From: Bdellovibrionia bacterium
GTDB taxonomy: Bacteria; Bdellovibrionota; Bdellovibrionia; Bdellovibrionales; JAGQZY01
Assembly: GCA_030427805.1 (NCBI GenBank)
Contig: JAUICP010000009.1
Location: forward strand, 1-64,000
DNA length: 64,000 nucleotides
Direction: 5' to 3'
In this document: piece after piece, positions 1 to 64,000 of the stretch
How the letters are laid out: the number at the start of each line of letters is the position of its first letter
Numbering within the stretch: the stretch's first letter is position 1
Notes under the pieces: generated by a model
Told to the model about the DNA's origin: nothing
Seen by the model: only the letters and a program-made list of their open reading frames with translations
Databases searched by the model: none
Program-made: the position numbers and the translations under genes

Positions 1-2
1 AA

Positions 3-74
3 TCAGGTCTAGAATCCAAACTTAAAGATTTTTTTGAAATCTATCGAAAAACAATTACCAGGGAGGCTGCATAA
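3..74 (+). CDS. C-terminal tail of a gene cut by the window edge
   Basis: An open frame enters from the left edge and ends at a TAA at 72-74, giving a 23-residue hydrophilic tail. The product cannot be identified. A new ATG overlaps the stop (TAATG) and is preceded by GGGAGG, as in translational coupling. However, that downstream frame stops after 18 codons, so it is either a tiny peptide or a decayed gene. Positions 130-292 show no further supportable gene. Confidence 0.35.
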   Translation, partial: SGLESKLKDFFEIYRKTITREAA

Positions 75-292
75 TGCTTAATTTTAAACTCTATTCCTTG
101 GTGTCATTTCTTTATGGGTTAATACGTTAAGCTTTGAAAAAATGCTTCAGGACTAATGAAAGCCACGAAAAACAAAGCGATACCAATGCCAATGCATTTG
201 CGCACAGACCCCTCCCCTGGACTAAAGCATATCACATTACGGAGGTGGCAAAGAACGAATGTTTCTGGTTTCCTAAATCGAGTCTATAGATT

Positions 293-1048
293 TTAATTTT
301 GAAACAATGGATGGGTTCTTCGATAGTCATAGAGGGCGATTCCGAGTGCTACCGATGCATTTAAAGAGTCCACTCCTGAGTTGATCGGAATAGAAATCTT
401 TTCGATCGTACTTAGTTTAGGAAGTCCGGGGCCTTCTTCGCCAATGGCTAAGAGACAATTTTTTGGCCAATCAAAATCATTGAGTTCTGTGCCATCCAGA
501 TCGAGGCCAATGAGACTTTGTTCGACACCTCTTAACGATGGACCTTTAAAAAACTGAACCTTTGCAAAACTCCCACTGGCTGCTCGGATCGATTTTGGGT
601 GATAGGGAAAGGCCGACTCCTCCGTCAGGATAATTCGATCCACACCAAAAGCATCGCAATTTCGAATAAGAGCTCCCAAATTCTTTGGATCGCCGAGTGA
701 GCAGATCACCTCGCAACCGATAGGTTCAGCTCGATCCCACTCTTGGATCTTCGGGAGTTTCATCAATGCAAGGGGGCGCCTTGTTTTGAAAACATCGAGC
801 TCCTTGTACAGAGAGGTGTCGAGCATTTTAATGGGTAGGTTTAAATCGAGCAGAGGGTCATGGCGTTTAATGTGCACAGGACAGGCCACAAGTTCAAGGA
901 GATCGTCTCTTTGGCTCACATAGAGTTCTTCAATGACTTTCTGTCCGTATACAAAGAACTTTTCATGTTTTTTAATGCCTTGGGCTTTCAGTAGATTCTT
1001 TAGGCTTTTAAAAGTTTTGTTTGATTCGCTAGTTATATTCTCTCTCAC
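293..1048 (-). CDS. TrmH/SpoU-family RNA 2'-O-methyltransferase
   Basis: This 251-residue protein would transfer a methyl group from S-adenosylmethionine to a ribose 2'-OH in tRNA or rRNA. The C-terminal half carries the SpoU knot motifs in order: NLGALIRNCDAFGVDRIIL near residues 123-141, IGEEGPGL near 202-209, and SLNASVALGIALYDYRR near the end. The N-terminal part resembles the substrate-binding domain of this family. The start is a GTG preceded by AAGGA. It lies 45 bp downstream of rsmG on the same strand, so the two RNA methyltransferases may be co-transcribed. The exact target nucleotide cannot be told from sequence. Confidence 0.85.
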   Translation of the reverse strand: MRENITSESNKTFKSLKNLLKAQGIKKHEKFFVYGQKVIEELYVSQRDDLLELVACPVHIKRHDPLLDLNLPIKMLDTSLYKELDVFKTRRPLALMKLPKIQEWDRAEPIGCEVICSLGDPKNLGALIRNCDAFGVDRIILTEESAFPYHPKSIRAASGSFAKVQFFKGPSLRGVEQSLIGLDLDGTELNDFDWPKNCLLAIGEEGPGLPKLSTIEKISIPINSGVDSLNASVALGIALYDYRRTHPLFQN

Positions 1049-1093
1049 GCTATTATCCTTGCGAAGTTCGATCTGCCCGCGAAAGCAGGTTCC

Positions 1094-1876
1094 CTACTCA
1101 TCGAAATCCTCGTATAAATCGTCATCTTCTAATGGGATCGATTTGATTTTTTCAAAAATAACGAGACGCCTCTCGTGTTGGGTTTCCGGGAGACTGTATT
1201 TAATATCCTCTGAAAGTTTGTAATACTCAGACCATTTTTCGAGGGCCTCGTCGATCTCAGGGTCAACATTGGGTCCCTTCATCAAGTAAGCTTTACCGCC
1301 TACTTCGAGGCAGTTCGAAGTGTTGCTCAAAGTATTTCTGATATCTTCAACAGCCCTTGTAATGACCCCTTTCACGGGGAGATGAAAATTCTTATTGATA
1401 TTTCGCCCGACGATATCGAGGTTTTCAAGATTCAATTCTTCACGCACAGATTTTAAGAACTCAACTCTCTTTTGTACGCCTTCGGCGAGGATAATTCGTT
1501 CACTTGGGAATTCAATTTTTAGAGGAATCCCTGGAAAGCCGGGGCCAGTTCCCACGTCGAGCAAGGGGAATTGCAATTGGCAGTGTCGAGTGATGATGAG
1601 GCTATCGACAAAGTGCTTAATACCGACGTCTCGGAGACTGAGAAGGCGAGTGAAGTTCTGTTTTTTTTGTACTTCCATTAAGAGTTGGTAAAAACGAACG
1701 AGTTGATGCCTCTTCCCGTGGGGGTAGTCAGCAAAACCATGGTTTCTAAAAAGGTCTTGGAGACGATTGTCGGCTTCGTCGAAATCGTAGATTTTCTCGG
1801 GTTTTTTGTGTCGCCCCCTAAGTCCCTTTTTTTTGGGTTTCATAGGGCTGCGGTTTCCTTGGTTTTTGTGCGCCAT
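1094..1876 (-). CDS. rsmG: 16S rRNA (guanine-N7)-methyltransferase RsmG
   Basis: RsmG (GidB) methylates N7 of a guanine in the 530 loop of 16S rRNA. The SAM-binding motif [20 protein letters not shown] sits near residues 105-124 and is followed by the family-typical stretch [19 protein letters not shown]. The protein is 260 residues, longer than the usual 200-220. The excess is a basic N-terminal extension ([17 protein letters not shown]) and an acidic C-terminal tail ([11 protein letters not shown]). The ATG is preceded by AAGG at suitable spacing. An alternative start at Met12 would shorten the extension. The gene is divergent from pheS, with only 51 bp between start codons. Confidence 0.9.
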
Positions 1877-1927
1877 GTAAGCCTTATAGTAGTTGAAAAT
1901 AGCTTTGTAATCATTAATATTTCAGGG

Positions 1928-2953
1928 ATGCTGAAAGAAAAAATCGAGTCAATTAAAAAGCGTGCTACAGATGAATTTCTAGGGGCCGGAGAGTCCCAGA
2001 AGCTCTATGAAGCGAAGGTCAAATTCTTGGGTAAACAAGGTGAGTTTTCCCAGGTTATGAAAGAAATGGGAAAGATTCCCAAAGAAGAGCGTCCCCAATT
2101 TGGGAAGATGGTCAACGAGATCAAGATTGAACTCGAACAGGTTTACAAAGACCAAGAGAGCCAGATTCGAAAGAAAGAACTCGATCAAAAAATTGAAACT
2201 GATTTCTTAGATTTGTCTCTGCCTGGCCCAACAGCAGGTCAAGGTGGGGCTCATCCCTTAAGCCTTGTGACCTCTGAAATCGTTAATATTCTTGGTCGCA
2301 TCGGTTTTTCTGTTCGGCTCGGTCCATTGATTGAATCTGATCGCTATAACTTTGAAGCATTAAATATTCCTGCTGATCACCCCGCTCGGGATATGCAGGA
2401 TACTTTTTACGTCGACGATCAGCACGTACTGCGAACCCATACATCCCCAGTGCAGATCCGAACCATGGAAAGCGAAAATCCTCCGATTCGCATTGTTGCT
2501 CCAGGTCCGGTATTTAGAAAAGATCACGATGCATCCCATTCGCCCAATTTTAATCAAATCGAAGGACTTCTCATCGATAAAGAAGTTTCCATGGCGGACT
2601 TAAAGGGAACGATTACTTTTTTTGTGCAAGAATTTTTTGGTAAAGGACTGAAGACCCGGTTTCGTCCGAGCTTTTTTCCTTTTACTGAGCCATCTGCTGA
2701 AGTTGATTGCCAGTGCCCTGTATGTAAGGGCAAGGGCTGCCAACTTTGCTCTCAGACCGGATGGATTGAGATTGGTGGAAGTGGATTGGTTCATCCGAAT
2801 GTTCTTCAGGCTTCGGGGATCGATCCAGAACGCTATCAGGGATATGCCTTTGGTTTTGGTATCGAGAGAATGGCAATTATCAAGTATGGAATCGACGATA
2901 TTCGCATTCTAGCAGAAAATGATCTCCGCTTTTTAGGACAGTTTAAACTATGA
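1928..2953 (+). CDS. pheS: Phenylalanyl-tRNA synthetase alpha subunit
   Basis: PheS is the catalytic alpha subunit of the (alpha-beta)2 enzyme that charges tRNA-Phe. I chose the ATG at 1928, which gives 341 residues and the usual N-terminal coiled coil ([17 protein letters not shown]). The longer open frame upstream lies antisense to rsmG. Class II motif 2 ([21 protein letters not shown]) and motif 3 ([22 protein letters not shown]) are intact. A cysteine cluster ([14 protein letters not shown]) precedes [14 protein letters not shown] and probably binds zinc, as in some bacterial PheS proteins. The stop overlaps the pheT start by 4 bp (ATGA), so the subunits are translationally coupled. Confidence 0.95.
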
Positions 2954-5388
2954 AGATCTCTTTAAAATGGCTCAATGAATATGTAGATGTGGATGAATTT
3001 TTCGCTCGCCCCGAAGAACTTGCGGCCCATTTGACGGCTGCTGGATTAGAGGTCGACGAAATAGAAAACTTAGCAACTCCGTACAAGAATGTTGTCATCG
3101 GAACTTTGCTCGAAGTTGGAAAGCATCCGAATGCTGATAAATTGACACTTTGCCAGGTTTCTACCGGTGAAGGGGTGATTCACCAGATTGTCTGTGGAGC
3201 TAAAAACCACAAGCAAGGAGACCGAGTTGTGGCAGCACTCCCCGGTGCGGTATTGCCAGGGGACTTTGCCATTAAAAAGTCCAAGCTACGCGGAGTTGAG
3301 TCCGCCGGAATGCTATGTAGTGAAAAAGAGCTCCAGTTGTCAGAGGAGTCTGCTGGAATTTTGATCCTCGATGAGGATGCTCCTATCGGGCAAAACTTCG
3401 CGACCTATTACGGGCTCGACGATATTCTTTTTGAAATTAACGTGACTCCCAATCGAGCCGATTGTCTGAGTCACCTCGGTTTGGCCCGGGAAATTGGGGC
3501 CCTCCTAGGTAGAGAGGTTCATCCTCCTCAGCTTAACTTGAATCGCGTTGGCGACTCTACGAGAAATGAGATCCAATTAGACTTAATCGATATGGATCGT
3601 TGCCCTCGCTATGCCGGCTGTTTCGCTCGAAATGTAAAAGTGGGACCTTCACCCCAATGGCTAAAGCAGCGTCTCGAAAAAGTGGGTATCAACTCGATTA
3701 ACAACGTGGTTGATATCACAAACTTCATACTCATGGATCTTGGCCAACCCCTTCACGCCTTTGATGTTTCCCATTTAAAGGGCAAAAAGATTTCCATTGA
3801 AGGAGCTAAAGAAGGCGAGACTTTTAAAACTCTTGATGGAACTGAATTAAAACTTGATGGTTCTGAATTGACGATTCGAGACGGGGAGCGAGCCGTAGCC
3901 CTTGCCGGCTGTATTGGTGGTGAGAACTCTGGAGTATCGGATTCAACCACCGATGTTTTTATAGAGTCCGCTTATTTTAGACCGAAGGCGGTTCGTACGA
4001 CGGCCAGAAAGTTTGGCTTAGAAACAGACTCTTCCTATCGTTTTTCGCGAGGGGTGAATCCAGAGGGAGTTCCCTTTGCTATGGACCGAGCCTGTCAACT
4101 TCTGCAAGATATATGTGGTGCTGAAGTTTTCTCTGACCCTTACGATATGTACCCCAATCCCATTGAAATTCCTTCGATTCGCTTGAACCGCAAGTATGTA
4201 GAGCAGCGCCTCGGGTTTGAAGTTAAAAACGAAGACTTTGTTAAATGGATCGAAGGCATTGGTTGCGGTTTGGAAGTCCTCGATGGGGGAGAAGGCTACG
4301 TTGTAACGCCGCCACCCTATCGGACAGATATTTCTATTCCGGAGGATTTAGTCGAGGAATTTGGTCGCCTCTATGGCTATAAGCATATTCCCGATAATTT
4401 GCCGAGCCTCCAAGATGCACCGACAGAAGATGATCTTAATTACAAGCTCGAAGATGTCGTTCGAACGAGCCTCATAGCCGGTGGTTTTTTTGAGTGTTTT
4501 AATTATGCTTTTCTCAATAAAGCTTATCAGGAGAAGATCCTCGGGGAGACGTCTCCACTTGAGGTACTTAATCTTCGAGTTCCTACAGAACCCATCAAGA
4601 TTAAAAACCCTTTGAATGAAGACTATGCTGTGATGCGAACGAGTCTTATTCCCGGATTGCTAAAAAATATCGAAACCAATTTGAATCGCTCGATCGATTT
4701 TGGTCAGTTGTTTGAAATTGGCAAGAGTTTCGATCGATCTAAAGACCAGTACCATGAAGAATCTCGATTAGCTTTGGGGATTTTTGGGCAATCAAATGGC
4801 CTTTGGGATAAAACCAAAATTCCAGCGGCTTTTAGATTGAAGTCTGCCGTCGAAGGGCTGATCCAGTCTCTCAAGGGGCGAAATTGGCATTGGTCCACCC
4901 CCGCCGAATCAAGACAAGTCCCCAGCTTTATCCACCCTAAGCAAGTGAGCTTTTTAACTTACGAGGGCAAAACCCTTGGGTTTATTGGAACTCTCCATCC
5001 AGCATTGGCTGAAGAGTTTAAGTTAAAAGAAGATATTGCATTAGCGGAATTTAATTTAGATCTTCTTTTTCAAGGTCAGCCTAGAAACTTTAAATATAAA
5101 AAAATCTCGAAGTTTCAAAGTGCAGAAAGAGACTTGGCTTTCTTAGTGCCAAAAGATCTTTCTGCGGGAGCTCTTTCTCAAGCCATCGCAAAAGCTGCTG
5201 GAAAAATATGCAGGTCTGTTGAGATTTTCGATGTCTTCGAAGATGAATCACTTGGTGATAACCGATCGGTTGCTTACCGAATAGAACTCCAAGATATGGA
5301 TTCCACTTTAGACGAAGAGCAGCTGACAAAGACTCAGCAAAAAATCATTGAGCAGGTCACGAGCCAGCTTCCTGTTAAAGTTCGATAA
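2950..5388 (+). CDS. pheT: Phenylalanyl-tRNA synthetase beta subunit
   Basis: PheT is the 812-residue beta subunit, which binds tRNA and edits mischarged Tyr-tRNA-Phe. Domains in order are: an EMAPII/OB tRNA-binding fold near residues 39-150 ([17 protein letters not shown]), the B3/B4 editing domain near 210-385 (including [20 protein letters not shown]), a B5 domain near 400-475, a catalytic-like core, and the C-terminal anticodon-binding FDX-ACB domain ([18 protein letters not shown] and the following beta-alpha repeats). The length matches the family. It overlaps pheS by 4 bp. The following ihfA-like gene starts about 135 bp downstream. Confidence 0.95.
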
Positions 5389-5522
5389 AACAAAGGACCA
5401 AAGTCGAGGAAACACCGGCTTTGGGCCCTACGAATACCCTGGCTTTACATAAAAAACTTGAAAGTTTTCAAACACTTGGTAGCCTTAACCTAAGCTTAGT
5501 GTCCACAAGGAGTAGGCAGAAT

Positions 5523-5867
5523 ATGGGCGGTAGAAATATATCAGGCTCTACAATGACCAAGGCGGATATTGTTGAGAAAGTTTATCAGAAGATTGGTTTT
5601 TCAAAGAAGGAAGCTTCCGATCTCGTTGAGCTTGTTTTTCGAACGCTCAAGGATACGCTACAAAACGGTGACAAGGTTAAGATTTCTGGTTTTGGAAAGT
5701 TTGAAGTCCGAAAAAAGAAAGAGCGAATTGGTCGAAACCCGCAAACGGGTGATCAAATTAAAATCAGTGCACGACGTGTATTGAATTTTAGTCCGAGCCA
5801 AGTTTTGAAAGCGATGCTGAACGGAAAAGATACGGCAGGAATAAAAGACGACGGGTTTGACGACTAA
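5523..5867 (+). CDS. ihfA: IHF alpha/HU-family DNA-bending protein
   Basis: This protein of about 114 residues bends DNA as a dimer. The HU/IHF core runs from MTKADIVEKVYQ through KISGFGKFEVRKKKERIGRNPQTG (DNA-intercalating arm with Pro) to ARRVLNFSPSQVLK, which is closest to the IHF-alpha signature. I start at the ATG at 5523 because AAGGAG lies 10 nt upstream. The internal ATG at 5553 has no ribosome-binding site, and the extra ten residues (MGGRNISGST) are short. Position after pheT and before a MerR gene is the arrangement known for IHF-alpha in many proteobacteria. An HU-type role is the alternative. Confidence 0.85.
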   Translation: MGGRNISGSTMTKADIVEKVYQKIGFSKKEASDLVELVFRTLKDTLQNGDKVKISGFGKFEVRKKKERIGRNPQTGDQIKISARRVLNFSPSQVLKAMLNGKDTAGIKDDGFDD

Positions 5868-5934
5868 TCAAAACCGTGTAGAATATCGAGCCGAACACGA
5901 AATCCACAATTAAATCAGCACCTGGGAAAACATC

Positions 5935-6441
5935 ATGAGTGATAAGCATATTAGTACGCCAATCGGTCAAGTCTTTGGTCCTAACAGCCGGCTCCAGGAA
6001 GATTTCGTAGAAACAGATCAAGGTCAAACCAAAGAAATTCAAGATATCATTCGTGGACTTAATCTAAGAATCGATTTCTCTGTCATCCCTGATAAGATGG
6101 CTTTCAAAATTGGCGAGGTTGCCGATATTCTCGGGCTCAAGTCCTATGTACTCAGATTCTGGGAAACTGAATTTGACGTTCTTCGTCCTAAAAAGTCCAA
6201 AAGTAATCAAAGAGTCTATGAGCGTAGAGATGTGCAAATGGCTTTGATCATCAAAGCCCTCGTTCATGAGGAGCGTTATTCCATCGATGGCGCGCGAAGC
6301 GCTCTTAAAAAAGCTAAGTCAGAAGCTAAAAAGATGATCGAGTTGCAAAAAGCAGACAATGAAAACCGGTTTTACGAACGCGAGTTAAGCTATCTCCTCA
6401 AAGAAATTCGCTCTGCCCGAGTAAGACTCGTAGGTAACTAA
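5935..6441 (+). CDS. MerR-family transcriptional regulator
   Basis: This 168-residue protein has a MerR-type winged helix (FKIGEVADILGLKSYVLRFWETEFDVLRP followed by RVYERRDVQMALIIKALVHEERYSIDGARSAL), placed after an N-terminal extension of about 45 residues. A C-terminal coiled-coil tail follows (KKAKSEAKKMIELQKADNENRFYERELSYLLKEI). No effector-binding cysteines or ligand domain are visible. This MerR type commonly follows pheT-ihfA in proteobacteria, where its target is mostly unknown. It converges on the STAS-like gene with a 16-bp gap and no strong terminator. Confidence 0.85.
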   Translation: MSDKHISTPIGQVFGPNSRLQEDFVETDQGQTKEIQDIIRGLNLRIDFSVIPDKMAFKIGEVADILGLKSYVLRFWETEFDVLRPKKSKSNQRVYERRDVQMALIIKALVHEERYSIDGARSALKKAKSEAKKMIELQKADNENRFYERELSYLLKEIRSARVRLVGN

Positions 6442-6457
6442 TTTTTAATTAAATGGC

Positions 6458-6916
6458 TTACTTCTTTAGAAACTGGAAGTAGTCGAGACCAATGATATCG
6501 AGTTCCCACCCAGCACCAGCCCGCTCTTCTAAGTCAAATTTAATGATCGTCTCGCCATTTTCAATGGCGACATCGTAACCTGATTTTAAAAGTAAATCTC
6601 TCTCTTCATCGGTCTCTTCATTAAAGACCGGAACATAAAACGATTCAATTTTCGCATTATCGGGCAAGAAACCAGTCACCATATTCATTTGCAGGATAAA
6701 AGCTTGAGGAACATGGCGAAAAACAAATTGGTACTTCTTGGACATTTCACCAACCCAAGTCACCCAAGTACGTATGCCAATTGAGTTTACAGAAGAAGCT
6801 TTGGCAAGGTCGAAAACAACAGTGCCGGGTTCTAAACTGATATTGGGATCAAGAGTGGAATCTTCATCAAGGCTACCAATACCGTGTAATTCACCATTCA
6901 CTACTTCCAAATTCAT
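6458..6916 (-). CDS. STAS-like (anti-sigma-antagonist/MlaB type) protein
   Basis: The ATG at 6916 is chosen because GGAGG lies 7 nt upstream; the product is about 152 residues. The centre reads TVVFDLAKASSVNSIGIRTWVTWVGEM, which has the beta-strand, serine-rich loop and helix pattern of STAS domains, followed by a second alpha/beta segment (YQFVFRHVPQAFILQMNMV). The C-terminal 60 residues are not recognised. Such stand-alone STAS proteins bind partner proteins and can be phosphorylated on a serine in that loop. No kinase partner lies nearby. The call rests on pattern similarity only. Confidence 0.55.
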   Translation of the reverse strand: MNLEVVNGELHGIGSLDEDSTLDPNISLEPGTVVFDLAKASSVNSIGIRTWVTWVGEMSKKYQFVFRHVPQAFILQMNMVTGFLPDNAKIESFYVPVFNEETDEERDLLLKSGYDVAIENGETIIKFDLEERAGAGWELDIIGLDYFQFLKK

Positions 6917-7075
6917 TGACGTCCTCCAAGGTGCACACACTATTATTACACCATTTCTGAGCCTCGTATACTAGCTCGCTTCGATCCGAGACTTGGGTTA
7001 TAAGTGCCTGAAAATATTGATTAATTTATCAGTTGAAGCTTGTCTAATTATGAGTTAACACTATGGACCTTGTGT

Positions 7076-7152
7076 CGGCCCGTGGCGCAGCCTGGTAGCG
7101 CGCTACCTTGGGGTGGTAGAGGTCGCTGGTTCAAGTCCAGTCGGGCCGACCA
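7076..7152 (+). tRNA. tRNA-Pro (anticodon GGG)
   Basis: The acceptor stem pairs CGGCCCG (7076-7082) with CGGGCCG (7142-7148), followed by discriminator A and encoded CCA (7150-7152). The anticodon stem CTACC/GGTAG encloses TTGGGGT, so the anticodon is GGG and the tRNA reads CCC and CCU. The T arm is GCTGG-TTCAAGT-CCAGT with one G-T pair. The last 15 nt of the gene lie in the attachment repeat of the integrated element. The tRNA is complete on this side, as expected for an element that restores its target. Confidence 0.95.
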
Positions 7153-8960
7153 TTTACGAGAAAAGGCCACTTTGTGTCCTCCACACCCCGAGAGGGTTGG
7201 GAAGAGACAAAGTGGCCTTTTTTTATGTCTGAATTTTGTTTTTCATCCCCAAGTAACGGAAACGGTAAAACCTCAGCACTCTTCCCAGATTTTGAGCCGC
7301 CCCTTGTTGGAGTGGACGGCCCTGGTGTTTGAAAAGGGTCCAATGAAGTGACAATCTCCAAATCCACCCCCTTGTCAGTCACATGCACCACTATCTGTGG
7401 AAACACGGCCTGCAAAAGTGTCTTCTTTTCGATATCATACATCTTATCAAAATCCCTAAACGCCATCTTCAAAAACTTCTTAAGAGCCTCTCCATGAAAC
7501 CCTTCGCGGTATTGGCGCTCTTGCTTATCCAGCTGCACAAGCTGCTGTTCAAGCTCAGTCATCTCTGCCTTGGCAGCATCCTTCTCCTCAATCAATAACC
7601 CAATTGCACTTTCTAGGTTATCCGCTCCCTTAAGGGCCAAAGCTCTGATGGAGTCACTAAACCTGCCCTCAATTTGTTTGAGCTCATCGAGTCTTGCTTG
7701 TAGCCCTTCTCTTTCTTCCAAAAACTGACCAAGTCCGAGATGCTTTTGTGCTTTAGTACTTTTGAGCAAGGCCTCGAATTTTCCAGAGTCTTTTATCAAT
7801 CCTTTTAGCCTTTTCGTCACGACTTCATGAAGCTCACTAGCGATGATCCTGTGACCAGCCTTCCTGTTATAGTAATAAAAGTTCTTACCACTCTTGGCAG
7901 CCTCGCCGTAGTATCTGGTCCCGTCAGGTGAAAAGACAACTCCAGCTAAGTAAAACTCATTTTGACGGGGCTTCCACTCAATGGTCTCAACCAATTCGTC
8001 AACTTGTCGCAAGAGCTCTGAATCAATAACATCTCCATGCTCTCTATGGTGGAAATACTCCCAAGTCACATAACCATGGGAATCTTGGGCTTGGGGAAAC
8101 TGCTGGTAGTAGTCGTAGAACTTATTAAACCCTCGATACTTTGGACTCTTTAAGACTCGCATTAGGCTGTCCCATTCAAAATCATGACCGCCCATTTTTC
8201 GAGGTGGAATTCGCCTTCCGTCCTTGCTCACCTTGGGCTCTGTAAACCACGACTTGGTTTTGTATCGCTTCTCTTTGCAATAAGAGAGTGTACCTCTCCT
8301 CGAGCCCTTCAGTTCGACGAACTTCTTCATGATATCGATAACAATCTTGAGTTCTTTTTGGTTCAGGTCATACATCCCAACCCACACTTTATGTTTATCA
8401 AAACCAAGTGCGGGAATCGGAGTTGGATCTTTCCCGTTGTTGACCATGGCCTCTCTTTGCTTGATGGAGACTTTTTGGGACAAGTCTTCGCTGTATTCGC
8501 CGGCTCGAATATTATCGATTTTAAACTTCCAGCGGTCACCAGACTGCCTAAAGTCAACCTTGCCACCATCAATCAAAAACAACTCAACACCAAACTTGAC
8601 CAATTTCTCAGCGAGAATCAAATTGAAGATCTCATCTCGAGAAAGTCGGTCGAGTTTTTCAACTACGATAAAATCAATACTGCCAGATTCTATTTTTCTC
8701 GAAAGCTCTAAAAGCTCGAGTCGTCGGTGCGTATTTTCTCGCTTACCGCTCGTGTCCTCTTGAATATGGTGGACTACCTTATAAGTCAGGCCAGATTCAG
8801 CAGAAATATTATTTTCCCAACGGCTAATTCTGTTCCATTGCTGCTCAAGGGAGCCATGCTGAGTTCGAGCCCTCTCAGAAGTTGAGACTCGAGTGATTGC
8901 ATAGCCTTCTCGCATCTCCTTTGAGTTTCTTTTCGCATGAACATCGATATTAAGCCGCAT
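7131..8960 (-). CDS. Large serine recombinase of the element
   Basis: This site-specific recombinase of about 609 residues has an N-terminal resolvase domain with nucleophile Ser26 (YAITRVSTSERARTQHGSLE) and the conserved EKLDRLSRDE segment, then a recombinase domain (PALGFDKHKVWV onward), a zinc-ribbon-like region and a long coiled coil. The ribbon (VVFSPDGTRYYGEAAKSGKN) lacks the usual cysteine pairs. I start at the ATG at 8960 because AAAGG lies 9 nt upstream; 8996 is possible. The last codons cross the attachment repeat into tRNA-Pro, so the final residues (DWT) come from chromosomal sequence. Serine integrases in tRNA 3' ends are less usual than tyrosine integrases. Confidence 0.85.
   Translation of the reverse strand: MRLNIDVHAKRNSKEMREGYAITRVSTSERARTQHGSLEQQWNRISRWENNISAESGLTYKVVHHIQEDTSGKRENTHRRLELLELSRKIESGSIDFIVVEKLDRLSRDEIFNLILAEKLVKFGVELFLIDGGKVDFRQSGDRWKFKIDNIRAGEYSEDLSQKVSIKQREAMVNNGKDPTPIPALGFDKHKVWVGMYDLNQKELKIVIDIMKKFVELKGSRRGTLSYCKEKRYKTKSWFTEPKVSKDGRRIPPRKMGGHDFEWDSLMRVLKSPKYRGFNKFYDYYQQFPQAQDSHGYVTWEYFHHREHGDVIDSELLRQVDELVETIEWKPRQNEFYLAGVVFSPDGTRYYGEAAKSGKNFYYYNRKAGHRIIASELHEVVTKRLKGLIKDSGKFEALLKSTKAQKHLGLGQFLEEREGLQARLDELKQIEGRFSDSIRALALKGADNLESAIGLLIEEKDAAKAEMTELEQQLVQLDKQERQYREGFHGEALKKFLKMAFRDFDKMYDIEKKTLLQAVFPQIVVHVTDKGVDLEIVTSLDPFQTPGPSTPTRGGSKSGKSAEVLPFPLLGDEKQNSDIKKGHFVSSQPSRGVEDTKWPFLVNGRPDWT
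7138..7155 (+). repeat. Left attachment repeat (attL core) in tRNA-Pro
   Basis: This is the first copy of the 18-bp repeat CAGTCGGGCCGACCATTT. It covers the 3' part of the T arm, the 3' acceptor strand, the CCA and three further bases. Sequences on both sides differ from those at the right copy, so the repeat ends sharply at 18 bp. It lies inside the reading frame of the serine recombinase on the opposite strand. Confidence 0.9.
7161..7225 (+). terminator. Rho-independent terminator behind tRNA-Pro
   Basis: The arms AAAAGGCCACTTTGT (7161-7175) and ACAAAGTGGCCTTTT (7207-7221) are perfectly complementary over 15 bp around a 31-nt loop and are followed by a T run on the plus strand. It would stop transcription leaving the tRNA. 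It lies just inside the element and inside the 3' coding end of the serine recombinase on the other strand, so the element supplies the terminator. Confidence 0.7.
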
Positions 8961-9285
8961 CTTTTCCATCCTTTGAATAAGCACCGGAGATAACATTGAA
9001 TATATGGTCTTCGAGAATACTGTCTACGGTCTTGCAAACAGATCTCTTTTTCAAGCCCGCTGATTCCAAGCTCTCAACGAAACGAACACTGTTTATGACC
9101 ATCAATCTTCCTTTTTTCATTCTTGCCTTAGATGCTTTTTTCTTTCTCTTATACCGATCGACCCGGATCTTCTTAGCACATTCTTTACATTTAGAGTCGA
9201 TCCGCTCTCCCTTAGTGTAAAAATGGTTCAATTCTTTTTCTGCTCCACACTTGGAGCAGACTCTTCCCGTTTTGGGAGGGGTCAG
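8950..9285 (-). CDS. Small zinc-ribbon protein, probable CTG start
   Basis: The frame encodes CSKCGAEKELNHFYTKG followed by CKECAKK, a four-cysteine zinc ribbon, then a lysine/arginine-rich stretch and a helical C-terminus. The first CxxC is encoded upstream of the first ordinary start (TTG at 9231), so a start there would break the ribbon. The only plausible initiator that keeps it is CTG at 9283-9285, 7 nt after AAGGA. An alternative is read-through of the TAG at 9286-9288 that ends the HTH gene, which is in the same frame. The gene overlaps the recombinase start by about 11 bp, suggesting coupling. A nucleic-acid-binding accessory role is inference. Confidence 0.6.
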   Translation of the reverse strand: MTPPKTGRVCSKCGAEKELNHFYTKGERIDSKCKECAKKIRVDRYKRKKKASKARMKKGRLMVINSVRFVESLESAGLKKRSVCKTVDSILEDHIFNVISGAYSKDGKDAA

Positions 9286-9579
9286 CTACTGATCCTTTAT
9301 CTTTCTAAAAACAACATCCACTTCTAAACCAACAACTTTTGCCATTTCAAAAAGTCGATCAAAACTCACCGACGTATTTGTTCCACGCAAATAAGTATTG
9401 ATGTCCGTTCTCTTGATATCCATGATACGACCCATTTCAGCTTGGCTCATCCCAACTTTTGCCATTTCTTTTTCTATTCGATCTAGTATCTTTCTTCTTA
9501 GGTCCATAGCCTCACCAACATTGCCCTTAACTTTAGTAGATTTATTATCAACTATCAAGTTATTTATTTCTGAAACCAT
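9286..9579 (-). CDS. XRE-family helix-turn-helix regulator
   Basis: This 97-residue protein has a Cro/CI-type HTH from about residue 29 to 85: LRRKILDRIEKEMAKVGMSQ, then AEMGRIMDIKRTDINTYLRG and the hydrophobic SFDRLFEMAKVVGLEVDV. It resembles antitoxin-like or phage-type repressors. It sits just upstream of the zinc-ribbon gene and the recombinase on the same strand, so control of recombinase expression is a reasonable inference. No toxin partner is recognised. It overlaps the PLA2-like gene by 16 bp. The in-frame TAG stop is followed by open reading frame (see the zinc-ribbon entry). Confidence 0.8.
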   Translation of the reverse strand: MVSEINNLIVDNKSTKVKGNVGEAMDLRRKILDRIEKEMAKVGMSQAEMGRIMDIKRTDINTYLRGTNTSVSFDRLFEMAKVVGLEVDVVFRKIKDQ

Positions 9580-9890
9580 GAATAAATCCTAACTGCCCCA
9601 TAATATATATGAGCGATAACTTTTCGCGGGAAAGACAGAATATCAGGCTTGGCGTCGACCTGTTTCAGCATATTCCGCAGAAATACCTGATCGGCATCCT
9701 TTAGATCCTGAGCAGTTCTCGCTTTTGTAAACATATAGTCATGAATGTCACAACTCATGCCCCAATCAAGTCCGAAAACTTGATTGGGGATGATATGGTT
9801 AAGCGGCCCATTAGGGCCGCACTGATTCAACATTTTCTTTCTTTCCTCGTCGTTCAATTCCCAGAACTCATCAGGCGCTTTGAGCTTCAT
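9564..9890 (-). CDS. Small phospholipase A2-like protein
   Basis: This protein of 108 residues has no signal peptide. The segment VFGLDWGMSCDIHDYMFTKA has the C-x-x-H-D-x-x-aromatic pattern of the phospholipase A2 catalytic helix, with a preceding G-x-D-W loop and a second helix containing an aspartate (LKDADQVFLRNML), as in small bacterial and fungal PLA2 proteins. If active it would release a fatty acid from phospholipids using the His-Asp pair. It overlaps both neighbours and is part of the element operon. The functional call is from motif pattern only; an inactive structural relative is possible. Confidence 0.5.
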   Translation of the reverse strand: MKLKAPDEFWELNDEERKKMLNQCGPNGPLNHIIPNQVFGLDWGMSCDIHDYMFTKARTAQDLKDADQVFLRNMLKQVDAKPDILSFPRKVIAHIYYGAVRIYSWFQK

Positions 9891-10218
9891 CTATCACGCC
9901 TGAGTTCTGGTTATCACTTTTCTTTCGGACTTTTTTCTTCTTTGTCCTCGACAGCTTTAGGTATTGCTGAATACTTCCATCAATATCCTCGCCATCGGTA
10001 CTGCTGATCAGTTTTCTCAGATAGCTCTTCTTATCAAAGAAAAGGGTCTTCAGAACTTCAAAGTCAGAATCACTCGCCTTTTCCAGAAAGAGTCTAACGA
10101 GAGCACTTACGACCTTTGAAGCATCGACTCTGCAGGACTCTGAGCGAAGCCTGTGGACGAGCTCAGTCACTTGCATCGCCTGATCATCTTCAAGAAGAAT
10201 TCTCTTAATTGGCTTCAT
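9871..10218 (-). CDS. Uncharacterised small element protein
   Basis: I do not recognise this 115-residue protein. It opens with MKPIKRILLEDDQ, followed by predicted helices (VTELVHRLRSESCRVDASKVVSALVRLFLEKA) that resemble ribbon-helix-helix or small coiled proteins. It ends with a strongly basic stretch (LSRTKKKKVRKK) and a polar tail, so nucleic-acid binding is possible. It overlaps the next gene by 20 bp and the preceding one by 14 bp, consistent with one operon. Confidence 0.6.
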   Translation of the reverse strand: MKPIKRILLEDDQAMQVTELVHRLRSESCRVDASKVVSALVRLFLEKASDSDFEVLKTLFFDKKSYLRKLISSTDGEDIDGSIQQYLKLSRTKKKKVRKKSDNQNSGVIDEAQSA

Positions 10219-10432
10219 TCTCGTCCTCCTGTTTTGGTGGTTGCAATCGATCAGGTTCGATTGCCTCAGGTTCTTCTATGAGACTTTCGTAAAAACGGAC
10301 CTTTAGTGACTTCTCTATTTGAGCCTTACAAACGTCGACACTATTCACCGCCATTTGATATCCAAAGGTGATAAACAACACTGAGAAAATAATTGGAACA
10401 TAGACTCCCCAAACAAAAGCGCGTGCGCTCAT
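10205..10432 (-). CDS. Small single-pass membrane protein
   Basis: This 75-residue protein has one N-terminal membrane segment (FVWGVYVPIIFSVLFITFGYQMAV), then a polar tail rich in Glu and Pro (EEPEAIEPDRLQPPKQEDENEAN). It overlaps the lipoprotein gene upstream by 4 bp (ATGA) and the following gene by 14 bp. By position it could be an envelope accessory of the conjugation apparatus; no family is recognised. Confidence 0.6.
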   Translation of the reverse strand: MSARAFVWGVYVPIIFSVLFITFGYQMAVNSVDVCKAQIEKSLKVRFYESLIEEPEAIEPDRLQPPKQEDENEAN

Positions 10433-10866
10433 CGCTGACCTCCCTCAGGAACCCAAAATGAATTCCCTCGGATAGTCCAAACGCAATGTTTTTGAACGAG
10501 TTTGTCCCCCTTGACCTCCCAGTCAAAGCACTCTTTATCAACATCAGGGGCTGAGAGTTTGAAATCATTCACTCCGCCTCCTTTGCTTGGTACCGATACC
10601 GAATACTTATCCAGATTGAGAAGCGTTTGCTTTCTCGTTTTTGAATCACGGCTCTCAAGTGATCCGTGAATGATATAGCTACTGAGACCACCGATTGCAG
10701 CTCCAATTAAGGCGCCTGTTGCGGCGCCTTTTCCTCTGTCATTTTTATTTGCAAATGACCCACCAATAGCTCCTGTAGCAGCACCAACACTCACGCCTGT
10801 TACAAGAGACTCTTTCATGGAAGCGCAACCACTTAAGGCAAAGCTTCCTACAATAATACTCGTCAT
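10429..10866 (-). CDS. Glycine-zipper lipoprotein of the element
   Basis: The protein has a lipobox (FALSGC, Cys14 from the ATG) and a glycine-zipper region (ATGAIGGSFANKND then GAATGALIGAAIGGLSSYI), as in small outer-membrane lipoproteins that insert into or span membranes. From the ATG the signal peptide lacks positive charge. An ATA codon five codons upstream (10879-10881), preceded by AAGGAG at 7 nt, would give the more typical start MKNKFMTSIIVG. In this operon it could take the place of the missing VirB7 lipoprotein, which is inference. The C-terminal half is not recognised. Confidence 0.65.
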   Translation of the reverse strand: MTSIIVGSFALSGCASMKESLVTGVSVGAATGAIGGSFANKNDRGKGAATGALIGAAIGGLSSYIIHGSLESRDSKTRKQTLLNLDKYSVSVPSKGGGVNDFKLSAPDVDKECFDWEVKGDKLVQKHCVWTIRGNSFWVPEGGQR

Positions 10867-11060
10867 AAATTTATTTTTTATGGCATTTCTCCTTTGTTTT
10901 ATGTTGAAATTGAACCAGCTACCTCGAATTTGGGTAACTGGTCTTGAAAATCGACATCAAAGTGTCGTTATTTTAATAGTTTAGCGAATTTTCCCCGCCG
11001 ACGAATCGGCATCAAATCAGCAGGCAATCGGCAGGAAATCAGCACCCAGACCGAACTATT

Positions 11061-11819
11061 CTAAAACTTGAACCTTCTTCCTGATAGACTTTCAAAATTG
11101 ATCTCACCTTTCCCTGCGAGAACATTGTCTAAAAGACCGTAGAAAAATTTGTGCTTCTTTCCAGTGTCTTCCCTGACCAATCTCTCTGCATTCTGAACCA
11201 TTGACAAAATACTCTTTGTTTTGCCGATGTAAAACACTGCGGGAATTGCAGTCTGGCGATAATACTGTTGCATCTTTTCCAAGTAACGAGAGGCTGTTTT
11301 TTTATTGGCGTCATACTCAAGAGCCACAAGAATGTCTCCAGAACTCTTTTTAATGCTGAGTACACCGTCACTATTTAGTTCCACAAAGGGAGCATACCTC
11401 TTGTCTTTTTGAAACTCCTGGGATGACTGGAGTTCGTTTTCTCCAAGAATACTCAGCACTCGGTCACTTCCCTTGAGGACACAGCGGATGTCATTCAAAA
11501 CAATATCGTGTTCAGGAGAATCACTTTTTTGTACCTTCGATGGAGCCTCGTAGGGCAGCAATGATTGAATTCTACTGAGCCCCTTTTCTCCCAGTCCAAA
11601 AGTGATCTTCGGACTACCGTTTTGTAAGAAGACGTCTTTTGATAAAAAGGCAGTCTTTACAAGCTTGGTGAGTCTGCGGTGAACTGTCTTGAAACCGGTC
11701 TCTGGGAAAAAATAGCGATTGATTTGCTCAACCGTTGAGACTTTCCCTTGGTTCAAGAAGAAAAACAGTTCGTGATCTCGCTGAGTAATCACCACTTTTT
11801 CTTCATCAACTCTCGTCAC
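11061..11819 (-). CDS. Replication-relaxation-like protein
   Basis: This 252-residue protein has an N-terminal winged helix (TQRDHELFFFLNQGKVSTVEQI, then TVHRRLTKLVKTAFL) and an alpha/beta C-terminal half (DILVALEYDANKKTASRYLEKM, then AVFYIGKTKSILSMVQNAERLV). This is the layout of the replication-relaxation family found on plasmids and conjugative elements. It overlaps the FtsK-like gene by 14 bp, a pairing also seen on other elements. With no classical relaxase in view, it is the best candidate for DNA processing before transfer, which is inference. Confidence 0.6.
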   Translation of the reverse strand: MTRVDEEKVVITQRDHELFFFLNQGKVSTVEQINRYFFPETGFKTVHRRLTKLVKTAFLSKDVFLQNGSPKITFGLGEKGLSRIQSLLPYEAPSKVQKSDSPEHDIVLNDIRCVLKGSDRVLSILGENELQSSQEFQKDKRYAPFVELNSDGVLSIKKSSGDILVALEYDANKKTASRYLEKMQQYYRQTAIPAVFYIGKTKSILSMVQNAERLVREDTGKKHKFFYGLLDNVLAGKGEINFESLSGRRFKF

Positions 11820-13269
11820 TTGGTCCCTCAGTCATGGCGTCCAAATCTTCTTGGTCCTCTTCAATTTTCAGCATGTTCTGAAAGTTTGAGCGCTCGTTGT
11901 TCTCGAACTCATCTTTGATGACTTGAAGCTCCACGTTCATTGTCTCATCATCAATGTAGGGGGCCTGAACTTGCTCATGATCACTGCCGTTGGTCCACAT
12001 AGCTCGTCCTTTAATCGCCGGAAGCTTCTTTGCCAAATTCCCTCCCATGGCGACATTGGATGCCGCAGCCGAAATCATCCGAAAAGTCATTCTTCCTGGC
12101 AAATTATCCAATGTTTCGGTTGAGATGGCCTCTTTCACTGGCTTCTGAGTCGAAGGAACTAGATGGATTCCTGCGGCCCTTGCAAGTCTTGAGAGTTCGC
12201 CGATGTGCTGTCTTGCCAATTCATTAGACTTTTTGCCAAAAAGGGCTGCTGCCTCATCGATGCCGACGACAATCAGGTCTAGCTTGTCTCTTTTGGGGTC
12301 GATGGATTTGCGTCCGTTCTTCTCCAAGATCTTGTAGCGCCGATTCATTTCTTTCACGAGCGCTCCGAGAATGTTGGTGGCCTCAACCTCATCTTTCGCT
12401 GTCCGAACATTCGGAAGTTCCGCAAACTCCTTCACCTCAACACCACGCTTTAGATCCAAGAGGTAAAGCTGAAGATGTGGAGAGCTTTTGAGTAGTGAGA
12501 GCATGGTCGATCTGAAAAACACCGACTTCCCACCACCGGTCGCCCCGGAAATCAAAAGATGGGGCAGTGAGCGAATGGGTTGAACCACAGGTCCCTTCAT
12601 GCTCTGACCAATGATAAAGGAGTAGGGCTCCTTTACATGGGAGTAGAGCTCGTGAAACCCAACAAACTTTGGCAGATCCTTCTCGCAAAGATAGATCTCA
12701 ACCTTACCTTTGTCTTCAGCGAGGTTTATGCTCTCAACTGTTTGACGAAACCCAGCAGTTAATGAGTCCTTTTGGGCCTCGAACTTCCCGACCCCGACGC
12801 CAAAGGTCTCGACAATCACTTTTGATCGGTGTTCACCAGTCGGAATGATCTTTTTAACTTTCGGCACTTCTCCAATCGCTGTCTTAAGCCCCGATCGATC
12901 AATCGCTTTCTGGAAGGTTTTATACCTTCGGTTTTCTTCAAAACCCAGATAGCAGAGTGAGCCGACCCAGAATAGGCCAACGAGAGTCCACAACTGGTTG
13001 ACCAGAGGCATTCCGAAGAATAATTTAAACCAAAACGGTAAAGGATTGCCAAATACAAAACTGAACCCGTTGTAAAACGAGTAGTCTTTGTGGTAAACGA
13101 ATACATAAACTGCACAAACTAGAACAAGCTGCTTATACCAAAACCAGAGGCTTTTCCATTCCAGTTTCTTGGCCCCATAAAAGCAAAGGGTCATGAGAAA
13201 CACGACAATCTTCCAGCAGCCAATTGCTGCTTTTTCTAAACCATCATCATTCGATTTTTTTTGACTCAT
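11806..13269 (-). CDS. FtsK/SpoIIIE-type DNA translocase, likely coupling protein
   Basis: This 487-residue protein has two or three N-terminal membrane segments within residues 10-125, then a motor domain with Walker A GATGGGKSVFF and Walker B LIVVGIDEAAALFG, and the FtsK-like segment LARAAGIHLVPSTQKP. It would pump DNA at the inner membrane and is the likely type IV coupling protein here in place of VirD4. It overlaps virB10 by 4 bp upstream and the replication-relaxation gene by 14 bp downstream, so coupling protein and secretion channel are made together. The C-terminal acidic tail (EEDQEDLDAMTEGPSDES) is typical of a partner-docking end. Confidence 0.85.
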   Translation of the reverse strand: MSQKKSNDDGLEKAAIGCWKIVVFLMTLCFYGAKKLEWKSLWFWYKQLVLVCAVYVFVYHKDYSFYNGFSFVFGNPLPFWFKLFFGMPLVNQLWTLVGLFWVGSLCYLGFEENRRYKTFQKAIDRSGLKTAIGEVPKVKKIIPTGEHRSKVIVETFGVGVGKFEAQKDSLTAGFRQTVESINLAEDKGKVEIYLCEKDLPKFVGFHELYSHVKEPYSFIIGQSMKGPVVQPIRSLPHLLISGATGGGKSVFFRSTMLSLLKSSPHLQLYLLDLKRGVEVKEFAELPNVRTAKDEVEATNILGALVKEMNRRYKILEKNGRKSIDPKRDKLDLIVVGIDEAAALFGKKSNELARQHIGELSRLARAAGIHLVPSTQKPVKEAISTETLDNLPGRMTFRMISAAASNVAMGGNLAKKLPAIKGRAMWTNGSDHEQVQAPYIDDETMNVELQVIKDEFENNERSNFQNMLKIEEDQEDLDAMTEGPSDES

Positions 13270-14240
13270 TTTTCTCCATAATAAGTTGATACAAGGTTAA
13301 TAATCATTTCTGTTCCGGCAGGAATCGTGACGTACTCAGGCTGACTCTCAAGAGCCCTTGCTTGCCTCTGGGCCTCCATTTCACTGACTTTTGAAATACC
13401 TTGATAAAGAGCATTTTTAGTCGTGGCCTTGGGGGTGGTGTCGGTGGCAATCATTCCTCCATTGCCGGGGCTTGCTCCCAGTGCTTCACGCTCAGTCAGA
13501 GTGTCGGTCATGGCCGAAACCATGGTAAGACCTAAAGTTGATACGATTCTTTCCGTCGCCTTCCCGTTAAAATCACCCACCAACCCCGGTGAGTAATTTT
13601 TTGAGTTAAGTGCTTGTGCTTTCAATTGAACCTCCTTTCCACTAGGCAGTAGCGCCTTGTTGAATTGAATAAACACTTTCTTGCCGCGCCCTGGATAGTT
13701 GATGGTCCCAAAGGCGATACTATTTTTGGGGAGACTTCCCCCATTTTTGTCTTTCCCGCCATAAGGGAGGAGCACCTTATAGAGTTGCCCCGTCTCTCTG
13801 GTATCAATGGCTGTGAGAAGCTTTCCGATTAGGTTGGTGCCAATAGGGAGGCCTCGCTCGAATCCATCTGGGCCTTTTCTTTTGATGACCTGAGGCGCTT
13901 TGTACTCAATGTTTTTGACAAAACGAGCTCGTTGGCTTCGATCTATCCCTTGAATTTTATTGCTCTCGTTTTGAGCAGACGATTCAAATAGGTGTTTGAC
14001 CTTTTTCGAAGTCTCAGTATTCTGTTCTTCCGACTGACCATCTTCCTCTGACCCCCTCTTGATGGGAGTCATGGAGCTTTCGACCACACTGGTATCTGGC
14101 CCGGAGCTCATAACCATTGAAATAGCAGCGCCTACAAAACACAGACTACCCAGTACAATCCCGAATTTCTTCGTTTGAAACACGCCTTTGCCGGCATCGT
14201 CTTTCACAAAATACCCTTTAAGTTTTTGAGTGAATTTCAT
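13266..14240 (-). CDS. virB10: VirB10/TrbI-family type IV secretion protein
   Basis: This 324-residue protein spans from inner to outer membrane in the secretion core. One membrane segment (FGIVLGSLCFVGAAISMVM) lies near residues 26-44, followed by a polar linker and the VirB10 beta-barrel domain: LIGKLLTAIDTRETGQLYKVLL, SIAFGTINYPGRGKKVFIQF, and the terminal VTIPAGTEMIINLVSTYYG. It overlaps virB9 and the FtsK-like gene by 4 bp each. The linker is short compared with long proline-rich VirB10 forms. Confidence 0.85.
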   Translation of the reverse strand: MKFTQKLKGYFVKDDAGKGVFQTKKFGIVLGSLCFVGAAISMVMSSGPDTSVVESSMTPIKRGSEEDGQSEEQNTETSKKVKHLFESSAQNESNKIQGIDRSQRARFVKNIEYKAPQVIKRKGPDGFERGLPIGTNLIGKLLTAIDTRETGQLYKVLLPYGGKDKNGGSLPKNSIAFGTINYPGRGKKVFIQFNKALLPSGKEVQLKAQALNSKNYSPGLVGDFNGKATERIVSTLGLTMVSAMTDTLTEREALGASPGNGGMIATDTTPKATTKNALYQGISKVSEMEAQRQARALESQPEYVTIPAGTEMIINLVSTYYGEK

Positions 14241-14983
14241 CTCAAAAACTTTCTCCCAATGATTGTTTTGCTCCGCTCCTTCCCAATCAGGACATTGATG
14301 CTAAAGCCTTTCGTCTCCTTTAGAGGGATAAAGAGACGGGCCCTTGATGACTCATCAAATTTGAGATCATCTTTTTCGACCACAAAACCTTGATTCTGAA
14401 GTGGGACACCTCCTCGGGTGGCAACAATCCGTAGACTATTCAAAGACAGCTCCTTACTTTTTGGGAGCAGGCTTTTGACTTCTAGATCAATAAATCTCAA
14501 GCCCCGCTGAGGGTCAGTGCTTGTCCTTACCACAAGAACTTGAAGAAGATCTTCGATCTTAAAATCCAGTCCAATCGCCTTATGTCCCGGAAGAATAGAT
14601 TCCTTGGGAGACACCTTCCTTCGTTTTGGTGGCGATTTTGATCGCCATTTTACATAAACTAAGTCATCGTAGGAGCAGGCATGACAGACTTTCAGAATAA
14701 ACCCATAGGTGTGATAGGGTGTGTACACAAATAAATTTGTCTCCACATCCCCTAAAGGCTGAATCGTTAGGTCATTGTCGATAAACTCCACCGCATAGTA
14801 GTTCTGGTTTCCAATCACCACTTTCTTGGGCTTTTCTGAAAACCTAAGGACCGAAGCCTTCCCCATTCTGAGCTTAATCGGCTGCATCTTTTGATCGTTC
14901 ACACGGACGGTGCGAATACCTGTGGCCAAAGCCATTTGACTCCAAAACAGAATCAAACAAATCAAAGCAAGGGAAGCCCTCAC
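14237..14983 (-). CDS. virB9: VirB9/TraK-like outer-core type IV secretion protein
   Basis: This protein of 248 residues has a signal peptide (MRASLALICLILFWSQMALA). The N-terminal domain has the VirB9 pattern of beta strands around MGKASVLRFSEKPKKVVIGN and LTIQPLGDVETNLFVYTPYHTY. A cysteine pair (CHAC) follows. A C-terminal domain after residue 125 would bind VirB10. The divergence from textbook VirB9 is high, and the assignment leans on position between virB8 and virB10 with 4-bp overlaps on both sides. TraK of F-type systems is the alternative name for the same role. Confidence 0.65.
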   Translation of the reverse strand: MRASLALICLILFWSQMALATGIRTVRVNDQKMQPIKLRMGKASVLRFSEKPKKVVIGNQNYYAVEFIDNDLTIQPLGDVETNLFVYTPYHTYGFILKVCHACSYDDLVYVKWRSKSPPKRRKVSPKESILPGHKAIGLDFKIEDLLQVLVVRTSTDPQRGLRFIDLEVKSLLPKSKELSLNSLRIVATRGGVPLQNQGFVVEKDDLKFDESSRARLFIPLKETKGFSINVLIGKERSKTIIGRKFLR

Positions 14984-15561
14984 TTTGATTGATGCTCCCT
15001 AATCCCATTGACATAAAGACCAATGGGATTCCATGCATTGGCCGCTCCTTTTATAATATTAAGAGAGATCGTCGTTGGCACTGGAATCGGAATCCCTTCA
15101 ATCCGAAGAAGTTTATCAAAACTTGCCACCACACTTTGCTCAGTCACGTCCACTTTGACGTTTACGATCACTTGCTGAGTCTCTTTCCCCTGAAACTCCT
15201 GGTCTTTGAGATGAGTCAAAAGACCAAATAGTTTTTTGCCGAGACCCTTAGTCACCAGCGGGGCGAGCGTTTTACTCTTTGACCGAGGGTCTAGAGCATC
15301 CCATTCGTAACGCCTTTTTAAGAAGTCCTCTACAAAAGCCTTAACGGCCTCTTCCGAGATCGCCACGTTTGACCGTTTCCCGGACAAGAACTCTTGCGAC
15401 TCTCCAGACCGAATCACAACAATCGGATCGGAAAAGTACATCATTCCAATCACAACAGTCTGAATCAGGGTGAGCCCCAAAAGTCCCGCATTGATGAGTT
15501 TATGAGTTCTGAGTAGTGAATTGATATCCGTCCACGCATTCAGCGCTGAACTTTTCTTCAC
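14980..15561 (-). CDS. virB8: VirB8/TraE-like inner-membrane protein
   Basis: This 193-residue protein has a short cytoplasmic N-terminus, one membrane segment (LINAGLLGLTLIQTVVIGMMYF, residues 22-43) and a periplasmic domain with an alpha-helix and beta-sheet pattern like VirB8/TraE. It would assemble the inner-membrane platform. It overlaps virB9 by 4 bp and lies 6 bp after virB6. The position agrees with the collinear VirB order. Confidence 0.7.
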   Translation of the reverse strand: MKKSSALNAWTDINSLLRTHKLINAGLLGLTLIQTVVIGMMYFSDPIVVIRSGESQEFLSGKRSNVAISEEAVKAFVEDFLKRRYEWDALDPRSKSKTLAPLVTKGLGKKLFGLLTHLKDQEFQGKETQQVIVNVKVDVTEQSVVASFDKLLRIEGIPIPVPTTISLNIIKGAANAWNPIGLYVNGIREHQSK

Positions 15562-15567
15562 CGAAAC

Positions 15568-16605
15568 CTATCCCTTTTTATTGGTTGATCCACCATAATG
15601 TCCTCCATTACGTTGAGTGTTTTGGCCATAAGACACCCCATGTGCCCTATGGATTTTTTCTTGATTTTTTCGATACTTCCACCCCATAGAATTGAGATCG
15701 GAGTACTCGTTTTTAAATTTGTCGATCTTGGGACCGACTTTCTCTTTAAATCGATTCATTCTTCCCACCACTGGGTTCGTCAGTGGTTTGGCTGCAAACT
15801 TGCTAGCACCCCAAGTTTTGGCAGCGCCTTGTTTGATGACCTTCGTTGCGTAAAGCTTTGCCGTTGTCGCTGCGGCCATGGCCGGAGCTGAAGCAAGAGC
15901 TGATGCCGCACTTTCCATCCCATCGTTGATCAAAGATCTGGTTGCAATCGGGATAAAAAGCATACAGAGTCCAATACAGAGATTGAGGATGATTGAAAGC
16001 AAATAATCCTCAAGCCCACCAATCTGTGGGTTCATAGCAAGCTTCAATAGAAGGACCCCTAGAATGGTCCACAAACACTTCCAGATGATGACTTTTAAAA
16101 GCCCTTTGTAGAGATTGGCCGTTACGTTAGCAGTGGACTTTGGCACATAGGCAAGAATCATCAGAGGGGAAACTGTAAACAGAATCACCCAAACCAAATG
16201 CGTCAGGGCCTCCGCTACAAAAAAGCCAAGGTAGGCAATGATGTAAGCCAGAAGAGCAAATACATACAGAATATGCCCTCTCAGATCAAACATACTGCTC
16301 GATGAGTCTTCGTAGTTTGGTCCAAGATTCTGCAAAACTTCCCAGACGTCGGTGATCTTATCAATTTTCTCAATGACTCCATCACCGATCATGCCGATCA
16401 CATTGATTGTGTAATCAAATGAGAGCAGAAGAAAAATCGAAATCACTACGCGCCTTAAAATATCAAAGACATCAATTTGGTCTTTTTGAGCCTTGAAGAA
16501 TTCTAGGACAATCAAAAGCAGAACTAAGGGTACGAGAAGCATCCAATAGATTTCTAAGATCTCAAGCCTGATATCTTTTGCGACAATTGCAAGTTGATCA
16601 AACAC
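15568..16605 (-). CDS. virB6: VirB6/TrbL-like polytopic membrane protein
   Basis: This 345-residue protein has about six membrane segments between residues 17 and 225 (for example YWMLLVPLVLLLIVLEF, LYVFALLAYIIAYLGFFVAE and ILNLCIGLCMLFIPIAT). A hydrophilic C-terminal tail is rich in Gly, Asn and basic residues (HYGGSTNKKG at the end). VirB6 proteins form the inner-membrane part of the DNA channel. It is separated from virB5 by 3 bp and from virB8 by 6 bp. Confidence 0.75.
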   Translation of the reverse strand: MFDQLAIVAKDIRLEILEIYWMLLVPLVLLLIVLEFFKAQKDQIDVFDILRRVVISIFLLLSFDYTINVIGMIGDGVIEKIDKITDVWEVLQNLGPNYEDSSSSMFDLRGHILYVFALLAYIIAYLGFFVAEALTHLVWVILFTVSPLMILAYVPKSTANVTANLYKGLLKVIIWKCLWTILGVLLLKLAMNPQIGGLEDYLLSIILNLCIGLCMLFIPIATRSLINDGMESAASALASAPAMAAATTAKLYATKVIKQGAAKTWGASKFAAKPLTNPVVGRMNRFKEKVGPKIDKFKNEYSDLNSMGWKYRKNQEKIHRAHGVSYGQNTQRNGGHYGGSTNKKG

Positions 16606-16608
16606 GAC

Positions 16609-17304
16609 CTAAAACCTTATAAAACCTGGCTCGCGCTTGAAGTTTTTGAACGCTTTTCCAAGCCCTTTGTTCACCCGCTGGTAGGATGAAACTGAGTGTT
16701 TGTCGTTTCTATTTTTTAGTGCAAACTCTTCGCTTTGCATTTTAAGGCTTTGACTTTGCAAACGAATCAACTGATTCACACTCTTCAAGATCAAGGCATT
16801 GGAAACGGCCGTAGCTCTTGCTGCCCCTTTAGGGGAGGCCGACTGACCTTGAACTCTCAACGAATCAGAATTGGTTTCCTGTGATTTCGAAAAGTCTTTG
16901 AACGAGTTGACCATTCGAAGAGATTCCGCCACCGTCTGATCATGGAGTTTATGAAGGGCCTCTTCTGGAGATTTTGGAATCTGCCCGTAAATGTTAGCGA
17001 CAGCTTTCATTGAGCGATTAAAATCTCGCAACTCCTGTAAAACTCCGTGATCTTGAATCGGCAGACTTTGCATAAGTCCCGTTATGTTCTCGAGGCCCTG
17101 ATGAATTGTCCTGAAATAGTTGTCGGAATGTCTCGCCTGATCCATCATCGACCTTAATTGTTGATACCGTTTGTAGTTTTCCGCCAAAATCTTTACCAGA
17201 TATGGTATTTGTGCCCACCCAGCACCCCCGTCGCCCCAGACCCCATAAGAGGGCGGGGAGATTAGGAGAAGCGGCATAAGCAAAATCATTAGTTTTTTTC
17301 GCAA
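16609..17304 (-). CDS. virB5: VirB5/TrbJ-like secreted pilus-tip protein
   Basis: I start at the TTG at 17304 because AAAGGAGGT lies 6 nt upstream and it gives a signal peptide (MRKKLMILLMPLLLISPPSYG). The longer frame to 17427 overlaps the divergent plus-strand gene. The mature protein of about 210 residues is almost all helical with heptad-like patterns (ILAENYKRYQQLRSMMDQAR, GLENITGLMQSLPIQDHGVL), as in VirB5/TrbJ. It would sit at the pilus tip or act in the periplasm. It is the first gene after the embedded plus-strand gene. Confidence 0.7.
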   Translation of the reverse strand: MRKKLMILLMPLLLISPPSYGVWGDGGAGWAQIPYLVKILAENYKRYQQLRSMMDQARHSDNYFRTIHQGLENITGLMQSLPIQDHGVLQELRDFNRSMKAVANIYGQIPKSPEEALHKLHDQTVAESLRMVNSFKDFSKSQETNSDSLRVQGQSASPKGAARATAVSNALILKSVNQLIRLQSQSLKMQSEEFALKNRNDKHSVSSYQRVNKGLGKAFKNFKREPGFIRF

Positions 17305-17362
17305 GGATGCACCTCCTTTAAATTGGTTGTTAGTTGATTGAAGCTTTGCTAATTTCTTCCCC

Positions 17363-17785
17363 GTGGCGACTAAAAGTGAACTCTCACCAAAATTGATGAA
17401 CCGACAACAACGCTTGAAGATTGCCAAGTCATGGAGTCAAAACGTCAATCCTAAGAAAAAGATCAAGGCCTATAAAGATCACTTCGGCGTCGATAAGTAC
17501 TGCGCCGCTTTTGAGCTTAAAAAAGCTGGCGTTGAGATGAGTGAGAAGTTTGCCGAGCGGTGGGCCACACATTTTGAACGAAAGCGGGCTCACCGAAAAC
17601 AACTGCAACAAAAAAAGCGACTAGACCCAATTCAAGCCTCCAGTTCTGAATTTGGCGGTGACGGTGAGTTCTATTTTATTGCAGGCCACACCTCTGCCGG
17701 TTTCCCTTATGGCATCACCTGGGATCAGGCCCTTGAAGACCAAATGATAACAAGAGAGGAATACAATTCCAGAGAGGTTATCTAG
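17363..17785 (+). CDS. Uncharacterised plus-strand gene inside the virB operon
   Basis: This 140-residue frame starts with GTG at 17363, or with ATG at 17396 (MNRQQRLKIAKSW). The N-terminal half is basic and helical (KKKIKAYKDHFGVDKYCAAFELKKAGVEM). The C-terminal part contains FYFIAGHTSAGFPYGITWDQAL, a pattern I remember from small uncharacterised proteins of other bacteria but cannot verify. It lies antisense between virB5 and virB4. Its stop overlaps the virB4 stop by 3 to 4 bp, and its start is divergent from virB5 with 58 bp between. It must have its own promoter. The function is unknown. Confidence 0.65.
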   Translation: MATKSELSPKLMNRQQRLKIAKSWSQNVNPKKKIKAYKDHFGVDKYCAAFELKKAGVEMSEKFAERWATHFERKRAHRKQLQQKKRLDPIQASSSEFGGDGEFYFIAGHTSAGFPYGITWDQALEDQMITREEYNSREVI

Positions 17786-20262
17786 CCGGTGGCTTTTGTT
17801 CCATCTTGTTCGTGCAATTGACTACCCGAAATAAAGTCACCTCCGAATGCCAACTTCTCAAGAATATCCAGTAAACTTAAATTTGGATTCTCTTTTAGAG
17901 CCTGCTCGATCAAGACCTTGTCACTTGCATCTGAAGTTGAAAACCAGTGGCTCAAAGGCTCCGGCGCTAATCTCAAGATGGCTTCTTTTTCATCTTGAAG
18001 ATAGTAGAACTCACTGTACTCACCCTTTTTGATCTGCAAGCTTTTGATTCTTTCGACCTGGGTGTCGTTAAAATCAAAAGTCTTTTTGAAATCATCCCAG
18101 TCAATTTTTCGCTGCCGCAAGATGATGACACTGGTGGTGTTTGTCATCAAGGCATCTTTAAGGGCCGGGTCGGCCATAAAGTCCTTGTAGTTTTGACTCA
18201 GGCACCAAATGCCACTTTTAAACTTCCTCCAAGTCCGGTAGCAGGTAATGACGACTTGACGGGCAAGCTCTGATTGAAAAAGCCTTTCGGCCTCATCAAT
18301 TATGAGCAAGTACTCGCGCTCAATGTCCGAGGATGCAACATCTTGGATGTAAGACGTTAGTAGCAAAAGCAAAACGTCTTTGAGATCGGAGTAATTGCTC
18401 AAATGTTGAACTTCGATCGACACCAAGTCTTTTGAGAGTTTCACATTGGTTTTGCCATCAAGCATTTGACCGTAAGCCGACGAGCCTGTCCAGCTGTAGA
18501 GAATTTCTCCAAACTCCCTCATTTTCTGATCCCTGTGGGCGTCAAGGCACCTCTTCAGATCAGAAAGAGTCGGGGGGCCGTCGCTCGACTCGCTGTAAAT
18601 TCTGTGAACCTGCTCCTCAAGTAAGGCTTTTTCTCGTTTACCAAGGGCCTTTTTGTCCTCATCTTTTAGGATCATTTCTAAAACAGCAAGGACTGTGCGA
18701 ACCCGGTCAGGGCTTGGCTCAGTTTCTCCCTCTTTCAGATCAAACATATTGAGACAAAGATTCGAGTTCAGATTTAGATCCAAGAACTCGCCGTCTAAAA
18801 TATCAATGAGCCGCTTTGAGGAGGCTCCATTGTCAATCCAAACGATTCGAGGTCTAAGCAGTGTGCCGTCATCTTTTCTTTTGGTCTTTCCATAAAACAT
18901 GGACATCAATTGCACCACCGTATAGCTCTTACCACTCCCAGATCCACCAAAGACGATCCCGTTCCACGCAGGCAGATGATCGGCATAGGGGTCCAGAGAA
19001 AAAAGACTCCCATCTCTTGTCGGGATCAAGCAAACGGGCCTTGGGTTCCCACGCCAGCCAGAGAACACCGGCATTAGGTGAGAAGCGTTACTTGATTTCA
19101 TTTTTTTCTTTCTCACTCCCTCACATCGGCCAGGGAGAGATTTTAGAAACACCTCTTTTGAGGCGAGGGTCTCCTGAAGCCCTTCAGCTTGATTCATCAT
19201 GCGAAAGGTCTTTAAAATCTCATCGGTCTTGTCATCAAGCTCGGCCTTAGATTTTCCCCAGGTGATCACGTTGAGATCAGAGGAGACAAGTTTCTCCGAA
19301 CCCGATAGCAAATTGCCAAGCAGTCCCTCAATTTGTCCAAGCTTGCTCTCGGACTCCAGATCAATCACATTTTGACTGCCTGAGGCCATAGAGTGGGCAA
19401 TTCTTCGGCTCAGCTCTAATGATCCCTTTTCTTTTGACTGATTAAGCAGTTCAATGGACTGGCTCATCCAAAAATGAAAAGGGATACTTGAGAAAATATT
19501 GGCCATCGAAGCGTAGGTCTGACCTTCTGGCAGTAGCGCCATCGAAATCGTTCGAAACATTGTCCCGCCAAGGTTTACGGCCTCTTTGTTCCATGTAAGA
19601 TCCGTCAGCGTTAGCTGCTCGCTCACAGAAGGGTCAAGAGCTGAAGTAGGATCTCGAAACTGAGTCGACCCCATCTTTTCGACTCGCTCAGGATTCAGAT
19701 ACTCAAACATCAGCTGAAACCATTCCCTCGATGAAAGAGGTTCTGGAGAAAGTTTTGCTGAATCCAGTAAGGAGTTCACCTGCTTGATCACCCTCATGAA
19801 CTTTTCTCTTCTTCCTTGAAACTCCTCACTTGAAACTGGCTGAAATTTTTCGGGGGTAGAAAAGAGCGATTGTTTTTTCAAACTCTCTGGTCCACTTCTG
19901 ACAAAAAAATACACCTTGGGAACAAAGTAGGTTCCGCTCCTTTGATTCTCTTCAAAAAAGCGGACCCGCGCGTTGGTGATTCTTTGATAAGCGTCGCCAG
20001 AACCCCTTGAAAGATCTCTATGCCCCTCGATCAAATCATCAACTCGACGAGAGAGCTTGTAGAAAACCTGAAGTTTGAGGCCCTCCTCACAAGAGACAAG
20101 TAGGTTCTCAAGGCCTTGGCTCATCTGATTGATCTGAAACTCTGTAGCGCAGGTCATGTCAAAGCCACCGAGGCTAAACCCTTTCCCTAGGGAGCCATCG
20201 CTAAAAACCATGAGGTCCTCATCAAAATGCCAAAGACCGAGCTCATCTGAAAGACTATTCAT
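17782..20262 (-). CDS. virB4: VirB4/TraC-family type IV secretion ATPase
   Basis: This 826-residue protein is the main ATPase that powers pilus assembly and transfer. The N-terminal half is the TraC/VirB4 domain. The C-terminal half has Walker A GGSGSGKSYTVVQLM near residues 440-454 and Walker B YLLIIDEAERLF, followed by the Q/R motifs GIWCLSQNYKDF and SVIILRQRKIDW. It overlaps virB3 by 8 bp. It is the most confidently identified secretion gene of the element. Confidence 0.9.
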   Translation of the reverse strand: MNSLSDELGLWHFDEDLMVFSDGSLGKGFSLGGFDMTCATEFQINQMSQGLENLLVSCEEGLKLQVFYKLSRRVDDLIEGHRDLSRGSGDAYQRITNARVRFFEENQRSGTYFVPKVYFFVRSGPESLKKQSLFSTPEKFQPVSSEEFQGRREKFMRVIKQVNSLLDSAKLSPEPLSSREWFQLMFEYLNPERVEKMGSTQFRDPTSALDPSVSEQLTLTDLTWNKEAVNLGGTMFRTISMALLPEGQTYASMANIFSSIPFHFWMSQSIELLNQSKEKGSLELSRRIAHSMASGSQNVIDLESESKLGQIEGLLGNLLSGSEKLVSSDLNVITWGKSKAELDDKTDEILKTFRMMNQAEGLQETLASKEVFLKSLPGRCEGVRKKKMKSSNASHLMPVFSGWRGNPRPVCLIPTRDGSLFSLDPYADHLPAWNGIVFGGSGSGKSYTVVQLMSMFYGKTKRKDDGTLLRPRIVWIDNGASSKRLIDILDGEFLDLNLNSNLCLNMFDLKEGETEPSPDRVRTVLAVLEMILKDEDKKALGKREKALLEEQVHRIYSESSDGPPTLSDLKRCLDAHRDQKMREFGEILYSWTGSSAYGQMLDGKTNVKLSKDLVSIEVQHLSNYSDLKDVLLLLLTSYIQDVASSDIEREYLLIIDEAERLFQSELARQVVITCYRTWRKFKSGIWCLSQNYKDFMADPALKDALMTNTTSVIILRQRKIDWDDFKKTFDFNDTQVERIKSLQIKKGEYSEFYYLQDEKEAILRLAPEPLSHWFSTSDASDKVLIEQALKENPNLSLLDILEKLAFGGDFISGSQLHEQDGTKATG

Positions 20263-20548
20263 AAATGCTCCTCCTCATTTTTGAGACTGACTTTGGATCT
20301 GCACCGGCCGAGAAGAATCCAGGTTCCAAATGAAACCGTATCCAGTGGGCCAAAAACTGATCGGGTTTTCCTCTCTTGCCAAAATAAAGTACCCCTATGA
20401 TTAAAGCGGGACCGCCTATCACTAGCGGGGCCTCCAGAGCCGTTCCGCCAAAAAACAAATTCATCACCGCACCAAAAATTAGGGCCACGAGAAGATCAAG
20501 GGCCTCAAGGCCCCCGATCTTAAACTTGGCATCCAAACTCCTGTGCAC
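20255..20548 (-). CDS. virB3: VirB3/TraL-like membrane protein
   Basis: This 97-residue protein has two membrane segments (LDLLVALIFGAVMNLFFGG and PLVIGGPALIIGVLYFG) followed by a polar C-terminus, the size and layout of VirB3/TraL. It works with VirB4 at the inner membrane. It overlaps virB4 by 8 bp and lies 25 bp downstream of the pilin gene. Confidence 0.75.
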   Translation of the reverse strand: MHRSLDAKFKIGGLEALDLLVALIFGAVMNLFFGGTALEAPLVIGGPALIIGVLYFGKRGKPDQFLAHWIRFHLEPGFFSAGADPKSVSKMRRSIYE

Positions 20549-20573
20549 TTCAGAGGTATGGATTTCGATATCC

Positions 20574-20885
20574 TTACCCTCCGACCGCTGACTGAAACCA
20601 GCGAATGATCAGTGGGGCTAAAAAACCAATTGCACTGGCAATCACCACTAAAATCATTCTCTTCTTGGCTCCTTCGTCACCGCTGGCGGCGAGCATGGCC
20701 GCATAAAGAAGCCCTAAAATCGCTACGGCTGGCAAAATAACCGTCATCAAGTTATTGGTAAAGCCCTGTACGCGGTTTTCAAAACCACTTCCCCCAAAGT
20801 TCTGGGCCATCGCCGGATCTGCAAAAAACAAAATCCCTAACCCCAGAACTATCAAACTCATCAACCCATAGTTTTTGATCATCAT
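20574..20885 (-). CDS. virB2: VirB2/TrbC-like pilin
   Basis: This 103-residue protein has a signal peptide ending near MAQ (LGILFFADPAMAQ) and two hydrophobic helices (LMTVILPAVAILGLLYAAMLAA and MILVVIASAIGFLAPLIIRWF) with a short basic loop between them (GDEGAKKR). That is the typical layout of the conjugative pilin subunit. Its start overlaps the stop of the upstream gene by 1 bp. Confidence 0.8.
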   Translation of the reverse strand: MMIKNYGLMSLIVLGLGILFFADPAMAQNFGGSGFENRVQGFTNNLMTVILPAVAILGLLYAAMLAASGDEGAKKRMILVVIASAIGFLAPLIIRWFQSAVGG

Positions 20886-21241
20886 CAGTTACTCAAAAAC
20901 AGGACAAGGGTTTTATATTTCGATCCATAATTGACGTGGACGTTACCGCCGGTGGACTCATCGCTATATCCTTGTCCCACCAATTGCCTTTTTAGAAACG
21001 TTCCGTCTTTTTTCTTGATCACTTGCTCCATACGGTACTCGACCTTGTCGCCACTGCTTGAGTAGGGTTTTAAGAAGTACTGCTTCTCGCTTGGCTCTTC
21101 ATCAATTTTGAGCAAATACTCACCGTAATTTGAGTTGTAAAAACTCACTCCAGCTTGGTTTACTGTGTTGTCCCTTTTGTCGAGCCAGCCGAGCGTCAAT
21201 GTCTCAGATGGCCTAAAAATATTGTCATTGTTTGTAGTCAT
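20885..21241 (-). CDS. Uncharacterised protein before the pilin gene
   Basis: The ATG at 21241 is chosen because GGGGG lies 7 nt upstream; the product is 118 residues with no signal peptide. The sequence is polar and beta-rich (NIFRPSETLTLGWLDKRDN, YLLKIDEEPSEKQYFLKPY). No family is recognised. Overlap with virB2 by 1 bp indicates co-translation with the pilin, so a role in pilus or host control is possible but unsupported. Confidence 0.6.
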   Translation of the reverse strand: MTTNNDNIFRPSETLTLGWLDKRDNTVNQAGVSFYNSNYGEYLLKIDEEPSEKQYFLKPYSSSGDKVEYRMEQVIKKKDGTFLKRQLVGQGYSDESTGGNVHVNYGSKYKTLVLFLSN

Positions 21242-21341
21242 TGAAAGACCCCCATTATTTTTTGATTGAACGTGCTTCCCCTCAGACCTTCCCATTTTTT
21301 TTTTGCTTTTATTTCGTTTTCTCCTCCCAGTTTGGAGATGT

Positions 21342-21701
21342 TCATGCAGCGAGTTTCACCATTTCCCGGGTTTCATACCGTGCAAGATTGATGTAGAGGT
21401 TTGAACTGTCATAGAAATCCCACTCAAGACGGATCAATCCAGAGTTTTTCCCATGCATCAGATATCCAACCCCAACTTGTTCAAGCTCTTCGTTTTCAAG
21501 ATTCTCAAAGAAGATGACATAGTCGTGAGCAGCGTTAACGTTTGGCTCTGGATTCAAGGTGTAGCCCTCTTTGTCCAGCCCATTGATCTGTAACTCACAG
21601 AAGTCGGCCTCTTCTGAGTAGTATCCGTGACCAATGCTTCTGATCTTGAGAACACGGCCCTTTTTGTTTCTTTTCCCTTTAAAAATATCGAATAAATTCA
21701 T
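21342..21701 (-). CDS. Uncharacterised small element protein
   Basis: This 119-residue protein has a good ribosome-binding site (AAGGGGAAACA before ATG) and a basic N-terminus (FDIFKGKRNKKGRV). It is then rich in aromatic and acidic residues (YVIFFENLENEELEQVGVGY, LIRLEWDFYDSSNLYINLARY). It has no signal peptide or membrane segment. It lies between the sigma-like regulators and the pilin group. No function can be assigned. Confidence 0.6.
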   Translation of the reverse strand: MNLFDIFKGKRNKKGRVLKIRSIGHGYYSEEADFCELQINGLDKEGYTLNPEPNVNAAHDYVIFFENLENEELEQVGVGYLMHGKNSGLIRLEWDFYDSSNLYINLARYETREMVKLAA

Positions 21702-21714
21702 TGTTTCCCCTTTT

Positions 21715-22089
21715 TTAGGCGACCATCGCCAGTTTAAGCGCTCTAGAAAAGCGTGGATTTTTCATGCAGTCTTTTTTCATTTTGACCAGTCCATGTTTAA
21801 TAACTTGGTCTGCTTCCCCCCAGCTGATTCGGAGCGCCTTGGCGACCTCGAATATTGAGTAATTGTGCCAGAACCTCAAAACGATGGCCTTGCGTTGTCG
21901 TGGCGGCAGTCGTTTTAAAAGAGATCTCGCAATCACTTGATCCTCACTGGTGAATACACCAAACACCCTAGAGCCCTCCCATATGGAAAAAAGCCCTCGC
22001 TTTTTGGTGTTCCAACTCTTTACTTTCCTCAGGTCCCAGTTTTTCAGTGTGGTAAAAACACTCCCTGGAACTGCGCCTGTTCTTTTCAA
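21715..22089 (-). CDS. Sigma-70 region 4-like protein (5' end uncertain)
   Basis: The C-terminal 75 residues read as a sigma region 4 helix-turn-helix: LLKRLPPRQRKAIVLRFWHN, then YSIFEVAKALRISWGEADQVIKHGLVKMKKD. No region 2 is visible, so it is not a complete sigma factor. The frame starts with a weak TTG at 22089. A far better start (GGAGGTCACA then ATG at 22123) opens a different frame that ends at 21968. Either a frameshift separates the two halves of one gene, or a small leader gene overlaps it. It stands at the head of the virB operon, so a regulatory role is likely. Confidence 0.6.
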   Translation of the reverse strand: MKRTGAVPGSVFTTLKNWDLRKVKSWNTKKRGLFSIWEGSRVFGVFTSEDQVIARSLLKRLPPRQRKAIVLRFWHNYSIFEVAKALRISWGEADQVIKHGLVKMKKDCMKNPRFSRALKLAMVA

Positions 22090-22123
22090 AAATCTTTCGA
22101 AACAATTTCGAAATAAGCTTCAT
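21968..22123 (-). CDS. Short frame with strong ribosome-binding site, overlapping
   Basis: ATG at 22123 follows GGAGG by 5 nt and opens 51 codons with a natural, charged composition (MKLISKLFRKIFEKNRRSS, then EKLGPEESKELEHQKARAFF) before TAG at 21968. It overlaps the sigma-region-4 frame in another phase. It may be the true N-terminus of that gene, disrupted by a one-base change around 21970-22000, or a separate small gene. Confidence 0.45.
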   Translation of the reverse strand: MKLISKLFRKIFEKNRRSSRECFYHTEKLGPEESKELEHQKARAFFHMGGL

Positions 22124-22227
22124 TGTGACCTCCGTTTTTTTGTTAGTTTCGAGAGTTAAAAATTTTTTTGCCCCTCACTAATAGGGAAAACGTGCACCTT
22201 TGTTCACTCAACGTGCACCCTGCGATC

Positions 22228-22692
22228 TTAACAAGCCTCTGATTTCATTAACTTTTCCCTCACTGCCATTTCCGGAAAAAGTGCACGAAGTTTTTTGAGT
22301 GCCGACTGATGAGATTTGTGAACGGCACTCTTGCATACGCCCAGCTCTGTAGCGATTTGTGATAGGGTTTGCTGGTGCCAATAGATCTTTTTTAAGACAA
22401 TGTATTGCCTTTGAGTCAGGGACTTGATGGCGCGAGCGACGAAGGGTTTGAAGTGGTCGAGCTCCAGGTTTTCACTGTAGCCAAAAATTCCCCGAGCAAG
22501 ATCCTTCGGACTTAGTGAGTCCATAAGTTTTTCAGCAGTCTTTGGCTTGACTGGTGTGTCAGCCTGATTGACCTCAAATGTCTGAAGGTATTCTTCCCAA
22601 ACACTGGGTAGCCAAGTTCTGCAGATCTTTCTGATCTCTTCTTCCGTTTTTGTTGTACCGTCGGCATTGAGCCATGGTTTTGATAAGTTCAT
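22228..22692 (-). CDS. Sigma-70 region 4-like regulator
   Basis: This 154-residue protein starts at ATG 22692 after GGGGG. The C-terminal part is a clear region 4 HTH: IKSLTQRQYIVLKKIYWHQQ, then TLSQIATELGVCKSAVHKSHQSALKKLRALF. The N-terminal 75 residues are not a recognisable region 2. It is the first gene of the minus-strand virB operon and faces the sigma-54 regulator cluster across a 777-bp intergenic region. It is likely a transcription factor of the transfer genes. A Sec-independent cytoplasmic location is expected. Confidence 0.7.
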   Translation of the reverse strand: MNLSKPWLNADGTTKTEEEIRKICRTWLPSVWEEYLQTFEVNQADTPVKPKTAEKLMDSLSPKDLARGIFGYSENLELDHFKPFVARAIKSLTQRQYIVLKKIYWHQQTLSQIATELGVCKSAVHKSHQSALKKLRALFPEMAVREKLMKSEAC

Positions 22693-22758
22693 AGGTTTTC
22701 CCCCTGATAAGTTCTTTGGACGGTGGCAACCATCGCCGCCGTTTCAGGACTTCAGAAT

Positions 22759-22774
22759 TACAAGGGGTGTACCA
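22759..22774 (-). promoter_or_regulatory. Possible sigma-54-like promoter for the virB operon
   Basis: On the minus strand the sequence TGGTAC-N5-TTGTA has the sigma-54 spacing, with GG at -24 but GT instead of GC at -12. It points at the first gene of the virB operon, 67 bp downstream. The -12 mismatch makes it a weak candidate. Confidence 0.25.
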
Positions 22775-23162
22775 AAACCATTTTTCTCTTAAGTTATTAG
22801 AATCACTGAAGCTGAAAACGCATCGAAGGATCAATCGTCCAAAAGCCTGGCCAGTAGGCTTTCTAAGGACTTGTTATTATTGAAACGGCATTGTCCCGAG
22901 CGCGGGACGAGAGGCCAACAGATGGGACAGCTCATTTTGCGTAAGACGAAAGGTGCTCTTCACTCAAACAATGGCCAACATTACACACTTTGGGATCTAT
23001 AAAGATTTCAATACTGGTCGGAGCCAAAGAACTCCATCCTATGCTTGAATTCAAAAAGAAGAGGTCGACTGCGAGTAAATTTTAGATGTGCCTGAAAAAA
23101 ACTTAAAAAAATAAACAAAAACCTGCTATATAGTTGAGCAGTAGAGGGGTTTGAAAACACGA

Positions 23163-23268
23163 GTGTCCCGTCAGCTGGACACCTGCCATCATCGTAAGCA
23201 CCTAGATTTTCTCAAAACAAGTCCACAAATGACACCTTCGTTAAACTCACTGTCCAATTGGATGGACA
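23163..23268 (+). promoter_or_regulatory. Enhancer-like palindromes upstream of the sigma-54 promoter
   Basis: Two inverted repeats share a GTCC/GGAC half-site: GTGTCC-N8-GGACAC at 23163-23182 and TGTCCA-N6-TGGACA at 23251-23268. A further half-site CTGGACAG lies near 23351. They sit about 155-250 bp upstream of the sigma-54 promoter, the usual place for activator binding. They are likely sites for the adjacent response regulator, which is inference. Confidence 0.55.
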
Positions 23269-23406
23269 CCTTCGAGAGAGTCGATTTTCAGTCAAATCGG
23301 TCACTTGGAGAAGAGGTGTTAAAAATGCCAAGGGAGAAGTGGCCAAGTGGCTGGACAGTTTGCACCACCTAAGGCCCTAAGCCCTTGATATTTTGCATTT
23401 GAGCGT

Positions 23407-23422
23407 TGGCACCACCATTGCT
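23407..23422 (+). promoter_or_regulatory. Sigma-54 promoter of the signalling cluster
   Basis: The sequence TGGCAC-CACCA-TTGCT matches the sigma-54 consensus at both elements, with exactly 10 nt between the invariant GG and GC. It lies about 48 bp upstream of the start of a sigma-54-dependent activator gene, so the cluster probably controls itself. Confidence 0.75.
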
Positions 23423-23469
23423 CAAGGCTTAGGCAGAAGTCGCAAGCGACTCGAGAGGGGGAAAAGACA

Positions 23470-24924
23470 ATGAATTATAAAATACTGGTAGCGGATGACA
23501 ATCCCCACTCAATGGCGGGGCTTCAAACAGAGCTCGAACACCACCTCGATATTCAGCCCGTGATCGTCGGCTCCGCCAAAGAGGCCATAAAGGAATTAAA
23601 GAAAGATCCCTTTGGTTTTGCGGCGATTGTGCTTGATTTTCATTTTGAAGAAGAGGGAACGAACGGAGCGATCCTCGCAAAAGAACTTTTAACTGTTAAC
23701 AACAAGCTTCAGATCATCATCTGCACTGGCGATATGAAAAAAGATCCCGTGATTGAAAGTCTCCGGGCACGAGTGAGCGACTTCATCCCAAAATCAGAGA
23801 TCAATACTCTGATCAGCTCCATTCGCAGGTGCTTTCCTCATTACGATGAAACCATCCGGTCAGTTCGCCAAAATGAGCCTAGCCCACGCACCAGATTTTC
23901 TCAAAATGAACGCTACTTAAGAGAGCTTGGCATCATCGGGCGATCCGATGAAATGATAAAGGTGTATGAGAAGGTAAAAAAGAGCGCTGACTCTAAAGTC
24001 ACTGTTCTTATCACCGGTGAGTGCGGGACGGGAAAAGAGCTTGTCGCAAAATCATTACATGAGCAATCGTCAAGATCTCACCGAAACTTTGTTCCCATAA
24101 ACTGCGGAGCGATCCCGGATTCTCTATTAGAAAGTGAGCTCTTTGGCCACGAGAAGGGAGCTTTCACCGGTGCCATGACGAAAAAAATCGGAAAATTTGA
24201 GCTCGCCCACGGTGGAACAATATTTCTTGATGAAATTGGCGATATGCCAACGCACTTGCAAGCAAAGCTGTTACGCGTTTTACAAGAGGAAGCCTTTTAC
24301 CCAGTGGGCTCTAACCAAATAAAGAAGGTGGACGTTCGGGTGGTCGCTGCGACCAACGTTAATCTTGAAAAGGCCGTTCAAGAAGGGAGATTTCGAGAAG
24401 ACCTTTACTACCGACTCAAGGTGATCTCAGTATCTCTTCCCCCGCTTAGGGAGCGGCTAGAGGACATTGAACCCTTGGTGGTCCACTTTCAAACCAAGTA
24501 CGACCCGACAGGCGAAAAACGAATCCTTTATAAAACCCTACGATATCTTAGGTCGCACAATTGGCCGGGTAATGTGCGGGAGCTAGAAAATGTGGTGCAA
24601 AATCTGGTGACGTTGTCGGTGGACAATGAAATTGGGCCAGAGAATCTTCCTTCAACTTTTTTTAAAGAAGATCTCGATATCAGATCCCTTGATGGGAAAC
24701 TTAATTTTAGCTGCGATTACACCGGTCTTGAAAAGCAGCTCAAAGAGTACGCTGAGGAGGTCAAAAGGGAGTACGTTCTGGCAAAAGTTAGAGAGGACAG
24801 ATCCTTAAGGCAGGCATCAAGTAAAATTGGCATGGCGAAATCGACTTTACAAATCAAACTTAAGAAATGGGGTTACACGTTTAACGATACAGGATTGGTG
24901 AGAGAAGATGTGGCTGGACTTTAA
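23470..24924 (+). CDS. Sigma-54-dependent response regulator (NtrC type)
   Basis: This 484-residue protein has three domains. The receiver (1-120) has acidic residues D9 and D10, phosphoacceptor D56 (AAIVLDFHF) and K108. The AAA+ domain (about 153-390) has Walker A GECGTGKE at 183-190, the sigma-54 contact loop GAFTGA at 230-235 and Walker B IFLDEIGD at 251-258. The C-terminal Fis-type HTH reads [25 protein letters not shown]. All key residues are present, so it should activate sigma-54 promoters when phosphorylated. It overlaps the radical SAM gene by 17 bp and begins a five-gene plus-strand cluster. The likely partner is the hybrid kinase at the end of the cluster. Confidence 0.93.
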
Positions 24925-25951
24925 GAAAAAAATGACTCGAAAAATTGTTGATCTCATCGGCGGTCAGCGAGTGATGACTATTCAGATGGACATCACCAAT
25001 GCTTGCAACTTGAGCTGTGCCCACTGCTATCATAGCCACCACAACAATAAGGGCGCAATAAAACTTGATGACTGGTTTGAAATCATTGATCAGTACAAAG
25101 AGTTTCTTGATGAGTATCACTGGAGACCTAAAATCGTGATATGCGGCGGAGAGCCCACCGTGAGTCCCTATTTGCTCCCTTTAATATCGAGAGTCGATAG
25201 CATTTGGCCAGGGGTTCGGGTTTCCATTTTGACAAATGGAACGAGGCTCACTGAAAAACTGCTTGATACCTTGGCTCCCTTTAATATTGAGATGCAGATC
25301 TCCCTCGATGGCCCAGACGCTGAAAAACATGACTTAGTCAGGGGACAAGGTTCATTTCGGAAAGCCCTCATAGGACTGAAGCTTGCTTCTTCAAGAGGTG
25401 TCGACATCTATGTACAGTCGATCCTTTCAAAAAAGACCTCCTCTTGGCTTGAGGACTTTTTCAAACTCGCCAGGGCCTTAAAGGTTCGCCAGATGAACTT
25501 CACTCGCTTTATTTCTCAGGGCACTGGAATCGAGCTTGAAAACAGCGGTGAAGACAGGCCCCTTTCACCACAAGAATTAAAGCGAGCAATGGAAGATATT
25601 TTGAAATTTTCCAAAAAACATAAAGTACCCACGAACACCAACCAAGCCCTGTTTCACCTGCTTGATGAAAAGCTCGGGGCCAATGAAAAGTATGGCTACC
25701 AAGGCTTGATTGTCGACTATAAGGGGAACTTAAAGGTGTCCAGTCGGGCCGACTATGTGGTTGGGAATATTCTTGAAGAGGGATTAAAAAATCTGTTCTT
25801 GAATGATCCAGTTTTTAGAAATTTAAGAAAGGCAAATATTGAAACCTGTGGCCAGTGCCAGTTCTTTAGAAAATGTGGAGGTAGTCGCAATGCAAGTTTT
25901 GCGACCACCGGTAGTTTTTTAAAGGCTGACCCTGGCTGCTGGATTCGGTAA
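24908..25951 (+). CDS. Radical SAM/SPASM enzyme
   Basis: This 347-residue protein has the radical SAM cluster motif CNLSCAHC (Cys33, 37, 40) after a short N-terminus. The barrel includes ICGGEPTVSPYLLPLI and VSILTNGTRL. A C-terminal SPASM region has cysteines at about 314, 317, 323 and 344 (CGQCQFFRKCGG, then PGCWIR) for an auxiliary iron-sulfur cluster. Such enzymes commonly modify peptides or proteins (PqqE, sactionine and mycofactocin maturases). The next gene, 25 bp downstream, encodes a small secreted protein and is the obvious candidate substrate. That relation is inferred from position. Confidence 0.88.
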   Translation: MWLDFKKKMTRKIVDLIGGQRVMTIQMDITNACNLSCAHCYHSHHNNKGAIKLDDWFEIIDQYKEFLDEYHWRPKIVICGGEPTVSPYLLPLISRVDSIWPGVRVSILTNGTRLTEKLLDTLAPFNIEMQISLDGPDAEKHDLVRGQGSFRKALIGLKLASSRGVDIYVQSILSKKTSSWLEDFFKLARALKVRQMNFTRFISQGTGIELENSGEDRPLSPQELKRAMEDILKFSKKHKVPTNTNQALFHLLDEKLGANEKYGYQGLIVDYKGNLKVSSRADYVVGNILEEGLKNLFLNDPVFRNLRKANIETCGQCQFFRKCGGSRNASFATTGSFLKADPGCWIR

Positions 25952-25976
25952 ACAACATACTAAAGGGAGGGATAAG

Positions 25977-26300
25977 ATGAATCCATTGAAGAAAGCAATT
26001 TTTTGGCTGTTGGCAATACTGCCACTTGGCTCAATTTCCTATGCCGCTGATTATGAGCTGCATGTTGAGACTCCAGATTCGGGAGACATTATCTCTCAGT
26101 TCGAAGAGAGCTTTTCGGAAGAGACACTCCCGCAAAAATATTATTATTACATGGATAAGCACGGCATAATTACTTTAGAGGACCTCCGGGCAGAGAGAAA
26201 CTATCGACATTTTCTCCAGATGCTCTTGGAGTTTGAGAAAGATAGTCAATATGGGGTCACCGCATCTGGCGGAGCAATCAGTATTGGTGGAACTCAGTGA
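25977..26300 (+). CDS. Small secreted protein, candidate modified signal precursor
   Basis: The 107-residue product has a strong ribosome-binding site (GGGAGGG) and a Sec signal peptide (MNPLKKAIFWLLAILPLG, cleavage near Ala23-Ala24). The mature part is acidic, with a tyrosine run (KYYYYMDKHG) and a helix, and ends in a glycine- and hydroxyl-rich tail (YGVTASGGAISIGGTQ). It lies between a radical SAM/SPASM enzyme and an oligopeptide-binding lipoprotein, whose start overlaps its stop (TGATG). I read it as a possible precursor of a modified peptide. Such a substrate would have to be modified before export. No family is recognised; a periplasmic accessory protein is the alternative. Confidence 0.65.
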   Translation: MNPLKKAIFWLLAILPLGSISYAADYELHVETPDSGDIISQFEESFSEETLPQKYYYYMDKHGIITLEDLRAERNYRHFLQMLLEFEKDSQYGVTASGGAISIGGTQ

Positions 26301-27847
26301 TGTCAAAGTCAGCATTTCTATCGTTTTATTTTCTTTTCATCATTTTTGGGGTGGGTTGCACACCCCAAGGGAGCAATAAAAAGATGATCACTTTAAAAGT
26401 TGGCTTTCCGGAATACTGGGGCAAAAACATGTCCCCATCACTTCAACATACAATCTACGCTGATGCTCTGATGGGTAATCAGTTTGAGGCTTTGGTTTCT
26501 ATCGGTCCATCTGGTTCCATCAAACCATTAGCGGCAAAAAGTTGGACTGTGAGTGATGACAAGAAATCCTATACATTCAAAATAGATACCGAGCGAAAAT
26601 TCTCTAACGGGATGCCTTTAACAGCCCAAGTTTTCAAAGATTCATGGGAATATGGGCTGTCGCTACCACCAAAGTCTGCAAATAGCAGCTTACAAGACAT
26701 CCTTTATCGTGTTGTCGGGTATGAGGACTTCAAGGCATCAGGCACTCTCAAAGGGCTGCAAGTCATAGACAAAGAGACTTTTGTCGTTGAATTCAAAGAA
26801 TCGTTTCGGGCAGCTTTGACCAATCTTGCGGGTAGTCGAATGGCAGCATTTGTGAAAAGCAATGAAGGAAGAGTGCTTGGAACTGGCCCCTATGTGATTG
26901 AAGAAGATGACAACCGTAAGTTAAACCTAAAACTTAATCCTCACTGGTCTGGCCCAGCGGATTTTGAAAAAGTCCAAGTCGAGGTTATTAATCCTAGTGA
27001 AGCCGAGCAAAGCTTAGAGTCCGGTAGAATTGATGTGTACACCCTCGCGGAACACGCCAAGTTTGCCAACTGCCTTGACGGCAAAACCAATGTTGGGTGC
27101 TTCTCGGGTAATGAGTCGCGACATATCGCAATGGTTCTCAATTCTAAACCCACAAGACTTTTTGAAAAGCTCGAGCACCGTCTTGCACTCCAGGCTCTTT
27201 TTTATGAGCTCTTTTCAGACACGAATATGCCTAAGAATATGAAGCTAAGAACCGTTCTTGATCCGCAGATCTTTCTGCCACTTCAGGCAGGGCGTATCGA
27301 TGAAAGAGCCGCAATGGAGTTCGTACGCAAAGGTACTCCCTTTATTGAAGACTTTGTTAAAGCCACGAAAAAGCGTCCCATCAAGATCATTACCGCTACA
27401 AATGATAACCTAATCAAATGGGTGACAACAAAACTATCAGAAAAGGGAGTCAATTTCTCAGAAGAGAGCGGCGTCATTCCAATGAAAGACTTGGCAAAAA
27501 CCTATTACAAATCATTTGATACGGACATTTCACTGATGACATTGAGTGTGGCAAGTGGAGACCCAGACGGCATTTATCATGTACTAGGAGCAAATGGCTC
27601 CATTGCTTCGCCTATGATGTTTAAGAAATCGTCGTCAAAGTTTCTGGAAGAAGGACGCACAGTCCTTGACCTAGAAAAAATTGATCCCTTCTACCAGAAA
27701 GTCACGGAGGCTGCTTTGGCCGAGGTTCCCTTTGTTCACATTGGATATTTAAAAACGCTGATGGCCTACCGTAAGGACCGAGTCAAATTGAAGAAAGCCT
27801 ATAAACAACGAGAAGACTACAGGTTTTCTGAAATCAGTCCTCTATAG
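26300..27847 (+). CDS. Oligopeptide-binding lipoprotein (SBP family 5, OppA-like)
   Basis: This 515-residue protein is a periplasmic or surface lipoprotein (signal peptide, lipobox FGVGC with Cys20). It has the family 5 solute-binding pattern: LAAKSWTVSDDKKSYTFKI, then FSNGMPLTAQVFKDSWEYGL, and later AALTNLAGSRMAAFV and LGTGPYVIEEDD. No permease or ATPase genes for an Opp transporter occur in the element, so it is an orphan. The neighbouring small secreted protein and sensor kinase suggest it binds a peptide signal rather than serving nutrition. The ATG overlaps the stop of the preceding gene (TGATG), indicating coupling. Confidence 0.85.
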   Translation: MSKSAFLSFYFLFIIFGVGCTPQGSNKKMITLKVGFPEYWGKNMSPSLQHTIYADALMGNQFEALVSIGPSGSIKPLAAKSWTVSDDKKSYTFKIDTERKFSNGMPLTAQVFKDSWEYGLSLPPKSANSSLQDILYRVVGYEDFKASGTLKGLQVIDKETFVVEFKESFRAALTNLAGSRMAAFVKSNEGRVLGTGPYVIEEDDNRKLNLKLNPHWSGPADFEKVQVEVINPSEAEQSLESGRIDVYTLAEHAKFANCLDGKTNVGCFSGNESRHIAMVLNSKPTRLFEKLEHRLALQALFYELFSDTNMPKNMKLRTVLDPQIFLPLQAGRIDERAAMEFVRKGTPFIEDFVKATKKRPIKIITATNDNLIKWVTTKLSEKGVNFSEESGVIPMKDLAKTYYKSFDTDISLMTLSVASGDPDGIYHVLGANGSIASPMMFKKSSSKFLEEGRTVLDLEKIDPFYQKVTEAALAEVPFVHIGYLKTLMAYRKDRVKLKKAYKQREDYRFSEISPL

Positions 27848-27852
27848 AGGGA

Positions 27853-29541
27853 ATGGCAGGAGCGATGCTTTCAATAAATGACTGGTTCAAACATTACGCT
27901 AAAAAACCTCTAATTCTCCTTGGGCTATTGGCATTTGGGATTCAGGTGATCTTTATCTATCACAACTTTGCGAGAACTGAATTTGAACAAACCAGCCGGG
28001 TGAAAAACCTGGTTGACAAAATCGCCAACACGGCCATTGAGCAGAAGAATCGTGATGTCGTAGAGGCTACATTTGCCGTGGCAGTCGATGAGTTGGGTGC
28101 AAAGTTCATCCTTCTTTGTAAAGGCGACCGTGCCTATGTCAGCTATCCTTTATCTCAAAGTGAATGTGAGAGCCCGCTCAAAGAGTCATTTTTTCTTCGC
28201 CGTATTGAGATGGCAGCGTCCGGCTATACAGGTTACCGGTTCATTTTCTTTATCCCGAAGTGGAATTTCTCAGGGCGATTTCTTTGGCTCTCGACGATCT
28301 CGAGTCTGTTCTTGGTTATCTTCTTTTTGGTAGTCGCTCGGGTTCAAAGAAAACTAAAAAAAGATGTGTTCCTGCCTGTGGCCAGTAATTTCTTTGATCA
28401 AAAGATGGAGATTTTGGAGTTTGAGAACTTAAAAAAGATGATTGAAAGATCCAAGAAAGCTGATTCTGAGCGGATCAAAATCGAGGCAAAAGAGAAAATG
28501 GAGCAAAAGTTCGCTCATAATATTCAGTCACCACTTGGTAATATCAAAATTCTAAGAGATCGCTTGAAAGACAAAATTGACCCGAGCTCGGCCAGACTAT
28601 TTGATAATGTTGTCCAGCAGATTTCAGATATGACATTGAGCTATACTGAAAACACCAAAGCAATTTCCGTTGCCGACGATTTATCGAAAATTGAAGACAA
28701 AAGAAGCCTTGTTGAAATGTCAGAACTCATGGAAGACTCGGTATCGGCCAAAACCCTTGAGCTTTCAGAGGCAAAGAGATCGGTGAGCTTGGTGCTAAAC
28801 AATATAGTTGGAAGAGGCACCTTCATTGAAGCCGTTCCCGTCGAGATGAGAGCCATCTTGTCGAATATGATTAATAATTCCGTGGACTCAGGAGCCACCC
28901 GCATTGAACTGACCACTCAGTTGATCACGTCGAATTCATTGTCAATTGTGATAGAAGACAACGGTGATGGTGTCCATGAATCTCTTGCTAAAAAATTATT
29001 CAGCAAAGGCGCTACTTTTGGTAAAGCCAATGGGACAGGGTTTGGTCTTTACCATGCAAAAGAGTTTGTCACCAAATGGGGTGGTAGCATCCGTTTGATA
29101 AAAACAGCCTCCACTGGTACTCAATTTGAAATCAAACTTCCCGTGTATGAGATACCAGAAATAAAAATCGGTGATCACTCTCAGGTGGTGATTTTGGAAG
29201 ATACGAAAGAGGAAAGAATTGCACTGAAGAAAAAAATTAAGGAGTCTTCGGTAAATCTGGGGCGCCCAGAGGTCATTGAATTTGAATCATCAAAAATGGC
29301 CCTCGATTGGTTTGAAAATACCGAAACTCCCATTGCTGATGTGATATTTTTTGCCGATAACGATCTTGGTCCTGAGGAGACGACAGGTCTCGAACTCATC
29401 AATCATCTTGGTATTTCTCAATTGAGTTACTTGGTCACAAGTGGCTTTACCTCACCCAGTCTCGTTCGTCAGTGCAGGGAGTTTGGAATACGGCTAATAC
29501 CCAAAGGGTACTTGAGTGTCTCAATATTTTCGGTGACTTAA
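27853..29541 (+). CDS. Hybrid sensor histidine kinase with C-terminal receiver
   Basis: This 562-residue protein has membrane segments near residues 16-36 and 138-159 that flank a periplasmic sensor of about 100 residues. A coiled linker leads to an H-box FAHNIQSPLGNIKIL, and an ATP-binding domain follows with N box MINNSVDSGATRIEL, G1 IEDNGDGV and G2 GTGFGLYHAKEF. A C-terminal receiver (VVILEDTKEE, DVIFFADNDLG, RLIPKGY) has its acidic pair, phosphoacceptor Asp and Lys. It starts 5 bp after the peptide-binding lipoprotein gene and is probably the receptor kinase for the response regulator at 23470. No histidine phosphotransfer protein is seen. Confidence 0.88.
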   Translation: MAGAMLSINDWFKHYAKKPLILLGLLAFGIQVIFIYHNFARTEFEQTSRVKNLVDKIANTAIEQKNRDVVEATFAVAVDELGAKFILLCKGDRAYVSYPLSQSECESPLKESFFLRRIEMAASGYTGYRFIFFIPKWNFSGRFLWLSTISSLFLVIFFLVVARVQRKLKKDVFLPVASNFFDQKMEILEFENLKKMIERSKKADSERIKIEAKEKMEQKFAHNIQSPLGNIKILRDRLKDKIDPSSARLFDNVVQQISDMTLSYTENTKAISVADDLSKIEDKRSLVEMSELMEDSVSAKTLELSEAKRSVSLVLNNIVGRGTFIEAVPVEMRAILSNMINNSVDSGATRIELTTQLITSNSLSIVIEDNGDGVHESLAKKLFSKGATFGKANGTGFGLYHAKEFVTKWGGSIRLIKTASTGTQFEIKLPVYEIPEIKIGDHSQVVILEDTKEERIALKKKIKESSVNLGRPEVIEFESSKMALDWFENTETPIADVIFFADNDLGPEETTGLELINHLGISQLSYLVTSGFTSPSLVRQCREFGIRLIPKGYLSVSIFSVT

Positions 29542-29677
29542 AGGCGTTTTGGTCGTTTGAGAGTCTCGTGCTGAGTCACTTGAGATCATACCGTTTCAAT
29601 GAGTGGACAGTGTCGCCTCAGAACGTTAGCGGTTGAGAAAGAAACGTCTCACTCCAAAGCAACAGAGACTCGGATAT

Positions 29678-29706
29678 TTTAGTCCACGACGATCGTTGGG
29701 TATAAT
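29678..29706 (+). promoter_or_regulatory. Probable sigma-70 type promoter before the LysM gene
   Basis: A perfect TATAAT (29701-29706) lies 17 bp downstream of TTTAGT (29678-29683), 72 bp before the LysM/beta-barrel gene. The -35 match is weak. The 237-bp gap also holds a TGGACAGTGTC site near 29605 that resembles the enhancer-like half-sites upstream of the sigma-54 promoter. Confidence 0.4.
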
Positions 29707-29778
29707 TGAGAGTGATGGAATAACTGTTAAAACTTTCTACAAAAGTGTCGATAAGTCCCTGAGAAGTAACAGGTATTT

Positions 29779-30846
29779 ATGAAACGACACCTCTTTAGAA
29801 AAGTTATCACCATCATAGTATGTTGTACGTTGGCGACGGAGGGTTTTGCTGTGACTTACACAGTTAAAAGAGGTGATACACTGTCTGAAATAGCAGGGAA
29901 GTATCTCAGGGGAAGCATCTATGGCGCAGTCGGGAGCTTAAAGAAGCTTTTGGCTGAAAACTCTCATATCAAAAACGCTGACTATATCAAAACGGGTGAA
30001 GTCATCGAGCTCCCAGACGACATTTTGAAGAACATAGACGATGTACTCGCCAGTTCGAATGATTTCTCTAGGTCCTCCGAGAAAGAGAATCTTTCCCAAA
30101 CCGAAGAACCCGAGAGCCTTTATCCAGAAGAAGTTTTGGGTCAAGAGAAGTTCATCAATCAGAGAAAGGACCCTGCCTCAATTGACAGTTTCAAAACCTA
30201 CAGTTCTTTTGGCTTTTATCCAAGCCTTGGTTTTTCGAGGCTTGATAGCACTCAAACAGGAAGTGGTTCTGCAGTTTCAGAGCTTGGCATTGGTGGTTTG
30301 ATTGATTGGACAGTTCACTTTAGCGAGTCTTTTGAAGCCCAGGTTTATTTTAATTTGATGGACTACAACTACGAGTCCTCTCAAAGCTCAACTCTCACTG
30401 ATTCCAAAGGCTCATTGGCTGAATTTGGCTTTGGAGTTACAAAGAGGTTTACGGAGCGGTTTAAATTTGGTGGAAAATTGGGATACAGAAGCTCTCCTTA
30501 CTTGAGGGCTACCAACCAGAATACTGGGGCAGTTGAAAATGTGCAGACTGCAGTACTTCGAGCAGCTCCCAAGTATGACATCTTGAAATTCCAGGACTTA
30601 AGCGTCGAGCTGAATGCTCCTATCGAGTATGAGTTTTCAGGAACGGGTCCCAATATAACAACAGATGGAGGCTTTGGTTACGGCTTAGGTCTCGAGCTAA
30701 GACATGAGACCTCTTGGGGTGAAATAAATGCTGGTGGTATTTATAGGCGTCTTGATGGTGGCTTTAGAAACGCCACCACTTCAACTCAGGAGATTAGGTC
30801 CTACCTTGGAATCAGATACAACATCGGAGGGAAGAAAAATGATTAA
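29779..30846 (+). CDS. LysM domain plus outer-membrane beta-barrel protein
   Basis: This 355-residue protein has a signal peptide ending near GFA, then one LysM domain near residues 26-75 (TYTVKRGDTLSEIAGKYLRG and YIKTGEVIELP) for peptidoglycan binding. A charged linker leads to a C-terminal region of alternating beta strands (FGFYPSLGFSRLDS, FEAQVYFNLMDYNYESSQ, ending YLGIRYNIGG) typical of an outer-membrane barrel. It could tie the outer membrane to the wall or form a surface site for mating contact. It overlaps the LamG lipoprotein gene by 8 bp, so the two probably work together. Confidence 0.75.
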   Translation: MKRHLFRKVITIIVCCTLATEGFAVTYTVKRGDTLSEIAGKYLRGSIYGAVGSLKKLLAENSHIKNADYIKTGEVIELPDDILKNIDDVLASSNDFSRSSEKENLSQTEEPESLYPEEVLGQEKFINQRKDPASIDSFKTYSSFGFYPSLGFSRLDSTQTGSGSAVSELGIGGLIDWTVHFSESFEAQVYFNLMDYNYESSQSSTLTDSKGSLAEFGFGVTKRFTERFKFGGKLGYRSSPYLRATNQNTGAVENVQTAVLRAAPKYDILKFQDLSVELNAPIEYEFSGTGPNITTDGGFGYGLGLELRHETSWGEINAGGIYRRLDGGFRNATTSTQEIRSYLGIRYNIGGKKND

Positions 30847-33800
30847 GATTCTCTCTATCTTGCTATTTCTTTCACTGCTATTAACAGGCTGTAAAAACCC
30901 GTTAGGTGATGCGGACCCGTTTTCGGACACCTTCTGTGCTGGTAATACGGACCCAACAATTGATGAAGAGTGTAACCCTATCAGCCAAGACCCGGATACA
31001 TCCATTTTATCATGGGATTTTTTGAATTCTGGGGATTATTCGTTTAATTCGAATTATGTCGAGGTGACCGGAGGGACTGCAAGTTTAAAAACTGTTGATC
31101 AGTCGTTCTCGGGAACCGACTTCAATAGTGGTAGCCATGTGGGGACCTCTGTTTCGGGAAGCGATGTGACGCTGTTGACGAAACCCACCTCAGATTCAAC
31201 TCATGTGAATACGATTCTTCCAGATAAGACTTCATCGTTGCTTGGCTACTGGCGACTTAACTCGAATCTTGAAGACGAAACCAGTCAAACGAATGCCTCA
31301 GTAGGTGGAGGAAGCCCGACCCTTTCATCACAAAGTCCCATCGACAGTTCCAGCTATGACTTCGACGGTGCTATTGACTATTTAAGCATAGACAACAGCA
31401 CTTTGTTCAATGCATCGAATGATTTGGTTGTTAGCCTATGGATAAACCCGGGGCGTTTGAATAATGCTGACACCATAATTTCAAGGTGGGATGAGAGTAC
31501 AAACAATCGAATTTGGGCAATCGCATTCTCAAGCTCTTCAAACCTGCGTTTTGATACCTCCGACAATGGGATCTTTGAATCCGGGAACACAGCGACAAGT
31601 TCATCTGCCCTTTCTTCAGGTCAGTGGTATCATGTTGTGGTCGAGCACAATTCTGGCACAAGTGAAAACAGGATCTTCGTCAACGGTCAGCTCGAGGCAA
31701 CACAGTCTTCAGTAGATTCCAATCTCTTTAACTCAACGCAAGAAATCAGAGTCGGCTCGAGCAATCAGTTTGGGTCCAGCCCCAGGTTCTATGAAGGCTT
31801 AGTTGATGATATTGCCATTTGGTCCGACACCATCACCGAAAGCGAAGTGCAAACGCTGTATGAGCAGCAAAAGCAGAACTTCACAGAGCTCTCGTCAACA
31901 TGGACACCTCAATGGGACAATATCGTCGGTTACTGGAAGATGGATGGGAACTGGCAAGACTCTTCTGGCAATGAGAATCATGGAAGCCCGATGGCATCCC
32001 CTGAGTTTACGATTGGATCGAAAGTTGGTAGCCAGTCAGGTTTTTTTATAAGTGGAGAGGCTGATTTCATAGATGTCCCGCATGCAAGCTCAATGGACTC
32101 TACTGAGTTAACTGTAATGTCATGGGCAAAATCTAATGCTTTCGGTGCCTACAGGCATATCCTTGGTAAAACAACTGCCGGAAGCTGGACTGATGGATAT
32201 GGTTTGGGCTACTTTACAAATTCTGATGAAATCAATTTTTGGATTAATCAGTGGAATGCAGCGGGGGTCGTTACTGCTGATTTTCCAGAAGATCGATGGT
32301 TCCATGTCGTTGGTACTTATGATGGGAGCACCATTCGCTTATACGTTGATGGGGTGCTCAAAGACTCAGTTTCTTATTCAACTCCAATAAATCATTCCTC
32401 TGCAGATTTTAATATAGCTGGTATTGTTGACTCCTATTGGTGGAATGGAGAGCTAGATGATTCTTCAATTTGGTCAACGGCTTTAAGCCCCTCTCAAATT
32501 AGGACTATTTATGATCGTCAAAAACAAAAGTACTCAGGTCACTATGATTCGCCCATTATTGATCTTGGCTCGGCAGGTAACTGGACAAACCTTGATACCG
32601 TCACGTCCCTTCCTTTCGGCAAAGAAATCGTCGCCCAGGGCAGTGAGAGTTCATCCGACTATTCCGATTTAAGTGGGGATTTGAACAATGGTTTGATTGG
32701 CCTGTGGACCTTCAATGAGACAGCAACTGGCACAGCACCGAGTGGGACGGATTTTGAAGATCTTTCTGGGAATGGAAGTCACGCAACTGGATTTAATGCT
32801 CCGACACTGGGTGTTCAGGCTAAGCTTGGAAGAGGGGTACAGCTTAATCAAGCAGCTAACGAATATGTTAGGATACTGGCTCCATCGGGACAAACGGCTC
32901 TCGACGCTACAAGTGATTTTAGCACTTCGATTTGGTTTTACTATGACCCGAGCTATGATGTCTCAGGTAATTCGCGTCATCAGTTTATGTTTATTGGAAC
33001 TTCCGGAGGAGGATACCTTTTGGACTTCCAAGCCATGGATGGAGTTTCTGGAGCTTCTGGACAAATTCGTGCAACTCTTTACGATGGGTCTGCCTCTGCA
33101 GGACCGGTAACGGCAAATGGTGGACTTACAGAAGCGCGATTTTACCATCTTGTCGCTACAAGAAGTGGATCCAATGTCGAAATTTATATTGATGGTGTGG
33201 CTTCAAGCACCTCGTCTGGAGACATTTCCTCAGTTGACTTTAGCGGACAAACAGTTTCCCTGATCTATTTTGGATTGAATTCACATAACACCATCGACGA
33301 GGCCGCCTTTTGGTCCAGAGCCCTCACACCAACAGAAGTCCAACAGCTCTACCGCCGAGGTGCCAATCGAATCAAATACCAAGTAAAGAGTTGCGTAGAC
33401 TCTTCTTGTAATTGCAAGTCCTATAACACTTCGCCTGTCGGATCGGCATCAGATTGTGATGGTGATGGGACTCCAAATAGTACTGATACAGATGATATCT
33501 ACATGGCTGAGTTCATCGGCCCCGGTGGAGATGGGTCGACCCAATATAGCGAGCTCTTTAACCGTGCACCTGCTGATCTAACCTTTAATTGCACGGCCAA
33601 TACATCTGATTCTGACAACGATATCTGTGTTGATGATGAAATTACACTTGAAGGTGACACCAATGCCACTCCACCAAGTTTTACCTTCTCGGATATGGCT
33701 ACCTCAGCCGCTCCTGCAAACAACCGATATTTTCAATATCGTGTTTTGATGGAGGCTGAAGACAACACAGCTTGCTCTGGTGAACCCTGCTTGCCAGAAC

Positions 33801-34165
33801 TCACCAGTGTTGAGGTTGGACCAACGGGTCGATACTACGGTGGATCACCGGTGATTTCATCAAACTCACCACTGAGTTTTGATAATATCCAGTCGATGAG
33901 TTTCACAGAGGGTGGCTCTTGTTCGACGACTTACCAACTCTCGCCTGATGGATCGACATACTATTATTTCGATGGCACCAATTGGGCGGCCGCAGGCTCG
34001 GAGACTGTGGGCCTAAGTAGTTCTTCAAGTCAGATTACTTCGAATATTAGCTCTTTTGCTGGGTCTGCGGGCACAGGTAACCTTTATTTCAAAGCCTTTT
34101 TGACCTCTGACACAAGCCAAGCTTGTACAATTGATAACATCTCACTCACTAAAGAGGTTGAGTAA
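30839..34165 (+). CDS. Large LamG-domain surface lipoprotein
   Basis: I start at the ATG at 30839 (ribosome-binding site GGAGGG), giving 1108 residues. The N-terminus is a lipoprotein signal (ILLFLSLLLTGC, Cys18). At least three concanavalin-like LamG repeats follow, each starting with a LGYWRLN, VGYWKMDGN or IGLWTFNE type strand and containing WYHVVVEHNSGTSENRIFVNG-like strands. A calcium-binding-like stretch (DCDGDGTPNSTDTDD) follows the third. The protein is rich in Ser and Thr with few basic residues, as expected outside the cell. It is probably an adhesin or ligand-binding protein carried by the element, co-expressed with the LysM/barrel protein. Confidence 0.82.
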   Translation: MIKILSILLFLSLLLTGCKNPLGDADPFSDTFCAGNTDPTIDEECNPISQDPDTSILSWDFLNSGDYSFNSNYVEVTGGTASLKTVDQSFSGTDFNSGSHVGTSVSGSDVTLLTKPTSDSTHVNTILPDKTSSLLGYWRLNSNLEDETSQTNASVGGGSPTLSSQSPIDSSSYDFDGAIDYLSIDNSTLFNASNDLVVSLWINPGRLNNADTIISRWDESTNNRIWAIAFSSSSNLRFDTSDNGIFESGNTATSSSALSSGQWYHVVVEHNSGTSENRIFVNGQLEATQSSVDSNLFNSTQEIRVGSSNQFGSSPRFYEGLVDDIAIWSDTITESEVQTLYEQQKQNFTELSSTWTPQWDNIVGYWKMDGNWQDSSGNENHGSPMASPEFTIGSKVGSQSGFFISGEADFIDVPHASSMDSTELTVMSWAKSNAFGAYRHILGKTTAGSWTDGYGLGYFTNSDEINFWINQWNAAGVVTADFPEDRWFHVVGTYDGSTIRLYVDGVLKDSVSYSTPINHSSADFNIAGIVDSYWWNGELDDSSIWSTALSPSQIRTIYDRQKQKYSGHYDSPIIDLGSAGNWTNLDTVTSLPFGKEIVAQGSESSSDYSDLSGDLNNGLIGLWTFNETATGTAPSGTDFEDLSGNGSHATGFNAPTLGVQAKLGRGVQLNQAANEYVRILAPSGQTALDATSDFSTSIWFYYDPSYDVSGNSRHQFMFIGTSGGGYLLDFQAMDGVSGASGQIRATLYDGSASAGPVTANGGLTEARFYHLVATRSGSNVEIYIDGVASSTSSGDISSVDFSGQTVSLIYFGLNSHNTIDEAAFWSRALTPTEVQQLYRRGANRIKYQVKSCVDSSCNCKSYNTSPVGSASDCDGDGTPNSTDTDDIYMAEFIGPGGDGSTQYSELFNRAPADLTFNCTANTSDSDNDICVDDEITLEGDTNATPPSFTFSDMATSAAPANNRYFQYRVLMEAEDNTACSGEPCLPELTSVEVGPTGRYYGGSPVISSNSPLSFDNIQSMSFTEGGSCSTTYQLSPDGSTYYYFDGTNWAAAGSETVGLSSSSSQITSNISSFAGSAGTGNLYFKAFLTSDTSQACTIDNISLTKEVE

Positions 34166-34177
34166 CGGGGGCACAAC

Positions 34178-36736
34178 TCAAGCCTCATCCACCAACTGAG
34201 TCAAGGCTGTCTGGCGCTTTCGATTGTCAATTTGTCTAACGGCGATACCAAGGGCCTTTCGACTGCCGACGAAAATGGCGAGCTTTTTTGCTCTTGTGAG
34301 TCCAGTGTAAATGAGGTTTCTAAAAAGCATATTGAAGTGTTGCCCAAGTACGGGAATGATCACCACTTCAAATTCGCTCCCTTGGGATTTGTGAATGGTG
34401 ACTCCGTAGGCCAATTGCAATTCACTCAGATCTTCCCTGTTGAAAGTGACACGTTTTTCTTCGCCTCCAGAAAAAAGAACTTCACAGGACAAGTCAGTGG
34501 GATCGATCGTGGTTATTCTTCCGATATCACCATTGAAGATCCCTAGATTGTAGTTGTTTCGGGTTTGGATGACACGATCACCTTCCCTCAGGAGTTTCTC
34601 ACCAATCTGGATTTGTCTTTTGTTTGGGTTGGCGGGATTGTTAGCCTCTTGTAAAGCTTTGTTCAGGTTCATTGTGCCCATTGATCCTCGAACTTGTGGG
34701 CTTAAAACTTGAATCTCCGGTTTTCTACCCATCCATTGAGCGATGGTTTTGGTGTAAAGCCTGATTGTTGTATCAACAGCGGTCAGTCCATATTTCAAAG
34801 AAGACCAGGGGTGAATGGACTTTAAAACCGATATCAATTGCTCCACTTCAGAATCAGCATTGGAAAGCTTGGTGAGATCTACAGATTTGAACTTCTCGGG
34901 TATAGAAATCACCGGCCTTTTGATCTCCTCTATACTGATATCACCAGGATGATAATCCTCATCGATCTCAACACCCTCACTTGTTTTCTGGAGTTTTCCA
35001 ATCCACTCGTCTTTGAGTTTGAGTAGACTTCCCTCGGCTCCCTCTTCAAGGTTCGAAACAGTGTAGTGAACTCTTTTGATAAATTTTAACTGTTCGACCG
35101 TCGCCTCGTCGGCATCAACAAAAAGGCAGTCGATACCTTCAGAAAACGCTTTGGGATTTTTCATTGGAGATATGATTTTTGGAAGCTTTCCTGAATTGAT
35201 CTCATGAGCAAAGCGAATGATAGAGGAAGCTTGGGCTTGCCTAAAGACTTTGGTGAGCCGAAAGCGAGGGACATTATCTGTTTGAAGAAGATCAGATAGA
35301 ACATTACCAGCCCCAACAGCTGGAAGCTGATCTGGATCTCCGATAAATAGGATCTGAGCGTGAGATGGAACGGCCTTAAGAAGGCTTGATGCCAAAGTGA
35401 TATCGAGCATTGAGACTTCATCAAGGATCAGAAAATCAGTTTCAATGGGATTTTCCTCATTAAATTTAAACCCTCCAGTGTCGGGAGCCCACTCAAGAAG
35501 TCGGTGTATTGTTTTGGCTTCAAGGCCAATAACCTCACTCATTCTTTGGGACGCTCGACCCGTGGGAGCGGCGAGAGTGACCATTAGCCCCATCGCTCGC
35601 AAAAGCTTTACTAAGACCTCCGTGCAAGTGGTTTTACCACACCCAGGTCCACCTGTGAGAATTGAAAAAGGTTTCGAGGGAACTTCACAAACGGCTTGGT
35701 TTTGCTCGTCGCTGAGTTGGATGTTTTTGGCCTCACAGTATCTTGCAACCCAGGAATCAATTCTTTTCTGGTCGACAGAAACAGATCTTGCAAGTGAGCT
35801 TTTGACCAAGTTCGCAACAGTTTCTTCATCGTAGTAAAGGCTTTTTGAATAATAACAATCTTCAATCTCACCGCTATTGATTTCGAGTTTTCTGACTCGA
35901 ACTTGGTTGGTCTTGAGGAGTTTATCTAAAACCTCTATGAGAGTGTCTGGCTCCATTTTCTCATCAAGAAGCTCAAGAGTTTTGCCAATAATTTGGCCTT
36001 GGCTTAAAAAGCAGTGGCCCTCGTCACGACTGGCTGAAAGCACATGCTTAATGCCCGCTTCAATTCGGGGGTGACCAGTTCTCGAAAATCCCATGGACAG
36101 AGCGATTCGGTCGGCTGAGAAAAAGCCAATCCCATAAATGTCGTGGGCCAACCGGTAAGGGTTTTGAGAAACCATAGTGATGGCCTCATCACCGTAGGTT
36201 TTGTAGATTTTAGTAGCAAACAGAGTACTGATGCCATGACCTTGGAGAAAAATCATCACATCTCTAATGGATTTGTGCTCATCCCAAGAGTGTTTGATTT
36301 TTTCGAGCTTTTTATCCGCAATTCCAGGAACGTCAGTGAGCTCGTCGATGGATTCTTCAAAAATCTCTAAAGTTCTGTCTTTAAAATGTCGGACAATCTT
36401 TTTTGCGGTAGCCGGACCTACTCCAGCAATAAGACCTGAGCCCAAATACTTTTCTAAGGCAGCGGCAGAGGCTGGCTTCTTTTCAATAGAGCGTGAGGCC
36501 TTGAACTGCTCACCATGTTTTGAGTGATGGGTCCAAGAGCCCCAAAACTCCATAGTGGCTCCAGCATAAACCTTGGCTTGATGGATTACGACAGTCGCCA
36601 AACGGCTTGGATCCTTGAACGACGAAACTTTGAGAACGGACCAGCCGTTTTGCTCATTATGGTAGGTAATCCGTTCAACGATTCCATTGAGTCTTTCTAA
36701 ATTTTGGTTCTGCATGTCAGCATACATCAGGTGCAA
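34178..36736 (-). CDS. RecD2-like DNA helicase
   Basis: This 852-residue protein has the RecD2 (YrrC) layout: an N-terminal OB-like domain (LNGIVERITYHNEQNGWSVLKV), helix-hairpin-helix repeats (LIAGVGPATAKKIVRHF, LTDVPGIADKKLEKI), then SF1 helicase motifs with Walker A ILTGGPGCGKTTCTEVL and motif II FLILDEVSML. It ends with ELQLAYGVTIHKSQGSEFEVVIIP and LIYTGLTRAKKLAIFVGSR. RecD2 enzymes move 5' to 3' on single-stranded DNA without RecBC. In a conjugative element it may process transferred or replicating DNA. About 130 extra residues lie between motifs in the C-terminal half. The start may be Met at 36715 instead. Confidence 0.85.
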   Translation of the reverse strand: MHLMYADMQNQNLERLNGIVERITYHNEQNGWSVLKVSSFKDPSRLATVVIHQAKVYAGATMEFWGSWTHHSKHGEQFKASRSIEKKPASAAALEKYLGSGLIAGVGPATAKKIVRHFKDRTLEIFEESIDELTDVPGIADKKLEKIKHSWDEHKSIRDVMIFLQGHGISTLFATKIYKTYGDEAITMVSQNPYRLAHDIYGIGFFSADRIALSMGFSRTGHPRIEAGIKHVLSASRDEGHCFLSQGQIIGKTLELLDEKMEPDTLIEVLDKLLKTNQVRVRKLEINSGEIEDCYYSKSLYYDEETVANLVKSSLARSVSVDQKRIDSWVARYCEAKNIQLSDEQNQAVCEVPSKPFSILTGGPGCGKTTCTEVLVKLLRAMGLMVTLAAPTGRASQRMSEVIGLEAKTIHRLLEWAPDTGGFKFNEENPIETDFLILDEVSMLDITLASSLLKAVPSHAQILFIGDPDQLPAVGAGNVLSDLLQTDNVPRFRLTKVFRQAQASSIIRFAHEINSGKLPKIISPMKNPKAFSEGIDCLFVDADEATVEQLKFIKRVHYTVSNLEEGAEGSLLKLKDEWIGKLQKTSEGVEIDEDYHPGDISIEEIKRPVISIPEKFKSVDLTKLSNADSEVEQLISVLKSIHPWSSLKYGLTAVDTTIRLYTKTIAQWMGRKPEIQVLSPQVRGSMGTMNLNKALQEANNPANPNKRQIQIGEKLLREGDRVIQTRNNYNLGIFNGDIGRITTIDPTDLSCEVLFSGGEEKRVTFNREDLSELQLAYGVTIHKSQGSEFEVVIIPVLGQHFNMLFRNLIYTGLTRAKKLAIFVGSRKALGIAVRQIDNRKRQTALTQLVDEA

Positions 36737-36805
36737 TATTCGTACATCTTGGCCAGTGTGTCTAGGGCTGACTCGGGAGATACGTGGCCGGTAGGTCGTT
36801 CAACC

Positions 36806-37443
36806 TCAACTGGCCATAGACTCTTCTAGAGACTCGAGAGTTCTGCGGTTGAGATCCAAATCGACGTAGTTAGAATACTTTGCTGCCATGGCTGATGAAG
36901 CATGACCCGTGATTGATTTAGCGGCATCTAAAGACCCTGATACTCGTCTTGCCATTTGGGCCGCAGCATATCGAATCTGGTGAGTCCCTGAGAATTTATC
37001 CGCGAGACCGGAGGCTTTCCAGGCCCTATTGTAGTTCTCGTTGATTTGATTGTAGCGAAGAGGGTTTCCGTTTCGCTGAAAGACAAATTCTGTAGTGTTT
37101 CGAGGATCATTCATTCTGCGCTCAAGAATCTCTGCCATTGTAGTGTTGATAAACACCGCCCGTTCACAACCATTTTTAGGTACAGACTTGATCTGGGGTT
37201 TATTGCCGATCCAAACGATCACTTCTTTGATCCTCAAGAACTTACGATCAAGATCAATATTTTTCTTCTGTAGACCTGCAATTTCACCCACACGTCCAGC
37301 GCAATAGAATTGTAGAGTGACGAAGTCTTGAAAGTCAGGCTTAAGTGCTTGGTGGAAGAGCTTATACTCATCAGCTGAAATCTGCCGCTCCCTGGGAGTG
37401 ATTTCGTCGATAATCCCAAGCTTGATGTGATGCCTGCGTACTG
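36806..37443 (-). pseudogene. C-terminal part of a tyrosine integrase, split by an IS
   Basis: This segment encodes the catalytic domain of a tyrosine recombinase: first Arg in FYCAGRVGEIAGLQKKNIDL, the HxxR box in GTHQIRYAAAQMARR, and GHASSAMAAKYSNYVDLD with the candidate nucleophilic Tyr. The open frame continues to 37519, but those codons belong to the insertion sequence. Joining 38896 to 37443 restores one continuous frame with the N-terminal part, reading DFQFRNPVRRHH across the joint, 352 residues in total. The intact enzyme would have been the expected integrase for a tRNA 3' end. Confidence 0.9.
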
Positions 37444-37525
37444 GGTTTCGGGGCCGCGTCCCGGTGTTGGTGGAAAAAGGAGTTGGGATTTTTCCGCCAC
37501 GAGAGCTTGTTAGATTCAAATATTT

Positions 37526-38791
37526 TTACGCAGCATAAAGGTCAAGCATTAGCTGTTTAATCATCGACTCTTTCTCCTCTCTGAGCTTCTTCCAAATATT
37601 TTTTGTAAAAACATCCACTTTGAAGTTTCTCTGAGTCTCAGCGTATTTTGACGAGAGTTTGTAAATCAACGATAAACAGCCGAGCTCATCTGGGTGTCTG
37701 CCGATGACTTTCAGCCTTCGCTTAATCTCTTTGTTGAGCCTTTCCAGTTTGTTCGATGTCCTCATCCGCTTCCAGTGGTGAGACGGAAAAATATAAAACG
37801 TAAGGCACTGATCGAGGTCATCCAGCAAACACTTCGTTGCCGTTTGATATTTTTTGCCGAAGTCTTTTTTGAACTGAGCTACAAACTGCTGGGCTTGAGC
37901 CAGAGACGTCGCACCATAAAAGATCTTCTTCAGTTGTTTTTTCACTGGCTCCTGTTCAGTCGCAGGAACGTACTCGAGAACATTCGCCTCTTTGTGTTTC
38001 ACACACCTCTGGCGGTAGCTCGTAGGGAAGTTTGAGTCGATCGAGTTAATCAATGACTGGTTGCCATCAGAGCAGACCAGCAGTGGATCCTCAAGGCCTC
38101 TATTCTTAAGATCCTCAACGAAGTTCCCCCAACTCCGGTTGCTCTCGGCGTTGGCAAGACCGACTGAGAACAGCTCTGTAGAGCCGTCTTGAAGGATCCC
38201 GTAGGCAATGAGAACTGCATCTTTTCCCTTGCCACCCAGTCTCATGCCGATGCGAACGGCATCAAGAAACAAATAAGCGACTTTGTACTCCGATAGGTCT
38301 CGTTTTTTCCAATCCTCGAACTCGTCGCGAAGTCTTTTGGTGATCCTAGAAACAGTCGACTTGCTCATCCGAACTTTCTTGCCCGTCACAGCCTTCAGAG
38401 AGTCCTTCACTTTTCTTGTCGACACTCCATTGACGTACATGTCGGTAACGGCTTCTGCGAACTCTTCAGGGCGCCTCATGTGAGGCTGGTGGAACTGGGA
38501 TTTAAAATCAGACCCAGTCACCTTCGGCCGATCGTACTCTACGGCACCTATCGGTGTATCGAGCCGGGTTTTCTGGGTGCCGTTGCGGTAACCTGGGGCT
38601 TCGCCTCCTCGTTGGTATCTGGATCTTCCAAGGTGCTCATTGATCTCGGCTGTGATCGCCTGTTTTAACAGCAGACCACTTCCATGTTGAAGCAGGCTCA
38701 TCAAACTCATGCCCTGCAGCTCCAATTGGCTGAGATCGATTTGCGTATGTGATTGAAGTTGGTTTAGTGTACTTTCTGACTCTTGAGTCAT
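37526..38791 (-). CDS. IS256-family (Mutator-like) DDE transposase
   Basis: This 421-residue protein has catalytic residues in the expected context: first Asp in VAYLFLDAVRIGMR, second Asp in LLVCSDGNQSLINS, and Glu in TSNKLERLNKEIKRR. A helical insertion lies between the second Asp and the Glu, with the CxxH feature RCVKHKE. The length matches the family and no frameshift is seen. It starts at ATG 38791 with AAGGAGG upstream; that ribosome-binding site can be hidden in a hairpin (see separate entry). Confidence 0.95.
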   Translation of the reverse strand: MTQESESTLNQLQSHTQIDLSQLELQGMSLMSLLQHGSGLLLKQAITAEINEHLGRSRYQRGGEAPGYRNGTQKTRLDTPIGAVEYDRPKVTGSDFKSQFHQPHMRRPEEFAEAVTDMYVNGVSTRKVKDSLKAVTGKKVRMSKSTVSRITKRLRDEFEDWKKRDLSEYKVAYLFLDAVRIGMRLGGKGKDAVLIAYGILQDGSTELFSVGLANAESNRSWGNFVEDLKNRGLEDPLLVCSDGNQSLINSIDSNFPTSYRQRCVKHKEANVLEYVPATEQEPVKKQLKKIFYGATSLAQAQQFVAQFKKDFGKKYQTATKCLLDDLDQCLTFYIFPSHHWKRMRTSNKLERLNKEIKRRLKVIGRHPDELGCLSLIYKLSSKYAETQRNFKVDVFTKNIWKKLREEKESMIKQLMLDLYAA

Positions 38792-38854
38792 AGGGATTTT
38801 CCTCCTTATATTAGATGGTTGTTTCGCAAACTCTCATCTTGGAGAAAATCCCTA
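38791..38854 (-). promoter_or_regulatory. Leader hairpin covering the transposase ribosome-binding site
   Basis: In the transposase leader the 14-nt stretch TAGGGATTTTCTCC (minus strand, 38854-38841) is complementary to GGAGGAAAATCCCTA (38805-38791) with one bulge. The second arm contains the GGAGG ribosome-binding site and the first base of the start codon. A transcript that enters from outside the IS would fold this way and block translation, a known way for insertion sequences to limit transposition. Confidence 0.6.
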
Positions 38855-38895
38855 TTTTTTTCTACTCAAATTTCCACCAGACATGGGACGCGGCC

Positions 38896-39316
38896 GGTTT
38901 CGGAACTGAAAGTCGATATGATCGATGTACCAGTTAAAAATTGAAATCAAATCTTTGACCTGCTTGTCGAAGTTCTTCTTACCCGAATCTTTGTAAAACT
39001 GTCTCTCTTTTGAAAAGAGAATGAACTCTGAAATCAAGGCTGGTGTCATGAAGCACATTTTTATGTCATACAATGGGATCAGAAAGTTTTCGCATCTTTT
39101 TACTTTTGAGACCTTGGATGATTCACTTAAGGTGATCAAGTGGGTGTCCTTGTACTTCTGATAGACATCGTGAAAGTGTATTTTTCTATTCTCTCCGTTG
39201 GTCGGTTCGGTTGCGAACATTGAGGTGAACGAGGTGGTTGACGGGATATTTTTTGATTTTAAATGGGCCTTGAACTCTGCTGAAAGAGAACAAGGCTGAG
39301 TGTTGTTTTGAAACAT
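38896..39316 (-). pseudogene. N-terminal part of the split tyrosine integrase
   Basis: ATG at 39316 follows AGGAG by 6 nt. The 140 residues contain a core-binding (SAM-like) domain: FHDVYQKYKDTHLITLSESS, KVSKVKRCENFLIPLYDIKM and LISIFNWYIDHIDFQFRN, where the IS interrupts. Past the joint the frame reads about 14 IS-encoded residues and stops at 38852. Without the catalytic part the product should not recombine DNA. Confidence 0.88.
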
Positions 39317-39389
39317 TGAAAGCTCCTGTGATTGAAAGTTGATATGACTTCCCAAAGCTTCCCGACATCTTAAAAAGCGAGCCCCCTTT

Positions 39390-39563
39390 TTAGAAAGGCA
39401 GGCGGCATGAGCAGAGTTTCTGCGCGAAAGGCTCCGATTTTGAAAGGCCTTTGTCGATACGTTTGACGGCGGTTTTTTCGATTTCGAAAAATAGGCTTTT
39501 CACGGCGTAACCGGACCCAAAAGCAAACATGGCTACAATGATTGAGTTGACGATAATATGCAT
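39390..39563 (-). CDS. Small membrane protein coupled to the HTH gene
   Basis: This 57-codon frame starts at an ATG that overlaps the stop of the upstream gene by one base (TAATG), with GGGGGAAGT just before it. The product has one N-terminal hydrophobic segment (IIVNSIIVAMFAFGSGYAV) and a polar, basic tail with two cysteines (KLCSCRLPF). It is likely an inner-membrane protein of unknown role. Overlapping frames on the same strand do not have this coupling. Confidence 0.55.
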   Translation of the reverse strand: MHIIVNSIIVAMFAFGSGYAVKSLFFEIEKTAVKRIDKGLSKSEPFAQKLCSCRLPF

Positions 39564-40024
39564 TACTTCCCCCTTGGTGGACGTTTTGGTTGATAAACAG
39601 ATTCACGCTTTAAAATTGCTGTTACGACAGAGTGGTCCCATTTCTTACCCCGTTTTTTGGTGGGCACCTTCATTTGAGTGAGAACGCGAGCAATTGCAGT
39701 TACGGACAGTCCCTCCCTGGTGTACATATCGATGATGGCCTTTTTGATACTGGCTTCGGTCTTGTGCTCCAGAACCTTGCCGGACTTGAGCTTTTCGCCG
39801 AAGCTTAGGTTGGTTTTGCTACGGCATTTCATAACCTCGGTTTTGCGGATTCCAAACTGCTTGAGGTACTTCTTGATAACCGTCTCACCACACCCATGGA
39901 GGACACCCATTTGTTTGACTGTGAGGCCATTTTCGATGTAATTTTGGTGGAGAACAATGGGGTTTTTGTAGTCAGGAACTCTGGAAAGTTTAACAATTTC
40001 GGCTGCATAGGCGATGGAGGACAA
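39563..40024 (-). CDS. HTH protein with recombinase-domain-like C-terminus
   Basis: This 153-residue protein starts with TTG at 40024, 7 nt after AAAGG. A helix-turn-helix (YIENGLTVKQMGVLHGCGETVIKKYLKQFGIRK) is followed by a second DNA-binding-like unit (AIIDMYTREGLSVTAIARVLTQMKVPTKKRG then KKWDHSVVTAILKRESVYQ). The second unit resembles the helix pattern of the serine-recombinase 'Recombinase' domain. No catalytic domain is present. It lies nearest the right attachment site, where excision factors often lie, so a directionality or control role is plausible but unproven. Confidence 0.65.
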   Translation of the reverse strand: MSSIAYAAEIVKLSRVPDYKNPIVLHQNYIENGLTVKQMGVLHGCGETVIKKYLKQFGIRKTEVMKCRSKTNLSFGEKLKSGKVLEHKTEASIKKAIIDMYTREGLSVTAIARVLTQMKVPTKKRGKKWDHSVVTAILKRESVYQPKRPPRGK

Positions 40025-40052
40025 AGAGTGGCCTTTAGTCGTGTAAGGTCGA

Positions 40053-40175
40053 CCAATTCTCTTATCCGCTTCAAATACTTTGTTATCTTCGTAATCTCGT
40101 CGCTGCGACGTATTTCAATACGACTCGCTCCTCAATCACTCGATGCCGCGTCTTTGAAGCGGATAAGAGAATTGG
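40053..40175. repeat. Perfect 23-bp inverted repeat beside the right end
   Basis: The arms at 40053-40075 (CCAATTCTCTTATCCGCTTC and three more bases) and 40153-40175 are perfect reverse complements, separated by 77 bp. The spacer itself holds smaller hairpins such as CGTATTTCAATACG. The repeat lies between the HTH gene and the right attachment site. It could be recombinase arm sites, a cruciform such as a transfer origin, or a mobile repeat. Confidence 0.8.
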
Positions 40176-40202
40176 TTTGCTTGGCGGAACTTGAGGTTGA
40201 GC

Positions 40203-40275
40203 GTTTTGCTGAGCAAAACTACGCTGGTTCACGAGCTGGAGAGCTCGCAGGCAGGATGCCGAGGAGCGAGGCTCC
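40203..40275. repeat. Array of four hairpins next to the right attachment site
   Basis: Four inverted repeats follow each other within 73 bp: GTTTTGCT-G-AGCAAAAC (40203-40219), CGAGCT-GGAG-AGCTCG (40232-40247), GGCA-GGA-TGCC (40250-40260) and GGAGC-GAG-GCTCC (40263-40275). The last ends 7 bp before the attachment core. The region is non-coding as far as I can tell. From 40176 to 40429 no gene other than the shadow of these repeats is supported. Confidence 0.75.
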
Positions 40276-40282
40276 AGCGAGA

Positions 40283-40300
40283 CAGTCGGGCCGACCATTT
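40283..40300 (+). repeat. Right attachment repeat (attR core)
   Basis: This is the second copy of CAGTCGGGCCGACCATTT, identical to 7138-7155. It carries only the last 15 nt of a tRNA-Pro, so no second tRNA is formed. Sequence right of it is ordinary chromosome, and sequence left of it is the hairpin array of the element. Confidence 0.9.
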
Positions 40301-40429
40301 TAACTACAGATCTACTTCGTTTCTTGAAAACTCTATTCGCTCGGATTCGGTCACCTACCTTTTGTAGGCTCCCTTCATCTCTCTCTCATAGATTTCCAAG
40401 AAACTCGTATCTCTTTGTGAAAATTGGTC

Positions 40430-41231
40430 TCACTTTGGCGAATCTTGTTTCGCTCGGACTTTAAGGCCCTCCGAGACTTGGAAATTATCAAATCGGGCGT
40501 GAACATTGAGGTAGTTACCATCTTTATCTTTAGGTGCATCTCTGAGGCTGCCCCCGCCATGGAAAGTAGAGAAAAGGAACTTGGAAATTCTGTGATCTTT
40601 TTTCTTGCCACTCCAAAACCTTAGATTTTTATGATGAACGAGTAGCTTTCCGTCGACATAAACTCTCGCTTCGCCATCGGACTTATTTGCAGATGAATTA
40701 AGCTGTGTGTAAAGCGTGACCGAGTAATACCGTCCCTTTTTAAATTGAAACTGATCATTGGATTGAGAAGCTCCCCAGCGATGAGCTCGATCTTGAGTGT
40801 AGAGAAGCGTAGAAATTCTGCCGTTTTTTTTTGAAGCCCACTCGAGATGACCAATTATAAGGAGCAAGCGGCTGGCCTGCTCGAACATTGTGGTCTGTTC
40901 CCACTCCATGCATTTTCCCCCCTAACATAAATTGGAAATCTTCGAGGAAATACACATCATAGGAAAGGCTTGCTTTAGTAACCTTGCGGGAGAGGTTGAA
41001 AAAGCCCTTTACTCTAATACTTCCTTTAAAAATTGAAATGTACATGAGTTGGAGTGCTTTAGAATTTTTGACACCAGCATTTTCTACGATACTTACTTCG
41101 TGCCCGTGGGATACGAGGTCGTTAAAAATGATGGACGACTCACCAGTTTCGAAGTCATCAAAGAAGAGAGTCTCTGAGAATGATAGGGCTGGCCAGCAGA
41201 TAATCAGTGCGAGAATGATGTGTTTTCCCAT
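40430..41231 (-). pseudogene. Polysaccharide-lyase-like secreted protein, frameshifted
   Basis: Two overlapping frames (41231 to 40755, and 40909 to 40430) join into one protein of about 266 residues with a signal peptide (MGKHIILALIICWPALS). The pattern SYDVYFLEDFQFMLGGKMHG, FQFKKGRYYSVTLYTQLNSS, ARVYVDGKLLVH and KFLFSTFHGGG is that of PL14-type alginate/polysaccharide lyases. The frames part at a run of nine A on the minus strand (40824-40832); eight A would give one frame (FKKNGRIS). This may be a real or reversible loss of function or an assembly error. It is the first chromosomal gene beyond the element. Confidence 0.7.
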
Positions 41232-41299
41232 AATGTTCCTATGCTGAGGGATTTCTTCAACATAGTGAATTGAAGGGCAGTGTAAAGCAAATCGTTTCG

Positions 41300-42454
41300 C
41301 TATTTTTTTCTTGAGAAAAGAACCTCGAAAGAATTGGATAGGTACTTATCCTTTTTTAAATAACGTTCCACTGTCTTTCCGTCATGGGGGTAACTTCCCG
41401 GCATCCAAAAATTCCAGCCGTCAGCGACATAACGAGGATCTGCGTAATAGACAAGTCCTCCCTTTCTGTGTCCAGCTGCTGAAATATCTGGTAGTTGAGC
41501 CTTCATATTGGGCTCGATGGCGGGCGGTGGATTTGGGGTTCCGGTATCTTTTAGCACAGCATAGGGGCGAGGCTGGGATGCTTGTAAAGCATCGAGATGC
41601 TCTATACCAAAGAAATCGAAAAGAAAGGGTTTGGCATACCTAAAGTCGGCGCCCTGCTCTGGATAAAAATGGAGGCCTACGTATTCAGTTAAACCATCTT
41701 TTTCGAGATGTTTTCCAAAATGTTCACCGTCTTTTTTGTCATTAAAATAAACAATGGTCAGTGAGTGTCCAAAAAACCGATGTTGAGCGACATCGTTTTT
41801 CGGATACTTCGTTTCGAAGGCTTTTAAATGTTCTTCAAAACGGTTCTCCTTTATTGCATTCAGAAGGCCAAGAGTAACCTCTTTAAAACCTTCCTTTTCC
41901 TCTTTCGAAATAAAAGTACCGCGGTCTTTATTGATCTGGTACTTCCATCGCGCAGGGTTGGTCCGGCCGTCAGTGCCATTCACCTTACGGTACTCCTCTT
42001 GATCGGGATAGCTGAGAGACCTGTAAAAACCATCGCCTAATTTTTCAGCCACCCTGTACTGTGGGAGGTAGGCGTAGGAGGTTTCGTTAATTTTGATACC
42101 GGGAGGCATTTCAGGAACAGGTATCACAGCAGCGTCCGCCTCAATCGAGACTTCGTTGAGTATTCTTTCGCCATCGGCTTGTGTGATCGATAGTTGAAGA
42201 TTGAGGCCATTAATGTATTTAATAATGGAGCCATCCGTGGAAAATATTTCTTTAAAAGGAACTTCAGATTCCTTTTCTAATTGGTCCATATCCACCGGAA
42301 AGGTCTCGATTCTATTTAAGTACGAAACAAGGGCCTTAAGTTGCTCCTGACTCACTTCTGACTTTTTCACATTCATCTTTGATCCTTTTGATTCTGACTC
42401 ACAAGCGGTATTGGAGATGGATAGAAATAAAAATGCGACTAAAATGCTCTTCAC
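41300..42454 (-). CDS. Uncharacterised lipoprotein
   Basis: The start is GTG at 42454 with AGGAG 5 nt upstream; the product has 384 residues. It has a lipoprotein signal (AFLFLSISNTAC, Cys18) and a coiled segment (SQEQLKALVSYLNRIETFP). The folded domain is unrecognised and rich in aromatic residues (RVAEKLGDGFYRSLSYPDQ, LFDFFGIEHLDALQAS, VADGWNFWMPGSYPHDG). It is probably exported to the outer membrane. Function is unknown. Confidence 0.7.
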   Translation of the reverse strand: MKSILVAFLFLSISNTACESESKGSKMNVKKSEVSQEQLKALVSYLNRIETFPVDMDQLEKESEVPFKEIFSTDGSIIKYINGLNLQLSITQADGERILNEVSIEADAAVIPVPEMPPGIKINETSYAYLPQYRVAEKLGDGFYRSLSYPDQEEYRKVNGTDGRTNPARWKYQINKDRGTFISKEEKEGFKEVTLGLLNAIKENRFEEHLKAFETKYPKNDVAQHRFFGHSLTIVYFNDKKDGEHFGKHLEKDGLTEYVGLHFYPEQGADFRYAKPFLFDFFGIEHLDALQASQPRPYAVLKDTGTPNPPPAIEPNMKAQLPDISAAGHRKGGLVYYADPRYVADGWNFWMPGSYPHDGKTVERYLKKDKYLSNSFEVLFSRKK

Positions 42455-42583
42455 CGATGCTCCTAAATATTGATTTACTAAACATTATCAGAAGTCAGGG
42501 AATTTAAAAATCAGGGTTTGTTGTGGAACTTGGCCAAGATCCAGGAGTTTTGTCTTTTCGATTGGAATGCTGGGTTTACTTTT

Positions 42584-43243
42584 CTAGAGTTCTTCGAACT
42601 TGAAGTTATCGAGGTAGAGGAAGTTAAAAGTGTTATAGGAGTAGAAGGTGACGTTAAGGCCGACTTGCCCACTGGGAGGATTTGATTTCGGTCTCAGGAA
42701 AATTTCAAAGCTTTCCCAATCCGTATTATCAATAACAGTTTCTCTACTCAGTTTTCTCCCGAATTTGTCAAAATAGTCGAAATTGTCGTCGACTAACAAA
42801 AGATGATCTTCGGCCGTGTCCGATGTGCTCGCAAAACTAATTTTGGCGTCAAAGCTAAGGCGATAATTTTTTCTACTATTAAGGTAAACAACGTGGACTC
42901 CGCCATTATCACTTTGATAACCCTTCAGTCTAAATCTAGAATTAGCCTGTCGGATTCCCTTTGATCCATTGTTACCAGCCTCTGGACTCACCTCAAAGAC
43001 CCCATTCCTGTAATAGTAAAAAGCGGCTTCTTCTCCAATAATATGTTCAGCATCACTGGTACTGTCCAAAATGCCATCCAAGTCTTCTTCAAAAATAATC
43101 CTTCGGTTCCCTTCGACCTCGGAAAATCCGTCGGACCCTGAATTGATAATATTTTCATCGCTTTCAGCACAGTTCTGAAAAATTAAGAGGGTAGGAAGTA
43201 TTGAAAAGATGAGTATCGCCCCATTTATTTTTTGAAATGACAT
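42584..43243 (-). CDS. Lipoprotein with carbohydrate-binding-like beta domain
   Basis: The ATG at 43243 is chosen because GGGGGG lies 7 nt upstream, giving 219 residues. The signal ends in an unusual lipobox, LIFQNC. The mature part ends in a jelly-roll-like pattern: KNYRLSFDAKISFASTSD, WESFEIFLRPKSNPPSGQV, FNFLYLDNFKFEEL, as in CBM4/9-type binding modules. It may bind a glycan at the cell surface. The call is from strand pattern only. Confidence 0.6.
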   Translation of the reverse strand: MSFQKINGAILIFSILPTLLIFQNCAESDENIINSGSDGFSEVEGNRRIIFEEDLDGILDSTSDAEHIIGEEAAFYYYRNGVFEVSPEAGNNGSKGIRQANSRFRLKGYQSDNGGVHVVYLNSRKNYRLSFDAKISFASTSDTAEDHLLLVDDNFDYFDKFGRKLSRETVIDNTDWESFEIFLRPKSNPPSGQVGLNVTFYSYNTFNFLYLDNFKFEEL

Positions 43244-43612
43244 TGCCGTTCCCCCCGAACTTCTTTTAAAAATTGCAAAAACGACTCCATCTAGTTTTTT
43301 ATTAGTCATATATAAGACAGTAATTTGTTTTGTAGGATTAGTTGGGCGTGCAGATACTTGGTAGTTGATTAAAAAGTATTCGCTTTTAAAGTCGGTAAAG
43401 GCCTATTGGTTGTCTATATATATCTATTGAGAATGAAAGTGATTTTAATGTCACTTAATCTGTCGAAATTGAATTCTGCTGTAAAAAGAATAAACAGTCG
43501 CCTATGGTCAGCTAACAAATATGACCATGAGACAGCGAGAAGCCTGGTCTCAGCTTTGCTCTTACATGAGGGTAGTAAAATAGGTGTGGTTAAGACCGCG
43601 GGGGGTCTTAAC
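43244..43612. other. Intergenic region between divergent lipoprotein genes
   Basis: These 369 bp separate two divergent genes. The stretch is AT-rich, with a TATATATATC run near 43420. An open frame that enters the cytochrome gene from 43406 has no ribosome-binding site and no signal peptide, so I leave it out. Promoters must lie here, but I cannot fix them. Confidence 0.4.
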
Positions 43613-45265
43613 ATGACATTTGGACGAACACTTTTAAAGTATGCATTTTTACTCACTTCTTTATTTCTCTTAGGTGCTTGTTCACCACTTCATCAAGGTA
43701 ATAATGATTTAGCATCCTCTTCAGCCTGCGGCGGAGGCGGTATCGGTGATTTCTGGAATCCTTCAGGCGCAGGTGAAAACCCAATCTGTAATAATCCTGA
43801 CGTCGTTGATGGCCCTGGATCTGAAGAAGGGACTGAAGGTACTGAAGAAGCGGAACAGCCGCCACTGATCGTAGGCAAAGTCACATTAGATGATGTTGTT
43901 AATAAGCTGCCAAAGGCAGCCGACTCTTTTGCGATGGCCTGTCAGCTTTCTAATGGATTAGATAATCTCTTCACCCGAAACTACTGTAACGGGCAAGATC
44001 GACCGGCTAATTTAGATGAGCTTTTTAATACTTTAGATGTTCAAAATGGTCGTCTGGCAGTGACCTTAAATACTGGTGGTTTAACGGCCGAGGAAGTCAC
44101 GGCCATGACTCCGCGATTTATTTTATTCCCGCAAAATGCGGATCAAAATCCAGATGGTGCTTTTTGTGTGACTGCATACGCTCGGGGGAAGCACGGTTTT
44201 GTTGAAGCTATTTGTCGAAATGTCGGAACCGATATAGATGCTCCAAATAATTTCAGCTTCTATCTCTTTGATTACGATCTCAATTGTGAAGCCAATGACA
44301 CTTGTAATAATGGAAATTTCTTTGGTCCAACAGCCGAAACCGATTGGGCCCAGGTATCAGTCCATGAAAATACGATACTTCAAAACACTGTATTAGACTG
44401 TTCTCAGTGTCACCAGGCAGGAGGAACTGCCGCTCGAAACAACCTGCGAATGCCTGCTCGGGCTAATCCTTGGTTTGGTTGGTGTAGAAATAATAGACCG
44501 AGTGGGATAGCGGTCTTAAATATTTTAGATGATGTCCATGGCAACAATACCTATGCGACAGTGAATCCTAATAATTTCGACAATTGTGATCCCGCAGACC
44601 TTGAAGATCTTGTCATCGCTGTTGGAAATAGAAACTCTGTAGGTAATAGTACAGTCAACTCGAACAATGTTCAGGATGATAACGACAATACAACGGGTGG
44701 AACCTTCTTGCCCGATAATGCGAACGATCCCGATAACGACATTTTTAGTGATGATCTTTCAAATCGAGTGATCGGAATGATCGATGACCTCGAAAACGAC
44801 GATCTTAGCGATGGTGTGAACGAACTCTTTCCTCACAAAGGATCGATTATCGCACCTGTTGTGAATAACACGCTTGATAATTTAACAACTCAGTACAATC
44901 AATTTCTCAATGGCCAGGTCGATAACATTGACGACCCATTAACAGTAAACACTGATAACGAAAATGTTTTAAGGCAAGCTGGTAAAATGATTTACCCAGC
45001 TGGCTTAGACGGGCAAGCGCTTCTTAGAAGAGCCTGTGCTCAGTGCCATAACTCTGCTTTGAGGCAAGATATTTCGCGAGCATTATTTAATGTCGACCTA
45101 GATGAGATGGGCGCTGCTAGAAATGTGGAAATTGATAAGGCCGTTGCTCGTATCGACCTAGAGTCCGACGACGCTCGATTAATGCCACCACTTTTTCACG
45201 GTCACTTGTCAGCAGATGAAAAGCAACGATTAAAGGACTATTTGCAGAGTCAAAAAGCGCCATAA
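43613..45265 (+). CDS. Dihaem c-type cytochrome-like lipoprotein
   Basis: I start at the ATG at 43613 (GGGGGG upstream), giving 550 residues. The lipoprotein signal is LTSLFLLGACS. Two haem-binding CxxCH motifs are far apart: CSQCH (in NTVLDCSQCHQAGG) and CAQCH (in LLRRACAQCHNSALRQ). A long Asn/Asp-rich, low-complexity stretch lies between them. The C-terminus (ARLMPPLFHGHLSADEKQRLKDYLQ) is typical of a cytochrome c with a methionine ligand. It leads a three-gene block with the next cytochrome and the permease-UnbV fusion. Role in electron transfer or metal chemistry is inferred. Confidence 0.72.
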   Translation: MTFGRTLLKYAFLLTSLFLLGACSPLHQGNNDLASSSACGGGGIGDFWNPSGAGENPICNNPDVVDGPGSEEGTEGTEEAEQPPLIVGKVTLDDVVNKLPKAADSFAMACQLSNGLDNLFTRNYCNGQDRPANLDELFNTLDVQNGRLAVTLNTGGLTAEEVTAMTPRFILFPQNADQNPDGAFCVTAYARGKHGFVEAICRNVGTDIDAPNNFSFYLFDYDLNCEANDTCNNGNFFGPTAETDWAQVSVHENTILQNTVLDCSQCHQAGGTAARNNLRMPARANPWFGWCRNNRPSGIAVLNILDDVHGNNTYATVNPNNFDNCDPADLEDLVIAVGNRNSVGNSTVNSNNVQDDNDNTTGGTFLPDNANDPDNDIFSDDLSNRVIGMIDDLENDDLSDGVNELFPHKGSIIAPVVNNTLDNLTTQYNQFLNGQVDNIDDPLTVNTDNENVLRQAGKMIYPAGLDGQALLRRACAQCHNSALRQDISRALFNVDLDEMGAARNVEIDKAVARIDLESDDARLMPPLFHGHLSADEKQRLKDYLQSQKAP

Positions 45266-45320
45266 TCTTGATACAAAAAATTAATTTGGGTGTTTTGTGC
45301 ACAATTTCTGGGGGGATAAC

Positions 45321-46004
45321 TTGGCGCATTTTAGGGGTTACATTTGTTTAATGGTCTTGTCTTTTGCCCTACTGGGTTGTGACGAAGGTTTTAAGGCGAA
45401 AGGGTCCGATGAAGCTTCGGACCTATCGACCATTGATTTCAATTCAGAGTATCTTGACATTCCATTTGCAGAACTGGAAACGAAGGCCAGCGAGGTTTTG
45501 CAGACTCGCTGTGCAAGCTGCCATAGTGCCGGTGGAACTGGAGCCGCTGCCATTCCTGATATAATGGATACTAACGATCTTCTGCGCCGGGGACTCATTG
45601 TACCTAATCATCCCGTCAATTCTAAACTTTTTGTGGATGTTTGGGATGGTCGAATGCCTTCGAATGGAGAATCCCTTACCAAGGACGAACTAGAAATCAT
45701 ACAAATCTGGATTTATCGAGGGGTGCAGGAAGTACCAGATCCCATCTTATTGTCGGACGGAGTGCAAACCGTTTTCGAAGCCAATTGCCTCAGTTGTCAC
45801 AGTCTCATTGGCGGAAATGCCGGCGGGGTCAATCTTGAAAGTTATGACGAAATTATGAAGTATGTTTCTCCGACGGCTAGCCCCGACGAGTCAGTACTTT
45901 TCGATAGTGTGGTGACAGGACGAATGCCAACCACACCAACTAAATTACAGCAAAGAGATTTAGCAATCATTTATAACTGGTTATGGGCGGGGGCCAACGA
46001 ATGA
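45321..46004 (+). CDS. Dihaem cytochrome c lipoprotein
   Basis: The start is TTG at 45321 with GGGGGG 5 nt upstream, giving 227 residues and a lipobox (MVLSFALLGC). Two cytochrome domains each have CxxCH and a distal methionine context: TRCASCHSAGGTG with DGRMPSNGESL, and NCLSCHSLIGG with TGRMPTTPTKL. This is the layout of the PSCyt1-like cytochromes seen in planctomycetes and other surface systems. The stop overlaps the start of the permease fusion (ATGA). Confidence 0.82.
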   Translation: MAHFRGYICLMVLSFALLGCDEGFKAKGSDEASDLSTIDFNSEYLDIPFAELETKASEVLQTRCASCHSAGGTGAAAIPDIMDTNDLLRRGLIVPNHPVNSKLFVDVWDGRMPSNGESLTKDELEIIQIWIYRGVQEVPDPILLSDGVQTVFEANCLSCHSLIGGNAGGVNLESYDEIMKYVSPTASPDESVLFDSVVTGRMPTTPTKLQQRDLAIIYNWLWAGANE

Positions 46005-49000
46005 AAAAGTGGGATATCTTAATTCGATTTACATTAGTATTCTTTTTAGGAGCAATGGGAGCCAGTTATTTTTGGGTAGAATCAAGGTACCCTGCTCTTA
46101 ATGAAAAGGCTCTAATGGCCAACGACAACAAAGTATCTGACTTGATTACTACCTTTCCAGTATACGAGATTAAGCCGGAATACAGTTACGTCAAAAAGGT
46201 ATCGCTTTCGACTGTTAATTGGATTTACGAAAACAAAAAGGGGATGACCGCTGGAGTCTTCTTGGGTGCCATATTTTTAACCTTATTTGGATATTTTAGA
46301 ATACCTGGCTCAAGGAACCCATTTTTAAATTCATTTTATGGATTACTGTTAGGTTCTCCACTTGGGGTCTGTGTTAACTGTGCCGCTCCCATTTTTAAGG
46401 GAGTTTTAAACTCTAAGAGAGTTGAGTTAGCACTTTCGATGATGATGAGCTCACCGACGATGAATGTCGTGGTTTTAACCATGGTGTTCGCTCTCTTTCC
46501 GTTTTATATGGCGGTGACGAAAGTCATTTTTACCTTGGCCATAGTTTTACTCTGCGTCCCACTTCTCTCAAAAATGATCGGTAATAAAAAGAACTTAAAT
46601 GACTGGAAAGGGGACTCGACAGATCAATTAAGTCACGCTTTAGTGGCCCCTTCAATTATCAATGAAGAATCCCTTCGTTGGTGGTCTCCAGTGCTAGCTG
46701 GGCTTAAGGATCTTGCGAGAAACTGGTGGTACATTGTCTCACGTACGGTTCCATTGATGTTTGTTGCAGGGTTTTTAGGAGCGGTTGTTAGTCATGCACT
46801 TCCCCCAGAACTACTGCAAAAAGATATGGGACTTCAAGGTGTTTTTATATTGTCGGCGGCATCCGTGGCGCTGCCGGTGCCCGTTGCTTTCGATGTGATC
46901 CTAAGTAATGCTCTTTTTTCGGCGGGCTTGCCCCATCACTTAGCATTAATACTGTTGTGTACCCTAGGTATCACAAGTATCTATTCCTTTTTCATTGTTT
47001 GGCAAAGTGCCTCGCGAATTTGGGCTCTTTCGGTCGCGGCCGTTGTTTTTGTCGGAGCCATCGGTCTTGGAACTGGAACTAAGAGGTTTAACGAATGGTT
47101 TTATTTACAGCCAAATATAGAGGCTTACCATCATTTAAAAGTCGATCCGAACTTTCTCGAGCCAGAGTCCACGGCAATTGACCGCTATTCGGGACATCCG
47201 ATAGATCAATCGCTATTGAAGGCAGCGGAATCTCTGGACTTAGAAAGAGCCGCTGAAATAAAAAATATTACCCTTGATAAGAGGGCTTTCTTTAAGCCTG
47301 CAAAGTCCAATGAACCACTTCAGTTTACTAAAAAGGAAGGTCACGAAATTGGTCTTACCCACGGTTTTCGCTATGGAATTAGGGATTATCCAGATCCCTT
47401 TTGGCTCGGAAGAGGTACGGCCTCTGGAGATTATGATGGTGATGGGTGGCAGGACATATTGTTTGGTTCGAACACAGGCTTCTATCTTTACAAAAATATG
47501 GGTGGTGAGTTTAAGAAGCAAGAAATCGATAACCCAGTACTTAAAAAGCTTCGTGTTTACGGTGTTGCTTTTGTCGATTTTAATAATGACTCCTGGCTTG
47601 ATATTTTCTTTAGCACATATGCTCAAGGTAACTACATTCTCGTCAACAAAAATGGAAAGTATGACTACAGTGATTTGGTTAAAGTGCCCAATAATAAGGC
47701 TGTCATTACTGTAAGCCCTTCTTTTGCGGATGTAGATGGTAATGGCTATGTAGATATAGTTAACGGCAATATGGCTCTAGGAATTGTGACGGGATACTAT
47801 CGATATTCTCGTCGCCGAAATAATTCACTAACTTTTGTTAAGCCGGACTTAGAATTCAAAGAAAGAATTTTTAATGAACAATCGGGCGAGACTATGTCCT
47901 CTCTAGTTTCAGATCTCAATGGCGATAATTTGCCCGATATTTACTTTAGTAATGATTTTAGAGTCGCAGACGAAATACATTTATCCCGCCAGGGTGGGGG
48001 ATTTAAACGGGTTCTCAAAGACGATCAGTTTATTTCCTCCACTCCTTATTTTTCAATGAGTGTGGATAGTGGTGATTTAAATAATGACGGAATTACGGAT
48101 CTCATCACCACAGGTACCATTCAAATGAAAGAAGAGATTGGGAGTGAAAATATTGATGGGAAGACACCAGCTGATTATACCCAAGTTAAGTTTGGCTTAG
48201 AGCAATGTGAGGGCATCAAAGATCAAGTAGTTCGAGACAACTGTAAACTCGTTCGCCAGGCCGACTTGGCAGTCAACTTTCACCGTAAGCGAAGTCTCAG
48301 TGTTGACTCCTGTCATCAGCTTTCCAGTAAAAGAGACCGGCAAGACTGTCTTCTTTCGACGATGTGGATGATTGTCACCAGTACAAAAAAACTCCCAAAA
48401 TGTAGTGTTGAATTTAAAAACGACCCATTTATACAAGGGGTGTGTGAACTTCTTGACGAAAGACGTCGCACCTACCGCGACAAGGATTTCAAAGACTATA
48501 TAGCGCAAAAGCGAGATAGTTTTATATACCTTGGTACTGACACCGGAGGTATGATCGATTTCAACAAAAAAATGGGAGACGGAAGTTACTTCTTTCCGGG
48601 TGGTTGGACTTGGAATACCCGCATGGTGGACCTCGACAATGATGGCTGGCAAGATATCTTCGGTGCCGATGGCTCGATTCGAGGGCAAGGTTATGGCTGG
48701 AATATCTACTTAAAAAACATGCAGGGTAAAAAGTTCGAACAAAAACAGTTTTCTTCCAATTTAACTGATGACTTTAATCTATTTTCTTACGTGACTGTTG
48801 ATTTTGACAACGATGGTGATCTGGACATTATAGGTAACTCCTCATCGGGGCCGATTCAGGTTTATGAAAACCATTCCTCGAGTGCCAATAACTCTGTAAG
48901 CATTTCTTTACGCGATCAATCTGGGAATAGTTACGGTGTCGGAGCTAAAGTTTATCTTCAGTACAAAAACAATCAGACCCAAGTACAAGAAATGAAGGGT

Positions 49001-49210
49001 AGTGGCGGTTATCTTAGTTTTAATCCCTATGTTTTGCATTTTGGCCTGGGAAAAGACAAAGAAGCTCAATCTGTTAAAGTCATTTGGCGCGACGGAGAAA
49101 TCACAGAGCTGAAGGGCCCCTTTGCTGCGAATAATCATTATCGCATTTCTCGCAATAAAGAGATTCTGCCGGTCAGTCAGTTGCGCTCGCCCGCGAGTAA
49201 GACTAAGTGA
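46001..49210 (+). CDS. Permease (DUF318/ArsP-like) fused to FG-GAP/UnbV domain
   Basis: This 1069-residue protein starts at ATG 46001. Residues 1-370 form about nine membrane segments of the DUF318 permease family, with the signature GVCVNCAAPIFKG followed by SMMMSSPTMNVVVLTMV. Residues 430-1060 are extracytoplasmic, with at least seven FG-GAP/VCBS calcium-binding repeats (SGDYDGDGWQDILFG, FVDFNNDSWLDIFF, SDLNGDNLPDIYF, VDFDNDGDLDIIG). The C-terminus is an ASPIC/UnbV domain (GVGAKVYLQYKNNQ, VIWRDGEITELKGP). A cysteine-rich insert of about 100 residues interrupts the repeats. It overlaps the upstream cytochrome by 4 bp. I know of no such fusion. Confidence 0.82.
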   Translation: MKKWDILIRFTLVFFLGAMGASYFWVESRYPALNEKALMANDNKVSDLITTFPVYEIKPEYSYVKKVSLSTVNWIYENKKGMTAGVFLGAIFLTLFGYFRIPGSRNPFLNSFYGLLLGSPLGVCVNCAAPIFKGVLNSKRVELALSMMMSSPTMNVVVLTMVFALFPFYMAVTKVIFTLAIVLLCVPLLSKMIGNKKNLNDWKGDSTDQLSHALVAPSIINEESLRWWSPVLAGLKDLARNWWYIVSRTVPLMFVAGFLGAVVSHALPPELLQKDMGLQGVFILSAASVALPVPVAFDVILSNALFSAGLPHHLALILLCTLGITSIYSFFIVWQSASRIWALSVAAVVFVGAIGLGTGTKRFNEWFYLQPNIEAYHHLKVDPNFLEPESTAIDRYSGHPIDQSLLKAAESLDLERAAEIKNITLDKRAFFKPAKSNEPLQFTKKEGHEIGLTHGFRYGIRDYPDPFWLGRGTASGDYDGDGWQDILFGSNTGFYLYKNMGGEFKKQEIDNPVLKKLRVYGVAFVDFNNDSWLDIFFSTYAQGNYILVNKNGKYDYSDLVKVPNNKAVITVSPSFADVDGNGYVDIVNGNMALGIVTGYYRYSRRRNNSLTFVKPDLEFKERIFNEQSGETMSSLVSDLNGDNLPDIYFSNDFRVADEIHLSRQGGGFKRVLKDDQFISSTPYFSMSVDSGDLNNDGITDLITTGTIQMKEEIGSENIDGKTPADYTQVKFGLEQCEGIKDQVVRDNCKLVRQADLAVNFHRKRSLSVDSCHQLSSKRDRQDCLLSTMWMIVTSTKKLPKCSVEFKNDPFIQGVCELLDERRRTYRDKDFKDYIAQKRDSFIYLGTDTGGMIDFNKKMGDGSYFFPGGWTWNTRMVDLDNDGWQDIFGADGSIRGQGYGWNIYLKNMQGKKFEQKQFSSNLTDDFNLFSYVTVDFDNDGDLDIIGNSSSGPIQVYENHSSSANNSVSISLRDQSGNSYGVGAKVYLQYKNNQTQVQEMKGSGGYLSFNPYVLHFGLGKDKEAQSVKVIWRDGEITELKGPFAANNHYRISRNKEILPVSQLRSPASKTK

Positions 49211-49284
49211 TAAGTGCTTAGAATTACTTTGAAAATCACCATTTTTCGACTCGAGGTGTTGGCTGTTTAGATTTCTCTAGACAA

Positions 49285-49313
49285 GATAGTACTATTTATT
49301 TGATAGTACTATC
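49285..49313 (+). promoter_or_regulatory. Twin operator before the small regulator operon
   Basis: The perfect palindrome GATAGTACTATC (49302-49313) is preceded 17 bp upstream by a near copy, GATAGTACTATT (49285-49296). The pair lies just before the ribosome-binding site of the membrane-protein gene whose partner is a winged-helix regulator. It is probably the autoregulatory operator. Confidence 0.6.
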
Positions 49314-49329
49314 CAAGATGGAGGGATCA

Positions 49330-49935
49330 ATGAATCAGCAAGATGCAATTAACAAAATCCAAGAATTTCAAAATATTTTTAGTAGTAGTAATCGGGTTAT
49401 CCTGGCTCCAAAACAAATGATGGCGATCGGTATTGGTCTCTTGTTAGTGCCTGTCATCGAGGTGACAACACAGTATTGGACTTTTGGTTACGAAGTCTCT
49501 GAGGCTATAGCTTCTTGGTTACCTGCTATGAAGGGCCTTTTTTACGGATTGGTCTTTTGGGGAATTGGTCGGTTTTTTCCAGATCCAATGCGAGAAAAGG
49601 CTCACCCAATTATTAAAAAAGCCTTCGGTTTAGAGTACCCAATGGTGGCGGCGATCCTAGCAGTTGCATCTGGTCTCTCTCTAGTTGGAAGTGGCGAACT
49701 TGTGTATCCGCTTGTATTTTTGCTTTTGGGTGTGTTTTACAACTTACTTGGACGGTTTAGCAACTCAACTGTTACAACTGTGTCGTGGCTTTATATTTTG
49801 GCGAGCCCCTTCTATATGTATCTTCTCGATTTTAAAATAGATCGGTTGTGGATGTACTTCATGATATTTCAAGGGCTGACTTGCTTGGCAATCGGCTATT
49901 CTTCTATCAAGCAAAGGCAGACTGATGTCCATTGA
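49330..49935 (+). CDS. Polytopic membrane protein with adjacent regulator
   Basis: The ATG at 49330 (GGAGGG upstream) gives 201 residues. After a polar N-terminus there are about six membrane segments (for example MMAIGIGLLLVPVIEVTT, MVAAILAVASGLSLVG, LVYPLVFLLLGVFYNLLG). It resembles small membrane partners encoded with wHTH regulators. Its 3' end overlaps the regulator gene by 11 bp. Substrate or signal is unknown. Confidence 0.7.
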   Translation: MNQQDAINKIQEFQNIFSSSNRVILAPKQMMAIGIGLLLVPVIEVTTQYWTFGYEVSEAIASWLPAMKGLFYGLVFWGIGRFFPDPMREKAHPIIKKAFGLEYPMVAAILAVASGLSLVGSGELVYPLVFLLLGVFYNLLGRFSNSTVTTVSWLYILASPFYMYLLDFKIDRLWMYFMIFQGLTCLAIGYSSIKQRQTDVH

Positions 49936-50209
49936 GATTGATGATCTGATTCATCAGCCTGTAAGAACTAAGATCATGGCTTACTTAGGTAACCGTGGAG
50001 AGACCGACTTTAGTGAGCTTAAGCGAGCCCTTGAATTGAGTGATGGGCATATGAGCACCCATATTAAAAAACTCATTGAAGGCGAGTACGTAGAAATGAC
50101 AAAGGCATTTATCGATAATAAGCCAAAGACGACCTATAAGCTGTCAAAATTAGGACGCCGCCGTCTCGTAAAATACCTCGACAATCTAAAAGCTTTGATA
50201 GAAGCTTAG
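49925..50209 (+). CDS. Winged-helix transcriptional regulator
   Basis: This 94-residue protein is a compact winged helix of the ArsR/HTH_34 type: LIHQPVRTKIMAYLGNRGE, TDFSELKRALELSDGHMSTH, IKKLIEGEYVEMTKAF and the wing TTYKLSKLGRRRLVKYLDNL. It probably represses its own operon through the twin palindromes at 49285-49313. Such small regulators are often paired with a membrane protein. Confidence 0.85.
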   Translation: MSIEIDDLIHQPVRTKIMAYLGNRGETDFSELKRALELSDGHMSTHIKKLIEGEYVEMTKAFIDNKPKTTYKLSKLGRRRLVKYLDNLKALIEA

Positions 50210-50241
50210 ATAAGACTTAGGGGTATAGTTGAGGAATGGTT

Positions 50242-50589
50242 ATGAAGGATTTGATTTTTTTCTTTGTTTTAATATTCGGAGGAGCTATGGCTGAAGCGAG
50301 TCAGCACTATATTGTCTTTCACAAGAAGGGTGAAAAATGGCCCAAAGAGGGCTTAAGTTTTGATAGCCCCGTTGCGCAAGACCATGCCAAATACTTCGCT
50401 GGACTCAATAAAAAGGGAATTATTGTTCAAGGAGGTCCCTTTCCAGGAGCTTCTGGCGGGATGATGGTCTTTAAGGAAGGCGTTTCTGAAGAAGACGTTA
50501 AGAAATATGCCAGTGAAGATCCGGCGATTAAAAACGCTGTCCTTTCCTTTGAAATAAAGAAGTGGATGCGAGTTTTTTCTAACCAGTAA
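50242..50589 (+). CDS. Secreted YCII-like domain protein
   Basis: ATG at 50242 lies 6 nt after AGGA. The 115-residue product has a signal peptide (LIFFFVLIFGGAMAEA), followed by a YCII-type alpha/beta domain with YIVFHKKGEKWPKEG, DHAKYFAGLNKKGIIVQGGPF and GGMMVFKEGVSEEDVKKYASEDP. The family is usually cytoplasmic; here export is predicted. Function is unknown. Confidence 0.7.
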   Translation: MKDLIFFFVLIFGGAMAEASQHYIVFHKKGEKWPKEGLSFDSPVAQDHAKYFAGLNKKGIIVQGGPFPGASGGMMVFKEGVSEEDVKKYASEDPAIKNAVLSFEIKKWMRVFSNQ

Positions 50590-50706
50590 AATCTAATCAA
50601 GAATGGGTTCTAAAAGGTATTGAGGTTAAAGAACGGTAAGTTTAGTACCTTATTTTTTCTTAGGATTCATTCGAAATCATGCTAAGCTCTCGATCAGTGG
50701 TTTATT

Positions 50707-52212
50707 ATGTCAAAGAGAGCTTTGTTTTTACTTATATTTAGTTTTTTTGTTTCTATAGCCGGTAGCTTACTCATTTCTGGCTATCTCTACTCACAAACTA
50801 AGGCGAGAATTCTAGCACAGCAAAACCTAGATGCGGAAAATCTAGTTTATCGCCTCGAATCAGTTATTAAAGATAATATCTGGGCTGTGCAAACGAGTAC
50901 CCTTAGCGAATACAACAAAAACAATTTTAATATTGGTGTTTATGAGGAGCTAGCAAAACTTATTATAGACCGTTTTCCGAGCGTCTTAGCCGTAAATTTC
51001 GTAAATTCCGAGGGGCTCATTCAAAGGGTTTACCCCTTGAAGCCTAACGAGAAAGCCCTAGGAAAAAATCTTTTTGACCATCCCGAGGTCAAAACGTTTA
51101 TTTTAGAGGCAAAGAGAACAGGGCAGACTCAATTAGTTGATCCCCTGGAACTCTATCAAGGAGGAGTGGGAATTACGGGGTACATTCCAATTGGGAACCG
51201 TTTTGTTAATGTGGTCTTTCGAATGAGTGACCTTCTCAATGGAGCAATGATTGATGGCTTCAAAGAAAATCTATCCATCAAAATTTTTGATACAGATAGT
51301 TCAAAAGTTATTCTCGACACAAAGAACTTTAATGGTTTCCAGAAGACAGTCAGAGAAATAAAGCTTTTTAATCAGTCGTGGACATTAGAAGCTTCGAAAC
51401 TTGGAATGTCAGGGGCTATTCTCCAATTTTTTAAATTCATATTGCCGGCAATACTGATTCTCTCATTATCTCTTATATTCGCACTCTTGTATCGACTAAT
51501 AGCTAAGAATCAACTCATTCGTGAAAAAGAAGTATTGATCGATCAAAAATCCAATTTGATCAATATGGTCTGCCATGATCTCGCAAACCCTTTAACCATA
51601 ATTGACTATAACCTAGGGCAACTCAATGAGGCGAGTCCGTCCGATCAGTTTGCGAAACGAAAATCGCGCATAAGCTCATCTCTTCGATTTATGGGTAAGG
51701 TTGTAGATAATATTAATAAGTTAAACGAAACAGACGGAAACGACTTTAATGTTGAAATGAATGAGGTGTCTTTACTGGGTCTTATTGATCGGGTGATTGT
51801 TAACAATGAAGAAGATATCAAGGCTAAAAACATAAAAGTATCCATCGAGTCCGAAATTGCCGATCCCGTCGTTAATTTCAATCAGGGCTTGCTTAAAGTC
51901 AATGTCCTGCAAAACCTTATGCGTAACGCGATTAAATTTTCACCAGAAGGTGAGACCATCACCATTGAGATCGTAAATCGAAAAAAGAAAATTCATCTTT
52001 TAATAAAAAATAAAGGTGAAGATATGTCATCAGAGCAAATTGAGCGATTTAACCGAGGAGAAAAGCTTAAGTCTAGCCTTGGAACCAAGAAAGAAAAGGG
52101 AACTGGCTTTGGATTGCTAATTGTAAAGTCTATCGTTAGTAATCTGGGTGGGCAGGTTTCAATTCAATCTCAAAATGGACAGTTTCAGGTTGAAATTGTT
52201 TTCCCCTCTTGA
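50707..52212 (+). CDS. Sensor histidine kinase with CHASE-like domain
   Basis: This 501-residue protein has membrane segments near residues 5-25 and 240-265 around a periplasmic CHASE-like sensor (FPSVLAVNFVNSEGLIQRVYP, ALGKNLFDHPEVKTFI, GGVGITGYIPIGN). The kinase core has H-box MVCHDLANPLTIIDYN, N box NLMRNAIKFSPEGETI and G2 GTGFGLLIVKSIVSNLGG. No response regulator lies next to it, so its partner is elsewhere. Confidence 0.85.
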   Translation: MSKRALFLLIFSFFVSIAGSLLISGYLYSQTKARILAQQNLDAENLVYRLESVIKDNIWAVQTSTLSEYNKNNFNIGVYEELAKLIIDRFPSVLAVNFVNSEGLIQRVYPLKPNEKALGKNLFDHPEVKTFILEAKRTGQTQLVDPLELYQGGVGITGYIPIGNRFVNVVFRMSDLLNGAMIDGFKENLSIKIFDTDSSKVILDTKNFNGFQKTVREIKLFNQSWTLEASKLGMSGAILQFFKFILPAILILSLSLIFALLYRLIAKNQLIREKEVLIDQKSNLINMVCHDLANPLTIIDYNLGQLNEASPSDQFAKRKSRISSSLRFMGKVVDNINKLNETDGNDFNVEMNEVSLLGLIDRVIVNNEEDIKAKNIKVSIESEIADPVVNFNQGLLKVNVLQNLMRNAIKFSPEGETITIEIVNRKKKIHLLIKNKGEDMSSEQIERFNRGEKLKSSLGTKKEKGTGFGLLIVKSIVSNLGGQVSIQSQNGQFQVEIVFPS

Positions 52213-52256
52213 TCGATTCTCTAGCTCATGGAATGAGCCCTTGCAAGGCAACGCCA

Positions 52257-53156
52257 CTACCAAAAGGAAGCTTCAACCTGCCAGGTTTTTTGTGGGCGTT
52301 CGTGTTTATCGACTTGGCGGGGGCGACTGCAGTCGCCAGTGAGAATCAGTTTTCCATCAGTAAATTGAATTTCGGCGATGAGGCCCGACTTATAAGAAAG
52401 GCTGAGTAGTTTCTTACCTTCTGGAAACGTGTCGTTGTAGAGCATGAGGTGACTCTGCCTCGGTCTGAAAGAGTCGCCTCCAAATCCGAAGAGATGAGAA
52501 CCGGTATAATATACGACGAGTGTTCCTTTGAAACCTTCAGGCTCAAAAATACGCACAAGGTGTGAAGGGTAGCCATAGTATCCATTGACATCTGTTGCCA
52601 CTTTTTTGAGTTCTTTTGTGGAGGGAATAAACTCAAAGAGTTCGTTTTCGGCCTTTTTCTGGTAACTGATTCCCAATAGCACTCGGTCCTTTGAAACCCC
52701 GTAGGCCCACCAAATATTTGGTCCGTCGTTATCGGGAAATTCAAAAAATAGCGAGTCGCGCTTGCCGTCTTTTACTTCGTAAATTTTTGTTCTTTTGATC
52801 ACCCAGTCAATTGAGTATTCAGGTAGAGATAGGTGGGTGTACTCTTGGTACTCTCGCTCTTTAATTTCGTCGTAGGTTTCTACGATTTCATGGGTATTAA
52901 CAATATAGTAAGCACTTTTCGAGGCCTTGAGGTGTTGTCGATTTCGATCGCCTTCAAGGGGAGATGAGTTTGCCGGTGTTATATCAGTGAGTTTGATGCT
53001 TTCGTCATTGAGTTCGAAAGCTTTTGCTCTTGAGATCTTCCATTCCGAAATTTGCACCACAAAAATCATTTGTGCAAAAATAGAGACAAAGTAGAGAACG
53101 GTCACGATAACGATGACGCCTATTAAGATGGCAAAACCAATTGCAATTTTAGACAC
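52257..53156 (-). CDS. Uncharacterised membrane-anchored protein
   Basis: The start is GTG at 53156 with AGGAG upstream; the product is 299 residues. One N-terminal membrane segment (IAIGFAILIGVIVIVTVLYFV) is followed by a largely beta-strand domain outside the membrane (YQEYTHLSLPEYSIDWVIKR, DNDGPNIWWAYGVSKDRVLL, VVYYTGSHLFGFGGDSF). A beta-propeller-like fold is possible. No family or function is recognised. The gene converges on the kinase gene with a 44-bp gap. Confidence 0.6.
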   Translation of the reverse strand: MSKIAIGFAILIGVIVIVTVLYFVSIFAQMIFVVQISEWKISRAKAFELNDESIKLTDITPANSSPLEGDRNRQHLKASKSAYYIVNTHEIVETYDEIKEREYQEYTHLSLPEYSIDWVIKRTKIYEVKDGKRDSLFFEFPDNDGPNIWWAYGVSKDRVLLGISYQKKAENELFEFIPSTKELKKVATDVNGYYGYPSHLVRIFEPEGFKGTLVVYYTGSHLFGFGGDSFRPRQSHLMLYNDTFPEGKKLLSLSYKSGLIAEIQFTDGKLILTGDCSRPRQVDKHERPQKTWQVEASFW

Positions 53157-53434
53157 AGAGACTCCTGATTTCTTTGCATCAGAATAATATAGATTTCATC
53201 TTTGTTTATTAAGAATTTTTGAGACTAGCTCTTAGTCAGGGATGCGCAAATTGAAGACCCAAGTATCTGAAATTAGGAGGAAAACTACTTCTATCCACAT
53301 ATATAAGTCTTCAGATTGAATTACTGAAATAGGATTATACCTATAGGGCTACTTACTATCTAGATACCAATTAGCAAAGTTTTTGGGAGCAAAAAGTAAA
53401 AAAGTAAGAGCGAAAAATTCGGAAGGGGAATCTC

Positions 53435-54664
53435 ATGCAGAAGGTTTTTAAAACATTAATGGTTGGAGTCATTCTTTTACTGACCGGTTGTAATTTTACT
53501 GAAAAGGAAGCTTTTGAGTTTAGCGAAAGGCCATTTAGTGAGTCAGACCGAACGGATGATCCTAGTTTGCCAGAAGATATTCCTCAGCCAAATTCAGCCA
53601 CTAGTTATTGGGATCAACTAGGAATTGATCTCGATCGGTTCACCGACCAGGCTCATTTGCAGTACATAGGACTCAATGACCAGTCCATGGAAAAGTTTTT
53701 TGCTCAAGAGTTGGAGGGGGCAGAGATTACCATTGCAATGGTCGACGCTGGTTTCGATGTGGATCACGATGAATTGGAAAACCGAATTTCAAAAGAAAGC
53801 CAATCCGTCGGTGGGCAGGAACCCGATTTTGACTACGATCGCCACAAAGCAAGAGGGAGTTTCCACGGCACCCATACGACCTGTTTGGCAGCTGCTGGAG
53901 GTTCTGAAGAAGTTATTGGTGTGCATCCCAGAGCCGAAGTTCTCCTCATAAACCCAATGGGTGGGGGAGCGAGTATTTACGATATGGTAGAAAATGGAAT
54001 TAAACTTGCTGCTGAAAAAGGAGCTGATGTAATTAATCTTAGCATGGGTTGTGCAAACATCTTAGATGTTAACGAAGGTCCAAACCCCTGTAGGCAAGAA
54101 CTGACTCCGACGAGAGAACAGCAATTTGTCGATACACTTAGGGAAATTACCTCTCAAGGGGTCGTTATTATTATGGCCGCCGGAAATTCGGGAAAAGAAA
54201 TAAACCCAGCCAATTTCTTACCCTTTCCCATATACCTGGCAAAAGAAGTTGAAGGAGTTATTAGTGTGACCGGAGTCGAAAGTTCCACAGGACTTCTGCC
54301 CGATAATCAACAGACTGGAAATAAGTACTTTAACTACAGCGACGCCTATGTGGAGCTAGCGAGTCCAGGAGTTGATAGTGTGCAAAACCAGATGGGAATT
54401 AAATCCTGTTGGTCAGATACTGCCGATTATGCGCGAAAATTGGGGTCCTCCATGGCAGCTCCCATCGCTGCAGGTGCAGCGGCCCTAGTTATCCGGTACC
54501 TCGAGCAAAATTCAATTGATATTCCAGTAGGAGATCTCGCCGCAGAGGTGGAGCAGGTGATCACTCAAGGTTCAAAAAGTAATTCGTCATTGCAGCGTCT
54601 CGTTAAAGAGAGTCGTGATTTGAATTTGCCATCAATCCTTGAGTTCATGGAGACTCGATATTAG
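53435..54664 (+). CDS. Subtilisin-like (S8) protease lipoprotein
   Basis: This 409-residue protein has a lipoprotein signal (GVILLLTGC). The catalytic triad is complete: Asp in ITIAMVDAGFDVDHDEL, His in SFHGTHTTCLAAAGG, and Ser in LGSSMAAPIAAGAAALV. The oxyanion Asn lies in VVIIMAAGNSGKEIN. The active-site box reads GSSMAAP rather than the common GTSMAxP. It is likely a surface or periplasmic protease. A kinase-like gene starts 10 bp downstream. Confidence 0.9.
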   Translation: MQKVFKTLMVGVILLLTGCNFTEKEAFEFSERPFSESDRTDDPSLPEDIPQPNSATSYWDQLGIDLDRFTDQAHLQYIGLNDQSMEKFFAQELEGAEITIAMVDAGFDVDHDELENRISKESQSVGGQEPDFDYDRHKARGSFHGTHTTCLAAAGGSEEVIGVHPRAEVLLINPMGGGASIYDMVENGIKLAAEKGADVINLSMGCANILDVNEGPNPCRQELTPTREQQFVDTLREITSQGVVIIMAAGNSGKEINPANFLPFPIYLAKEVEGVISVTGVESSTGLLPDNQQTGNKYFNYSDAYVELASPGVDSVQNQMGIKSCWSDTADYARKLGSSMAAPIAAGAAALVIRYLEQNSIDIPVGDLAAEVEQVITQGSKSNSSLQRLVKESRDLNLPSILEFMETRY

Positions 54665-54674
54665 AGTCTCCACC

Positions 54675-55184
54675 ATGGGTGAAATGAAGTTCTTTATATT
54701 TTCAGGTTTACCGGGAAGCGGGAAGTCCACTCTAGCGGGGCTTCTTGCTGAAAAAACGGCGGCTGTTTATTTGCGCGTTGATACGATTGAACAGGGGCTT
54801 AGAGACCTCTGTCATATAAAAGTAGAAGGGGAGGGCTATCGTCTCTCCTACCGAATCGCCAGTGAAAACTTATCTCTCGGAAATAGCGTCATCGCTGACT
54901 CGGTTAACCCCTGGAAGCTCAGTCGTGATGAGTGGAATCAAGTCGCAATCGATCTGGATGTTCCCTTCGTAAATATTGAAGTCAGTTGCTCCAACCCAGA
55001 AGAGCATAAGAGTCGGGTTGAAAGTCGCAAGCAGGCTGTGCCCGGTTTAAAAATGCCAACCTGGGAAGACGTCGTAAATAGGGATTATCACCCTTGGCAC
55101 ATTGATCCCCTTAGGATCGATACTTCCGGAAAATCCATCAATGAGAGTTTTAAAGAGCTTCTGACTCGTCTGAATATACAATAA
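54675..55184 (+). CDS. P-loop kinase (AAA_33/zeta-like)
   Basis: ATG at 54675 gives 169 residues. The N-terminus is a P-loop, FFIFSGLPGSGKSTLAGLLAE, followed by LRVDTIEQGLRDL and a lid region with RVESRKQAVPGLKMPTW. This is the AAA_33 group that phosphorylates small molecules or nucleotides. Substrate cannot be told. It follows the protease gene closely. Confidence 0.8.
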   Translation: MGEMKFFIFSGLPGSGKSTLAGLLAEKTAAVYLRVDTIEQGLRDLCHIKVEGEGYRLSYRIASENLSLGNSVIADSVNPWKLSRDEWNQVAIDLDVPFVNIEVSCSNPEEHKSRVESRKQAVPGLKMPTWEDVVNRDYHPWHIDPLRIDTSGKSINESFKELLTRLNIQ

Positions 55185-55402
55185 AATCTGCTATCTATAG
55201 ATGAGGCAGGTAGGGGCAAAGCGAGTTTTAGAAGTACAATCTGCACCCTGCTCTAAAGATTTACTATTACAGAGGGAACTCCTTTCAAAACCTCACCTCA
55301 AGAATGTCACTTCAGTGGGAATTTAAATTTATTTCAGGCCTTCTAGTTTTGTGGTTCCATTTCGGGTATAACGCTAGGCATTATTCCTTAGGAGGGATTA
55401 AA

Positions 55403-56284
55403 ATGAAGACTTATTCTCTATTGTTCTGTTTTTTACTCGTTCTCGGTTCACCGATGGCTTCGGCTCAAAGTGACTCTACCATGTCTTACCTTGGTTCTGA
55501 GGTTTCGGTCCAACTTTCTTTTCTTGATGAAATCGCTCAATCAATGGAAGAAAAAATTCAAGCTTATCAAGATCGAAGAGTCGAACGACAACTAGAAAGA
55601 GCTGAAAAACGAAGAGTTCGCAGTAGAACGTGGCAGATGCGTTTTCAGATTGCACCATTTGTTTCTGGTATCGGTTCGTTGGCCTATAACCATCCCAACT
55701 TACTTCCTCAGTTATTTAATGTTCTCAATACAAATCGTGTTGAAAGAGAGTCTTGGGCTGGAAGGACCTTCAGAGGTGCAAAAGAAAGCTATCGAAAAAT
55801 CAACCTTTGTTATTATCTAGGTGGAGTATCTGGTTTTCATCACACAGACGAAGAATGGGAGAAACTTTCTGAAGCCTGTCAAATGTCTTTAGAAACCGAG
55901 TTAACAGAAGAACAAGTAGCTAACCTAAGAGAAGTTCTCTTTGCTACAAACTTTCACGATGTTTTAAAAGGTCTTGGTGAGTACGAGAGAGAAGATGTGA
56001 CTCTCGCGGGGCTTTGCCATGAGAATCCTATTTCGTATAAGATTTTTAGCCAAGCTCAGGAAGACTATTACTGTGGGCTCAATCTGCGATTTAGAGGTTG
56101 TAACCTTCTTTACCAAAGGCTTTACAGCGAAAATGCACAGATTGCTTTTGAAGCCTGTTCAGTCAATCGTCCAGAGGGCTTTTCAATGAATGATGCAGAA
56201 CAAGCTGAGTATCAAAAAGTCATGGATCGATATTTACAGGGGCTTTCTTCACTTCGCTACGAGAATCACGGTTTCGAAAATTAG
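55403..56284 (+). CDS. Uncharacterised secreted helical protein
   Basis: ATG at 55403 follows GGAGGG, and gives 293 residues with a signal peptide (SLLFCFLLVLGSPMASAQ). The mature part is helical, with a charged coiled stretch (EKIQAYQDRRVERQLERAEKRRV) and several cysteines (INLCYYLGG, EACQMSLE, GLCHENP, YYCGLN, RGCNLL, EACSVN) that may form disulfides. No family is recognised. Confidence 0.65.
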   Translation: MKTYSLLFCFLLVLGSPMASAQSDSTMSYLGSEVSVQLSFLDEIAQSMEEKIQAYQDRRVERQLERAEKRRVRSRTWQMRFQIAPFVSGIGSLAYNHPNLLPQLFNVLNTNRVERESWAGRTFRGAKESYRKINLCYYLGGVSGFHHTDEEWEKLSEACQMSLETELTEEQVANLREVLFATNFHDVLKGLGEYEREDVTLAGLCHENPISYKIFSQAQEDYYCGLNLRFRGCNLLYQRLYSENAQIAFEACSVNRPEGFSMNDAEQAEYQKVMDRYLQGLSSLRYENHGFEN

Positions 56285-56321
56285 AATTGTCTTAAAATGT
56301 TCTGAAGGCTAAGCTGAATTC

Positions 56322-57746
56322 ATGTCAATTCAGCGCCTTCTAAAATGGCCAATTAGAATTTTCGTTGGTCTTTTATTGTTGATAATCGGAGCTTACCTTA
56401 TTCTCTCAGCTGCTCTTTATATTGAGGAGCAGCGAATGATTCGCGAGATCATCCCAGGCGATCCGATTTACGTCGAAACAAAAGATCCACAGCAACTCAA
56501 GCTAATCCCTGGCGGCTTTGAGTCTTTGCGCGAACGAATTGACCTTATTCGCTCCGCCACCAAGACCATAGAACTCGAGTTTTTTATCTATAATGTCGAT
56601 CGTGCCAGTCGCCTTGTTACTCAAGAGTTGATTAAAAAATCCCAAGAAGGAGTCAAAGTAAGACTCTTGATCGACTTTGCCGCGCCAGTATTACAATTTA
56701 AACCCGTTTATGCTGACTTCTTAAAGTCCGAGGGTATTGAATTGAAATACTATAATACGAGTTCGTTTTTTCGATTGATGTCAGTTCAGCATCGCAGTCA
56801 CAGAAAACTGTTAATCATCGACGGAAAGAAAGTACTTACAGGTGGCCGTAATATTGCTGATGAATACTTTGATATGGCCAATGAGTATAACTTTTTGGAC
56901 ACGGATATATTAATCGAAGGAAGTATTGCCGCTACTATTCAAGAGAGTTTTGATTTTTACTGGAAGTCTAAATATTCACAGAGTCCCGAGGAAATTGATT
57001 ACGAGGTCACAAAAGAGGAGCTTAATAAAGTTCAGGGGTTCTTTGCAGAAAGCGAGGACCTTGAGCGCTTAAAGGCATCTCTTGAAGAGTTGGAGGTCGC
57101 AGGGCAAACCATTGAGTGTCGAGATAATTTATTCGTCACGGATTACCCCGGAGTCGGTCCAAGCCATAGAAAAGTCTATGACACGATTATAAAATTAGCT
57201 TCCGAAGCTCAATCGGAGATCATTGCTGAGAGCCCTTACTTTGTTCTTCAAGGTGATGGAAAGAACTTTGTTGACAGTTTGCCCAAAAAAGGGATTCGCT
57301 TTAAAGCTCTTACGAACAGCCTAAAATCGACAGATGCCTTTTATACGGTTTCTCACATGTATCCTCGCCTGGGGAATCTTGAAGCCTCTAGAATGGACCT
57401 TTATCTTTATAATGGAAGTCCCTTAGATTCTGAAACGAAGGGACGTTGGGGAATTCATTCAAAAAGAGCTATCATTGATGGTAAAACTTCACTGATTGGA
57501 ACTTACAATATTGATCCTCGCTCGGCGAATCTGAATTCTGAGCTTATGTATGTATGTCGGGACAATGAGGAGCTTGCACGCCTTATGAAAGAAGATATCG
57601 ACCGTCGTTTAGAAAACTCATGGCTCCTCCTGAAGGAAGGAAAAATTCAAAAACGAAGTCTGTTAACAAAAGAAGCTGGTTTTCAGCAAAAGCTGATGTT
57701 CTATCTCACTATGCCCATAGCCAATCTATTTGCTTTTCTATTGTGA
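56322..57746 (+). CDS. Phospholipase D/cardiolipin synthase-like enzyme
   Basis: This 474-residue protein has an N-terminal membrane anchor (WPIRIFVGLLLLIIGAYLILSA) and two HKD motifs: HRSHRKLLIIDGKKVLTGG and GIHSKRAIIDGKTSLIGTYN. Each continues to the expected downstream segment (GGRNIADEYF; DPRSANLNSE). It would transfer phosphatidyl groups or cleave phosphodiesters at the membrane. Cardiolipin synthase is likely but a phospholipase is possible. Confidence 0.88.
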   Translation: MSIQRLLKWPIRIFVGLLLLIIGAYLILSAALYIEEQRMIREIIPGDPIYVETKDPQQLKLIPGGFESLRERIDLIRSATKTIELEFFIYNVDRASRLVTQELIKKSQEGVKVRLLIDFAAPVLQFKPVYADFLKSEGIELKYYNTSSFFRLMSVQHRSHRKLLIIDGKKVLTGGRNIADEYFDMANEYNFLDTDILIEGSIAATIQESFDFYWKSKYSQSPEEIDYEVTKEELNKVQGFFAESEDLERLKASLEELEVAGQTIECRDNLFVTDYPGVGPSHRKVYDTIIKLASEAQSEIIAESPYFVLQGDGKNFVDSLPKKGIRFKALTNSLKSTDAFYTVSHMYPRLGNLEASRMDLYLYNGSPLDSETKGRWGIHSKRAIIDGKTSLIGTYNIDPRSANLNSELMYVCRDNEELARLMKEDIDRRLENSWLLLKEGKIQKRSLLTKEAGFQQKLMFYLTMPIANLFAFLL

Positions 57747-57801
57747 TTTTTTTGAAAGTCCGGTAGCGGAGAATGATATAAAGACCCTATTTAAAATAAA
57801 A

Positions 57802-57829
57802 AAGGGGCTTGATCCAAATCAAACCCCTT
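57802..57829 (-). terminator. Terminator between convergent genes
   Basis: The arms AAGGGGCTTGAT and ATCAAACCCCTT (one G-T pair) enclose a 4-nt loop. On the minus strand the stem is followed by TTTTTATTTTA, so it ends the M48 peptidase transcript. It may also act on the convergent phospholipase gene. Confidence 0.75.
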
Positions 57830-57854
57830 AAAGGAAGATAAAATAAATAGTTTT

Positions 57855-59375
57855 TTAATCCATACCCTGATTAGCATCGTGAAGAACTTGATCCACGAAA
57901 TCAGGATAAATCTGTAACATGTGTGAAATAGCGTAAAGGACTTCAACCTCTTCTTGGTCGATAGATCCGTCTGAGTAACTAATCACCGCAAGATCTTTTA
58001 TGACATTGAGTTTAGAGATATACGCCATGTGAAGATTAAGAGTTTTTGCAAATTGCGCGGTCATTTGCAAGAGCTCAGGAATCGACTTGTCTTTTACCTG
58101 TGGAAGGAGCTCAGTGAACATCTCTGCCTTAACAAGTGAGCCCAATGCTTGAACTTCGGACTCTTCAACAACGCCATTTGATGCGGCAATTGTATAACCA
58201 CCACAAAATAAGAATTTTTGTATTTCATGACCGACTTCTGAGTCATCATCCATATAGTTAGGTTCCATAAGAGACATTACAGATTTGATCTCTTTTTCCA
58301 TTTCACCTTCGGTGATTTCTCCGCCTTCTTTTCCGACTAACTGGTTAAAGGTTTCACTGCGGCTAAAGAGTTCAAGTGCTTGAATTCTCATTGGACTAAA
58401 TGGATGAGAGGAATACCAATCCTGTGGGTTATAAGATTCATTGTCTGCATCAGCGTCTTTAAGCATTTCAGCTTTCAACTCTTTAAACTGGTCAATATAC
58501 TCACTCACTTTGAATTCGAGAGAAGAGTCTGTTACACCAGAAGAAAGTTTAAAGAAGGCATTCGATACAGCGTCAAAATTTTCGCAGCAAAGGTAACCAA
58601 TTCGGTCGGCTGAAATCTCAGCATTCCGCTTCCAAGAATAGAGTTTCATGGCCTGAACCGGAGAGAGACGTCCTTGACTAAAATCTAAAATCGGACCAAT
58701 GGGCCATCTGTGATGACCTAAAACGTAATGTCCGATTTCGTGGCCAATAACAAATTGTAATTCGTCATTAGAGAACTTCTCAAGAATTCCAGAAGTGAGC
58801 ATGATGTAGACCGAATCATCTTTTGGTGGATAACAAAAGGCATTGAATTGAGTGTCTTGGTACACATAGAACTCAACATTAGCGTGGAGGCCTAATTTTC
58901 TTTTGCACTCCTCTCCCATCTCATGAATATGGGGAGCAATTTTTGGAGAAAGTCGCAATGAGGATTTCAGAAGTTCCTTACGAGTATTATAAGGGTGTTC
59001 ATGGGCAAATACCTCGGTGAGGATTTGTTGAAAAACTGGGTCTTCACCCATTTCGATGAGAATGTCTCTGTCGCCATCATAAGATAGAAGCTCAAGATTG
59101 ATTTCGGTAAGGCTATCGTCATAGGCCTTTTTTTCGGGATGTTTGAGGCCAGCCGTTTTTTCTTCTACAAGCTCGAGAGTTGTTTGTTGATACTGCTGAG
59201 TGACTTCTTCTAGTTTTTCTTGCATCTCTTTCATGACGGCTTTTAATTTTTCTAAGTCGCCTTCGAGTTGAGCGAGTTTAATTTTTCGATTGTACTCTTT
59301 TTGAACTTCAATCATTTTTTCTTGGAGACTATCAGTTAATTGGTCGATAGTTTCTGATTCAAGGCGTGCAGACAT
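57855..59375 (-). CDS. M48-type metallopeptidase with TerB-like C-terminal domain
   Basis: This 506-residue protein has three parts: an N-terminal coiled coil (residues 10-75), an M48 peptidase domain with zinc motif VIGHEIGHYVLGHH and downstream Glu in RNAEISADRIGYLCC, and a C-terminal helical domain resembling TerB (TIAASNGVVEESEVQALGSLV, ISYSDGSIDQEEVEVLYAI). No signal peptide or membrane segment is seen, so it is probably cytoplasmic, unlike HtpX. The TerB-like units contain acidic repeats that may bind metal. A good ribosome-binding site (GGAGG) precedes the ATG. Confidence 0.82.
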   Translation of the reverse strand: MSARLESETIDQLTDSLQEKMIEVQKEYNRKIKLAQLEGDLEKLKAVMKEMQEKLEEVTQQYQQTTLELVEEKTAGLKHPEKKAYDDSLTEINLELLSYDGDRDILIEMGEDPVFQQILTEVFAHEHPYNTRKELLKSSLRLSPKIAPHIHEMGEECKRKLGLHANVEFYVYQDTQFNAFCYPPKDDSVYIMLTSGILEKFSNDELQFVIGHEIGHYVLGHHRWPIGPILDFSQGRLSPVQAMKLYSWKRNAEISADRIGYLCCENFDAVSNAFFKLSSGVTDSSLEFKVSEYIDQFKELKAEMLKDADADNESYNPQDWYSSHPFSPMRIQALELFSRSETFNQLVGKEGGEITEGEMEKEIKSVMSLMEPNYMDDDSEVGHEIQKFLFCGGYTIAASNGVVEESEVQALGSLVKAEMFTELLPQVKDKSIPELLQMTAQFAKTLNLHMAYISKLNVIKDLAVISYSDGSIDQEEVEVLYAISHMLQIYPDFVDQVLHDANQGMD

Positions 59376-59535
59376 GGATCCTCCTCAAAGCTGCTATTAT
59401 TTGACAACTTTAATTCGGCAAATTTTTAATTTGTAATGAGGATTAGTTGTTTAAAAACGTAAAATATTTTTTTAATGGGCCGCTGCTATTACTGAATGGA
59501 ATGGGCTTTTGGAGAATCTCTGAAAGATACAAGAC

Positions 59536-59907
59536 CTAGGTAAATAGGCTTGCAAGGATGGCAATGAGAGGTGGTAGTCCCTGTATCAATGCGGGCCGCA
59601 GCAATTTCTTGGCTGAATAAAGAAGCACCATTGCTGCGCCAAGCATACAGGCCGATGAAAATAACATTATTGTTAGAGCCACTGGAGAGCCCTGGCTCAT
59701 TACGATGATGGCTCCACCGGTAGCGCCAAGTCCTAAAAACAGGTTATAAAAGCCTTGATTAAAGGCAAAGAGTCGATTGCTTTCCGCCTGTTCTGGTGTC
59801 ATCGCGAAGACCTTATTAATTCGTGGCGTGCCCCAAAGTAGACTTTCCATAACAAAAATATAGACGTGAATGAGCCCTGCTATAAGGGCAAAGATAGCTG
59901 CGATCAT
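59536..59907 (-). CDS. DUF1304 membrane protein
   Basis: This 123-residue protein has four membrane helices. The pattern AGLIHVYIFVMESLLWGTPR, then VFAMTPEQAESNRLFAFNQGFYNLFL, is typical of the DUF1304 family. Function is not known. It starts 15 bp downstream of the beta-propeller lipoprotein gene stop, on the same strand. Confidence 0.85.
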   Translation of the reverse strand: MIAAIFALIAGLIHVYIFVMESLLWGTPRINKVFAMTPEQAESNRLFAFNQGFYNLFLGLGATGGAIIVMSQGSPVALTIMLFSSACMLGAAMVLLYSAKKLLRPALIQGLPPLIAILASLFT

Positions 59908-59922
59908 AAAAGAGACTCCCTA

Positions 59923-61434
59923 TTACTGGCCACAAATTAGATTATTATTAAGTGCTACATTTCCTGTGGCGACTGATGCTGTATGATCATTTGAAACTGC
60001 GTTAAGGGGAGCAACAGCGGGAGATATTGCCGCATTTGAGAAAGTAATTGGCTGCTCTGGAATATTATAGTCAGGGAGGCTCCCACAGCTTGTGGTAAAT
60101 TCACCCTTGGCGCTCATTCGCACCAGCATCGGTTGGTGAAGACTATTACCAATTGTTAAGGACTGTGTAGAGAGCGTCGCTAAGTAGGCGCCATTCTCGA
60201 GGCGAATGATCGGGTGTTGGTCAGTCATCTCTTCATCGATGCCCGCCAAACCGCGAAGAAAGTTTCTACTCAGATCAGATGTATTAATTTCACCAAAGTA
60301 AACATCCGAGTCCGGAGAAGGGTCTCCTGCCAATGTTGAAGATCTAAAGATAAATCCCAATTGCCCTTCTTTTTCTTTGGTAATCCCGCGAATGACATCA
60401 CTGTCCGCCGTACCAAAGACGACGGCTTCGTTAGTATTATCTTGAATATTGTGCTTTAAAATGAAGGCGTCGTTATCGCCAAAAGGACCATTGGCTATCA
60501 TTCCGCCGAGAACGAGTTCGCCACTTTCCAGCTTTTCGATGGCCCAAGGGAGCTCAAAATTATTGGCCGGACCATCAAAGGCAATTCCGTTCAACACAGC
60601 CCCATCATTTTCATTGATATGAAGAGCGACTGCTTGTGTTTGATTGCCAGCGTCCCGTAACAGTCCCGTCACCCAAACCTCTTCGTCGTTGACGACAGTG
60701 ACTTGGCGAAAGGTTTGCGACGCTTGGAGGCCTCCGTAAGTATTTGACCACTGAACAGCGCCATTTTGGTCAAGCTTCATTATAATTCCAGAGCTTAAAT
60801 TAAGGTCGGCCGCATTTCGAAGGCGACCAGCAATATAAATATCTGTTCCCTTGGCATCTATGGCATAGGCTTCTTCGTAGTCGACAGTACCAATGTTCCT
60901 AGACCATATAAGTTGGCCGGCAGCGGAGATTCGCGCCAAGTAAACATCACCATTTCGGGTTGCCCCTTGAAAAAATGAAAAGGCGAGGCCTGCAACAATA
61001 ACTGAATCATCGGCGAGTCGAACAAGATCAAAGAGCTGATCGTCATCTCCACCTTCGATAGAAATAGCCCAAATTGGAGTTCCCGAGTTGTTTGTCGACA
61101 TAACAAAAAGGTCTTGATCGAGATCAAACCTGCGACCAACGCTAATAATGTTGCCATTTGTGAGTTCCACGCTGGCGTTGAGATAGACGTCAGAATTTGG
61201 GTCGACTTGGCTAAGTACGCGGGCGAAGCTTCCTTCGTGGCTTACATCTGGAGTTGGGGCCGGAGTCGGTTCGGGCGTAGGCTCAGGATTGGTATTGTTC
61301 TGCGGACCTTGGTTGACGTAATTAGTAAAATTTTGATTGAGCTTCAGATCGCCTTCAATACAGTTTTGATAACTGACCATTGAAAGTAACAGAAGTGCGA
61401 AAATAGGAACTATTTTTTCTAAACGCGACAACAT
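59923..61434 (-). CDS. Beta-propeller-like lipoprotein
   Basis: This 503-residue protein has a signal ending in an unusual lipobox, VSYQNC, then a Pro/Thr-rich linker (NPEPTPEPTPAPTPD). About seven repeats of about 55 residues follow, with patterns such as VELTNGNIISVGRRFD, VRLADDSVIVAGLAF, WSNTYGGLQAS and EVWVTGLLRDAG. These resemble SBBP/delta-60 type beta-propellers of surface proteins. It is likely outer-membrane exposed. Confidence 0.75.
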   Translation of the reverse strand: MLSRLEKIVPIFALLLLSMVSYQNCIEGDLKLNQNFTNYVNQGPQNNTNPEPTPEPTPAPTPDVSHEGSFARVLSQVDPNSDVYLNASVELTNGNIISVGRRFDLDQDLFVMSTNNSGTPIWAISIEGGDDDQLFDLVRLADDSVIVAGLAFSFFQGATRNGDVYLARISAAGQLIWSRNIGTVDYEEAYAIDAKGTDIYIAGRLRNAADLNLSSGIIMKLDQNGAVQWSNTYGGLQASQTFRQVTVVNDEEVWVTGLLRDAGNQTQAVALHINENDGAVLNGIAFDGPANNFELPWAIEKLESGELVLGGMIANGPFGDNDAFILKHNIQDNTNEAVVFGTADSDVIRGITKEKEGQLGFIFRSSTLAGDPSPDSDVYFGEINTSDLSRNFLRGLAGIDEEMTDQHPIIRLENGAYLATLSTQSLTIGNSLHQPMLVRMSAKGEFTTSCGSLPDYNIPEQPITFSNAAISPAVAPLNAVSNDHTASVATGNVALNNNLICGQ

Positions 61435-61761
61435 TAAGATTTGACCCCACTATATATTTACTGACCCTGTCTCTATAATAGATGTAGTAAGCTGAGATAG
61501 AAAATTCTATCGGAGTTATTCTCATAATCATTCGATCTCAAGTGTTTCAAAATGAAACAATATAACTCTATTAGTCTCCTAAACTGTCAAAAAAACCTTC
61601 AACAAGACTTTTTTGGTGTAAACTATGCAGACAAGAGGAATGACTGGTTGGCCCTTTCCAAAATAAGGGATATCAAAGCTTTAGCGAGCGTAAGTGACAC
61701 TGCTTTTAACAAACTAAATACGTTCTACGTTTCCGGATACTAGGTTAAGGAGATTGTCTTA
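61435..61761. other. Intergenic region before the L,D-transpeptidase-like gene
   Basis: A frame of 63 codons (61552-61743) starts with ATG but has no ribosome-binding site and no recognisable product, so I do not call it. AAGGAG just before 61762 is the ribosome-binding site of the following gene. Promoters for both divergent genes must be here, but none is clear enough to call. Confidence 0.4.
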
Positions 61762-63012
61762 ATGTCTATTAAGATCAAAGTATCTAATATTTGTAATACC
61801 CTCATATTTATATTCTCACTACTTATTGTTACGAGTTTTTCTCAGGCAATGCCTGGTAGCTATACTCCTGCATCGGGAGATGATAATTACGGTCAAGACT
61901 ATGCTGGACGACAGCGGTCAGGGCGATGCAGTGGTGTTCCTGCCGAAGTGATACGTGTGGCTCGAGGAATGATCGACCTTCGAAATAGTTGTGGTGCCCT
62001 CAGCATTATATCTAATCGCAATAAGCCAGTGATGGTGGCGGATCTTTCTAATGATGATGGCAGTTTTTATGTGTTTAGTGCCAATGGTCAGTGCCAGAGA
62101 AAAATTACTTCTAATTCTTGGGGGCACGGTGGGGCTGGACCGAGAAGTGATGTCGATCCGGAGGCCTGTTCTCGAGGCGGATCCAACTTAAATCCCGCAG
62201 GACTCCATGTCACAGATGCGAGTCACAATACTGCCAAGTTTCCGAGTGGTACGGCACTTCTGATGCGTGGTTTGGATGGGCAGAGAAGTGAAGGCCGAGG
62301 TGTTTTAATTCATGGTGGTCACCCAATGGCTACGAGTTCTTCCATTGGTTGCAATGCCATGAGTGACTCTGATTTCAGGTATTGTCGCGATCAGGCGGGT
62401 GGTGGAGCCCTCGTCTATAATTATTTTGGAAACAACAGACCCAGTGATCCGAGTTGTCGAGCGGGCTACCGACCCAATGGTGGGCTGCCTTCGTGTTCTT
62501 CGTTTACTCCCCATTTACTACCTCCTTCACTGGGCGGTGGAAGGAATGAAGCGAGAATTGAAAGTGATCCGCTTGATCATTTCTTTGTTCCCGCCATTGC
62601 AAAGCTTTTTAAAATTGATTCCGCTCAAGCTCTTGGGATTGTTGAGTACCCCATAAAATCAGGGACGGCGATCAAGGTTGTTAAATTTGACCCTGAGTTG
62701 CGCCTCTATGAAGTCATTATGGTAGAGCAAGACGCTGTTGGCCCCAACTATGCTGACGTTAAGGATTTAATGAAGGCCCTTGGTTTTTCTCAGGAAAAGA
62801 TCGAGATGTTCAAAGAAAATCCACGAAATATTTTTGGTGCTGAGTACAATTTAAAAGAAAACCTAGAATTACAGAACTATAGCCAAATTATATCTCGTTT
62901 TCCTAAGTATAAACTCGTCGAAATGAAAAACGAGTGGGAGCGGAAAAAGAGATTGAAACAAGAGGAACAAAAGAGGCGAATCGAATCCGGTCGCTCTCCA
63001 GCTTCCAACTAA
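61762..63012 (+). CDS. Secreted L,D-transpeptidase-like protein (YkuD_2)
   Basis: This 416-residue protein has a signal peptide (IFIFSLLIVTSFSQA). The catalytic region reads GRGVLIHGGHPMATSSSIGCNAMSD, with the His-Gly and S-x-GC motif of the PF13645 murein L,D-transpeptidase family. The Cys would cross-link or modify peptidoglycan. The C-terminal 150 residues are charged and helical (KALGFSQEKIEMFKENP, NEWERKKRLKQEEQKRR) and not recognised. It ends in a strong terminator shared with the LysR gene. Confidence 0.8.
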   Translation: MSIKIKVSNICNTLIFIFSLLIVTSFSQAMPGSYTPASGDDNYGQDYAGRQRSGRCSGVPAEVIRVARGMIDLRNSCGALSIISNRNKPVMVADLSNDDGSFYVFSANGQCQRKITSNSWGHGGAGPRSDVDPEACSRGGSNLNPAGLHVTDASHNTAKFPSGTALLMRGLDGQRSEGRGVLIHGGHPMATSSSIGCNAMSDSDFRYCRDQAGGGALVYNYFGNNRPSDPSCRAGYRPNGGLPSCSSFTPHLLPPSLGGGRNEARIESDPLDHFFVPAIAKLFKIDSAQALGIVEYPIKSGTAIKVVKFDPELRLYEVIMVEQDAVGPNYADVKDLMKALGFSQEKIEMFKENPRNIFGAEYNLKENLELQNYSQIISRFPKYKLVEMKNEWERKKRLKQEEQKRRIESGRSPASN

Positions 63013-63039
63013 AAAAAGCTCCCACATGGGAGCTTTTTT
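63012..63039. terminator. Bidirectional terminator
   Basis: The arms AAAAAAGCTCCCA and TGGGAGCTTTTTT form a 13-bp perfect stem with a 2-nt gap, giving U runs on both strands. It lies between the convergent transpeptidase-like and LysR genes and should end both transcripts. Confidence 0.9.
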
Positions 63040-63051
63040 AATGCCCTACTA

Positions 63052-63957
63052 TCAAAGTAAGTCGATAAGTTCATTCTTGATGCGAGCAAAAAGGTTGTGG
63101 CTGACGTAATCGGAACGCACACTTAAGTAGAGAGGGCGCTTCACGTCTTTCCACTGGTTGACTTTAATCCTCTTTAACTTCTTCTCTTCAAGTTTTTCCT
63201 TGCAAAGGATGTCTGGCAGAAAAGCCACCATCTGTGATAATTCTACAATTTGGACGGCGGCATCAGCCGTAGTCGTTTCGGCCCCGATATTTCTTTGTTT
63301 ACGAGAAAGTGGGCAAAGGTCTTTTCCGGTTTGAAAACCTTCGGCAGGAGACCAGTAGGTCGGCAAAACAAAGTCGCATTTTTTAATGACCTCCACATCT
63401 TCTGATTTTTTTAAAGGGGAGTTTCGTCCTGCATAGAGTGACCAAGTCATCTCGCCAATTTCTTCGCTGTACCAGGTATTGGGCCACTCGAGGCGATCGG
63501 CGTGAATACATATTTCGAAAGCCCCTCGCAAGCCACTATTAATCATTTGTTCGGGGGAAAGATTAATGAAGGTGAGTTTATATTGGTTAGGGTCAATCGA
63601 GAGAAAAGCCTTAGTAATGAGATAAGTGATCATAAATGAAGTTCCACAGACACCAAACTTTTTCTTCGCTCGCATATCGTCTTTGTGGATCAGGTTTTCT
63701 AAATCCTCATAGCTTTTTAGAATCTTTTGGATACTTTTGAGCCCTTCACTCCCTTTAGTGGTTAAAAGAAGGCCACGGGGACTTCTCTCAAAGACCTTAA
63801 AACCAAATTTCCGTTCGATATTTTGTAGCTTTTTAGAGATCGCTCCGGCCTGGCTTTGTAAACGTCGAGCCGTTTCTCTTAAATTAGAGGTGCGTGAGAG
63901 TTCGTTAATGAGATGAAGGTCGCCGACGGAAAGTTTATCGATTCCCTGAGATTCCAT
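63052..63957 (-). CDS. LysR-family transcriptional regulator
   Basis: This 301-residue protein has an N-terminal winged HTH (LHLINELSRTSNLRETARRLQSQAGAISKKLQNIERKFG then FKVFERSPRGLLLTTKG) and a C-terminal substrate-binding-like domain (VCGTSFMITYLITKAF onward). The effector is unknown. It is likely a DNA-binding regulator of a neighbouring gene outside the window, since it faces left and its divergent neighbour is not seen here. Confidence 0.85.
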   Translation of the reverse strand: MESQGIDKLSVGDLHLINELSRTSNLRETARRLQSQAGAISKKLQNIERKFGFKVFERSPRGLLLTTKGSEGLKSIQKILKSYEDLENLIHKDDMRAKKKFGVCGTSFMITYLITKAFLSIDPNQYKLTFINLSPEQMINSGLRGAFEICIHADRLEWPNTWYSEEIGEMTWSLYAGRNSPLKKSEDVEVIKKCDFVLPTYWSPAEGFQTGKDLCPLSRKQRNIGAETTTADAAVQIVELSQMVAFLPDILCKEKLEEKKLKRIKVNQWKDVKRPLYLSVRSDYVSHNLFARIKNELIDLL

Positions 63958-64000
63958 ATAAGCCCCCTAGGCTGTCTCTTGGGCCATAGCCCTAGCCAGC

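Follow-up and report, generated by a model that had tools for sequence, protein, structure and literature searches.

Known relatives of the fusion

Permeases of the ArsP_1/DUF318 superfamily (PF03773) include the organoarsenical exporter ArsP, which exports methylated arsenicals. FG-GAP repeats followed by a UnbV/ASPIC domain are found in cartilage acidic protein 1 (CRTAC1; PDB 9ETN), a secreted protein. Among Cu/Zn efflux proteins of the SO_0444 type (NF033936), Shewanella SO_0444 is required for growth under ZnSO4 or CuCl2 stress (PMC3219624), and a Nitratiruptor gene of this type belongs to a Cd- and Cu-induced cluster together with a cytochrome c and a winged-helix regulator (PMC10092412). 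The metal/metalloid-type permease and the CRTAC1-like propeller, usually studied apart, are joined in a single conserved protein of Bdellovibrionota and marine roseobacters. We describe this fusion from a window of 64 000 nucleotides (contig C10, 1-64000) of a 4.5 Mb Bdellovibrionia genome (G000), with the congeneric genome G204 for comparison.

The fusion is a new combination within the known ArsP_1 superfamily and CRTAC1-type modules. It resembles ArsP_1 permeases in its Pfam match and in the site of its first-repeat motif, but this motif reads CxNC rather than CSC or CSH, PxPxxFD replaces the cysteine site of the second repeat, a long extra domain follows, and the permease belongs to a separate clade. 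No ars-type gene was recognised beside any fusion locus read. The SO_0444 family is approached through a partial match to a roseobacter fusion and through the cytochrome c and winged-helix neighbours in Nitratiruptor. However, the NF033936 model has no propeller; the Tropicibacter fusion scores 47.5 bits against a cut-off of 300 and is thus not an SO_0444 member, and the window's protein gave no match to the model at 1e-3. The phmmer match to CRTAC1 (2e-21) reflects the same order of FG-GAP and then UnbV/ASPIC, whereas the fusion joins this module to a permease and a cysteine-rich insert. Proteins of roseobacter plasmids (e.g. WP_282302541.1) share the whole architecture and the six insert cysteines, with 30-32% identity over 92-98% of the length, although they lie in a context of type II secretion and giant Ig-like genes, with no adjoining cytochromes. 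Intact plasmid copies are annotated only as "FG-GAP-like repeat-containing protein". A literature search under the domain names did not find the fusion, nor, among the papers searched, any that combines the three domain terms, in line with a preliminary description that knew of no described system of this type.

Architecture of the fusion protein

The fusion gene (46001..49210, + strand, as are all features of the locus given below) encodes 1069 amino acids, with Pfam matches in the order ArsP_1 (E 3e-13; 49.9 bits, cut-off 32.3; profile positions 44-251), FG-GAP_3 (8e-30) and UnbV_ASPIC (3e-18). The permease part (46001..47071, residues 1-357) has about nine hydrophobic segments, and its loop 194-244, 50 residues long, is rich in basic residues and thus matches a simple N-in/C-out arrangement of nine helices only poorly. 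The FG-GAP region (47363..48880), delimited by profile and direct reading, has seven aspartate/asparagine loops near residues 477, 526, 577, 638, 692, 877 and 934. Between the fifth and sixth loops lies an insert (48206..48445) with six cysteines, C736, 748, 771, 783, 801 and 815, spaced 12-23-12-18-14, and the UnbV_ASPIC domain (48935..49120) covers residues 979-1040. The open reading frame, the Pfam matches and the reading of the loops all agree with the preliminary description of an ArsP-like permease of 1069 residues joined to seven FG-GAP repeats, a cysteine-rich insert and UnbV. An AlphaFold2 model built from two sequences reached a pLDDT of 30 and was discarded. The seven blades are predicted from the seven loop motifs, and a closed propeller packed on a TTR-like domain, as in CRTAC1-type proteins, is a putative fold for this module. 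The propeller, placed outside the cell in the preliminary description, is most likely periplasmic and tethered to an inner-membrane protein. Downstream lies a pair of genes (49300..50209) for a membrane protein (ORF 49300-49935) and a 94-aa protein (49925-50209), the latter judged by eye to be a winged-helix regulator; their order is kept in G204, and the pair is at most a candidate member of the same unit as the fusion.

Distribution of the fusion

Among 369 genomes of the phylum searched at the protein level, permease, propeller and UnbV occur in one frame in G204, G123, G121 (two copies), G237, G016, G181 and G076, with the UnbV domain of G076 scoring under its cut-off. The halves of the G227 gene fall on two separate short contigs. 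A scan of genome contigs with a one-sequence query matched the congener only, and beyond the phylum the range of the fusion is known from plasmids alone: tblastn located it on eight roseobacter plasmids, seven of which carry it intact, while both Parasedimentitalea copies are broken, on a plasmid where many other genes are fragmented too. Viral contigs, when searched, held no relatives, and a contig circularity test found no overlap between ends. An assembly artefact is ruled out, since eight genomes of the phylum and seven finished plasmids all hold the fusion as a single frame. Since the same fusion occurs in such distant bacteria, it is real, and the possibility that the permease and UnbV parts had been joined by assembly, raised beforehand as the result that would undo the proposal, falls away. 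The fusion is a true, old and conserved gene family. As a separate observation, one locus (L037, 2331-9854) carries two divergently transcribed fusion paralogues (1041 and about 1440 aa) side by side, adjoining an FG-GAP/PQQ propeller gene.

A distinct permease clade and its cysteines

A profile of the permease half, run against the 369 genomes, matched only the fusion loci and, weakly, one standalone protein; thus, within the phylum, this type of permease exists only as a fusion. In a tree to be read with caution given its long branches, 14 fusion permeases split from 18 standalone ArsP_1 proteins by a branch with 100/99 support, and the roseobacter permeases are nearest to the window's (92/97). 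By this sequence comparison, fusion permeases form a single clade apart from standalone ArsP_1. Four permease residues are invariant in an alignment of 14 sequences: C124, N126 and C127 of the GxPLGVCxNCxAP motif (C124-x-N-C127 at 46370..46381, within a hydrophobic segment) and D298 (46892..46894) of the second-repeat motif P-x-P-x-x-F-D. In the alignment, C124 falls on the leading cysteine of C-S-C or C-S-H in most standalone ArsP_1 proteins, and in the fusion PxPxxFD stands where most of those proteins have their second-repeat cysteine motif; aligned to these relatives, the fusion has no cysteine motif in its second repeat. A profile search of the PDB with the permease gave no useful match. 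The window's genome also encodes an ArsP_1 paralogue (L001, 1324-3333; 669 aa) in which one loop is His-rich and the N-terminus bears an additional membrane region; its gene adjoins others that by eye look metal-related.

The insert cysteines are common to Bdellovibrionota and roseobacters, with a spacing of 12-24-11-18-14 in the roseobacter proteins; across the 14 sequences C736, 748, 771 and 783 are invariant and 801 and 815 nearly so. In addition, the proteins of G123, one of the G121 copies (G121a), G237, G016 and G181 have some 16 to 26 more cysteines in a row between permease and propeller, with a spacing that mostly alternates between about 12 and 18 residues. Two such genes (L036, 9482-13726; L037, 5541-9851) have about 26 cysteines there, in pairs roughly 12 apart with a period of about 30. 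No Pfam model matches this regular two-cysteine repeat, and searching the sequences of solved structures with the cysteine repeats returned nothing useful. The stretch may form disulphide-braced helical hairpins. Thus characterised, the fusion defines a fusion-only permease clade, a two-cysteine repeat without a Pfam match, and, on plasmids, a strict tie to one type II lineage.

The haem lipoprotein genes: a probable local addition

In the window, the fusion is preceded by two genes for cytochrome lipoproteins. Gene A (43613..45265, 550 aa, ATG at 43613) has the lipobox LGAC, a C-terminal cytochrome c domain and two CxxCH motifs, CSQCH (44399-44413) and CAQCH (45035-45049), separated by 212 residues. 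Gene B (45297..46004, 235 aa, lipobox ALLGC) has CASCH (45510-45524) and CLSCH (45786-45800), and matches the profiles Cytochrome_CBB3 (1.8e-11) and PSCyt1 (8e-6) and, partially and under its cut-off, the NCBIfam family LIC11213_lipo. The gap between A and B is 31 bp, and the stop codon of B overlaps the fusion's ATG by 4 bp (ATGA), so the overlap of the fusion with a dihaem lipoprotein gene, and its position behind a second with two distant CxxCH motifs, were described correctly. Compared with G204, dN/dS is 0.056 for A, 0.090 for B and 0.068 for the fusion, which indicates purifying selection on all three.

It had been proposed from this arrangement that permease, propeller and haem lipoproteins work as a single system in which transport is linked to electron flow. 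The tight operon with its 4-bp overlap, present in both genomes of the genus, and the low dN/dS of its genes (0.056-0.09) are what such a system would predict, but no other fusion has A and B beside it, and A has homologues that no fusion accompanies. The recommended search for the same fusion was thus rewarded in genomes of the phylum and on roseobacter plasmids, while the same gene order was found in G000 and G204 only, two genomes of one genus, and the cytochromes are not conserved neighbours. Homologues of A lie away from any fusion in G237, G230, G216, G173 and G165; in G237 the homologue and the fusion are on different contigs, and in G230 it adjoins a B-like gene, with no fusion in the 8 kb read. 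Near the G237 fusion are proteins with two CxxCH motifs, a RoxA-like one among them; these showed no relation to gene A. A haem system is therefore rejected beyond the genus, haem-permease coupling as a family-wide system is already refuted, and a single system of this kind is very doubtful overall. A and B are most plausibly a module of their own, added to the fusion operon at the level of the genus. Of the proposed link between metal transport and electron flow, the metal part remains reasonable from the superfamily, whereas the haem part fails outside the genus.

Gene neighbourhoods and type II secretion

Elsewhere the fusion keeps varied company. In G227, an FG-GAP/UnbV lipoprotein gene, SCO1/SenC and the fusion abut or overlap; in G016, two redoxin/Cu2_monoox_C proteins are encoded near the fusion (at L039, 872-2779 and 5144-7063, with one CxxCH each); and a RoxA-like cytochrome gene lies near that of G237. 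Five of the eight roseobacter plasmids have a giant gene of the Ig-like or DUF11 type downstream of the fusion, and genes for S74 or DUF2793 proteins, sulfotransferases and polysaccharide/glycan export are often nearby. All eight fusion plasmids carry a type II secretion gene set, whose GspD is at least 65% identical to that of Tropicibacter, and the secretin search also matched a GspD (33-37%) on eight further plasmids, none of which has the fusion. A naive Fisher test of this association gives 8e-5, for related plasmids and uncorrected for kinship; because of that relatedness, the association may be mere joint inheritance. No type II genes lie beside any Bdellovibrionota fusion locus read, and GspK (PF03934), detected in 280 of the 369 genomes, was not found in G000, G204 or G181. 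Its absence from the search results for the window's genome led us to reject type II secretion as a general partner. Thus, the link between fusion and type II secretion is strong among related plasmids and is no general rule.

Mechanism and substrate

Our preferred reading of the fusion, which we hold tentatively, is that of an ArsP_1-superfamily secondary permease in the inner membrane, of the soft-metal/metalloid efflux type, with a built-in periplasmic propeller-UnbV module; its topology, substrate class, direction of transport and propeller role are as we infer them. Substrate would bind at the membrane CxNC site and D298, and the permease would deliver or take a thiol-seeking substrate at the periplasmic face. 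There, the seven-bladed FG-GAP propeller with UnbV, braced by disulphide-linked helical hairpins, may receive the substrate, gate the transporter or dock an exported partner. The metal reading is supported by the ArsP_1 match above its cut-off and by the partial NCBIfam matches of the Tropicibacter fusion to the efflux families SO_0444 (Cu/Zn; 1.4e-12) and SaoE (5.5e-9), both far under the member cut-offs. It also draws on the invariant CxNC and D298, aligned to the cysteine sites of ArsP_1, on the SCO1/SenC (G227) and redoxin/Cu2_monoox_C (G016) neighbours, and on the paralogue beside metal-looking genes. In addition, the window's order of cytochrome, fusion, membrane protein and regulator, likened to the SO_0444 cluster of Nitratiruptor, counts in its favour. 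Against it, no neighbour is kept across the family and copper-type neighbours occur at two loci only; the roseobacter context is one of secretion and surface glycans, without metal resistance; ArsP_1 relatives have a second-repeat cysteine that the fusion lacks; and the basic loop 194-244 sits badly with a simple nine-helix topology.

The plasmid context suggests a different role, as an accessory of surface-protein export. The fusion would then be anchored in the inner membrane, and its propeller-UnbV module would act from the periplasm on giant proteins bound for export, by binding, folding or modifying them; in roseobacters these would be proteins of the plasmid-borne type II system, and the permease would supply an ion or small molecule. 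The exclusive pairing of the fusion with one GspD lineage, the giant genes that follow it on five plasmids and the surface-glycan genes nearby all speak for this, but the failure to find GspK in G000, G204 and G181, the type II-free Bdellovibrionota loci and the kinship of the plasmids make it rather unlikely. A combined form is more of a long shot: the permease-propeller-UnbV protein would be a dedicated membrane partner in building exported giant surface proteins, with CxNC supplying a metal or small substrate that the propeller hands on, and would work with one type II lineage on roseobacter plasmids. The cysteines themselves might instead point to a transmembrane thiol relay with DsbD-like logic, in which the membrane CxNC passes reducing power to periplasmic cysteine pairs. 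Such a relay would fit the invariant CxNC, the insert cysteines (four of them invariant, two nearly so), the regularly paired cysteines past the permease, as many as 32, and the SCO1 neighbour in G227. However, ArsP_1 relatives carry cysteines at the same site, and those of the insert have the appearance of structural ones (C-x11-C, with a period of about 30); to our knowledge, no redox role is known for the cysteines of ArsP_1 relatives at this site, and we regard a relay as highly improbable. Rhodobacteraceae M382, a roseobacter host of the fusion (gene K3727_21700), is genetically tractable (PMC10090131), so the function of the fusion is directly testable.

Other features of the window

About 33 kb of the window (7152-40047) are absent from G204, whose contig has both flanks about 1.3 kb apart. 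This stretch carries TraC/TraG-like, TrbI, FtsK and replication-relaxation genes (11-20 kb) and thus resembles a conjugative element that only one of the strains has. On the border of this variable region, 385 bases (40047-40431) are 98% identical to G204, compared with about 92% for neighbouring sequence, and are possibly a repeat. The window also encodes (30728-34165) a protein of 1145 aa with three concanavalin-like (Laminin_G_3) stretches.
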